Assembly (NCBI GenBank): GCA_023474025.1
Contig: JAMCYH010000283.1
Location: 1-37,981, forward strand
Direction of reading: 5' to 3'
DNA: 37,981 bases
Source: Deltaproteobacteria bacterium
GTDB taxonomy: Bacteria > Desulfobacterota > Desulfomonilia > Desulfomonilales > Desulfomonilaceae
The position numbers were made by a program, and so were the translations under genes. The notes beneath the pieces were generated by a model that saw only the letters and a program-made list of their open reading frames with translations, was not told where the DNA came from and did not search any database. Positions 1 to 37,981 of the stretch are shown here, piece after piece (the first letter of the stretch is position 1; each line of letters starts with the position of its first letter).

Positions 1-1122
1 ATCCAGGGGGGCCGCTTCAGCAAAAATGTCACTGATCATCCGCTTCACTAAAGGAACACGGCTTGATCCGCCCACAAGAATTATACGATCGATATCATCT
101 ATTCCTAACTTAGCGTTCTCCATGGACTTTTTAACAGCCTCTTGGGATTGCAGCACCAGGTCTCTAATGGCATCCTCAAACTCTATCCTTGTCACGTTGT
201 ACTCTATGTTGTGGAGTTGACCTTTCTCATCCTTTATAAAGTTTGGGATATTAATTTCTGCCGACTCTCTGGCAGAAAGTTCCTTTTTCGCCTTTTCCGC
301 TGATTCTTTCAGTCGCTGTTGCGCTTCCTTAAGAGTATTTTTGGATAGTCCCTGATCCTTTGCCAGATCTAGAATGTCCAGACCCGTCTGGTCTTTGAAT
401 CTTTCGCTTATTATGGCCATGAGTCTTGCGTCGAAATCGTCACCTCCAAGTCTCGGAACCCCTTCTTTTGCCAACACTTCAAAATTGCCGACCCAGTTAT
501 TTTCCGTCTCGGAAGCCTCCGGTGAGGCCGTTTTGACCCGTAGGATTGATACGTCAAAGGTTCCACCTCCTAGATCGTAAACGAGAATTGTCTGCTCTCT
601 GGCTCTATCGAAGCCATAGGCAATCGCGGCCGCAACAGGCTCCTCCAGGAGGTAGAGTACTTGAAGTCCTGCCAACCTTGCTGCCTCAAGAGTCATGTTC
701 TTTTTGGTGTCGTCAAAGTTTGCAGGAACGCAGATTACCGAATATTGTAATGCGCCTTTGTAATCAAAGGGGCTAGCCTCTTGAGCCCCGTTCCGGAGTT
801 TTCCCAGAATCTTGGCCGAGATATCGGCGGGGGAGAATCTTTTTTGAGGTAGACGGGTAAATTCTTTAAAATACGAAGTGTTGCCCATTTCCCTCTTAAT
901 GCTGCCAACAGTGTTCTCCTGGTCGATCAACATCCTGTATTTCGCTTGTTCACCTACCAGGAACTCGCCACTTTCCTGAACACAAACCACGGAAGGGACT
1001 GTCTTTTGTCCTTCGATCTCTATTACCTCAGCTCTACCTCTGTGGAAAAGAGCTATCGACGAGGTGGAGGTCCCCAGATCAATCCCCATGATGTAGGGGC
1101 TGTTTTTAAGCACAAGACCCAT
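1..1122 (-). CDS. Hsp70/DnaK-like chaperone, 3' end outside window
   Basis: Reading the minus strand from an ATG at 1122 gives 374 codons without a stop before the left edge, so the C-terminus is missing. The start is supported by AAAGGAG just upstream (about 1130-1136). The visible part is a complete actin-like ATPase domain: phosphate-1 motif GIDLGTSTSS near residue 13, a Lys in GSIKREMG equivalent to the catalytic Lys of DnaK, phosphate-2 motif DLGGGTFDVS near residue 186, and the adenosine motif ILVGGSSRVP near residue 354. An insertion of about ten residues (ASPEASETEN) follows the phosphate-2 strand. It lies 31 bp after the stop of a second Hsp70 gene, in one minus-strand operon with a VWA/FHA protein. 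There is no neighbouring grpE or dnaJ, so this is probably a specialised paralogue rather than the housekeeping DnaK. Whether it has a substrate-binding domain or lid cannot be seen. Confidence 0.9.
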   Translation of the reverse strand, partial: MGLVLKNSPYIMGIDLGTSTSSIALFHRGRAEVIEIEGQKTVPSVVCVQESGEFLVGEQAKYRMLIDQENTVGSIKREMGNTSYFKEFTRLPQKRFSPADISAKILGKLRNGAQEASPFDYKGALQYSVICVPANFDDTKKNMTLEAARLAGLQVLYLLEEPVAAAIAYGFDRAREQTILVYDLGGGTFDVSILRVKTASPEASETENNWVGNFEVLAKEGVPRLGGDDFDARLMAIISERFKDQTGLDILDLAKDQGLSKNTLKEAQQRLKESAEKAKKELSARESAEINIPNFIKDEKGQLHNIEYNVTRIEFEDAIRDLVLQSQEAVKKSMENAKLGIDDIDRIILVGGSSRVPLVKRMISDIFAEAAPLD

Positions 1123-1153
1123 CTGCTATCTCCTTTCGAAGAATGTATCGCAT

Positions 1154-2695
1154 CTAGAAGCCTTTGAATTGCACCGCAACGCTTTTGGCGTGTCCATTAG
1201 TCGTGAGATCTTCCAGCGTTTCAAAATCCGTCAATAGACCATCCGGGGACACATTTTCCAGATAAGCCCTGGTTTTGGGGTTGTCGACCATCTCCACGGC
1301 GGTGAAGTGTATAATTCCATCTTCGTCCAGATTAAAAACCGCTGCTACTTGAATAAATCCTTTTGTCGGCTTGGATATAGGCAGCACAAGTTCTGTGAGA
1401 AAAGTATTTTCGCTGGGATTATCATTTTCTCCTCGATATACCCTCATACGGACTTCCTCTTGATAGGGGGCCACAGTAGAGCCCAGTTTGCCTCCCTTGC
1501 ATGGAATCGTAGAATTCCTTTTAATCAACGGCTGAAAAAACACTCCTGAATAGTCAGGTCTCATCATTTCAATTCCTAACGAGTGGGCCGTGACATTTAT
1601 CACTTCTACGGGAGAGAGGTCTTCTTCTGGTAGATAGAAACTTGCGGCTACGATAGCTGCTCCATGCGCTACAGCTTCATCTACTCGCTCGGAAGTGTAG
1701 GGCTCCTTGATTTTCTCGGCCACCATATCTCTCACTGCCGGTATACGGGTTGATCCGCCCACAAGAATTACTCGATCTATGTCTTCAGAGCTAATTTTAG
1801 AAATTGTCAGAGCATCGTCCACTTTTTCAAATGTCTTTTCTATTAGAGAACGAATCGAGTTTAAGAATTGCTCTCTAGAAAGTTTTAGATAAAAAGGACG
1901 TCCCAGAATATCCGGGATTATGATCTCGGTTTCTTGAGCCGAAGAAAGTTCGATCTTCGCGTTTTCTGCCTCTTCTTTGAGCTTTTGGAGAGCGATCCGA
2001 TATTCTTTCGAGGAAGTCCCAATCAGATCCATCCCCTCCTGTTCCCTAAATTTTTGAGCAAAGTGCTTCACTATGGCTTCATCAAAATCGTCCCCACCCA
2101 GTTGAGAATCTCCATCGACTGCTAACACCCGAAATTTGTTTCCCTCTACTCTTAAAATCGAAACATCGAATGTTCCTCCGCCAAGGTCGTAAACCAGTAT
2201 TGTTTGGTCTTTACCTTTATCCAGTCCATAAGCCACCGCAGCTGCGGTGGGCTCTGGGATCAACCGAAGGACATTGAGACCAACCTTCTCTCCAGCCAAC
2301 CTAGTATCCAGTTTCTGCGATTCATTGAAATATGCCGGCACCGTAATAACTGCGTTTATGACCCTTGTGTTGAGGTTTTCTGACGCTCCGTCCACTAATC
2401 TACTTAGGATCAAAGACGAGATATCGACCGGACTGTATGATTTATCATGTATTTTGTACTGAATAGCCGGATTTCCCATATGACGCTTTACTGACGCTAC
2501 GGAGTTTTCCGGGAAGACATGAAGTCTGCTTTTAGCTTCTTCGCCGACGATCACTCGTGCATCAGCAAAAGAAACAACCGATGGGAGGGTGTTTCTACCG
2601 TCTATGGGGATCGTTTCGGCCTTTCCTCTTCGGTAAATCGAAATGACCGAATTCGTGGTTCCCAAATCGATCCCTACCGCATACTCGTTTGACAT
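1154..2695 (-). CDS. Hsp70/DnaK-like chaperone lacking the helical lid (513 aa)
   Basis: ATP-dependent chaperone family. The preferred start is the ATG at 2695 (MSNEYAVGID), preceded by GGGGAG at 2703-2708; a longer frame to 2746 has no support. The ATPase domain (about residues 1-370) shows GIDLGTTNSV at 8-17, the catalytic Lys in SVKRHMG, DLGGGTFDVS near 175 and LVGGSTRIPA near 335. The interdomain linker is degenerate: the usual VLLLD is replaced by VEVINV before TAHSLGIE. A beta-sandwich substrate-binding domain of about 120 residues follows and the protein then stops. DnaK is about 640 aa, so the alpha-helical lid and disordered tail are absent. Upstream is a transmembrane VWA/FHA protein (145-bp gap) and downstream another Hsp70 (31-bp gap), all on one strand. 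Inference: a dedicated chaperone for a membrane-linked system, not the general heat-shock DnaK. Confidence 0.92.
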   Translation of the reverse strand: MSNEYAVGIDLGTTNSVISIYRRGKAETIPIDGRNTLPSVVSFADARVIVGEEAKSRLHVFPENSVASVKRHMGNPAIQYKIHDKSYSPVDISSLILSRLVDGASENLNTRVINAVITVPAYFNESQKLDTRLAGEKVGLNVLRLIPEPTAAAVAYGLDKGKDQTILVYDLGGGTFDVSILRVEGNKFRVLAVDGDSQLGGDDFDEAIVKHFAQKFREQEGMDLIGTSSKEYRIALQKLKEEAENAKIELSSAQETEIIIPDILGRPFYLKLSREQFLNSIRSLIEKTFEKVDDALTISKISSEDIDRVILVGGSTRIPAVRDMVAEKIKEPYTSERVDEAVAHGAAIVAASFYLPEEDLSPVEVINVTAHSLGIEMMRPDYSGVFFQPLIKRNSTIPCKGGKLGSTVAPYQEEVRMRVYRGENDNPSENTFLTELVLPISKPTKGFIQVAAVFNLDEDGIIHFTAVEMVDNPKTRAYLENVSPDGLLTDFETLEDLTTNGHAKSVAVQFKGF

Positions 2696-2840
2696 TAAAT
2701 TTTCTCCCCAAGCGCTCACCAAGATGAAATAAGATGACGCAATCAATCAAAAGACATACTGAAATGCCAAACCATCCCACAGTCGATGGCGCTCGATCTC
2801 AACCAACAGTTATTAATGCTCTGAAAATAATGCGCTCCTT

Positions 2841-4415
2841 TCAGCCCCTGAGTAGAGTCATTTTTGTCAAGTAGAGAAATTTCGTGGCGCCAACCATGAA
2901 CGTATCTTCAGGACAGATAGTGGCCTCGTGTACCTCCTTTCCATCGACGTTTAGCGCCCTGTCTCCGATTGTCTCCAGCCTAATCTTCTCCCTTGATCTG
3001 ATAATTTGAACATGTTTGCTAGCAATACCAGTGTCCCCGACGATAGTAATGTCGGAGTCAGACCCACTTCCCAATGTTACAGGGGACCTGTCCAATATAA
3101 TCAGTCTGCCAACCTGGTGGCCTGCAATCACCCTGATCCAGGCCAGTTTGGAAATCGATTCCGCAAACGGCACAGTGAAGCCTATGGCTGCGCCAAGCAC
3201 ACAAAATCCCACAAATCTGTTGACTATACCGGACGTTACACCCAGCCCCCCTAAAACGTATTGAAAGATTTCAAAAAGAAAAGCGCCCAGCAAACCTCCA
3301 ACGAGTCCTCCCGTTGCGCCAAAGACAAAAGCACGAAAAGTTCTTCTAGGTATGGCGGCGCAAATTCCGATTGCGACGCCAATAATGGCCCAGCCTATAC
3401 CCCTCGAGAAGTGGGACAATAGGCCCGCCGGATACTCTCCCGCCTGAGCTAGTCCCTGTCGGGCGTACTCCTCCAGTATTGGAACCAATCCGGCAATATC
3501 GTCCACAGCAGTAAACCGCCCACCAGTCTTTAAGGAAATTCGTTCAAGCAAGGCTCGATCGTAGTCTAATCCTGTTCCCACAGTGTTTATAGGAATTGAG
3601 TTAAAAATGAAAAAAGGCAAAGACTCCAGTACTGGAGAGTAACCTCCGGTTGGTTTGCCATCAGTAATAAGGATTATTTCGTGCCTTGGTGAAATGAAAG
3701 ATTTTAACCCTTGACGCTGGCTTTTGAATGTCGATTTTGTTTCCCCGTAGTTTTCGAAGAGTTTTCTAGTCTGGAGCAAAGCTTCATCCATACGTGTAGC
3801 CCCAAACGCAGACATTTGGTTAGCCGTAGCGATGACTGATTTGTAATCATCAGTCGGGGGAGCAATGACCTTTGCATGGTCTGAAAAAGCTACGCATGCA
3901 AGTAGATTGTTACCCCTTTTGTCCATAGTTTCTACGGTGGAAATGTATGCCTCAACGGCGGTTTTCAAAGATGCGAGCGGTTTTCCACGCATGCTTCCGG
4001 AAACATCCAGAACAAGAATTTTCAGAGCTTTAGGGGAGTCCGTATGCCCTTGAACCTGCTCTATGGCTAGTTTTGTGGCAAGTGTGGCAGGAACCAGGAT
4101 TACCAGTGAATAGAGAATCGCCCGTAAAACTCCTGTAAATAAAGATGCCGGATTCCTCTCCAGGATGCCATCAACAGACATTACAAACAGGCAAATAAAG
4201 AATCCGACTGAAAGTAGTATGAAAAAATCGCGCCAAAAAGAAAAATTTTCCTGATAAGGTTCTGAAAGAAGCCAGCCAGTCAAACCACCAGTTAGGCCAA
4301 CCAGTAAACCTAAAAGTGTTTTGTGATTAACTGCCCGATCCGGTCCAGCCGGAAGACCAATGGACGATAGGAATTTCTCCAGCCGACTCAGTATGTCGTT
4401 AAGATCAATACTCAT
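2841..4415 (-). CDS. Membrane protein with VWA domain and C-terminal FHA domain
   Basis: 524 aa from the ATG at 4415 (MSIDLNDIL); a TTG further upstream (4466) is less likely, and GGAGG lies about 12 nt before the ATG. Three hydrophobic segments (about residues 33-51, 62-82, 95-115) precede a von Willebrand A domain (about 130-315) with an intact MIDAS: DVSGSM at 137-142, Thr207 in GATRMDEA and TDGKPTGG from 251. Three more hydrophobic, glycine-rich segments (about 340-420) lead to a C-terminal FHA domain (about 435-520) with LGSGSDSDI and the SKHV phosphopeptide-binding motif. Three helices on each side would put VWA on one side of the membrane and FHA on the other. FHA domains bind phosphothreonine, but no Ser/Thr kinase is visible in the window. 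It heads the operon with the two Hsp70 genes. A role as signalling scaffold is inferred. Confidence 0.88.
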   Translation of the reverse strand: MSIDLNDILSRLEKFLSSIGLPAGPDRAVNHKTLLGLLVGLTGGLTGWLLSEPYQENFSFWRDFFILLSVGFFICLFVMSVDGILERNPASLFTGVLRAILYSLVILVPATLATKLAIEQVQGHTDSPKALKILVLDVSGSMRGKPLASLKTAVEAYISTVETMDKRGNNLLACVAFSDHAKVIAPPTDDYKSVIATANQMSAFGATRMDEALLQTRKLFENYGETKSTFKSQRQGLKSFISPRHEIILITDGKPTGGYSPVLESLPFFIFNSIPINTVGTGLDYDRALLERISLKTGGRFTAVDDIAGLVPILEEYARQGLAQAGEYPAGLLSHFSRGIGWAIIGVAIGICAAIPRRTFRAFVFGATGGLVGGLLGAFLFEIFQYVLGGLGVTSGIVNRFVGFCVLGAAIGFTVPFAESISKLAWIRVIAGHQVGRLIILDRSPVTLGSGSDSDITIVGDTGIASKHVQIIRSREKIRLETIGDRALNVDGKEVHEATICPEDTFMVGATKFLYLTKMTLLRG

Positions 4416-4797
4416 GGTTTTTTCTAGCCTCCGTAGGTCGGGCGGCTTGCTCACTTTTCCCAACAAACAATTTTCATAGACATTTGTTCCGACCCAAAAA
4501 ACTACGTCCTTCGGAACGCGGTAAGAGTCTGAAAGGTATATCTGTCTACCGCTCGTTTATTAATTCAGGTTTTTCACTTGTTCTCTAAAACTTCTAAATC
4601 AGAAAAAGCAGCCAAAACAGACAACTAGGCTGATAAGCAATTTGAGAAACAGCAAAAAATTAATTGAAAAAGCGCCGCAATCGATTTCCAAATTTCGGCT
4701 ACATTATCAAGTGAAAGTGTATAAATTGATCTCCCCTCCCTCTGGTCCAGGCCCTTAGTCTGTTTAAGGCCCGGCTAAGCGCTCTGAGCGCGACTAT
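4416..4797. other. Intergenic region between VWA/FHA gene and ankyrin gene
   Basis: No convincing coding sequence. It must hold the 3' end of the RHS-ankyrin transcript and the promoter of the VWA/FHA-Hsp70 operon, both minus strand. Just after the ankyrin stop, minus-strand RNA could form a short GC hairpin (GCGC/GCGC, about 4782-4794) and then an imperfect stem of about 10 bp near 4750-4775 (CCGGGCCTTA pairing with TAAGGGCCTGG). Neither is followed by a U-run, so intrinsic termination is uncertain. A short inverted repeat GTTCCGA/TCGGAAC flanks about 4486-4518. No clear sigma-70 promoter stands out; a TATACC element near 4540 has no good -35. Confidence 0.4.
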
Positions 4798-5853
4798 CTA
4801 TCTGGCCCCGAAAGACGTTAGCATGCGCTTAGCATGCTTATTACCTCTCTTGGAGGCTATTTCCAATGGGGTCTGTTTGTAACGGGTTGCGGCATTTGGA
4901 TCCCCTCCACTTTCAAGGATCAGTTTGACCACTTCGATATCGCCCTTTCCAACCGCATAATGAAGGGCGGTCCACCCATCTTTTTCCTTTATGTTGACAT
5001 CAGCGCCGTTCTTGATCAAAATCGTAATAGTGGAAGGATCTCCCGCAAGGGTTGCCCAAATCAGAGCTGTCGCTCCCGAGCTATCTTCCATATTAATTTT
5101 GACGGGAAAGCTTTCCAGGATCATGCTCACTGCGTTTCTCCGAGCTGTCTTGGCCGCAGCCATTAGGGCTGAGATACCGTCCTTATTTAGACACGAGGCG
5201 TCGGCGCCTTTGAGGATGAGCAGTCTGACAACTTCGACATGACCCTTTTCCGCTGCACGGATGAGAGCGGTATTTCCTTCTGTGTCAGCAGAGTTAATAT
5301 CAGCTCCATGAGCCAGTAATAATGCTACAATCTCACGGCCGCCTATCGATGAAGCTATAATCAAAGGGTTCGAACCGGCTGCATTTCCAATATTTACTAG
5401 CGCCCCCTTTTCCACGAACAATTTCACTATTTCAATTCGATTCCTCCAGCATGCCCAACAAAGAGGAGTATCTCTGTCTCGCTTGTCTTTACCATTGATA
5501 TCCGCACCGCTATCCAAAAGCAACTTGACGATTCGATGATGACCTTTTTTGACAGCCCGAATTAGAGGGGTAGCGCCATCCACATCGCTCACAGATTCGA
5601 CAAGAGTGTCTTTATTTAGTAATTTTGTTACATTAGCCACATCCCCTGAATCAACGGCCTTGAAAAGAGCCTCAACATCTTGTTCTCTGTCAGCGCAACA
5701 TATGCCGCAACCAAAATTGAACAAAAAAATCAATACGAATGTGATAAATGCAATTTTTGAGGAACCGGTCCCCCAATTTCCATCACAAACCCCTCGTACC
5801 AGGTGTGGACAAAACCCGGCGCTCAACCGTCCAATAAGAACATTTTTTCTCAT
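4798..5853 (-). CDS. Exported ankyrin-repeat protein
   Basis: 351 aa, beginning at ATG 5853 with GGAG about nine bases upstream. The N-terminus has a long polar stretch (about 33 residues), then a hydrophobic segment (about 34-50) ending in a Cys-rich FGCGICC sequence. This may be a signal peptide or anchor; it is not a canonical lipobox. The rest is about nine ankyrin repeats of 33 residues, with hallmarks such as GATPLIRAV, GNTALIRAAEKGH and GWTALHYAVGKGDIEVVKLIL, to residue 351. Ankyrin repeats are protein-binding scaffolds with no enzymatic activity of their own. The gene starts 24 bp after the stop of the giant RHS-like protein and is almost certainly co-transcribed. A binding partner or immunity-like role toward that protein is a reasonable but unproven guess. 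Confidence 0.88.
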   Translation of the reverse strand: MRKNVLIGRLSAGFCPHLVRGVCDGNWGTGSSKIAFITFVLIFLFNFGCGICCADREQDVEALFKAVDSGDVANVTKLLNKDTLVESVSDVDGATPLIRAVKKGHHRIVKLLLDSGADINGKDKRDRDTPLCWACWRNRIEIVKLFVEKGALVNIGNAAGSNPLIIASSIGGREIVALLLAHGADINSADTEGNTALIRAAEKGHVEVVRLLILKGADASCLNKDGISALMAAAKTARRNAVSMILESFPVKINMEDSSGATALIWATLAGDPSTITILIKNGADVNIKEKDGWTALHYAVGKGDIEVVKLILESGGDPNAATRYKQTPLEIASKRGNKHAKRMLTSFGAR

Positions 5854-5877
5854 ATTTCAGGGTCTCCAGGCCAAAAA

Positions 5878-8800
5878 TCACCGGACTCTCGATGTTGCAA
5901 AAGACGCCACTCTACCATTTTCATCATAAAGTACACTGATAAGCTTTTGATCTCCATATGTTGCGGCGATCAGTCTCCCCTTTTGATCATAATCGTATTT
6001 CAACTCCAAACCATCTTCAGTCGTTATGTTTTGAGGTTTACCGTTTTTGGGAGTTTCACCGGTGTAGTATTTCCATTTGACTATCGCACCATCAAAATGA
6101 CGGACTTCAGTGAACCCAGACTCGCCGAAAGACACATCAGCAGATTTCGTTCCAGACGAGACTTTCATCAACTTTAACGAGCCGTTCTGAGGATCATAAT
6201 GATTCGACTGGGAGGCTCCCCAGGACGTGAACACCTTTCCAACTTGACCGGAGGCCTCGCGCTCCACGGTCACGTATCCTCTGTTCGTAGAAACGGAGTC
6301 TGGTTTCCCTGTCGATCCGTAAACAATTTTTACATCGGCATGGGCTGAATCCTTGATTCCCACGGCTCTGCCTAATTTATCCAGGCTAAATGTTAGCCAG
6401 TGGATGGTTGACGGGTTGTCTCCAGATTGGTTGATTTTCAGTTCATCGAGAATGCCTTTTTCGTCTCTGTACCACCGAAATGCTGTCGGTCCAAATTCAA
6501 GTGTCTTGATAGCCCCGTCCTTGTATTTGTAAACATTGCCGATCAACGTTTCCCCTTCTTTGAGCAAAATGTGTCCGCCCTGCTCTATCAGGCTCTGTGT
6601 TCCGCCTTCAGGAAGTTTGAGGTTCACCTGAGCAACTCCATCTGGGGTCTTGTTTATCTGACATTTAAACCCATCCGGGTCGGTATCGGTTTCCACCGCT
6701 GATCCATCTTTAGCGTATCGGAAAGCGATTTTGGCTCCATCTGGATGCAGTTCGGTTAGAGGTCTTAGGCTCTTGTCATACTGAATTTTCGTTACGCCTA
6801 AAGATCCGTTTGGCAAAGTTTCCTCTTTAACTAGCAGTGTTCCCTCTTTGTTGCTTGCGAATTTGTAAGACGCCACAAGATTGCCATCTTGAGCAATTTC
6901 TTTCAGCAGACGACCGTCTACATCGTATTGATATGACCTTCCTTCTCCGTTCTTTTTTACGGACACAAGTAATGATTGGTCGTATCTGTACGATTCTACG
7001 CTATCAGTAGTATGAGTCTGCGTCAGGCGGCCTGAATCATCGTATAAGTAGTCAACATGCTGACCGATTGAGGAATCTGCTTTTTTTACACGATTTTTCT
7101 CATCGTACTCGAAACGGATGTCAGAGAGGGGTTTTTCGCCGTACCAAGCTTCAATTTTGGTTAATCGGTTTTGAGCGTCTCGTCGATAGACTAAAGTGGT
7201 AGCGCCCTCCGAATTTGCGCAAAGGAATCCGTCTTTCCCAAAATACCAAATTCTCCCATCTTTGAAGCGAATTTTGATATCACCCAACCCTGATTTTGGT
7301 TCTGAACCTCCAGTCATGGCGAGAATATCGTCAGATTTTGCTGGAACATGAAAGTTTCCCTGCAACTGGGCCACATATTTCTTTTCAAAAAAAGATACAT
7401 TTACCGTACCCATAGGAGTCGTGAGAAAGTAACTAGGACTCAAGGTAATCTTGCGTCCTTCAACTTTGACAGGGCGTTTGGAATCCAATAATAGGTGAGG
7501 CAGATCAAGTGACCAGCAGAGGCCCAACTCTCCATTTGGCCGTAGAAAGGAACTGTAATACCGAGTCAATTCCAACTTCCTTTCGCTCGAGATAGGCAAG
7601 ATGAGATCGACCCGTTTGAGGAGTAGGGGACCAACTTCCTTTGAACTCCTGCCAGGTAAAACCACAGCCGTGTAATTCTTTCCGTCTTTGGGGACAGTTA
7701 TAGAACCTGGTTTGGGTGAATGCGGGAGGGATTCAGCTACCACCTTGCCCAAGGCAGAGGCTTCCGGGTCATTAGGAACCAACCTGTAAGGTTTGTCCTT
7801 AAGCGAAGGGTTAAAGATGGGTGACATCCCTACCCCTCCCATGGCTCTCCTCTCATTCCCGAGATCCCGCACATTATAGAACCTGGGATCAGATGTTGGA
7901 GTTGGGTAAAGGCTTAATCTATGATTCCTCATCCATATGGGCAAAGGCGCCCCTGAATCTCTTAATTTTTCAGCAACTCCGGTTATAGATGCGATTCGTT
8001 TCAACTCATTGAACACATGAAATTTTTTACCTCGATCCCGTCCTTCCAGAGGACCGCTAGTCCATTCTCGAGCTATGTCATCATAATGTCTCGTAAACCA
8101 GTTCGCATAATCCAGGTCCTTTTTGCGGGGCTTTCCAGGACGAAACGACTCACCTCCCACAAAAATGTCAGGAGGATCGACATTCAGCCGAAGAGGCACG
8201 TCCAGTAGCGTAACATCTTTGGTTTGGCTTTCCCGCCGAACCACTTCCTCAGGGGTTATCCAGAATCGGGTAGATGATACTATTTGCCTGCCATTTTCAG
8301 ATCCCAAGCCGGACCAACCTTCGAGAAATCTTTGGTCAATCAATTGCCTATAGTCACGGATTCCCGAGCGAATTATTTGCTTGGTAATATTGTCAGCGCC
8401 TACACCATAATTCTTCATCACACGGTCCGCCTCATAAAGTACCCAACCGGCGAAAGTTCCCTCCATCTCGGGACCGTATTGGGGTTTATGGCTCCCTTTG
8501 CGATTTTTGGGATCGTCCTCAATGGAAACCCATGGACCCTCACCGTGGTCATACACACTCTTGAAAATGGCTACTACGTCATCGAGTCTTAAAGCTGACA
8601 AATCTAAAGCAGTTTTCTTTTCATCGCCGATCAGGACAATTCTCCCATTGGCTTGGTCCAAAGCGACCCCCTTAAGTTTTCCTAGCCCCTCCAACGTCTT
8701 TGAAGCTCCGGAAAGCCACACCCCCCCGACATTACCGGCATGGTGATGAGCAGCGCCATGTTGATGAGCGTACGAGTAGGAGCGGGAAATGCTCCTGTAG

Positions 8801-10986
8801 TAAGTCGATGATGACGAATAATACCTCCCGATATTATACGACGAGGAGGAAGGGTATGTTCGCCAATAGTAGACATAGGGCTCATAAACCCACCACAAAG
8901 GTTCATGCGAGTCCGCCCAGTAAGGAGCCAGACGATGGCTGATCCTTTTTCGACGTTTCTGGTCAAGAAGAGTCTGTCGCAGTTTTTCGATATCGATGTC
9001 GCAAAATCGGGTTGCATTTTTACTAGAGCAATAGTCTAAGACGTCTGTTAACCTGAGTCCCTGGACAAGGATCTTTAAAAGTTTTGCTTCCTGGGAATCA
9101 GCGTCTGAGGTCATTGCGGGTTTAATTCTTTTGTCGACGGCAGGTTCATCGCGTTTCACGGATTTGTCTTCAAACTTTGGACGCATACCCTGCGAGGTTA
9201 GGTCAGCGGTCGATGACACCCTTTTCCCATGCGTAACCAAACTGTCTGAATACGCATCCAGCGCCTGCGCAGTGGGCCGCCGACCATTCCGATCTACAAA
9301 ATTCACGGGGTCATTCGCACAGTAAGTATAGGCTGATAAATTCTTTTGCGAACCGTATGAGACGCTATGGCTTGGATCTCTTTCCATAAATCGGCAGAGT
9401 TCGGGAACGTAGCGACGAACGCCGGCAACGTATATACCTACTGAAGGATCGAGAAAGAGTCCGGCAAATCCCGGCGCCAAGTCAGAAGGAAATGTTGATC
9501 CCGAAGGAACGCCAAAGGGGTCGTAGGAAAGAACTCGAGTCACATTTCCATCATGATCGACGACGAGCCGCACCGAGCCTAGAGCGTCTTCAAGATAGAA
9601 CTCCGTTCCAATTCTCGTTAGCGATCCTATTGGCCTAGAATCCCAAATATATAGGCGTTCAATCTCATCTTTTCCAAGGGTCACCAGAGGTTGCCAGATG
9701 TCTGAAAAAGGGAGCAACAAAAAACGATTCGTTTTAGTTCCGCGGGTTCGTTCGATTACCTTCCCGTCACAGTCATACTTGTACGAAACGGAATTATCCC
9801 CTCTAGTGAAGCGCACAAGGTGATTTTCCACGTCGTAATCATACTTTGATTCATGGCCGTCTTGCGTTATCCAAGTGGTAAGGTTTCCTACTGTGTCATA
9901 TCCAAATCTGTCCGTACCATTTGTCAGTATTTTCCCATCCCAGTCATAGGTTGCGTTGATCAATTTCTCTTTGGAATCAACTGATATACGGTTACCAAAC
10001 CGATCGTAGCTCATGCGCAGGACTTTGCCGGGACTGGATTTCGCCTCAATCAATCTCCCCGCCTTGTCATACTGATACTGAACGTTCATCTCCGACGGAC
10101 CAGAGGCAGTTCTTATCCATTCCTTTGTGGAAGCTATAAGCCCATCCGGACGATAGGAATAATCGAAGCTTGCAAGCACTCGATTGTCCTTGTCCGTGTG
10201 TACTATTTTTTGAAGCTTCCCGTCCGGAAGGTATTCGAATCGACTCGCCACACCATTAGGTAGTTTTCGTATGACGCGTCCTTTTGAAGGCCAATACGAG
10301 TAATCTACTTGTCCAACTGGAGTTTTCAGGGAGCTGAGACGACCCATGAAATCGTATTCATAATGCAACGAATGTTTTTCACCGACATGAATGGCGCTAA
10401 CACGGCCGAGAGCATCATGTGAGTACGCTATTCTAGGCATTCCATCCCTTTGAACTGAAGAGAGCCTACCGTAAGAGTCATGGTTCACGACCATTTTGCC
10501 ATTTGGATCTACGCAAGCCTTTAGCCTCCCTAAGCGATCGTAATCCCAGCTTATTGTTTTCCCGTCGGGCAATTTCTTTGTGACTCCGTGTATATCTCCG
10601 CTTTGGTTTTGGGTATATTCATACAGAATCATCCTCTCAGCAGGATCGACCATCTTGGTTGGTTTTCCATCCCGGTCAAAACTGAAACGCCACTCCAGGC
10701 GAGATTTATTTCCATCAGACCTGGAAGATCCCCTAGTTTCGTTCGGTGCCAGCGATTTCGATATTTGGTTGGCTGAAACTTCGGTTGAGGCCAGCATGAC
10801 TCGGCATTTCTCAGAATCTAAAGAACTTTTTTCCACAACGATGTTACGTGAGAGCGCTTTTCCTGATTGGACAGAACTAGTAGTCTCCGCCAAAAGGCAG
10901 CATTCTGAGAGAGTTATCGAGCATACAACAGAAAAGCAAGCAAGGGCCAAAGCATATGTACTAATTAAAGATTTGTCGCTTACCAT
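5878..10986 (-). CDS. Secreted RHS/YD-repeat protein with permuted domain order (1702 aa)
   Basis: Starts at ATG 10986 with GGGAGGGGG (10993-11001) as RBS. Residues 1-33 resemble a signal peptide (basic start, then YALALACFSVVCSITL). Residues about 95-500 are YD/RHS repeats (YDxxGRL types such as WDYDRLGRL, YEYDFMGRL). An RHS core-associated region follows (about 515-568: AGVRRYVPELCRFMERDP, then NDPVNFVDRNG), which in typical Rhs proteins closes the shell before a C-terminal toxin. Here it is followed by about 550 residues without YD repeats, including a Tyr/Ser/His-rich stretch (697-750) and an unrecognised domain (about 785-905, with VSIEDDP and YGPEMEGTFAGWVLYEADRVM). Then comes a region resembling an RHS shell start (ELTRYYSSFLRPNGELGLCWSLDLP, 1139-1163, described in parts) and a second YD array to the very C-terminus. 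No known toxin domain or protease triad was recognised. Followed by an ankyrin gene. Confidence 0.88.
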   Translation of the reverse strand: MVSDKSLISTYALALACFSVVCSITLSECCLLAETTSSVQSGKALSRNIVVEKSSLDSEKCRVMLASTEVSANQISKSLAPNETRGSSRSDGNKSRLEWRFSFDRDGKPTKMVDPAERMILYEYTQNQSGDIHGVTKKLPDGKTISWDYDRLGRLKACVDPNGKMVVNHDSYGRLSSVQRDGMPRIAYSHDALGRVSAIHVGEKHSLHYEYDFMGRLSSLKTPVGQVDYSYWPSKGRVIRKLPNGVASRFEYLPDGKLQKIVHTDKDNRVLASFDYSYRPDGLIASTKEWIRTASGPSEMNVQYQYDKAGRLIEAKSSPGKVLRMSYDRFGNRISVDSKEKLINATYDWDGKILTNGTDRFGYDTVGNLTTWITQDGHESKYDYDVENHLVRFTRGDNSVSYKYDCDGKVIERTRGTKTNRFLLLPFSDIWQPLVTLGKDEIERLYIWDSRPIGSLTRIGTEFYLEDALGSVRLVVDHDGNVTRVLSYDPFGVPSGSTFPSDLAPGFAGLFLDPSVGIYVAGVRRYVPELCRFMERDPSHSVSYGSQKNLSAYTYCANDPVNFVDRNGRRPTAQALDAYSDSLVTHGKRVSSTADLTSQGMRPKFEDKSVKRDEPAVDKRIKPAMTSDADSQEAKLLKILVQGLRLTDVLDYCSSKNATRFCDIDIEKLRQTLLDQKRRKRISHRLAPYWADSHEPLWWVYEPYVYYWRTYPSSSSYNIGRYYSSSSTYYRSISRSYSYAHQHGAAHHHAGNVGGVWLSGASKTLEGLGKLKGVALDQANGRIVLIGDEKKTALDLSALRLDDVVAIFKSVYDHGEGPWVSIEDDPKNRKGSHKPQYGPEMEGTFAGWVLYEADRVMKNYGVGADNITKQIIRSGIRDYRQLIDQRFLEGWSGLGSENGRQIVSSTRFWITPEEVVRRESQTKDVTLLDVPLRLNVDPPDIFVGGESFRPGKPRKKDLDYANWFTRHYDDIAREWTSGPLEGRDRGKKFHVFNELKRIASITGVAEKLRDSGAPLPIWMRNHRLSLYPTPTSDPRFYNVRDLGNERRAMGGVGMSPIFNPSLKDKPYRLVPNDPEASALGKVVAESLPHSPKPGSITVPKDGKNYTAVVLPGRSSKEVGPLLLKRVDLILPISSERKLELTRYYSSFLRPNGELGLCWSLDLPHLLLDSKRPVKVEGRKITLSPSYFLTTPMGTVNVSFFEKKYVAQLQGNFHVPAKSDDILAMTGGSEPKSGLGDIKIRFKDGRIWYFGKDGFLCANSEGATTLVYRRDAQNRLTKIEAWYGEKPLSDIRFEYDEKNRVKKADSSIGQHVDYLYDDSGRLTQTHTTDSVESYRYDQSLLVSVKKNGEGRSYQYDVDGRLLKEIAQDGNLVASYKFASNKEGTLLVKEETLPNGSLGVTKIQYDKSLRPLTELHPDGAKIAFRYAKDGSAVETDTDPDGFKCQINKTPDGVAQVNLKLPEGGTQSLIEQGGHILLKEGETLIGNVYKYKDGAIKTLEFGPTAFRWYRDEKGILDELKINQSGDNPSTIHWLTFSLDKLGRAVGIKDSAHADVKIVYGSTGKPDSVSTNRGYVTVEREASGQVGKVFTSWGASQSNHYDPQNGSLKLMKVSSGTKSADVSFGESGFTEVRHFDGAIVKWKYYTGETPKNGKPQNITTEDGLELKYDYDQKGRLIAATYGDQKLISVLYDENGRVASFATSRVR

Positions 10987-11372
10987 GAGAAGCCCCCTCC
11001 CAAACTCTTCATCATTTAGTTAATTTGTTTAATAAACCCTTCGTACCATTCGCGACTAAATAAGTTCTTTGGTTGTGAGTGCGGTGGCGCTACCAATTAG
11101 CTTTAATAAATAAACAGTAATTATTTTAAATATAGCCTTATGAAGCCTTTATAGCAACAAAAAGATCGTTGGAAGTTAAGATGTTAAGATAAATTGGCAC
11201 ATTTTCTGGAATTGGTTTAAAAGCCAGGCATAGGCTCCAAAAAGATCGTGGCCTTCGTCAAAAGGGAAAAGCACACATGGATAGTTGCCCTCATGAACCA
11301 GCCCCAAATCTTTGATAATTGGCCACTTCTGGCAACAAGCGCTCCGCTTGGGCCCGTTAAAAACAATCGATG
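10987..11372. other. Intergenic region between RHS gene and FCD regulator gene
   Basis: No convincing gene. It holds the likely RHS promoter (listed separately) and the 3' region of the regulator gene. Downstream of the regulator stop, minus-strand RNA can form a 6-bp hairpin CAAGCG-GAG-CGCTTG (11336-11350) but no U-tract follows, so it is a weak terminator candidate. A 67-codon TTG-initiated frame (11176-11379) overlapping the regulator stop has no supporting features. Confidence 0.5.
11129..11157 (-). promoter_or_regulatory. Putative sigma-70 promoter of the RHS-ankyrin operon
   Basis: On the minus strand TTGCTA (11152-11157) and TATATT (11129-11134) are separated by exactly 17 bases, a good -10 with a 4/6 -35. 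It lies about 143 bp upstream of the RHS start codon. The spacer contains a tandem AGCCTT direct repeat on the plus strand. Inferred from consensus only. Confidence 0.45.
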
Positions 11373-12125
11373 CTAACAATTGAAAAAACGGCGTCGGTAT
11401 TCCCGAATCACGAACTGCAGATGTTCATACATTGACCCCTCGGAGCGCTCTGAATCACGGTCTCTAATGGCCTCATAGATCTTCATATGATGTTCCAGAA
11501 TCTTTTTCTGATCCCTGCGGCTTACAAAAACTTCTTCCCTGTGAAACCTTATGGATTCACGTATCAGGTCGAAGACTGAACCAACAATGTGAGTTAGGAT
11601 GGTGTTGTGGGTAGCTCCGGCGATTTCTTTATGGAACTTTGCATCGAGTTCGTAGCGTATCGACCCGGCGTCGAAATCTTTCTGCATTTCTTCCGTCAAC
11701 GAAAGAATTTGTTTCAGTTCGTCCTCTGTCCTGTTAGACGCTGCGCGTTTTGCGCTCCAGACTTCCAGCAGGGCCCTGACATCCATAAAACAGATCACTT
11801 TTTCTTTATCATTAACCAGGAGTGTTTCAATAGGTGTTCCTATTTCTTGAGCTGCGATATTTCGTACAACAGTCCCACCTCCCTGGACGGTTTCTATCAT
11901 TCCCTGCAATTCCAACAGTTTCACTGCTTCTCGTATGGACGGTCGACTAACACCCATAAGTTCGGCCAGGTCAGGTTGAGATGGCAATTTTTCTCCAACT
12001 TTGAACCTTCCCTCTCCTATTGCCGTTCTGAGCTGATCGGCGACTTTTTCAGACAAACGTTCAGATCGAATTTTCCGGAATATCGGTTCCACAGGTTTTC
12101 TTTGATTGGAGCTATTTTTAGCCAT
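11373..12125 (-). CDS. GntR-family transcriptional regulator, FCD (FadR/LldR) type
   Basis: 250 aa from ATG 12125 (MAKNSSNQRK); a start seven codons upstream is possible and neither has a strong RBS. The N-terminal winged helix (about residues 17-88) has the GntR signature from LPSQPDLAELMGVSRPSIRE to the wing GGGTVV. The C-terminal all-helical FCD domain (about 105-240) carries the metal/ligand-site pattern, an Asp and His in DAKFHKEIAGA and a His in HHMKIYEAIRDRD. FCD regulators such as LldR and GlcC sense carboxylates like lactate or glycolate. It is transcribed divergently from the lactate oxidation operon, and a matching operator sits in the shared intergenic region, so it is probably the lactate-responsive repressor of that operon. 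Confidence 0.93.
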   Translation of the reverse strand: MAKNSSNQRKPVEPIFRKIRSERLSEKVADQLRTAIGEGRFKVGEKLPSQPDLAELMGVSRPSIREAVKLLELQGMIETVQGGGTVVRNIAAQEIGTPIETLLVNDKEKVICFMDVRALLEVWSAKRAASNRTEDELKQILSLTEEMQKDFDAGSIRYELDAKFHKEIAGATHNTILTHIVGSVFDLIRESIRFHREEVFVSRRDQKKILEHHMKIYEAIRDRDSERSEGSMYEHLQFVIREYRRRFFNC

Positions 12126-12188
12126 ATACCAAGAGTAATATAACATTACAAATCAGTCAACAAATAATAATTTTGTATAATTTTATTA

Positions 12189-12216
12189 TTGACAGGTTGT
12201 CTGACAATGTTATCGT
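12189..12216 (+). promoter_or_regulatory. Putative promoter of the lactate oxidation operon
   Basis: A perfect -35 TTGACA (12189-12194), a 16-bp spacer and TATCGT (12211-12216, 4/6 -10). The start codon of the first gene is 56 bp downstream. The FCD operator lies wholly in the spacer. The weak -10 would fit a regulated promoter. Confidence 0.55.
12197..12207. promoter_or_regulatory. FadR-family operator (TTGTCTGACAA)
   Basis: An 11-bp perfect palindrome (TTGTC-T-GACAA) matching every fixed position of the known FadR-subfamily consensus TNGTNNNACNA. It is the only such match I found between the regulator and the flavoprotein gene, and it sits inside the -35/-10 spacer of the putative operon promoter, an arrangement expected for repression. 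Confidence 0.75.
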
Positions 12217-12271
12217 AAGTCTGAGCAATTCCGTTTGTCATTAACCCCTCACTTTCACGAGATGGTCTACC

Positions 12272-13651
12272 ATGAAAAAAATCTATGTCTCAAAGCTCGA
12301 AGAATTGTTAGGGACTCAAAAGGTTCTGTCCTCTGAGTGCGAACTACTTTGCTATTCCTACGACTCCACTCCTCTCATCTCATCTCAGCCTGATGTGATA
12401 GTGAGGGCTCACAATGAAGATGACATCCAGAAAACACTCGAATTGGCCTCCAATGAAGACGTTCCTGTAACGACGCGTGGCAGTGGAACTGGTCTTAGTG
12501 GTGGTTCGGTTCCGGTAAAAGGCGGTATTGTTTTGGTTACCACCGCTATGAACAGAATCATCGACATCGACGCGGAGGACCTTTCGGCAACTGTAGAACC
12601 CGGAGTAATAACCAGCCACTTGCACTCTGCTGTCGAAGAATTGGATCTGTTTTATCCTCCTGACCCTGGAAGCATGAAGATCTCTACCATAGGAGGAAAT
12701 GTCGCAGAGAATTCCGGTGGTTTACGCGGCTTAAAGTATGGGATTACCGGCGATTATGTCATGAGCCTCGAGACTTTTTTTATTGACGGCTCCAAGGTCA
12801 GATACGGCACCAAATGTGTCAAGGATGTTGCCGGATACAATATGACCAAGTTTCTTGTCGGAACTGAAGGAACAATCGGAGTGTTTTCAAAAATAGTCCT
12901 GAAGCTCGTACCCAAACCTAAGACCAAAAAGACTTTCCTGGCGCTTTATGATGATATACTTGACGCAGCCCGGACTGTCTCGACAATAATATCCCGTAAA
13001 GTCATACCATCCACCCTTGAACTCATGGACCAGACCACGATAAACTGTGTTGAGGATTATTCACAAATTGGCTTGCCCCGGGATGTCGCCGCTTTGTTAC
13101 TTATTGAAACTGACGGCCATCCAGCCGTTGTTGAGGAAGAAGGCTCCGTAATCAAAACAGCATGCAACGCCAATAACGTAAGAACTCTTAACATTGCGGG
13201 AAGTAGCCAGGAATCGGACGAGTTATTTACTGCCCGACGAATGGCATTATCAGCGCTTGCCAGATCCAAACCTACAACAATACTCGAAGACATCACTGTA
13301 CCTCGCCCGGCAATTCCAGAAATGATGGCGTCAATAAAGGAAGTAGCAAAAAGGTTCAATATTACGATCGGAACCTTCGGCCACGCTGGAGACGGCAACC
13401 TTCATCCAACATGCTTAACTGACGAACGGGACGTCGACGAAATCCGACGGGTCCATGAAGCGTATGAAATAATATTCGAAAAAGCCATAAACCTTGGGGG
13501 GACGATATCTGGCGAACACGGCACAGGGATAGCCAAGTCAAAATACCTCCCAGCAATGGTGGGGCCAAAGGCTATCGAATTGATGCGAAAAATCAAAACC
13601 TGTTTTGATCCTAAGGGAAGATTAAACCCAGGAAAAATTTTTCCGGTCTAA
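12272..13651 (+). CDS. glcD: FAD-linked lactate/glycolate dehydrogenase, GlcD family
   Basis: 459 aa, the usual length for the GlcD/D-lactate dehydrogenase family. The PCMH-type FAD domain shows TTRGSGTGLSGGSVP (about 67-81) and a later block with NVAENSGGLRGLKYG. The C-terminal FAD-linked oxidase domain has FGHAGDGNLHP and GEHGTG near the end, and finishes with the typical FDPKGRLNPGKIF. These enzymes oxidise 2-hydroxyacids (D-lactate or glycolate) and pass electrons to a partner Fe-S protein. That partner is encoded 14 bp downstream. First gene of the operon, divergent from the FCD regulator. The neighbouring LctP and LutABC favour lactate over glycolate as substrate; the sequence alone does not decide the enantiomer. 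Confidence 0.92.
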   Translation: MKKIYVSKLEELLGTQKVLSSECELLCYSYDSTPLISSQPDVIVRAHNEDDIQKTLELASNEDVPVTTRGSGTGLSGGSVPVKGGIVLVTTAMNRIIDIDAEDLSATVEPGVITSHLHSAVEELDLFYPPDPGSMKISTIGGNVAENSGGLRGLKYGITGDYVMSLETFFIDGSKVRYGTKCVKDVAGYNMTKFLVGTEGTIGVFSKIVLKLVPKPKTKKTFLALYDDILDAARTVSTIISRKVIPSTLELMDQTTINCVEDYSQIGLPRDVAALLLIETDGHPAVVEEEGSVIKTACNANNVRTLNIAGSSQESDELFTARRMALSALARSKPTTILEDITVPRPAIPEMMASIKEVAKRFNITIGTFGHAGDGNLHPTCLTDERDVDEIRRVHEAYEIIFEKAINLGGTISGEHGTGIAKSKYLPAMVGPKAIELMRKIKTCFDPKGRLNPGKIFPV

Positions 13652-13665
13652 GAGGATTTTAACCG

Positions 13666-14988
13666 ATGGGGAAAGATTTTGATCCGGACAAGATAGCTAG
13701 CGCGCTCTCAACTTTAGATGTTCATGACTACGGAGACGTGTTACAATGCATGCGTTGCGGACTGTGTCTTCCTACGTGTCCAACTTACCGAACCGACGGA
13801 GTTGAAACACAGTCTCCACGAGGACGAGTGGCTCTAATTAAGGCGGTGATAGATGGGAAGATGAAAGCGTCAGAGGAGTTTATCGAACACATTTATCACT
13901 GTCTTGACTGTCGAAACTGCCAGACTGTTTGTCCAGCAGGAGTTAAAGCCGGCGAGTTAGCGCTGGAAGCGCGGTATCGGATCGAACAAAATCGATCCCA
14001 ACCTCTAATAAAGAGATTCCTTTTAAATTACGCTATCCTGGACCAGAAGAGACTTGCTAAGCTTTTGGCCCCCCTCAAGATTTATCAAATTTCAGGTCTT
14101 CAAGCTTTGGTGAGGAAATATGACATACTAAAGCTGATTTCTGAAGATCTCAGATTCATGGAGGCGCTTTCCCCCAAATTGCCTTCACGACCGCTGTCCG
14201 AACAGATTCCGGAGGAAATCCCGGCAATCGGACATGAACGCGGTAGAGTCGGGTTCTTCCTTGGTTGTGCGATGAATCTCATTTTTGCAGAAACCAGTAA
14301 AGCTACAGTTGACAATTTGACACGCTCAGGTTTTAGAGTAATTGTCCCAAAAGAAGTTCAATGCTGCGGAACACCGAACATAGCCGAGGGTGAACGAAAA
14401 ACCTATCGGGAAATGGCTGAGAATACCATAAGGATTTTCGCCGACAGAAGAGTTGATTACGTGGTTACCGATTGCGCCGCCTGCGGATCAGAACTGAAAG
14501 CTTATCATGATATATTTCACAAAAACCCTAATTTTGCCTCCAAGGCCGAGGAATTTTCTAAAAAGGTCAGGGATGTGTCCGAATTTTTAGACTCAGTATG
14601 GTCCCCTGATATTAAACTCGGCCGAGTCCCGGAAATTGTTTGTTTCCACGACCCATGTCATTTAAGACATGGCCAGAAATTGATCTCCCCCCAAAGAAAC
14701 CTCCTGAAAAGAATTCCTGATCTTGATTACCGGGAACTGCCGGACGAAGGTCAGTGCTGCGGCTCTGCGGGAATATACAACATCACCCATAGAGACCGTT
14801 CGATGAAAATCCTGCAATCCAAGTTAGAGGCTATCGGAAAAACTCAGGCGCAAACTGTCGTGAGCTCAAACCCTGGATGTCTGATGCAGTTAGCTTATGG
14901 TTCCAGAAGGTTTGGTAAAGGCTGGGATGTGATTCATATATCTGAAATTCTGAATCGATCTCTGCGCGCCGCCGATAAAGCCAGCTGA
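13666..14988 (+). CDS. glcF: Fe-S subunit of lactate/glycolate oxidase, GlcF family
   Basis: 440 aa. Two ferredoxin-type [4Fe-4S] motifs lie near the N-terminus: Cys28, 31, 34, 38 (CMRCGLCLPTCP) and Cys79, 82, 85, 89 (CLDCRNCQTVCP). Two CCG (heterodisulfide reductase C-terminal type) domains follow, one with QCCGTPN and one with HDPCHLRHGQ, QCCGSAGIYN and NPGCLMQL. This is the GlcF architecture and the protein is expected to take electrons from the GlcD-like flavoprotein encoded 14 bp upstream and hand them to the membrane quinone pool or another carrier. RBS AGAGGA precedes ATG 13666. A 199-bp gap follows before lctP. Confidence 0.93.
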   Translation: MGKDFDPDKIASALSTLDVHDYGDVLQCMRCGLCLPTCPTYRTDGVETQSPRGRVALIKAVIDGKMKASEEFIEHIYHCLDCRNCQTVCPAGVKAGELALEARYRIEQNRSQPLIKRFLLNYAILDQKRLAKLLAPLKIYQISGLQALVRKYDILKLISEDLRFMEALSPKLPSRPLSEQIPEEIPAIGHERGRVGFFLGCAMNLIFAETSKATVDNLTRSGFRVIVPKEVQCCGTPNIAEGERKTYREMAENTIRIFADRRVDYVVTDCAACGSELKAYHDIFHKNPNFASKAEEFSKKVRDVSEFLDSVWSPDIKLGRVPEIVCFHDPCHLRHGQKLISPQRNLLKRIPDLDYRELPDEGQCCGSAGIYNITHRDRSMKILQSKLEAIGKTQAQTVVSSNPGCLMQLAYGSRRFGKGWDVIHISEILNRSLRAADKAS

Positions 14989-15187
14989 ACCAAAGATGGA
15001 GCCAGTCATGGATTGGGAAAAACTCTACCCTTTAAAGATGCAAATAGTACTCGCAGGATTTAAGAGACATAGTTTCTTGATGATGTGTGTAACTTAACAT
15101 TTCCGATACTAGCGGGGGGTAACAGGGGGAGAGGGTGTCGCCCTTTAGTTTCAATTTCATTCACAACATCTAGAGGAGGTTTGGATT

Positions 15188-16828
15188 ATGCCCTGGCATC
15201 AGATTTATGATCCATTCAACAATGTGGCGCTTTCGACTATTTTCGCCGCGTTGCCCATTGTAGTGCTTTTGGGAACATTGGGTATATTGCGGATACAAGC
15301 CCATTGGTCAGCACTCCTGGGTCTGGCTACATCCATGGTGGTCGCCATAGTATTTTTCAAAATGCCTGCGACCTTAGCGTTTGCATCGGCAGGATTTGGC
15401 GCCGCATTCGGTCTCATGCCTATAGGATGGATAATCCTGAACGTAATATTCCTTTACCAGTTGACCAAGGACAAAGGTGAATTTCAGATATTACAGGAAT
15501 CGTTAACAGGCGTGACAAATGATAGTCGACTCCAGTTGGTTTTGATCGCCTTCGCTTTTGGCGCTTTCTTCGAAGGGGCGGCCGGCTTTGGCACACCTGT
15601 CGCAGTCACAGCGGCAATCCTGATTGGTCTTGGTTTTGGCCCTTTGCAGGCTTCAGGCTTGTCTCTAATAGCGAACACGGCTCCTGTCGCTTTTGGCGCT
15701 CTGGGAATCCCGGTCATTACGCTGGCTGCGGTTTCTGGACTCGATGTCCACAATCTCAGTTCGATGGTTGGCCGTCAGTTGCCTTTTTTTTCAGTTCTGG
15801 TTCCCTTTTGGTTGATTTGGGCTTTTGCAGGGTTCCAGGGGATGATTCAGGTTTGGCCAGCCTTGTTGGTGGCCGGAGTTTTCTTTGCTGTCCCACAGTT
15901 TCTGGTTTCCAATTTCCATGGCCCCTGGCTGGTTGATATAATATCTTCGCTCTGCTCTATGGCCGCAGTAACCATATTTTTGCTGAAATGGCATCCCAAG
16001 AAAATCTGGGGACTCAACGGGCATGACGAAAACGCGGAATGCCGCGCATGCCATGGTTACTCTACCGGTCAGGTTGTAAGAGCATGGGTTCCCTGGACAA
16101 TATTGAGTGTGCTGGTATTTGTCTGGGGACTGCCTCAGATAAAATCTCTTCTTGACGGCCTGTTTATATTCAAGTTCCCGATTCCAGATCTAAACAACAT
16201 GGTGATGCGTGTTCCGCCGGTAGTAGCTTCAGCGCATGCGGAATCGGCTGTTTACGTTTTTAACATAGTGTCCGCAACTGGCACCGGCATTTTCATCGCC
16301 GCCATAATATCAGCTCTAGTCATGGGCTATTCCATTGGTGAAACCTTCCGGGTTTATTTAAGAACGATCAAAAGAGTCAGATTCTCCCTTTTGACGATAG
16401 CCGCCATGATGGCTTTAGGGTTCACAACCAGATATTCCGGATTGGATGCGACTATGGGTTTAACTTTCGCAAAAACTGGTCACCTGTATCCTTTCTTTGG
16501 AACTCTCCTCGGTTGGTTGGGAGTGGCCTTGACAGGTTCGGACACTGCATCCAACGTTCTGTTTGGGAGTTTGCAGAGAATTTCCGCCGAACAGATCGGT
16601 CTGAGTTCAACCCTTATGGCGTCAGCTAACAGTTCTGGTGGTGTAATGGGTAAGATGATCGATGCGCAAAGTATCGTGGTAGCGAGTACAGCGACTCAGT
16701 GGTATGGTCATGAAGGCGACATTCTACGTTACGTCTTCTTTCACAGTTTGGCGCTGGCTTCCCTCGTTGGAATTCTGGTTTTTCTTCAAGCGTATGTGTT
16801 TCCTTTTACGCTTATGGTTGTCAAGTGA
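15188..16828 (+). CDS. lctP: L-lactate permease, LctP/LldP family
   Basis: 546 aa, typical for the LctP family (about 550 aa), with a strong AGAGGAGG RBS seven bases before ATG 15188. It is highly hydrophobic with more than ten predicted membrane segments. It carries family blocks such as GAFFEGAAGFGTPVAV, NTAPVAFGALGIP, RYSGLDATMGL and LTGSDTASNVLFGSLQ near the C-terminus. The family imports lactate (and glycolate) with protons. It lies between the GlcDF-like and LutABC-like enzymes, consistent with lactate uptake for oxidation. An oddity is a CRACH sequence (residues 285-289, CxxCH) in the polar loop between the halves. Confidence 0.96.
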   Translation: MPWHQIYDPFNNVALSTIFAALPIVVLLGTLGILRIQAHWSALLGLATSMVVAIVFFKMPATLAFASAGFGAAFGLMPIGWIILNVIFLYQLTKDKGEFQILQESLTGVTNDSRLQLVLIAFAFGAFFEGAAGFGTPVAVTAAILIGLGFGPLQASGLSLIANTAPVAFGALGIPVITLAAVSGLDVHNLSSMVGRQLPFFSVLVPFWLIWAFAGFQGMIQVWPALLVAGVFFAVPQFLVSNFHGPWLVDIISSLCSMAAVTIFLLKWHPKKIWGLNGHDENAECRACHGYSTGQVVRAWVPWTILSVLVFVWGLPQIKSLLDGLFIFKFPIPDLNNMVMRVPPVVASAHAESAVYVFNIVSATGTGIFIAAIISALVMGYSIGETFRVYLRTIKRVRFSLLTIAAMMALGFTTRYSGLDATMGLTFAKTGHLYPFFGTLLGWLGVALTGSDTASNVLFGSLQRISAEQIGLSSTLMASANSSGGVMGKMIDAQSIVVASTATQWYGHEGDILRYVFFHSLALASLVGILVFLQAYVFPFTLMVVK

Positions 16829-16910
16829 TCTGAAAGCCTTACGCCTATTTGATGATTTTTCATTAGGCCAGTCCACCTGCCGGGCCGGTTCCAAAAACTG
16901 AGGTAAGAAA

Positions 16911-17636
16911 ATGAGGGTTCAACTCTTCGCAACTTGTCTTGTAGATACATTCTTTCCTGAAACAGGAGAAGCCGTCTTAAAGATTCTCGATCATTATGGC
17001 GTAAATATCGTTTACCCCAGAGAGCAGACCTGTTGTGGGAAACCCCCCAACAGCGCAGGATACAGGAAGGAAGCCAGGCAAGCTGCGAAGCATTTTATTT
17101 CAGTTTTTGACGGAACCGACCCGATAGTAATCCCTTCGGGATCGTGCGCATCGATGGTAAAGAACCATTACCCTGATCTGTTTAAGGATGACCCTAAAAT
17201 GTTTAGAAAAGCTGAGGCGTTAGCCCGGCGGACTTTTGAGCTTTCCCAGTTCCTTGTAAACGTCCTGAAGGTCCATGAGACAGGATTTCCAAATGGTCAT
17301 GGCAAAATAACCTATCATGCGTCTTGTCAGCTCACTAGAGAACTCGGTGCCAGGACTGAACCATTAGAGTTATTGAAATCCATCAAAGGAGCTGAATTCG
17401 TTCCGATGAACAACGCGGATCGCTGTTGTGGATTTGGTGGCGTTTTTATGGGAAAAATGCCGGAAATCTCAATGGCTCTAGCAGATGATAAGGTCGACTC
17501 CATAATTGAAACCAACGCTGACATCGTTACAGGATGCGACCATGGTTGCCTCATGAACATAACAGACGCCGCCAAACGACGTAATGTGGATTTTCAAATA
17601 AAACATATTGCAACAGTGTTAGCGGAGGCGCTATGA
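16911..17636 (+). CDS. lutA: Lactate utilization protein A (CCG-domain Fe-S protein)
   Basis: 241 aa, matching LutA length. It contains two CCG domains: LFATCLVDTFFPETG with EQTCCGKPPNSAGY in the first half, and YHASCQLTRELG with DRCCGFGGVF and a final CDHGCLMN in the second. LutABC forms an iron-sulfur L-lactate oxidase complex in Bacillus and relatives. AGGTAAG precedes the ATG. Its end overlaps the start of the LutB gene by 4 bp (ATGA), showing translational coupling. Confidence 0.95.
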   Translation: MRVQLFATCLVDTFFPETGEAVLKILDHYGVNIVYPREQTCCGKPPNSAGYRKEARQAAKHFISVFDGTDPIVIPSGSCASMVKNHYPDLFKDDPKMFRKAEALARRTFELSQFLVNVLKVHETGFPNGHGKITYHASCQLTRELGARTEPLELLKSIKGAEFVPMNNADRCCGFGGVFMGKMPEISMALADDKVDSIIETNADIVTGCDHGCLMNITDAAKRRNVDFQIKHIATVLAEAL

Positions 17637-18997
17637 AGAAACCTGGAGGCCAATCTATAAACTTCCGGGATAACGCTCGTCAGGCTCTGCAGAATCCCAC
17701 ATTGAGACGAGCTATGCGTCACGCTACGGAGACTTTCAGAAACAAAAGGAATGACGCTATTGACGGAATACCTTTTGAGGAATGGCGTGAGCAGGCTTCT
17801 GAACTTCGAAAGAGCATAATTGGCAACATCAATGGATATGTTGACGAATTTGCCGTAAACGCGACCAAGCGGGGAGCCATCGTTCACAGAGCCAAGACTG
17901 CTGCGGATGCCAGAGATTTAATTACCGCGATACTTAAGGATAACGGCGCAAAAAGCATTGTAAAATCCAAATCCATGGTAACGGAAGAAATTCACCTTAA
18001 TAAGTGTCTCGCTGACCTTGGTTTTAGAGTTATAGAAACTGACCTGGGTGAATACATAATCCAGATCGCGGGAGAAACCCCTTCACACATAATTGTCCCG
18101 GCGATACACAGAAGTAAGGAACAAATTGGTCAACTTTTCTGCGAAAAACTGGGTTGTGACTTTAGTGATGATCCCGCTGTTTTGACCGACACTGCCCGAA
18201 AACTTTTGAGACAGGAATTCCTTTCCGCAGACGCGGCCATTTCAGGGGCCAATTGTTATATAGCTAACACTGGAAGCATTGTGCTTTTCACCAACGAAGG
18301 AAATGGCAGGATGGTGACAACCCTGCCACCTCTCCATATAGTGGTTACATCTATTGAAAAAGCCCTGCCCTCAATCGATGATTTACCCTTATTGATGAGA
18401 CTTTTACCGCGTTCAGCTACAGGGCAGGTTCTGACCAGTTATTTATCCATCATTTCAGGTCAGAGAATGGCATATTCAACCATGGATACCAAGCGGCTGC
18501 ACATAGTTTTACTTGACAACGGGAGATCTGAAATAGCGAGAGGCCCATACTGGGAGATGCTCAAATGTATCAAGTGTGGAGCGTGTATGAACGTATGCCC
18601 TGTTTACGGTATGATTGGAGGGCATGCTTATGCTTCCACCTATCCTGGTCCCATGGGCGTGATTTTAAGTACTCTGTTGAACGGACTCGAAAACGCTCAT
18701 CCATTACTTGATGCGACAACTCTTTGTGGGGCATGCGCTGAAGCCTGCCCTGTTAAAGTGCCATTGTTGAAACTTCTTTACGAATTACGAGAAATGAGAG
18801 TGGCTAAAGGTTACAACAACACACTCGAAGGTGTCAGCATGAGAGGATTTGGAATTGCTGCAAAGAACGCTCACATTTTTCGGACAGGTCAGGCGTCTGC
18901 CGGAGCACTGTGGCCGTTGGCCGGTATACTTTCGCCCGTAACCGTGAATCGTCTGCCCAAACCTGTCAAGAGAACATTTAGACGGAGGTTTTCGTGA
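17633..18997 (+). CDS. lutB: Lactate utilization protein B (LUD domain plus two 4Fe-4S motifs)
   Basis: 454 aa. An N-terminal LUD (DUF162) domain (about residues 60-295) includes ANTGSIVLFTNEGNGRM and the characteristic PPLHIVV. The C-terminal ferredoxin region has Cys312, 315, 318, 322 (CIKCGACMNVCP, followed by GHAYASTYPGPMG) and Cys365, 368, 372 (CGACAEACPVKVP). This is the standard LutB layout. It overlaps lutA by 4 bp and lutC by 4 bp, so the three subunits should be made in fixed ratio. Confidence 0.96.
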   Translation: MKKPGGQSINFRDNARQALQNPTLRRAMRHATETFRNKRNDAIDGIPFEEWREQASELRKSIIGNINGYVDEFAVNATKRGAIVHRAKTAADARDLITAILKDNGAKSIVKSKSMVTEEIHLNKCLADLGFRVIETDLGEYIIQIAGETPSHIIVPAIHRSKEQIGQLFCEKLGCDFSDDPAVLTDTARKLLRQEFLSADAAISGANCYIANTGSIVLFTNEGNGRMVTTLPPLHIVVTSIEKALPSIDDLPLLMRLLPRSATGQVLTSYLSIISGQRMAYSTMDTKRLHIVLLDNGRSEIARGPYWEMLKCIKCGACMNVCPVYGMIGGHAYASTYPGPMGVILSTLLNGLENAHPLLDATTLCGACAEACPVKVPLLKLLYELREMRVAKGYNNTLEGVSMRGFGIAAKNAHIFRTGQASAGALWPLAGILSPVTVNRLPKPVKRTFRRRFS

Positions 18998-19491
18998 GAA
19001 ACGAAGAATTGATTCGCATTTTTATGGAGAATGCTTCCAAAGTCGCGGCCAAGCCTATTCGGGTTGAAGGATCAAACAAATTAAATGACATTTTGGATGA
19101 GATTTTGGCGAATGAAACGTCGGTATATTGTCCTGCAAAGACGGAACTTGAGAAATCCGTTATTATAGATGTTGAGCGTCGAGTCGAAGCTTTAGAGAAT
19201 GCGACATCTTCTGTTGAAGAAGTTGTCGCGGGGATAGCGGAAACTGGCAGCATTGTAGTTTCAAGCGCAAACGGTCGAGCGCTTCAGACCAGTCTTTTGC
19301 CGACGTATCATGTGGCGCTTTTGTCAGCTGACAACATTTTTGCATCCCTTGATGAGTTTTTCAAAATTATGGGAAATGACCTGCCCACCAATGTCACTTT
19401 CATAACGGGTCCGAGCAGAACTGCAGATATTGAATTAACATTGACTATTGGTGTCCATGGGCCAGAGAAGGTTTCAATTCTTGTAATTTAG
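18994..19491 (+). CDS. lutC: Lactate utilization protein C (LUD domain)
   Basis: 165 aa with a GTG start that overlaps the lutB stop (GTGA). This single LUD/DUF162 domain protein shows AGIAETGSIVVSS and the LPTYHVALL block; it is slightly short for the family (about 190-240 aa in other bacteria), mainly at the N-terminus. It completes the LutABC set. The downstream sequence has an A/T-rich CAATT-TTTT-AATTG element (about 19494-19507) that could be a weak terminator, and a new gene group begins at 19656. Confidence 0.92.
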   Translation: MRNEELIRIFMENASKVAAKPIRVEGSNKLNDILDEILANETSVYCPAKTELEKSVIIDVERRVEALENATSSVEEVVAGIAETGSIVVSSANGRALQTSLLPTYHVALLSADNIFASLDEFFKIMGNDLPTNVTFITGPSRTADIELTLTIGVHGPEKVSILVI

Positions 19492-19655
19492 TCCAATTTT
19501 TTAATTGATTATTTTTAGTTATTCTAATAGAAGAGTCCAAGATATAAATTGACTGTTAAGGAATACATGGCTCTGTCCATATTTTGCAGTTTCAAAAACA
19601 ACAATTACATCTTCTACCCGGGCTCAACCTTTTAAGAATAGGGAATTTTTCAACC

Positions 19656-20420
19656 ATGCGGGGGGTATCAATAGTTGTGCCTGCTTACAATAGTGCGAAG
19701 ACGCTGGATATATTGGCTCAACGAATATTCGAAACCATGAATGACATGGGATATCAATATGAGTTGATCCTGGTCAACGATGGAAGCGTTGATCAGACAT
19801 GGAAAGTTATTCGCGAGCTTGCTTCTGAGAATGACGCGATTCTGGGCATAAACCTTTCGAGAAATTTTGGTCAACACAATGCTTTGCTTTGTGGCGTACA
19901 GTTCGCAAGATTTCCAGAATGTGTAACCTTGGACGATGATTTACAACACCCTCCTGAAGAAATTCCGAAGCTTCTTGCCAGGCTTGCTGAAGGATTCGAC
20001 GTAGTTTACGGTGTGCCAAACGTATCCAGACACGGGTTGACCCGGAACATCAGCTCTAATGTTGTTAGATTGATCGGAGCCGTTTTTTTCAGGATCGAAA
20101 GAGCCCATATCCTTTCCTCGTTCAGAGCTTTTCGAACAAATTTGTTTAGCAGCTTTGAATTTTCACAAGGTAGACTGATCTCTATTGACGCAATATTGGA
20201 CAGGAATTCTTGCAACTTTGGTCACGTGAGAGTTCGTCACGACAGACGATGTATAGAAAAATCCAATTATAGCATCCCAAAACTTCTCAAACTTTCAATA
20301 ACCATGTTGATTGGTTTTAGGTTTAAGAAATCTCGATATGGGCCAGAAAAAGTTTCATATAGGATTCAGGATACTACAGGAACGCTAAAAACAGGGTTAA
20401 AAAATGGGGGGACAACATGA
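19656..20420 (+). CDS. GT2 glycosyltransferase, ArnC/GtrB/DPM1-like, lacking C-terminal membrane helices
   Basis: 254 aa from ATG 19656 (MRGVSIVVPAYN); the longer TTG frame from 19584 adds an unlikely leader. The GT-A fold shows VPAYNSAKTL, the nucleotide-sugar Asp in LVNDGSVDQTW, the SRNFGQHNALLCG block and the metal-binding LDDDLQHPPEEIP that is very characteristic of polyprenyl-phosphate sugar transferases. These usually end in two membrane helices; here only a short ITMLIGF segment remains and the tail is basic. Its stop overlaps the start of the acetyltransferase gene (ATGA). Inference: it loads a sugar, perhaps the 4-amino-deoxy sugar made by the next two genes, onto a lipid carrier. 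Confidence 0.87.
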   Translation: MRGVSIVVPAYNSAKTLDILAQRIFETMNDMGYQYELILVNDGSVDQTWKVIRELASENDAILGINLSRNFGQHNALLCGVQFARFPECVTLDDDLQHPPEEIPKLLARLAEGFDVVYGVPNVSRHGLTRNISSNVVRLIGAVFFRIERAHILSSFRAFRTNLFSSFEFSQGRLISIDAILDRNSCNFGHVRVRHDRRCIEKSNYSIPKLLKLSITMLIGFRFKKSRYGPEKVSYRIQDTTGTLKTGLKNGGTT

Positions 20421-21286
20421 AATCTGGGTCAACCTCGAAGAAACCGGGCATAACAGCCCTGTTGTCTCCGGAGGAATCGAATCGTTTTAATAAACGAGTA
20501 GTACGTTTTATCGTCACTGAAGCGACTATTGGCCGACTTAAAAAACAAATTGAGTTAAACTATCCGGACCTGGCGATTATCAGAATTCAGTCCCACAATG
20601 TTCATCTGGTTAATGAACTTTATTCGTCATTTCCCGAGGTGTTTTTCGGTGATTGTATCGTCGAGTACAGAATCGATCTGGAAAAAATATTTGATACCGA
20701 AAAATATTTTTCAACAGATTTGGACATATTCATAGGTGAGGAAAACCACTTCGGTGAATTGGATCAACTGGTCAGTGAGGCATTTTCCAATTACGAAAAC
20801 CACTACAGCCACAATCCTGTCCTTAAAGAATTTGATCTGATTCCAGTTTATCAGGAATGGGTAAGGTCAAGTGTCACATCCGAAGATAAAATCTGTCTTT
20901 TGTTTTTCTCCAACGAAGTTTTGTGCGGGTTCTTCACCGCCGAAAGATCCGGGAGTATTTTCAGGGGCCTACTGGCAGGAGTAGCTCCCCAACATCAAAG
21001 ATCAGGAGTATTCAGGCAAATAATTCGATCAGTTAAATCGATTTTCAGAGAGAATGGAGCCACTGAAATAGTTACCAATGTCCTTCTTGAAAATCTACCA
21101 GTTCATAAGGTCTTGCAAAATGAAGGTTTCTTGATTAGCAATTCCTTTTTCACCATTCATTTGAACTTGCGCACATCTCACAGCCGGCCTCCATCACGTA
21201 GGTGGGCAAAAACGTTTAAAGCTTTGACCCCGTCGCCAACACGGCGTCGTTCACGTTTGGCTGAAACAACGGAAAACATCTACTAA
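20417..21286 (+). CDS. GNAT acetyltransferase, WecD-like (putative amino-sugar N-acetyltransferase)
   Basis: 289 aa, overlapping the previous gene by 4 bp. The GNAT core is in the C-terminal half: LLAGVAPQHQRSGVFRQII (about residues 190-208) is the acetyl-CoA binding segment, followed by IVTNVLLENLPVHKVLQNEGF. The first 130 residues are less conserved and the last 35 are unusually Arg/Ser/Pro-rich. WecD acetylates dTDP-4-amino-4,6-dideoxygalactose. The next gene encodes a strongly WecE-like transaminase that makes exactly that substrate, so context supports the assignment; the sequence match to WecD itself is moderate. Confidence 0.75.
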   Translation: MKSGSTSKKPGITALLSPEESNRFNKRVVRFIVTEATIGRLKKQIELNYPDLAIIRIQSHNVHLVNELYSSFPEVFFGDCIVEYRIDLEKIFDTEKYFSTDLDIFIGEENHFGELDQLVSEAFSNYENHYSHNPVLKEFDLIPVYQEWVRSSVTSEDKICLLFFSNEVLCGFFTAERSGSIFRGLLAGVAPQHQRSGVFRQIIRSVKSIFRENGATEIVTNVLLENLPVHKVLQNEGFLISNSFFTIHLNLRTSHSRPPSRRWAKTFKALTPSPTRRRSRLAETTENIY

Positions 21287-21310
21287 GTTTACCTTAAAAG
21301 TGGGGGGAGA

Positions 21311-22477
21311 ATGATTTACTGTTCTGGGCCTAAGGTCCCCTTTAACAAACCTTTCATAGCGGGAAATGAGTTAAGCTACATTTGGCAGGCGGTCATAAAA
21401 AATGGCCAAACGTCAGGTGGTGGGGTTTTTACTCAAAAGTGCCAGTCATGGTTGGTAAAAACCTTAGAATCGGACGCGGCATTTCTAACACATTCATGCA
21501 CAGCGGCCTTGGAAATGTCCGCAATTTTGTGCGATTTACATCCTGGGGATGAAGTAATCATGCCGTCTTTCACCTTTGTCTCAACGGCAAACGCTTTCGC
21601 CCTTCGTGGAGCGACACCTGTTTTTGTTGACATACGCGCTGACACGTTGAACATTAATGAATCTCTCATCCAAGCCGCCATCACGTCAAAAACCAGGGCC
21701 ATTGTTCCGGTCCATTACGGAGGCGTTGCCTGCGCAATGGATGAAATACTGCAAATTGCGCTTGATTATGGGCTATTTGTGATCGAAGACGCAGCGCAGG
21801 CTCTTCTATCAACTTACAAAGGCAAGTACTTGGGAACGCTCGGTCACATCGGTTGCCTAAGCTTCCATGAGACCAAAAATGTTATTAGTGGAGAAGGAGG
21901 GGCCATCCTGTTAAACAAAACTCTTGAAGAAGATCTTGCCTCAAGAGCTCAAATAGTATGGCAAAAAGGGACAAATCGAACAGCCTTTTTTCAGGGCGCT
22001 ACTGATAAATACACATGGTTACAACTTGGTTCATCCTTTTTACCAAGCGAAATTGCGGCGGCATTTTTGCTTGCCCAGTTTGAGTTTGCGCACGAAATTA
22101 TGGAAAAGCGCAGGCGTCTGGTCGACTTGTATAGTAGGATGTTAAAGCCCCTGGAAGATTTTGGGTTCATCCGATTGCCTAAAAATTTGGGAAAAGGATT
22201 GAATTCAAACGGCCATCTTTTTTATGTTTTGACATCTGGCTTAAATGAACGCTCCAGACTGATCGATTTTCTGGCTCGACGGGGAATAGTTGCTGTTTTT
22301 CATTACGTGCCTTTACACTCATCACCAGCGGGTAGGAAATATGGTCGTACCTCTGGCTTTTTAGCTGTAACTGATGACATAAGCGCAAGATTACTTCGTC
22401 TTCCATTATATTATGAAATGGAACCGGAAGACGTAGAGTTAGTCGCACAGGCTATTAAGAAGTTTTATCGGAACTGA
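21311..22477 (+). CDS. wecE: dTDP-4-amino-4,6-dideoxygalactose transaminase, WecE/RffA-like
   Basis: 388 aa (E. coli WecE is 376). Start ATG 21311 follows GGGGGGAGA. A DegT/DnrJ/EryC1 aminotransferase with blocks nearly identical to enterobacterial WecE: GDEVIMPSFTFVSTANAF, RAIVPVHYGGVACAMD, the PLP-anchoring IEDAAQ (Asp160/Gln163) and Lys189 in SFHETKN. Near the end it shows VFHYVPLHSSPAG and the final RLLRLPLYY. The family transfers an amino group from glutamate to dTDP-4-keto-6-deoxyglucose. No rmlA/rmlB homologue is in the window, so the precursor must come from elsewhere. It forms a module with the preceding acetyltransferase and glycosyltransferase. Confidence 0.92.
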   Translation: MIYCSGPKVPFNKPFIAGNELSYIWQAVIKNGQTSGGGVFTQKCQSWLVKTLESDAAFLTHSCTAALEMSAILCDLHPGDEVIMPSFTFVSTANAFALRGATPVFVDIRADTLNINESLIQAAITSKTRAIVPVHYGGVACAMDEILQIALDYGLFVIEDAAQALLSTYKGKYLGTLGHIGCLSFHETKNVISGEGGAILLNKTLEEDLASRAQIVWQKGTNRTAFFQGATDKYTWLQLGSSFLPSEIAAAFLLAQFEFAHEIMEKRRRLVDLYSRMLKPLEDFGFIRLPKNLGKGLNSNGHLFYVLTSGLNERSRLIDFLARRGIVAVFHYVPLHSSPAGRKYGRTSGFLAVTDDISARLLRLPLYYEMEPEDVELVAQAIKKFYRN

Positions 22478-22562
22478 GTATGATTTTTTTGTATATTGCA
22501 CATGAAATTCCGAGGTTCAATCTGGTTCTGAAAACATGCGCTTTCACGGACTGTGAGGCTTC

Positions 22563-23897
22563 ATGAAACAATTGATTGAAATACCTTGGGGCAATGGTTC
22601 CATTCCGATTAGTCTGCCCGAAAAATGGACAATACTTGGTGAGCTAAAACCTAAGGGACTCGTTAATCGCGAAACAAATCCTTTGACCGCATGCACACAA
22701 GCGCTTACCAGGCCTATCGGCGCCGAAAGACTCGCATACAGGAAGTTGGCAGGGAAGAAAACTCTGGTTGTGGTCGATGACCATTCCAGACCAACCCCGG
22801 TGGCTGAGTTTTTGCCCGCAATTTTGGCCGAATTATCGTTTGCTGGGGCATCGAATAGCGACGTAGAGTTCCTGGTAGCTACCGGCGTTCATCGCCCGAG
22901 CAGGCCAGATGAAGTTGTGGAAAAGCTTGGGATGGCTGTCATTTCCAATTACTCCTGGAGCTGTCATGATGGTTATGATTTGGCCAACCTTGTGGACCTT
23001 GGCCATACGTCAAGGGGTACTAAGGTCCTCTTAAATAGGAAGTTGCTTGAAGCGGACCTGATTGTTTGCGTTGGAGCCATAGAGCCTCATTTGCTACTCG
23101 GCTTCGGTGGTGGCCTAAAAATGATCATTCCCGGCTGTGCTTGGGCCGGGACAATCGGCATGAACCATATGCAGGGGGTTGACCCTGAACACTTTAACTA
23201 CGTAGGTTCCAGTGGCGAGCATTCGCCTATGCGGCAGGACCTGGAAGAGGGAGCGCTACTCCTCCACCGTGAAATTTTCATTGTGAATCCCATAATGAAT
23301 GAGCGAGCTCAGCCAGTTGAATTTTTCTGTGGTGACCCCATCGCGGCTCACAGGGCAGGAGAACGCTTGGTCGGGAATGCTTTTCGGCTTGAAGTCCACG
23401 AACAGGCGGATGTTGTAATAACCAATTCATCCCCTATGGACGCAGACCTGCGCCAGTCGGTCAAATGTATTGGAAATACTTTGTACGCGTCGAAACCTGG
23501 AGGCATAATGATGGGGTTAGCTCGATCAATAAACGGTCTCGGGGAAATGCCTTTACCAAAGAAGACCCTACCCTATCCCGTTATGCGGATAATTCTGAAA
23601 ATGATCGGAAAAAACAGGATCCTCCCGTTGGTGAAGAAAGTAAAAAAGGATGAGCCCGTCGAGGAATTATTCATAGGGCACTTTGGACTTCAGATGCTTA
23701 GGCGGAATCATATCTGTATTTTTAGTGATAGCCAATTGCTACCAGCGGACATTGGGAAAAAGATGGGAATAGTCCGCAGCTTTTCTGATGTCCAGGCGAT
23801 GACGGATTGGGCTGCTTCCAAAGCGCCCCGTTCAGCTTCGGTTTGGGTCTTCCCTTATGGAGGAGCGACCTATGCGACTTTTAATAAATTGAAGTAG
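22563..23897 (+). CDS. larA: Nickel-pincer lactate racemase family protein (LarA, DUF2088)
   Basis: 444 aa (LarA of Lactobacillus is about 424). GAGG precedes ATG 22563. The active-site residues known from L. plantarum LarA are all visible at a constant offset of two: His110 (ATGVHRP), His176 (IEPHLLLG), Lys186 (GGGLKMIIPG, the residue linked to the nickel-pincer cofactor) and His202 (NHM). DDHSRPTP at 72-79 is also typical. LarA interconverts D- and L-lactate; some family members act on other 2-hydroxyacids. The cofactor-maturation genes larB, larC and larE are not in the window. Lying 3 kb from a lactate oxidation operon supports lactate as substrate, but the intervening genes are for sugar biosynthesis. 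Confidence 0.9.
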   Translation: MKQLIEIPWGNGSIPISLPEKWTILGELKPKGLVNRETNPLTACTQALTRPIGAERLAYRKLAGKKTLVVVDDHSRPTPVAEFLPAILAELSFAGASNSDVEFLVATGVHRPSRPDEVVEKLGMAVISNYSWSCHDGYDLANLVDLGHTSRGTKVLLNRKLLEADLIVCVGAIEPHLLLGFGGGLKMIIPGCAWAGTIGMNHMQGVDPEHFNYVGSSGEHSPMRQDLEEGALLLHREIFIVNPIMNERAQPVEFFCGDPIAAHRAGERLVGNAFRLEVHEQADVVITNSSPMDADLRQSVKCIGNTLYASKPGGIMMGLARSINGLGEMPLPKKTLPYPVMRIILKMIGKNRILPLVKKVKKDEPVEELFIGHFGLQMLRRNHICIFSDSQLLPADIGKKMGIVRSFSDVQAMTDWAASKAPRSASVWVFPYGGATYATFNKLK

Positions 23898-24211
23898 CAA
23901 TTTACGAAGAGGCATGAACTAACTTTGAAAAATTTCGTGGATCCAGTTTTCTTAATACATTATAATGAATTCTCTTGCGTTAAAAATTATTAGACAGCGG
24001 TTTCTTACTATATTTTCCGAATTGAGATAGACAGGGATCCTTTGAACGAATTCTCAGGTGATCCGCAATCTGCCTGGCAAAAGAAACAATGGTCTGAATA
24101 GCTATTCCAGTTTGATTATTGTGATGTTTATTGGTTGTCAATTATTGTTAACTGAGTTTATCTCATTACATTAACCTACTTCTAGATTCCGTATTTGAGT
24201 TTCCAATATAA
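23898..24211. other. Intergenic, A/T-rich, no gene seen
   Basis: No coding frame, hairpin terminator or RNA gene was recognised. The sequence is more A/T-rich than its neighbours, particularly 24110-24210 just before the next gene, where a promoter is likely. A TTGTCA element near 24136 lacks a convincing -10 at the right distance. Confidence 0.5.
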
Positions 24212-25138
24212 ATGTGCGCTATAGATTGCCCTAATTCTAACAGCCACACCTTTCAGGAAAAACATCTAACTAACTTTTTCCGTGAGATAAATTGCAGTGT
24301 AGTTCAATTGGAGAGTGGTCTCTGGCATTCAAATGGCGCCAGAATTTTTCAACCAGTGATTATGAGAGGTCCTATAGAGGTATCAAGTGATGAAAAGAAG
24401 CGACTATGGGATAGTGGTAGCCTCTTTTTGAGATACCCTGTTTCCCGGAATAATTGTGGCATACCGAGTTATATTCACTTAGTCGATGACAAGAATTATG
24501 ACCTAGATTCCTTATGTGGAAATCAGCGAAAGGAAACCAGAAGATCTCTTAGGCACTGTAACGTCGAAAGAGTTGAAATTAGTTATTTGATCAAAAATGG
24601 TTTGGCCCTGGTGACTGATACATATGCGAGACAAGAAAGACACATTAATGAGTGGGGACTGAATTGGTGGAAGAAAAACTTTGAGGTATCAGCCAGGAAT
24701 CCACTTTTTGAAGCTTGGGGCGCTTTTGTTGGAAAAAGGCTTGCAGCTTTTCGAATAGATTTTACTTACCGTGGCGGTTTCTATGGCGACGTCCTTTTTA
24801 ATCGCCAAGATCTGCTTAAATATCAGGCCATGAATGCCTTAATGTTCGTCTCAACTCGCGAAGTTATTAAAAGACCAGAAATAGAGTATGTTTCTTATGG
24901 AATCCGCGCAACTTTTGGTGACGCCCCTTCTCTGAACCGGTTTAAAGAATCAATGGGGTATAGAAAAATTGATTTAATGGAAAAGATTGAAGCCGCTCCG
25001 ATTTTAAAGCCTTTTTTAAAAGTTGACGGTATCTGTTGGTTCGGAAAATTTATTTTGAGCAGATATTCTGAAGAATCCGACAAAGCAAAACGACTTCTGG
25101 CCATCTTGGACGCAATCAGTCTCAGCAACCGAAGATGA
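24212..25138 (+). CDS. FemAB/GNAT-like putative acyltransferase, paralogue 1 (308 aa)
   Basis: Not a named family to me. The protein resembles the GNAT/FemAB-type acyltransferase fold: a block DDKNYDLDSL followed by QRKETRRSLRHC, then NPLFEAWGAFVGKRLAAFRID (given in part), DLLKYQAMNALMFVSTREVI, and a final VSYGIRATFGDAPSLNRFKESMGYRK, which is the usual 'FK.S.G' end of such domains. It shares all these blocks, and exactly the same length, with the protein at 31101-32027. FemAB-like enzymes move aminoacyl or acyl groups onto peptidoglycan or surface polymers. Neighbours (AMP ligase, glycosyltransferases, exporter) suggest modification of a surface glycan. Confidence 0.7.
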   Translation: MCAIDCPNSNSHTFQEKHLTNFFREINCSVVQLESGLWHSNGARIFQPVIMRGPIEVSSDEKKRLWDSGSLFLRYPVSRNNCGIPSYIHLVDDKNYDLDSLCGNQRKETRRSLRHCNVERVEISYLIKNGLALVTDTYARQERHINEWGLNWWKKNFEVSARNPLFEAWGAFVGKRLAAFRIDFTYRGGFYGDVLFNRQDLLKYQAMNALMFVSTREVIKRPEIEYVSYGIRATFGDAPSLNRFKESMGYRKIDLMEKIEAAPILKPFLKVDGICWFGKFILSRYSEESDKAKRLLAILDAISLSNRR

Positions 25139-25358
25139 TTTACGAGGTCATTCTGAGGCTGGCATTTACGAGTATGACAAATTCATTGACTTTTTTAAGC
25201 CTGGTAGTCGAAATATTCTTTCGGGGATATAAATAACCAGAACTTTTCCGGCAGAACTGGACTCGAAGGTATAGTTGCTATGTTAAACCTTTGGCGAGAC
25301 TTGTCATGCCTTGGAATAAACGTCTTGGTCATCACCGACAGATCCGGGAAATTAGTCT

Positions 25359-26795
25359 ATGAGCTCTCATCCACTTTATGGCATATACAAGAAATTGCCC
25401 ATCCCGCTACAGTCCGCAGCATGCTGGTTTTATGGACTCAACTTTGTAATTCATCAGTACAACAAATCATTTTACAGAAAACTCGCATGGTTACTCGAGT
25501 CTGAAAGGTGGTCAGCCTCCGAAATAGAGGCCTATCAGAATGAGCGTTTAGGAAATATTATTAGAGACGCATACGAAAATGTTTCCTATTATCGGGAAAC
25601 CATGGACAAACTTAAATTGCGTCCATCAGATATCACAACTGTGAAAGACCTACCTAAGCTCCCGATACTTAAAAAAGAAGACATTAGAAATAACATCGAC
25701 AAGTTTGTCTCAAAAAACACGGACAAGGATAGGCTTCTGTTCCGACACACCAGTGGAACAACTGGAAAAAGTTTACATTTTCATGTGAATCGAGAGACTG
25801 ACACTCTTCAATGGGCTATTTGGTGGAGACATCGAAACCGATTTGGCATGACTAATAAGTCTTGGCACGTTAATTTTCGGGCTCCACTATTTACCCCCGC
25901 AGAGCAGAATGAACCGCCCTTTTGGCGATGGGTTCATCCTATGAGGCAGGTTGTAATTAACATGCAGCATATTACCCCATCCAAGATTCACCATATTGCG
26001 GATTTTCTGAATCAACATTACTTCAAATTCTATACTACGTATCCGTCTTTCATTCATTCTCTTGCCACTATCGCCATTGAAAAAGGGCTAACTTTGAAAA
26101 ACCCACCTGAAGTCATCTTCATGGGATGTGAAAACACATTTGATTTTCAGAAACAGTGTGTGAAGAAATTTACCGGGGCCAGAATAACGGGTCAATATGG
26201 TTTCGCCGAAGCCTGTGGTAACGCTTCCGAATGCGAACACGGCTTGTACCATGAGGATTTTGAACTGGGCGTGATGGAATGCTACGAGCCCGAACGTCTA
26301 GATGACGCACGCGTTAAGGGCAAGATAGTTTGCACGGGGTTAACCTCCGCTGAATTTCCTTTTATCCGGTATGAAGTTGGAGATGTTGGTATTTGGGAAA
26401 ATGACAACACACCCTGTCCTTGCGGCAGACAGTCAAAATTGCTCGTCAGGGTTGAAGGACGACAGGACGATTATGTTATTACTCCAGAGGGTGGAAGCGT
26501 AATGCGCTTTGATTACATTTTCAAAGACGCTCAAAACGTTATGGAAAGCCAGATTGTACAAGAGAAACTTGGAGAAATAGTAGTTTATATAGTGAAGCGG
26601 AGCAGCTACACCCAAAAAGACCAGGAATCCATTCGTAACGAGATAGAAAAATGGATAAGCAATTCTCTAAAAGTCAAATTTGTTTATGTTCCGGAAATTG
26701 AAAGAGAGCCCAACGGCAAGTTTAGAGCAGTAAAGTCGCTATTAAAGGAGGCCATAAGTGATGATGGCTGCCCTGATTGTGGGCTTCCTATTTGA
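25359..26795 (+). CDS. CapK/PaaK-type adenylate-forming ligase
   Basis: 478 aa. ANL-superfamily features: P-loop TSGTTGK (131-137), GQYGFAEACGNASEC in the A4/A5 position, FPFIRYEVGDVGIW with the adenylate-binding Asp, and a C-terminal lysine region PNGKFRAVKS. The DNTPCPCGRQ cysteines are typical of the CapK branch. The N-terminal 60 residues with WSASEIEAYQNERL are also CapK-like. PaaK itself makes phenylacetyl-CoA, but CapK relatives in capsule clusters are thought to activate an acyl group for transfer to a polymer. The protein ends in a CPDCGLPI tail. Its last 8 bp overlap the convergent glycosyltransferase gene. Substrate unknown; pairing with the FemAB-like acyltransferase upstream is suggestive. 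Confidence 0.88.
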   Translation: MSSHPLYGIYKKLPIPLQSAACWFYGLNFVIHQYNKSFYRKLAWLLESERWSASEIEAYQNERLGNIIRDAYENVSYYRETMDKLKLRPSDITTVKDLPKLPILKKEDIRNNIDKFVSKNTDKDRLLFRHTSGTTGKSLHFHVNRETDTLQWAIWWRHRNRFGMTNKSWHVNFRAPLFTPAEQNEPPFWRWVHPMRQVVINMQHITPSKIHHIADFLNQHYFKFYTTYPSFIHSLATIAIEKGLTLKNPPEVIFMGCENTFDFQKQCVKKFTGARITGQYGFAEACGNASECEHGLYHEDFELGVMECYEPERLDDARVKGKIVCTGLTSAEFPFIRYEVGDVGIWENDNTPCPCGRQSKLLVRVEGRQDDYVITPEGGSVMRFDYIFKDAQNVMESQIVQEKLGEIVVYIVKRSSYTQKDQESIRNEIEKWISNSLKVKFVYVPEIEREPNGKFRAVKSLLKEAISDDGCPDCGLPI

Positions 26796-29094
26796 ATCTT
26801 TGAATCAAACTCGCCGTATCCATGGCAGCCACAGTATAAATTTCCAGATTATCCTTCCACAATTTAAAAGAATCAGCAAAATCTTTACGTTCTGGGTCAT
26901 GTTTGACTACGAGACCGCTACCGTATCGTTCCAAAACGCTTTTAGTCTCTCCGACATCCGTTGAGAAAACAGGGATTCCGTTTGCTAAGGCTTCAAACAT
27001 TTCCTTAGGGCCTCGTTGCTCGTATGTGCTCGTTATGACCAATCCGGACAGAACAGGATAGAATTCCTCAATATTTTCAACAGAGGCTATCCGCCTGAAG
27101 TTACTTAATTTGTATTTCGCCGCAGTAGCTTGAATTTCTTCCTGGAGGTCCCCTTCACCGACTATTACGAAAAAGCTGTTATCCTCGAACATCTGCATCC
27201 AATAGGCAAGCTTCAGAAATCCTATTGGTCTTTTTACCGGGCTTAGTTGACCACAATATCCAAAGATTGGGCGGTCCAAAGGTAACCCCCAACGATAAAA
27301 TCTTTCCTCTAGCTCCGTATTGGTAGGTTTCGCGACAAATGACCGCCGACCATCTACACCGTGACCGGCGACCTTTGAGGATTCTTGTTGAAGATCCAGA
27401 CGACTACGCCCAAACACACGGAAAATACTGAGAAATAAATTCACCTCTGGTTTCAAGAAGTTAATCCCTAAGACTATAATGTTTATGAATTTATCAACAA
27501 ATCGCTTCGATATCTCTTGAATGAATATCCGAGTCTCTTCGCTCACGATTTCAGATAACCAGAGAGCGGCTTTTACAACTTTCCTATCCAGCTTCCAAAC
27601 AAAAGATCTAAATGTTTCGTTTTCAGCTACTAACTGGAGGAGAAGATTATGGAGCAGCGCAACGTGTTGAGGACCAGTGTGGGCAAGAAACTTTGTACGT
27701 AAGGTGTAAATTGAATGCCTTGACCAGGCGCTATGGAGCCAACTGCCAGATCTTACACGATAAAGAAACAATCCTTTTGGTATCACATCCAGACTGAAGC
27801 CCTTCAGAACCAATCGAGCGAGGAATTCCCAATCATCCGCGACATGTCCTCTTATTCCACAGAACCCGCCCAAGGCTTTAAAAACGGATTTCTTAATACA
27901 AAAGTTGGCGTCGCCAAATACATTGTCTGTAAACCCGAGTTCCAGACATGCGCCTAAAGGCAACCATTGCCCAATAAAAATAGCGCTATCAGGCGAACCG
28001 CCCTCCCCCTTAAATTGGATCATGCCACAAGTAAGACAATCCACGCCGGATTTTAACATTCCCCGAACAAAATCAGAAATCATGGTTTTTGTAGCAAGAT
28101 TGTCGGAATCCATGAAAATAATTAGTTCCCCCCTAGCCTGGGTTACGGCAAAATTCCTCGTTGGCCCTATACTTTCGTTTTCCTCCTTCAATATGAATCG
28201 CCAGGACTCAGACGCATACTCCGACTCCAATGTCTCAATTATTCTTAGAGATTCAATGTCTGTGCTACCATCATCGACTACTATGACTTCAAAATTCTCG
28301 TAATCACTCTGCTCAATAGACTTAAGCAAGTGTATAAGGTTATTGCCATCATTAAAGTGAGCCACACATATAGAAACAAGCGGCTTCGATTTTGATTCTT
28401 GCGTTCCCTGATTTTGGTTTGAATCAATTACGCTCTCTTTATTTCCCGGGCACTGCAGTGGAAGGCCCGGCTTAATGCCATCCAACATCATGACACTGCT
28501 GTGGTTTATATTCCATTTCTGACCAAGGCACCAATCGAGAATGGTGGCAGTGTGACAGATAACCAAGTCACAGTTTTCGCAGCAGTATCTCTCGGCAAAA
28601 TTTATATGATTCTCAAACCACAGATTCCGGGATGTCTCAAGAACCTGGCGCTGGTGAAATTCATGACAGGATCTAAGCCAACTCACCAATAGCGTTTTCT
28701 CTAACCCCAGCCCCATTCTTTTTGCTCTTATCGGAATGAAGCCAGCTGCGTCAAACACATCAAAAATTACACAACCATAATCTAAGCCCGTTAGATATTC
28801 ATAAAGTTGTGTTGACCGATCCAGGAAGGGCAAGGAATATAGTGGGCGGGCGTCCGAAAACTGGTTTCTAGGCGTATCTTTTTCTGTTATTAACTTCACT
28901 CCCACATGAGAGCCAAAATATCTGTTCAAATAGTTTTTATATTCTCTGACATCAATATCCGGAGGCAGCAGAACAGTTAGTCTTGATATCTGAACCAAGT
29001 AAGATATAATTCCATGAGCGTAACCAAGATCTAGCTCATGCAAATTGGTGGCCCTTTGATTCAAAGATGGTAAAACTAACAGGATTTCATCCAC
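26788..29094 (-). CDS. Bifunctional glycosyltransferase: GT2 domain nested in a GT4 (GT-B) enzyme
   Basis: 768 aa with a GTG start (29094) preceded by AGGAG six bases upstream. Residues 1-215 look like the N-terminal Rossmann half of a GT-B enzyme (ends LVICHTATILDWCLG). Residues about 237-460 form a complete GT2 domain: VSICVAHFNDGNN, VIVVDDGSTD (271-280), IFMDSDN and GDANFCIKKSVFKALGGF, then VADDWEFLARL. A helical linker (about 465-590) leads to the C-terminal GT4 half (605-735): IFGYCGQLSPVKRP, VIVGEGDLQEEI, STYEQRGPKEMFEALANGIPVFSTD (given in part). So a GT-A catalytic domain appears to be inserted between the two halves of a GT-B fold. It is transcribed against all neighbours. Sugar specificities cannot be read. 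Confidence 0.86.
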   Translation of the reverse strand: MDEILLVLPSLNQRATNLHELDLGYAHGIISYLVQISRLTVLLPPDIDVREYKNYLNRYFGSHVGVKLITEKDTPRNQFSDARPLYSLPFLDRSTQLYEYLTGLDYGCVIFDVFDAAGFIPIRAKRMGLGLEKTLLVSWLRSCHEFHQRQVLETSRNLWFENHINFAERYCCENCDLVICHTATILDWCLGQKWNINHSSVMMLDGIKPGLPLQCPGNKESVIDSNQNQGTQESKSKPLVSICVAHFNDGNNLIHLLKSIEQSDYENFEVIVVDDGSTDIESLRIIETLESEYASESWRFILKEENESIGPTRNFAVTQARGELIIFMDSDNLATKTMISDFVRGMLKSGVDCLTCGMIQFKGEGGSPDSAIFIGQWLPLGACLELGFTDNVFGDANFCIKKSVFKALGGFCGIRGHVADDWEFLARLVLKGFSLDVIPKGLFLYRVRSGSWLHSAWSRHSIYTLRTKFLAHTGPQHVALLHNLLLQLVAENETFRSFVWKLDRKVVKAALWLSEIVSEETRIFIQEISKRFVDKFINIIVLGINFLKPEVNLFLSIFRVFGRSRLDLQQESSKVAGHGVDGRRSFVAKPTNTELEERFYRWGLPLDRPIFGYCGQLSPVKRPIGFLKLAYWMQMFEDNSFFVIVGEGDLQEEIQATAAKYKLSNFRRIASVENIEEFYPVLSGLVITSTYEQRGPKEMFEALANGIPVFSTDVGETKSVLERYGSGLVVKHDPERKDFADSFKLWKDNLEIYTVAAMDTASLIQRFK

Positions 29095-29200
29095 TTGCGT
29101 CTCCTGAACTTTAAAGCTGATTACTTGAATGTACCCTATTTGGGGTAACTTTCAAACGAATTCTTCACCCAACAGACTTTCAGAAAAAACCATTTGAGAA

Positions 29201-31042
29201 ATGCCCCGTAAGTCAAATTCCCCAGACATTGCGCCACTACCTAATGTCTGTAAATTAATGTTCAATCTGTGGTGTCATTTAAAAAAACGTCGCCACCGTC
29301 AACTTGCGCTATTGCTAATGCTAATGCTAGCCAGCGCTTTTTCCGAAGTGATCAGTCTTGGGGCTGTACTACCTTTCATTGGGGTACTAACGTCCCCGGA
29401 GAAGGTCTTCAATCATTCCGCAATTAGAAAACTGGTTGAGATAGTCGGCATAACTTCTCCAGGCCAACTTGTAGCGCCTTTGGCCATGGCATTTGCCCTG
29501 ACGGCATTGTTAGCGGGATGCATGAGATTACTATTGTTGTGGGCTAACGCAAAACTTTCTAATTCGGTTGGAGCGGACATCAGTATCGAGATGTATAGAC
29601 GCACACTTTACCAGCCTTACAAGATACATGTTGTTCGCAACAGTAGCGAGGTGATCGACGGGATCACACATAAGTCCTGGACCGCTATGTCGATGCTACA
29701 GGCGGCGCTCACTCTAATTAGTTCAACGTTGCTTTTGATATTCCTGACAATAGCTCTTGTAGCAATCGATCCGTTTGTAGTTTCTGTAGCCCTGCTTGTT
29801 TTTGGAGTGAGCTACGGCCTGATTACCTGGATGGCGCGTCGAAAGCTCAAAATCAACAGCCAACTTATTTCGAGGGAAAGCACTCTGGCTATAAGGACAC
29901 TACAGGAGGGTCTATGGTCAATTAGAGATGTCCTGCTGAATTGGACCCAGCCATTTTACTGCGATACTTATAGTCGTGCGGATGTTCCTTACCGCAAAGC
30001 TTATGGTAGCAACATGTTCATAGCGGTCAGCCCGCGTTTTGCCATGGAGGCCATAGGAATGGTCTTGATTGCAGCCTTGGCCTTTGGTCTTAGCCGCAAG
30101 TCAGGGGGAGTCTCGACAGCGTTGCCTCTCTTGGGAGCGCTTGCTCTCGGAGCTCAGCGCATCATTCCTTCCCTTCAGCAGATCTACTCAGCTTGGGCTT
30201 CCATTGCGGGTAACCATGCGTCACTGGCGACGGTAATTGACCTACTTGACCAGCCTGTACCAGTGGAAGCCTTGGAACCTGCTCCTGACCCTTTGCAATT
30301 CAGGGATACCATATGCTTTAAATCAGTGTGGTTTCGTTATCTGGAGAATGAGCCGTGGGTATTGAAGGACTTTAATTTAACTATTCCAAAAGGTTCCAGG
30401 ATGGGCTTTGTAGGGAGCACTGGCAGTGGCAAAAGTACGGCCCTGGATCTACTCATGGGGCTCCTGGAACCAACGAGCGGTCACATATTGGTTGATGGTC
30501 TCGGCATTTCCGGCAAACGACTCCGATCCTGGCAACAATCAATCGCCCACGTTCCACAGAGTATTTTTCTGGCTGACTCGACGCTGGCTGAGAACATCGC
30601 TTTAGGATTGCCTAGAAATCTCATCGATATGGAAAGAGTGGTACAAGCAGCAAGACAGGCAAAGATCGCTGACTTTATTGAAAGTCGCCCAGAGGGCTAC
30701 TTTGCCCTGGTTGGTGAACGGGGGGTAATGCTCTCTGGAGGACAACGTCAGAGAATCGGCATTGCTAGAGCGTTGTACAAACAAGCGTCAGTCCTGGTTT
30801 TCGACGAAGCCACCAGTTCGCTTGACAATGAGACTGAACAGGCTGTGATGAGTTGTATCGAAAGTTTCCATAGGAACTTAACTATCCTGATAATTGCTCA
30901 TCGCCTCACCACCGTTCAACATTGTGACCAGATTGTGGAACTTGCTCATGGTGAGGTTACTGCTCAAGGAACCTATGATGAACTTATGAAAACAAGCCCA
31001 AGCTTTCTCAGAATGGTCTCAGCAAGATCGACCAATCTGTAG
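29201..31042 (+). CDS. ABC exporter, half-transporter (lipid/oligosaccharide flippase-like, MsbA/PglK type)
   Basis: 613 aa. An N-terminal membrane domain with about six helices (first about 35-65, others near 92-115, 165-210, 280-297) is fused to an ATPase domain: Walker A GSTGSGKS (405-412), Q-loop VPQSIF, signature LSGGQ (510-514), Walker B VLVFDEATSSLD and a switch His in IIAHRLTT. Length and layout fit PglK/MsbA-like flippases that move lipid-linked oligosaccharides or glycolipids. It lies amid glycosyltransferase and acyltransferase genes, so export of that product is the likely job. ATG 29201 has a weak RBS; an internal ATG at residue 20 is possible. Confidence 0.9.
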   Translation: MPRKSNSPDIAPLPNVCKLMFNLWCHLKKRRHRQLALLLMLMLASAFSEVISLGAVLPFIGVLTSPEKVFNHSAIRKLVEIVGITSPGQLVAPLAMAFALTALLAGCMRLLLLWANAKLSNSVGADISIEMYRRTLYQPYKIHVVRNSSEVIDGITHKSWTAMSMLQAALTLISSTLLLIFLTIALVAIDPFVVSVALLVFGVSYGLITWMARRKLKINSQLISRESTLAIRTLQEGLWSIRDVLLNWTQPFYCDTYSRADVPYRKAYGSNMFIAVSPRFAMEAIGMVLIAALAFGLSRKSGGVSTALPLLGALALGAQRIIPSLQQIYSAWASIAGNHASLATVIDLLDQPVPVEALEPAPDPLQFRDTICFKSVWFRYLENEPWVLKDFNLTIPKGSRMGFVGSTGSGKSTALDLLMGLLEPTSGHILVDGLGISGKRLRSWQQSIAHVPQSIFLADSTLAENIALGLPRNLIDMERVVQAARQAKIADFIESRPEGYFALVGERGVMLSGGQRQRIGIARALYKQASVLVFDEATSSLDNETEQAVMSCIESFHRNLTILIIAHRLTTVQHCDQIVELAHGEVTAQGTYDELMKTSPSFLRMVSARSTNL

Positions 31043-31100
31043 AAATCGGGATGCGCGCCATTATGTAAAATATTCTTTATCCGTAGATATAGATGGGACA

Positions 31101-32027
31101 ATGAACCCAACTCCACAAAAAAGTGGACAACCACTTGAAGAAAAATATCTGGCCGATTTTTGCAGAGCCAGGGAGGTTAGATATTTTACTTTTGGAGGGT
31201 CTTTCTGGATGTCGCGGGGCATGAGACTGTTTTCTCCATGGCCGTCTTCCGGAGCGATCTCTTTGTCATCCAACGATCTGAATTTTATGTGGAAGCAGGG
31301 GGCAATGTTTCTTCACTACGCATGCTCCGACGATAAGCCGTATTATCCTGGATATGATCTAGTTATTGACAACAAAAACTATGACCTGGACAGTATTATA
31401 AGCCGTAAACGTCGCCACAATATTCGCTGGGCGTTGAAGCGCTGTACGGTTGAACAAATCTCCTTCGACTCACTGGTTGAATCTGGTCTTCCGCTGATAG
31501 AGGACACCCATAATCGTCAGGGTCGAGTGTCCAACGATTCTGTACTCGAAATGTGGAAAAACTACTTCAGACTGGCAGAATCAAATCCACTGTTTGAAGC
31601 TTGGGGCTCATTTGTATCTAACCAATTAGCCGCTTTCCATGTTTGCCTTTATGTCGGTGGCGCTGTTCATATCGAAATGACCTTTAGCCGAACGGACCTG
31701 CTTAAATACCATCCAGTTGACGCTCTTTGTTTCGTTTCAACCCAGCAGTCAATTACAAAAGACGGTATAACCCACGTTTCGTATGGTAGGCGTCCCATAA
31801 CCGGAGAAGCTGAAGGCCTCATAAACTTCAAGAAATCAATGGGATTCAGAGAAATTCGCGTGAAAGAGCGGGTAGAAATTAACCCCATAATTAAACCCGT
31901 ACTATTCGGACCCCTGGGCCCCATAGCTCATTGTATCGGGGAACGTTATTCCGGGCGTTCAATGTATGCAAGGATATTCTTTGCGCTTACAGAGATGCTA
32001 CAGGGTCAGGTCAAGGACATTGATTGA
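31101..32027 (+). CDS. FemAB/GNAT-like putative acyltransferase, paralogue 2 (308 aa)
   Basis: Paralogue of the protein at 24212-25138 with identical length. Shared blocks in order: DNKNYDLDSI, RKRRHNIRWALKRCTVEQI, SNPLFEAWGSFVSNQLAAFH, DLLKYHPVDALCFVSTQQSI, and VSYGRRPITGE with FKKSMGFREI. The two differ throughout, so the duplication is old. FemAB/GNAT fold inferred; the substrate is unknown. It sits 58 bp after the ABC exporter gene in the same direction, perhaps co-transcribed, whereas its paralogue is next to the CapK-like ligase. Confidence 0.7.
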   Translation: MNPTPQKSGQPLEEKYLADFCRAREVRYFTFGGSFWMSRGMRLFSPWPSSGAISLSSNDLNFMWKQGAMFLHYACSDDKPYYPGYDLVIDNKNYDLDSIISRKRRHNIRWALKRCTVEQISFDSLVESGLPLIEDTHNRQGRVSNDSVLEMWKNYFRLAESNPLFEAWGSFVSNQLAAFHVCLYVGGAVHIEMTFSRTDLLKYHPVDALCFVSTQQSITKDGITHVSYGRRPITGEAEGLINFKKSMGFREIRVKERVEINPIIKPVLFGPLGPIAHCIGERYSGRSMYARIFFALTEMLQGQVKDID

Positions 32028-32099
32028 AGACACATTACAGGAACACAATTTTTCGTTCTTCACGTCGTGATGTCCGACGTGTCGAATACGGTCTGACTG

Positions 32100-32747
32100 A
32101 TGTTTAGCAGATTACACCACCGGATTTTACGTTTGACTAATCGGGTTATTAATGGAGATGGCAGGCAAGTCTTGTGGGACATTTATTATAAATTACGGGG
32201 TATTGATTTAGCATATGTCCCCCTTGAATCTTTAGACATAACCGAAGAGACCGGGAGCTGGCACGAAAATTCTGGAGGACCTGATTTGGAGGTTGTAATA
32301 AGGAGTCTTACGATAAACGCTAATGATTCAATCATAGATCTTGGGTGCGGCAAAGGCGGAGCTCTAATTACTTTTTCAAAATATGGTTTTCAATCGATTG
32401 ACGGCTTAGACATTAGTAAGGAGCTATTATTGGTTGCAAAAAATAACCTGAGCAAGCTAGGTATTGTAAAGGCGACACTTTTCTGCTCTAACGCCACCAC
32501 ATTTACCGCTTTGCAAAAATATAGATTCATATATATGTTCAATCCTTTCCCTGCCAATGTGATGATCCAGGTAATTTCAAATATTAATGAATCAATTAAA
32601 AAATATCCTAGGAACCTGACAATTATTTACCGGAACCCGGTTTGCCACGACATAATAGTCAGTAACAGTGAGTTTAGAGTGGCAGGTAAATTCGATCATT
32701 TTTCAATCCCCATCTGGGTTTACCAAAACAGGTATGTAACGAATTAG
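32100..32747 (+). CDS. Class I SAM-dependent methyltransferase
   Basis: 215 aa. The Rossmann methyltransferase core begins with SIIDLGCGKGGALI (motif I, about 77-90), then GLDISKELLLVAKNNL (acidic residue binding the SAM ribose), a weak motif with FIYMFNPFPA (motif IV position) and a C-terminal strand IIYRNPVC. An N-terminal helical region of about 60 residues precedes it. Substrate not identifiable; its place between an acyltransferase-like gene and a GT2 gene suggests methylation of a glycan or lipid intermediate. Confidence 0.85.
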   Translation: MFSRLHHRILRLTNRVINGDGRQVLWDIYYKLRGIDLAYVPLESLDITEETGSWHENSGGPDLEVVIRSLTINANDSIIDLGCGKGGALITFSKYGFQSIDGLDISKELLLVAKNNLSKLGIVKATLFCSNATTFTALQKYRFIYMFNPFPANVMIQVISNINESIKKYPRNLTIIYRNPVCHDIIVSNSEFRVAGKFDHFSIPIWVYQNRYVTN

Positions 32748-32768
32748 ACTGTTCCCCTTTGGTTTAGC

Positions 32769-33839
32769 ATGCGTTTTTCAATTGTAATTCCTACTCTTAA
32801 CCGAAGTGATTCCCTCAGAGCTACTATTGACTCTCTTCTTGGATCGAAATTTTCACCACATGAATATGAAATTCTTATCGTAGACAATGGTTCAACGGAC
32901 AACACAAGGCAAGTAGCTGAGACTGCTATCGAATCTAATATGGGACGGCAAATCAGGTATTATTACGAACCAGTACCGGGTTTGCTTTCGGCCCGTCACA
33001 AAGGGGCATTGGAATCGAAAGGAGAAATTCTCGTTTACGTGGATGATGACATTGAGGCCGATCAATACTGGCTGGAGGCGATATCCGAAGCGCTCGAAGA
33101 TCCTGAAGTTAAGCTGGTTGGTGGCAAAAGCCTTCCAAAATATGAGTCCGCGCCTCCCGATTGGCTGGATGCGTTCTGGTACCGTGACGGCGATTTAAGG
33201 CAGTGTTTCTATCTGAGTCTGTTGGATTACGGTGACAAAATTAGTGAAATTGACCCTCTCTATGTTTGGGGACTGAACTTTGCTATTCGTCGGGAAACAC
33301 TGTTCGAATTGGAAGGGTTCAACCCAGAGTGTGTTCCAAAAACGTTACAGCGTTATCAAGGAGATGGAGACACAGGTTTGGCATGGAAAGTAAAAGCCGC
33401 TGGATACAAGATAATATACCAGCCACAGGCTCTAGTTTACCATATCGTACCCACTCAACGCCTTACAATAGATTATTTTGTTGAAAGGATGTTTTCAGCG
33501 GGGGTTAGCGATTCTTATACAACAATCAGAAGAAACCAAGGCCTAAGGTTCGAGTGGAGAATTCATGAACCCATACCAAGGATCATGCGGCTATTGCGGA
33601 GAATTGCCAGCAAATTATCGACCGATCCTTATGGCAGCATCAAACAAAGAGTTCGTGAAGCTTGGCTGGAAGGATACATTTTCCATCGAAATGAAGTCCG
33701 TAAGGATCCAGAATTACTCAAATGGGTCATTAAAGACAACTATTGGGATTATCGTTATGGTCAATTTATTCTGAACGAAACGGAAACCAAGATTGACACC
33801 GGGTTTAATTCCACCGAATCTCTTTTTGAAAAGACCTGA
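32769..33839 (+). CDS. GT2 family glycosyltransferase
   Basis: 356 aa. GT-A fold with FSIVIPTLNRSDSL at the N-terminus, LIVDNGSTDNT (nucleotide binding), the metal-binding YVDDDIEAD and later WGLNFAIRRETLFELEGF, then GDGDTGLAWKVKAAG, typical of GT2 family enzymes acting on surface polysaccharides. No membrane segments are visible, so it is presumably cytosolic or peripheral. It starts 21 bp after the methyltransferase gene and is followed 8 bp later by a GNAT gene, so these genes are probably one transcript. Confidence 0.92.
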   Translation: MRFSIVIPTLNRSDSLRATIDSLLGSKFSPHEYEILIVDNGSTDNTRQVAETAIESNMGRQIRYYYEPVPGLLSARHKGALESKGEILVYVDDDIEADQYWLEAISEALEDPEVKLVGGKSLPKYESAPPDWLDAFWYRDGDLRQCFYLSLLDYGDKISEIDPLYVWGLNFAIRRETLFELEGFNPECVPKTLQRYQGDGDTGLAWKVKAAGYKIIYQPQALVYHIVPTQRLTIDYFVERMFSAGVSDSYTTIRRNQGLRFEWRIHEPIPRIMRLLRRIASKLSTDPYGSIKQRVREAWLEGYIFHRNEVRKDPELLKWVIKDNYWDYRYGQFILNETETKIDTGFNSTESLFEKT

Positions 33840-33847
33840 AAAACAAA

Positions 33848-34900
33848 TTGGAACCAAACTTGCAAATAGGCCGGGCAACTCAAGCTGACGAAGAATCGAT
33901 CGTCGAATTGGAACGCACGGTTTGGGGTGGAGCTGAAGAGGCGACCGCTAAATATTTTGATTGGTTAACGCGTCAGAATCCTTCATGGACAGCGCTGACT
34001 CATGTTGCAAGAAACAAACTGGGTGTCGTTCTCTCCATGCACGTTGTCCTCCCAATTCCTGCAGTCTACCGGGAAGAACATATCAAAGCTGGGATCTCGC
34101 TCAACATCGCTACTCATCCGGATTATCGCAGAAAAGGCCTGTCAATTCGGGTTGCCAACTCTGTTTATGAGGATGCCAGAAATTCAGGCGTAAAAATATT
34201 TTTTTCCGTGCCAAACTCTTTAAGCAAAGGCTTGTTTATCAGGAAAAACAACTTCGATGAACTTCGTTCTCCTCTTATGCTGGTGCGGTGGATTGATCCA
34301 TCAATTTTTCTTGCTCAGCATGGTTTTCCAGGATTAGGAAAATTTGCCCAAATTCTGGAAAAACATTTGGTGAGGAAGCATGTAAAAAACTCGAAGCTTT
34401 CAGACAGAGTTACTTTTCTGGAAAATATTGACAGGCTGGAACTTGAAAACATTTTGGAGTCAGCTGAATTTTGTGTGGCTCCCGACGCAGAATGGCTGAT
34501 GTGGCGTTACATGCGTCACCCGTTCCGGAAATACAATTTCGTCATAGCGGGGAAAGAAACCGAACCCGAGGCGCTAATTGTTTTCCACCTGCTGGAACAA
34601 TATAAAAGGGCCCTGATGATGGAATTCTTTGTGGCGCAAAAAACATCTGTTTCGACCGTCCATCAGATCTTAGATAGTGTGATCGAAAAGTGCCAAATAG
34701 CTGGGTGTTCATCGTTAATCAGTCTGGGGATGCCAAACTCCAGGAAAACAAAACTGCTCAGGACGCGTGGATTTTGGGCCTTTCCTTTTTCTTCAGTCTG
34801 GAAGCCGAAAATAGCGCTTGGAGGCGACCATCAAATCCTATCCGGTTTGTCACCCCAATCAATTGATATCTCGTATGGTTCTCTTATCAACATCGAATAA
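33848..34900 (+). CDS. GNAT-family acetyltransferase-like protein
   Basis: 350 aa beginning at TTG 33848. This is the only start that keeps the N-terminal strand IGRATQADEESIVELERTVWGG (given in part) expected of a GNAT fold; the first ATG is about 60 codons in. The acetyl-CoA segment is ISLNIATHPDYRRKGLSIRV (about 80-99), followed by FSVPNSLSKGLFIRKNNF. The second half (about 190-340) looks like another degenerate GNAT-type half, with AEWLMWRYMRHPFRKYNFVIAG. Such double-GNAT proteins occur in polysaccharide clusters. It starts 8 bp after the GT2 gene. The acyl acceptor is unknown. Confidence 0.8.
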   Translation: MEPNLQIGRATQADEESIVELERTVWGGAEEATAKYFDWLTRQNPSWTALTHVARNKLGVVLSMHVVLPIPAVYREEHIKAGISLNIATHPDYRRKGLSIRVANSVYEDARNSGVKIFFSVPNSLSKGLFIRKNNFDELRSPLMLVRWIDPSIFLAQHGFPGLGKFAQILEKHLVRKHVKNSKLSDRVTFLENIDRLELENILESAEFCVAPDAEWLMWRYMRHPFRKYNFVIAGKETEPEALIVFHLLEQYKRALMMEFFVAQKTSVSTVHQILDSVIEKCQIAGCSSLISLGMPNSRKTKLLRTRGFWAFPFSSVWKPKIALGGDHQILSGLSPQSIDISYGSLINIE

Positions 34901-34961
34901 CATCACCGCCCAGAAGAGCCTGGAAAAATTCGTTTTGGAAATTTGTCCGGTTTTAACGACC

Positions 34962-34990
34962 AATAAAAAAGAGCCTGCTCAAGCAGGCTC
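34962..34990 (-). terminator. Rho-independent terminator (bidirectional, stronger on minus)
   Basis: Perfect 8-bp stem GAGCCTGC (34971-34978) / GCAGGCTC (34983-34990) with a TCAA loop. On the minus strand it is followed by TTTTTTATT (34962-34970), making a strong terminator for the RRM protein gene. On the plus strand a less regular TCATTCTATTT follows, so it may also end the polysaccharide operon. Confidence 0.9.
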
Positions 34991-35029
34991 TCATTCTATT
35001 TATTACTGGTATTAATCAAGGCAAAAGGA

Positions 35030-35341
35030 CTACCAGCGCGAACCACCGCCTCTGTTGTCCCGACGGCCACCGCCGCCGCCACCACCACCGCTGGTTTTTG
35101 GGCGCGCTTCGTTGATTTTCAACGCTCGACCTGCGAAGTCCTTGGAATCAAGTTCCTTGATCGCTCGAAGGCCTTCTTCACGGTTCTGCATCTCAACAAA
35201 TCCAAATCCCCTGGATCTACCCGTAAACTGGTCAGAGATAATCTTGACGGTATCCACCGCCCCATACTCTTCAAACAGACCTTTTAGTTCGCCTTCGCTC
35301 GCATTGAAGGACAGGTTACCGACGTAAATGTTAATACTCAT
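35030..35341 (-). CDS. Glycine-rich RRM RNA-binding protein
   Basis: 103 aa from ATG 35341 (MSINIYVGNL), with AAGGAG about 12 bases upstream; a frame extending to 35380 is less likely. A single RRM domain has RNP2 IYVGNL (5-10) and RNP1 RGFGFVEM (about 46-53). A Gly/Arg-rich tail follows (GGGGGGGGRRDNRGGGSRW). Such short RRM proteins are common in cyanobacteria and Desulfobacterota and often respond to cold or stress. The gene has its own promoter, a leader of about 215 nt and a strong terminator, so it is monocistronic. Confidence 0.95.
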   Translation of the reverse strand: MSINIYVGNLSFNASEGELKGLFEEYGAVDTVKIISDQFTGRSRGFGFVEMQNREEGLRAIKELDSKDFAGRALKINEARPKTSGGGGGGGGRRDNRGGGSRW

Positions 35342-35703
35342 TCTTTCTTTTAGCTCCTTTTGGAAAATCGCCTGACACATTTTAGTGAAAGCGCGTGTGG
35401 ATTGATGGATAGCGGGTCTTGGTGATCGGGGATAAATCGACTGGGTAAATTAGCAGGATATCCGCCGCACGGGCCGCACGAATTACATTCTTAAGTCTCG
35501 CATGACATCCGTGAGCCCAGAAAGTAGGTCAACTGGAGCAATACAAGTTAAGTTTCCCTTTAAATATATAGTACCCAAAATGTATAGTCAATAAAATTCA
35601 GCTAAGATTTCCAACGTTGCGTAAGTTTGGCTTTTCCAAATACAAAAATTGAATTGCCATAATTAAAGATCATTAATTAAACTGTGAATAAATAGAGGTA
35701 AAA
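35342..35703. other. Divergent intergenic region; 5' leader of the RRM gene
   Basis: It holds the RRM gene promoter (listed separately), its leader of about 215 nt, and the start region of the plus-strand membrane protein. No RNA family was recognised. A GC-rich stretch (about 35465-35490, with repeated GCCGCACG) lies within the leader. Upstream of the plus-strand gene the DNA is A/T-rich but shows no convincing promoter. Confidence 0.5.
35563..35591 (-). promoter_or_regulatory. Sigma-70 promoter of the RRM protein gene
   Basis: On the minus strand TTGACT (35586-35591) and TATATT (35563-35568) are separated by exactly 17 bp, a 5/6 and 5/6 consensus match. Transcription from about 35556 would give a leader of about 215 nt before ATG 35341. 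Confidence 0.7.
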
Positions 35704-36378
35704 TTGATCTTGAGAAAAGCCATAGTTGTAACAATTTGGGGTGTTGCTTTCGGATTTGTTGAAGCCTCCGTAGTAGAATACCTCAGAGCGCTCTATTATC
35801 CTCTCTCGGACGGAGGATTCCACTTCCCTATCAAAACACTGGCCGAACTGCAGGCAATGGGACCGCAGCACATCCTGCGACTCAAAATCGAGGTCTTTAG
35901 GGAGTTTTGTACCCTCGTAATGCTTGCCACTATTGGCGTAGCCGCTGCGAGGAACCGGCGCGAGTCGTGGGCGTATTTCATGATTGCCTTTGGTGTATGG
36001 GATATATTTTATTATGTGTGGCTTAAAGTTTTTCTGGATTGGCCTGCAAGTTTGATGACATGGGATCTGCTTTTTCTGCTTCCTGTTCCATGGGTGGCTC
36101 CGGTACTCGCGCCGGTGATCATTTCCCTGGGGCTCGTAGCTTGCGGTCTTGTCGCTCTCGCCTTTGAAGATAAAGGCCAGCCTCTCCTGCTTCCATGGAG
36201 AGACTGGCTTTTGATATCGCTAGGCGGGATTATAGTAATAGTATCCTTGTGTTGGGACTATAAAAATATCACCGCAGGGGGATTCCCAAATCCTTTCGCG
36301 TGGAAAATCTTTGGCGCTGGCCTTATTCTTTCAACCGCCACATTCTTGTTGGCAGTGAGAAAGCGACTGGCGACCTGA
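35704..36378 (+). CDS. Small polytopic membrane protein, function unknown
   Basis: 224 aa from a TTG start at 35704 supported by AGAGGT five bases upstream; there is no nearby in-frame ATG. Six hydrophobic segments can be seen (about residues 6-24, 65-80, 88-110, 120-155 as one or two, 165-182, 200-218). The N-terminal helix is followed by FGFVEASVVEYLRALYYP, and segment three contains WDIFYYVWLKVFLDWP. No catalytic motif or family was recognised. It is convergent with the radical SAM gene, with only 11 bp between the stops. Confidence 0.8.
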   Translation: MILRKAIVVTIWGVAFGFVEASVVEYLRALYYPLSDGGFHFPIKTLAELQAMGPQHILRLKIEVFREFCTLVMLATIGVAAARNRRESWAYFMIAFGVWDIFYYVWLKVFLDWPASLMTWDLLFLLPVPWVAPVLAPVIISLGLVACGLVALAFEDKGQPLLLPWRDWLLISLGGIIVIVSLCWDYKNITAGGFPNPFAWKIFGAGLILSTATFLLAVRKRLAT

Positions 36379-36389
36379 TACATTATTCC

Positions 36390-37805
36390 CTATAACGAGG
36401 TTATTTCAACCGATGTTGAGACATTATCGTCCCAGCCATCCCATAGATAATCGTTTTCTTTCCCATCCGCTATCAGCCTAAGGGCATATCTTACCTGTTC
36501 CTCATACAGCTCACAGAATGCGCCAGGATGATTCATCGCGCCATTTATTTCAAAGGCTTCGGCTGGACACGGAGAGCCACAGAAATGACGCACAGCGCAC
36601 GAAGAACAGGGCTGAATATTTTCGACTTTTCTACCTGTAACAGTCTTGAACGCATCTGTTTCAAGGATTTGCGCGATGTCTCCGTTAAACAGGTTTCCAC
36701 CATTAAATCCGGGCACTCCAACGAATTCGCTACACGGGAACAGATCGCCCTTGGCTCCAACCGCAAAGAAACACCGACCTCCGCCACATGGGGAAATGTC
36801 GCACATAAGTCGGCGCGCTGACGGCGCGACTACGCTGACAAGGACGTTGGCGAAATTGGCTATAACAAGCTTTCGACCTGTCTTTTTATAAAGATCATGA
36901 GTTCGGTCCAGGGCCGCGCTGTAATAGGGCCATAGTTCGTTATCCATTGGTTTGATTTCACGCGCTCCCTGCCTGGTGCATCTAACAGGGTTCAACATGC
37001 CGATAGGGACCTCAAGTTCGTGCATAAAATCAACAATATTGCTGAGGTTGGCCATGTTCTGCATTGTTACAGTACAGATCAAATTATAATTCGGGTATCC
37101 CTTAAGTTTTTCCAACACAGACGTGACCTTGCCGAAAAACCCTTCTCCATTCCAGTTCTTTCGCGTTGAATTGGCGATTGCGGCTTCGTGCCCATCAAGC
37201 GACAAGCCTATGCCAATACCCTCTGAAGTGAGAAAAGAGATAGATTCTTCGTCAAGGAGCGTTCCGTTTGTCTGAACACCGAACAGAAAATCGTCCTTAA
37301 ATTTTTTAATGCCTGCAAACACTGCGTCACGAGCAAGCATAGGCTCTGACCCGTGAAAAATAATTTGTGGCAATCTGCCTTCAGGAAGAGTCTTGTTGAA
37401 AAACTCCTTGAGAATGGACAATGCCGAAATCAGTTGATCTTCCGTCATCTGAACGCCGCTTCGTCGCATATCGTCCGGGATATAACAGTAAGAACAATTC
37501 AGATTGCATCGTTCAGTCGGGTTGAAATAAACTGCTGAAGGCTTTAGACCAAACCTCAGATTGTTTATTTCCTGTACGAAACTGTCCCGTTTCTTATGGA
37601 ATTCCTGCATCAACGCGCTTGAGCCATCAAGAGCGTCGGCTATCTTGTCCTTTTTCAAAAGCGACCAGAACGCTGTATCTGGATCAATGAGCGCTACATA
37701 ATCCTTGTGTCCGATGTCGACGAACTGCATCGTGGGACCCGCCCCTGTATTTGAGTAGCGGCCGCTTGAATAGCCGAATTGTTTTTCCTGCTGGTTTGGT
37801 TCCAT
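36390..37805 (-). CDS. Radical SAM/SPASM enzyme, putative peptide maturase
   Basis: 471 aa from ATG 37805 (MEPNQQEKQF), supported by AGGAG at 37814-37818. The frame remains open to 37880, but that extension reads into a duplicated fragment of the gene itself in another frame. The radical SAM core has CNLNCSYCY (Cys100, 104, 107), then FHGSEP, VQTNGTLLDEE and GIGLSLDG. The C-terminal SPASM-type cluster region has CDISPCGGGRCFFAVGAKGD followed by CSSCAVRHFCGSPCPAE and a last Cys in FCELYEEQ. This resembles anaerobic sulfatase-maturase and peptide-modifying enzymes (for example the CbpB or similar families; assignment uncertain). The N-terminal 85 residues could contain a recognition region. No obvious short Cys-rich precursor peptide gene is visible nearby; upstream DNA is cut off by the window edge. 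Confidence 0.88.
   Translation of the reverse strand: MEPNQQEKQFGYSSGRYSNTGAGPTMQFVDIGHKDYVALIDPDTAFWSLLKKDKIADALDGSSALMQEFHKKRDSFVQEINNLRFGLKPSAVYFNPTERCNLNCSYCYIPDDMRRSGVQMTEDQLISALSILKEFFNKTLPEGRLPQIIFHGSEPMLARDAVFAGIKKFKDDFLFGVQTNGTLLDEESISFLTSEGIGIGLSLDGHEAAIANSTRKNWNGEGFFGKVTSVLEKLKGYPNYNLICTVTMQNMANLSNIVDFMHELEVPIGMLNPVRCTRQGAREIKPMDNELWPYYSAALDRTHDLYKKTGRKLVIANFANVLVSVVAPSARRLMCDISPCGGGRCFFAVGAKGDLFPCSEFVGVPGFNGGNLFNGDIAQILETDAFKTVTGRKVENIQPCSSCAVRHFCGSPCPAEAFEINGAMNHPGAFCELYEEQVRYALRLIADGKENDYLWDGWDDNVSTSVEITSL
37173..37299. repeat. Direct repeat copy A (127 bp), inside the radical SAM gene
   Basis: Identical over 127 bp to 37855-37981, same orientation, offset 682 bp. In this copy it encodes residues about 169-211 of the radical SAM enzyme. 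The flanking base differs at the left (T at 37172, G at 37854); the right boundary cannot be judged because the other copy ends at the window edge. Confidence 0.97.
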
Positions 37806-37854
37806 CAATATTTCTCCTGGTGGATGTCTGGTTCTAATCAGGTTTGACTGGCGG

Positions 37855-37981
37855 GGCGATTGCGGCTTCGTGCCCATCAAGCGACAAGCCTATGCCAATA
37901 CCCTCTGAAGTGAGAAAAGAGATAGATTCTTCGTCAAGGAGCGTTCCGTTTGTCTGAACACCGAACAGAAAATCGTCCTTA
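37855..37981 (-). pseudogene. Direct repeat copy B: partial radical SAM gene fragment or assembly junction
   Basis: Exact duplicate of an internal part of the downstream radical SAM gene, ending at the last base of the window. Read on the minus strand it gives the same residues (from about DDFLFGVQTNG to GHEAAIA) and then runs into an unrelated tail and a TAG near 37835, so as it stands it is a non-functional fragment. The length of 127 bp is a common maximum assembly k-mer, making an assembly graph artefact more likely than a true gene remnant. Confidence 0.7.

What the first reader, a model, noticed from the sequence alone, without database searches (positions are those of the whole stretch)
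5878..10986. RHS protein with apparently circularly permuted shell
In ordinary Rhs/YD proteins the order is shell start, YD repeats, core-associated motif, then a variable toxin. Here the protein begins with YD repeats, reaches the RHS core motif at residues about 515-568, passes through about 550 non-repeat residues, and only then shows a shell-start-like segment (LTRYYSSFLRPNGELGLCWSLDLP region, 1140-1163) followed by a second YD array to the C-terminus. The variable part would therefore be internal, tethered at both ends, and may be displayed or enclosed by one composite barrel.
Basis: partly seen in the sequence, partly recalled or inferred. Interest (0 to 1): 0.65.

Follow-up and report, generated by a model that had tools for sequence, protein, structure and literature searches.

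The report
Rhs shell protein with rearranged order
A large bacterial surface protein carries the two halves of the hollow Rhs toxin shell in swapped order, with a swappable segment and a conserved uncharacterised domain held between them, and the same layout recurs in many distantly related bacteria, so it is a real variant of a known toxin-carrier family rather than a sequencing accident.

Summary
The gene (5878-10986, minus strand, 1702 aa) really runs: signal peptide, YD array, Rhs core (488-568), non-repeat stretch, DUF6531-like shell start (from about 1119), second YD array. It is not an assembly fusion. The same order occurs in about 15 other proteins from seven or so phyla, including the isolate Cerasicoccus frondis. 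Profiles of the two halves tile one canonical shell end to end (P. protegens RhsA about 243-794, then 807-1293). In a marine bacterium the same two modules are separate genes in normal order. So this is one shell circularly permuted, not two barrels.

Residues 571-750 are a hypervariable slot: relatives with 48-67% identical flanks have unrelated slots, and one slot is the known Rhs toxin domain DUF4329/Tox-JAB-2. Residues 751-1060 are a conserved domain, X, distantly related to DUF1598, modelled confidently, with no match among solved structures.

Best reading: a secreted permuted Rhs cocoon whose cargo is internal and tethered at both ends. The catalytic Arg/Asp/Asp of the autoprotease is invariant, so one end may be cut. 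X probably caps the plug end. Single-shell assembly, cleavage and toxicity are inferred, not shown. New variant of a known kind.

The parts
5878..10986 (-). Permuted Rhs gene, 1702 aa
   Evidence: ATG preceded by GGGAGGGGG on the coding strand
10885..10986 (-). Residues 1-34, likely Sec signal peptide
   Evidence: hydrophobic N-terminus read from the sequence; similar N-termini in homologues L019, L043, L047, L104; no signal-peptide predictor was run
9526..10731 (-). Residues 86-487: first YD array in the chain, equivalent to the second half of a canonical shell (YD2)
   Evidence: 32% identity to L019 over about 510 aa including the core
9277..9525 (-). Residues 488-570: Rhs core / aspartyl autoprotease region with R524, D537, D565, G568
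8737..9276 (-). Residues 571-750: hypervariable internal slot, ending Ser/Tyr/His-rich
7807..8736 (-). Residues 751-1060: conserved domain X, distantly related to DUF1598
7633..7806 (-). Residues 1061-1118: connector after X, possible plug segment
   Evidence: function inferred
7117..7632 (-). Residues 1119-1290: DUF6531-like shell start
5881..7116 (-). Residues 1291-1702: second YD array in the chain, equivalent to the first half of a canonical shell (YD1)
4798..5853 (-). Ankyrin-repeat protein, 351 aa, 24 bases downstream with a hydrophobic N-terminal stretch; candidate partner or immunity protein
   Evidence: adjacency; ankyrin immunity proteins (Imm-ank) are described in PMC3482391; role inferred

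Best explanation
This is a secreted Rhs-type shell protein whose shell is circularly permuted. The chain starts in the middle of the shell, winds through the second half of the YD spiral to the core that closes one end, then carries a hypervariable cargo segment and the conserved domain X, and re-enters at the shell start to wind the first half, ending next to where it began. Shown: the order, its conservation, the tiling of one shell by the two halves, and the polymorphic slot. Inferred: the two halves close into one cocoon; the slot (about 20 kDa) lies inside, as toxins do in RhsA; X (about 35 kDa) is too large to share a three-turn cocoon with the slot and caps the plug end from outside, like the beta-propeller of Tc or the NHL of teneurins; the autoprotease, where active, frees the slot at its front end only, leaving it as an N-terminal tip still attached through X. 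The likely role is contact-dependent antagonism or a similar surface activity.
For: Same order YD-core-slot-X-DUF6531-YD in P0001, L019, L027, L028, L043, L045, L047, L051, L104, L106-L110, and with a cut N-terminus in L105 and L113. N-half lengths are about 463-513 aa and C-half mostly 510-606 (L108 up to 778). The C-half profile aligns in one piece to RhsA 257-790 and the N-half profile to 900-1289; extrapolated by profile length they meet at about 794/807. In 8qjb they meet at about 578/594. In L032, profiles built without L032 match gene A (2-563 of 570) and gene B (10-484 of 487) each in one piece, in canonical order, both with signal-like N-termini. Pairwise identities of the N half and the X-start block correlate, Mantel r 0.81, 0 of 10000 shuffles. 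Slots are unrelated even where flanks are 60/67% (L106/L108), 48/65% (L019/L027) and 49/60% (L043/L047) identical. The L107 slot is DUF4329, E 4.8e-29, the Rhs-associated Tox-JAB-2 (PMC3482391). R524, D537 and D565 are invariant in 15 of 15 and correspond to the RhsA dyad D1324/D1346 and BiTLP R2103/D2116/D2140. RhsA cocoons hold about 15 kDa and Tc cocoons about 30 kDa of toxin.
Against: No structural model of the closed shell: the C-half model has pTM 0.54 and low TM-scores to solved shells. In P0001 the cleavage motif reads DRNGR rather than DPxGL, and its own slot has no recognisable domain. No conserved immunity gene follows these genes, although permutation would separate slot and immunity gene anyway. 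The placement of X rests on size alone.
Confidence: 0.7

Rival explanations
1. Two functionally separate half-shells on one chain: a TcC-like half and a TcB-like half fused tail to head, which assemble between molecules (domain swap or polymer) rather than within one molecule.
For: Each half lacks what the other has. In L032 the halves are separate chains that would have to pair between molecules. TcB and TcC pair as two chains (PMC8765631).
Against: Both halves occur once per chain and co-vary (Mantel r 0.81), which favours pairing within the chain. The roughly 550-residue connection is long enough to join the two ends.
Confidence: 0.18
2. A non-toxic surface or adhesive protein: the shell, X and Ig-like domains form a display scaffold, and the slot is a variable recognition loop rather than an effector.
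For: Some members carry N-terminal CARDB and choice-of-anchor D arrays. The P0001 slot is Ser/Tyr/His-rich without a known domain. The autoprotease P1 Leu is lost in P0001, L019, L104 and L110. Teneurins keep an empty shell.
Against: The L107 slot is the toxin-type domain DUF4329. Slots turn over completely between conserved flanks, as polymorphic toxins do. The catalytic Arg/Asp/Asp is invariant.
Confidence: 0.25
3. The internal segment is an auto-processing enzyme rather than cargo, as proposed for papain-like Tox-PL1 domains seen in the middle of RHS arrays.
For: PMC3482391 reports Tox-PL1 in the middle of RHS arrays and reads it as a releasing peptidase. The L108 slot has a weak LRAT/papain-like match (E 0.015, below cut-off).
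Against: Slots are mutually unrelated and there is no other recognisable toxin in P0001 for a releasing enzyme to release.
Confidence: 0.1
4. Assembly or sequencing fusion of two neighbouring genes.
For: The window is a contig of a 353-contig assembly that is 86% complete.
Against: Continuous frame with even composition and the same order in 13 other proteins that hold all the blocks, including the isolate Cerasicoccus frondis on a 371 kb contig.
Confidence: 0.01

Closest known systems
T6SS Rhs effectors (P. protegens RhsA, 7q97)
   Same: YD shell, DUF6531-type start, Rhs core with catalytic aspartates, hypervariable segment directly after the core
   Different: Canonical order with a free C-terminal toxin and N-terminal PAAR; here the order is swapped, the segment is internal, there is a likely Sec signal and no PAAR match
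Tc toxin B and C subunits
   Same: Shell made of two chain pieces divided mid-shell; the C piece holds YD repeats, core and variable region, the B piece the shell start
   Different: TcC starts about 115-138 aa earlier in the shell (extrapolated) and TcB precedes TcC when fused; here the pieces are joined in the opposite order through slot and X, with no Tc-type N-terminal domains found
Bacterial teneurin-like proteins (TLP, 9pt5, 9ifo)
   Same: Secreted single-chain shell with autoprotease core and variable toxin; the best phmmer hit for P0001 is a TLP
   Different: Canonical order with NHL and FN-plug; those domains were not found here
RHS arrays with an internal Tox-PL1 domain (PMC3482391)
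   Same: A domain in the middle of an RHS array
   Different: Read there as a releasing peptidase; permutation, domain X and slot turnover are not described in the passages read

Membership tests
Rhs / YD-repeat shell proteins | Arrays of YD (RHS) repeats above the family cut-off | tested here: met
   PF05593 E 5.5e-40, 135 bits against cut-off 22
Rhs / YD-repeat shell proteins | Rhs-associated core domain | tested here: met
   TIGR03696 50.8 bits against cut-off 32.5, residues 488-568
Rhs / YD-repeat shell proteins | One shell's worth of sequence between shell start and core | tested here: met
   The two half profiles tile RhsA 243-1293 and 8qjb 12-1077 without overlap
Rhs / YD-repeat shell proteins | Order shell start, YD, core, C-terminal variable region | tested here: not met
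   The order is YD, core, variable, X, shell start, YD
Rhs / YD-repeat shell proteins | Catalytic Arg/Asp/Asp of the core autoprotease | tested here: met
   R524, D537, D565 invariant in 15 of 15; activity not tested
Rhs / YD-repeat shell proteins | PxxxxDPxGL cleavage motif | tested here: not met
   P0001 reads PVNFVDRNGR; DPxGL is kept in L028, L043, L047 and L106-L109
Polymorphic toxin systems | Hypervariable module next to conserved flanks | tested here: met
Polymorphic toxin systems | Variable module is a known toxin-type domain | tested here: inconclusive
   Met for L107 (DUF4329); no domain found in P0001
Polymorphic toxin systems | Cognate immunity gene | tested here: inconclusive
   Ankyrin gene 24 bases downstream; neighbours of homologues vary
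Tc toxin BC component | TcB beta-propeller and other Tc N-terminal domains | tested here: not met
   No such Pfam matches
Teneurin-like proteins | NHL and FN-plug before the shell | tested here: not met
   No such matches
DUF1598 (PF07643) | Match to the Pfam model in domain X | tested here: inconclusive
   17 of 65 X domains match at E up to 0.01, best 1.3e-28; P0001 itself does not

The most novel reading that the evidence does not exclude
A natural, widely spread circularly permuted Rhs cocoon: a single closed shell whose ends lie mid-wall, so that the exchangeable effector is an internal module anchored to core and cap, and on autocleavage becomes the N-terminal tip of a fragment held by a new-fold cap domain X. 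This would be a structural and delivery class of Rhs proteins distinct from T6SS Rhs, Tc BC and teneurins.
Probability: 0.5. Interest if true: 0.82.

Novelty: new variant of a known kind. Interest (0 to 1): 0.7.

Why it matters
Rhs, Tc and teneurin shells share one order with the toxin free at the C-terminus, and release by core cleavage is built on that. A conserved permuted version shows that the mid-shell break known from TcB/TcC can be re-joined the other way, and that polymorphic cargo can be exchanged as an internal cassette. It raises a directly testable question: what is core cleavage for when it cannot by itself free the cargo. It also points to a conserved domain with no match among solved structures.

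Tried and rejected
Assembly fusion: rejected through homologues. Two complete barrels: rejected on length and tiling. The whole 590-1120 stretch as toxin: rejected, since 751-1060 is a conserved domain also found in proteins without Rhs core. Known identity for X: no PDB match by sequence or Foldseek; one viral hit, a Tupanvirus J-domain protein, not followed. Orphan copies of the slot in the same genome: none convincing; none on plasmids. Defence-system models: none for P0001. A whole-protein scan of genome contigs found nothing. Paper searches for permuted Rhs proteins found none. The C-half model could not test closure.

Full report
WHAT IS THERE. The ORF 5878-10986 (minus) gives 1702 residues without interruption, and its GC and GC3 are even along the length. 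Rhs repeats match at E 5.5e-40 and the Rhs core at residues 488-568 at E 1.7e-13. The shell-start domain DUF6531 lies after the core, at 1119-1166. Its match is weak in this protein (E 0.045), but the position is the same in relatives where it passes the cut-off.

NOT AN ARTEFACT. A protein from another family of the same phylum, L019 (1642 aa), has the same order, with 32% identity over the first half and 27% over the part from domain X onward; the stretch between does not align. A scan of one genome per species with the X-to-shell-start alignment gave 26 loci. Pfam, NCBIfam and home-made profiles place core before X, and X before the shell start and a second YD array, in L027 (Aminicenantes), L028, L043, L045 (Cerasicoccus frondis, an isolate), L047 (Parabeggiatoa) and L051 (Planctomycetia). 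Further searches added L104 and L106-L110. L105 and L113 are cut at contig ends but have core before X. L030 and L050 are broken or decayed forms.

ONE SHELL, PERMUTED. The N half (YD2 plus core) is about 463-513 residues and the C half (start plus YD1) mostly 510-606 in these proteins. A profile of the C half aligns in one piece to residues 257-790 of RhsA, and a profile of the N half to 900-1289. Extended to full profile length they cover about 243-794 and 807-1293. The same calculation for the T6SS Rhs structure 8qjb gives 12-578 and 594-1077. The halves thus tile one canonical shell with no overlap. In L032 the two halves are separate genes in canonical order, each matched whole by profiles built without it and each with a signal-like N-terminus. 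The 3' end of gene B there lies at a contig end. A mid-shell division is known from TcB/TcC (PMC8765631), though the break differs by about 115-138 residues (extrapolated).

THE INTERNAL STRETCH. Residues 571-750 form a slot whose counterparts (75-290 aa) show no relationship between proteins, even when flanks are 48-67% identical; only L105/L107 share some sequence. The L107 slot is DUF4329, E 4.8e-29, listed as the Rhs-associated toxin domain Tox-JAB-2 in PMC3482391. The slot of P0001 itself has no recognised domain and no relatives found. Residues 751-1060 are domain X. It is shared by all these proteins and by proteins without Rhs core. In 17 of 65 members it matches DUF1598. It is modelled with pLDDT 85.8 and pTM 0.88, and Foldseek finds no PDB match below E 0.35.

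CORE CHEMISTRY. R524, D537, D565 and G568 are invariant in all 15 N halves. They correspond to the catalytic residues named for RhsA and BiTLP. The motif DPxGL is kept in seven members but altered in P0001 (DRNGR) and its nearest relatives. Cleavage, where it occurs, would cut the slot from the core but leave it joined to X.

EVOLUTION. In a tree of the X-to-start block, with rows cut at contig ends removed, the permuted rows need three changes of state against a shuffled mean of 11.2. Identities of N half and X-start block correlate (r 0.81). This points to an old fusion inherited and transferred as one protein, with some later splits or losses. The direction of the first change is not settled.

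MECHANISM. Inferred: a Sec-exported cocoon with cargo tethered at both ends. Three-turn cocoons hold about 15 kDa of toxin and four-turn ones about 30 kDa. The slot of P0001 (about 20 kDa) could fit; slot and X together (about 55-60 kDa) could not, so X is more likely outside, at the plug end. The downstream ankyrin protein is a possible immunity or partner protein; ankyrin immunity proteins are known.

LIMITS. The closed shell was not modelled; the C-half model is of low global quality (pTM 0.54). Signal peptides were judged by eye. Paper searches covered open-licence papers only.

Noticed in passing
window 37173-37299 and 37855-37981: An exact 127-base repeat ends at the contig's last base. 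The length is typical of an assembler k-mer, so the contig end and the start of the radical-SAM-like ORF 36390-37880 may be an assembly loop.
   Followed up: no
window 1-5853, minus strand: Two adjacent Hsp70/DnaK-like genes, a VWA plus FHA-like membrane protein and the ankyrin protein follow the Rhs gene on the same strand, possibly one transcription unit.
   Followed up: partly
window 24212-25138 and 31101-32027: Two 308-aa paralogues that share repeated DNA (families D6 and D9) lie 6.9 kb apart in a glycosyltransferase and ABC-transporter region.
   Followed up: no
own genome contig C311 (L007): A separate fragment of a canonical Rhs core end with a free C-terminal tail, next to a transposase-like gene.
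   Followed up: partly
L047 and L048: The X-to-start block is essentially identical (branch length 0) in records labelled Parabeggiatoa and Desulfobacteraceae: recent transfer or binning error.
   Followed up: no
L021 and L033: A short YD-only gene without a detected core lies upstream of an X-DUF6531-YD gene, that is, permuted gene order with separate genes.
   Followed up: partly
model of domain X: Structural match to a Tupanvirus J-domain protein (E 4.6e-7, probability 1.00, TM 0.45), the only significant hit of the X fold in the libraries searched.
   Followed up: no
loci L036, L038, L039, L041: Proteins with two X domains followed by a DUF6531-like start but almost no YD repeats form a separate clade of X proteins.
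   Followed up: partly
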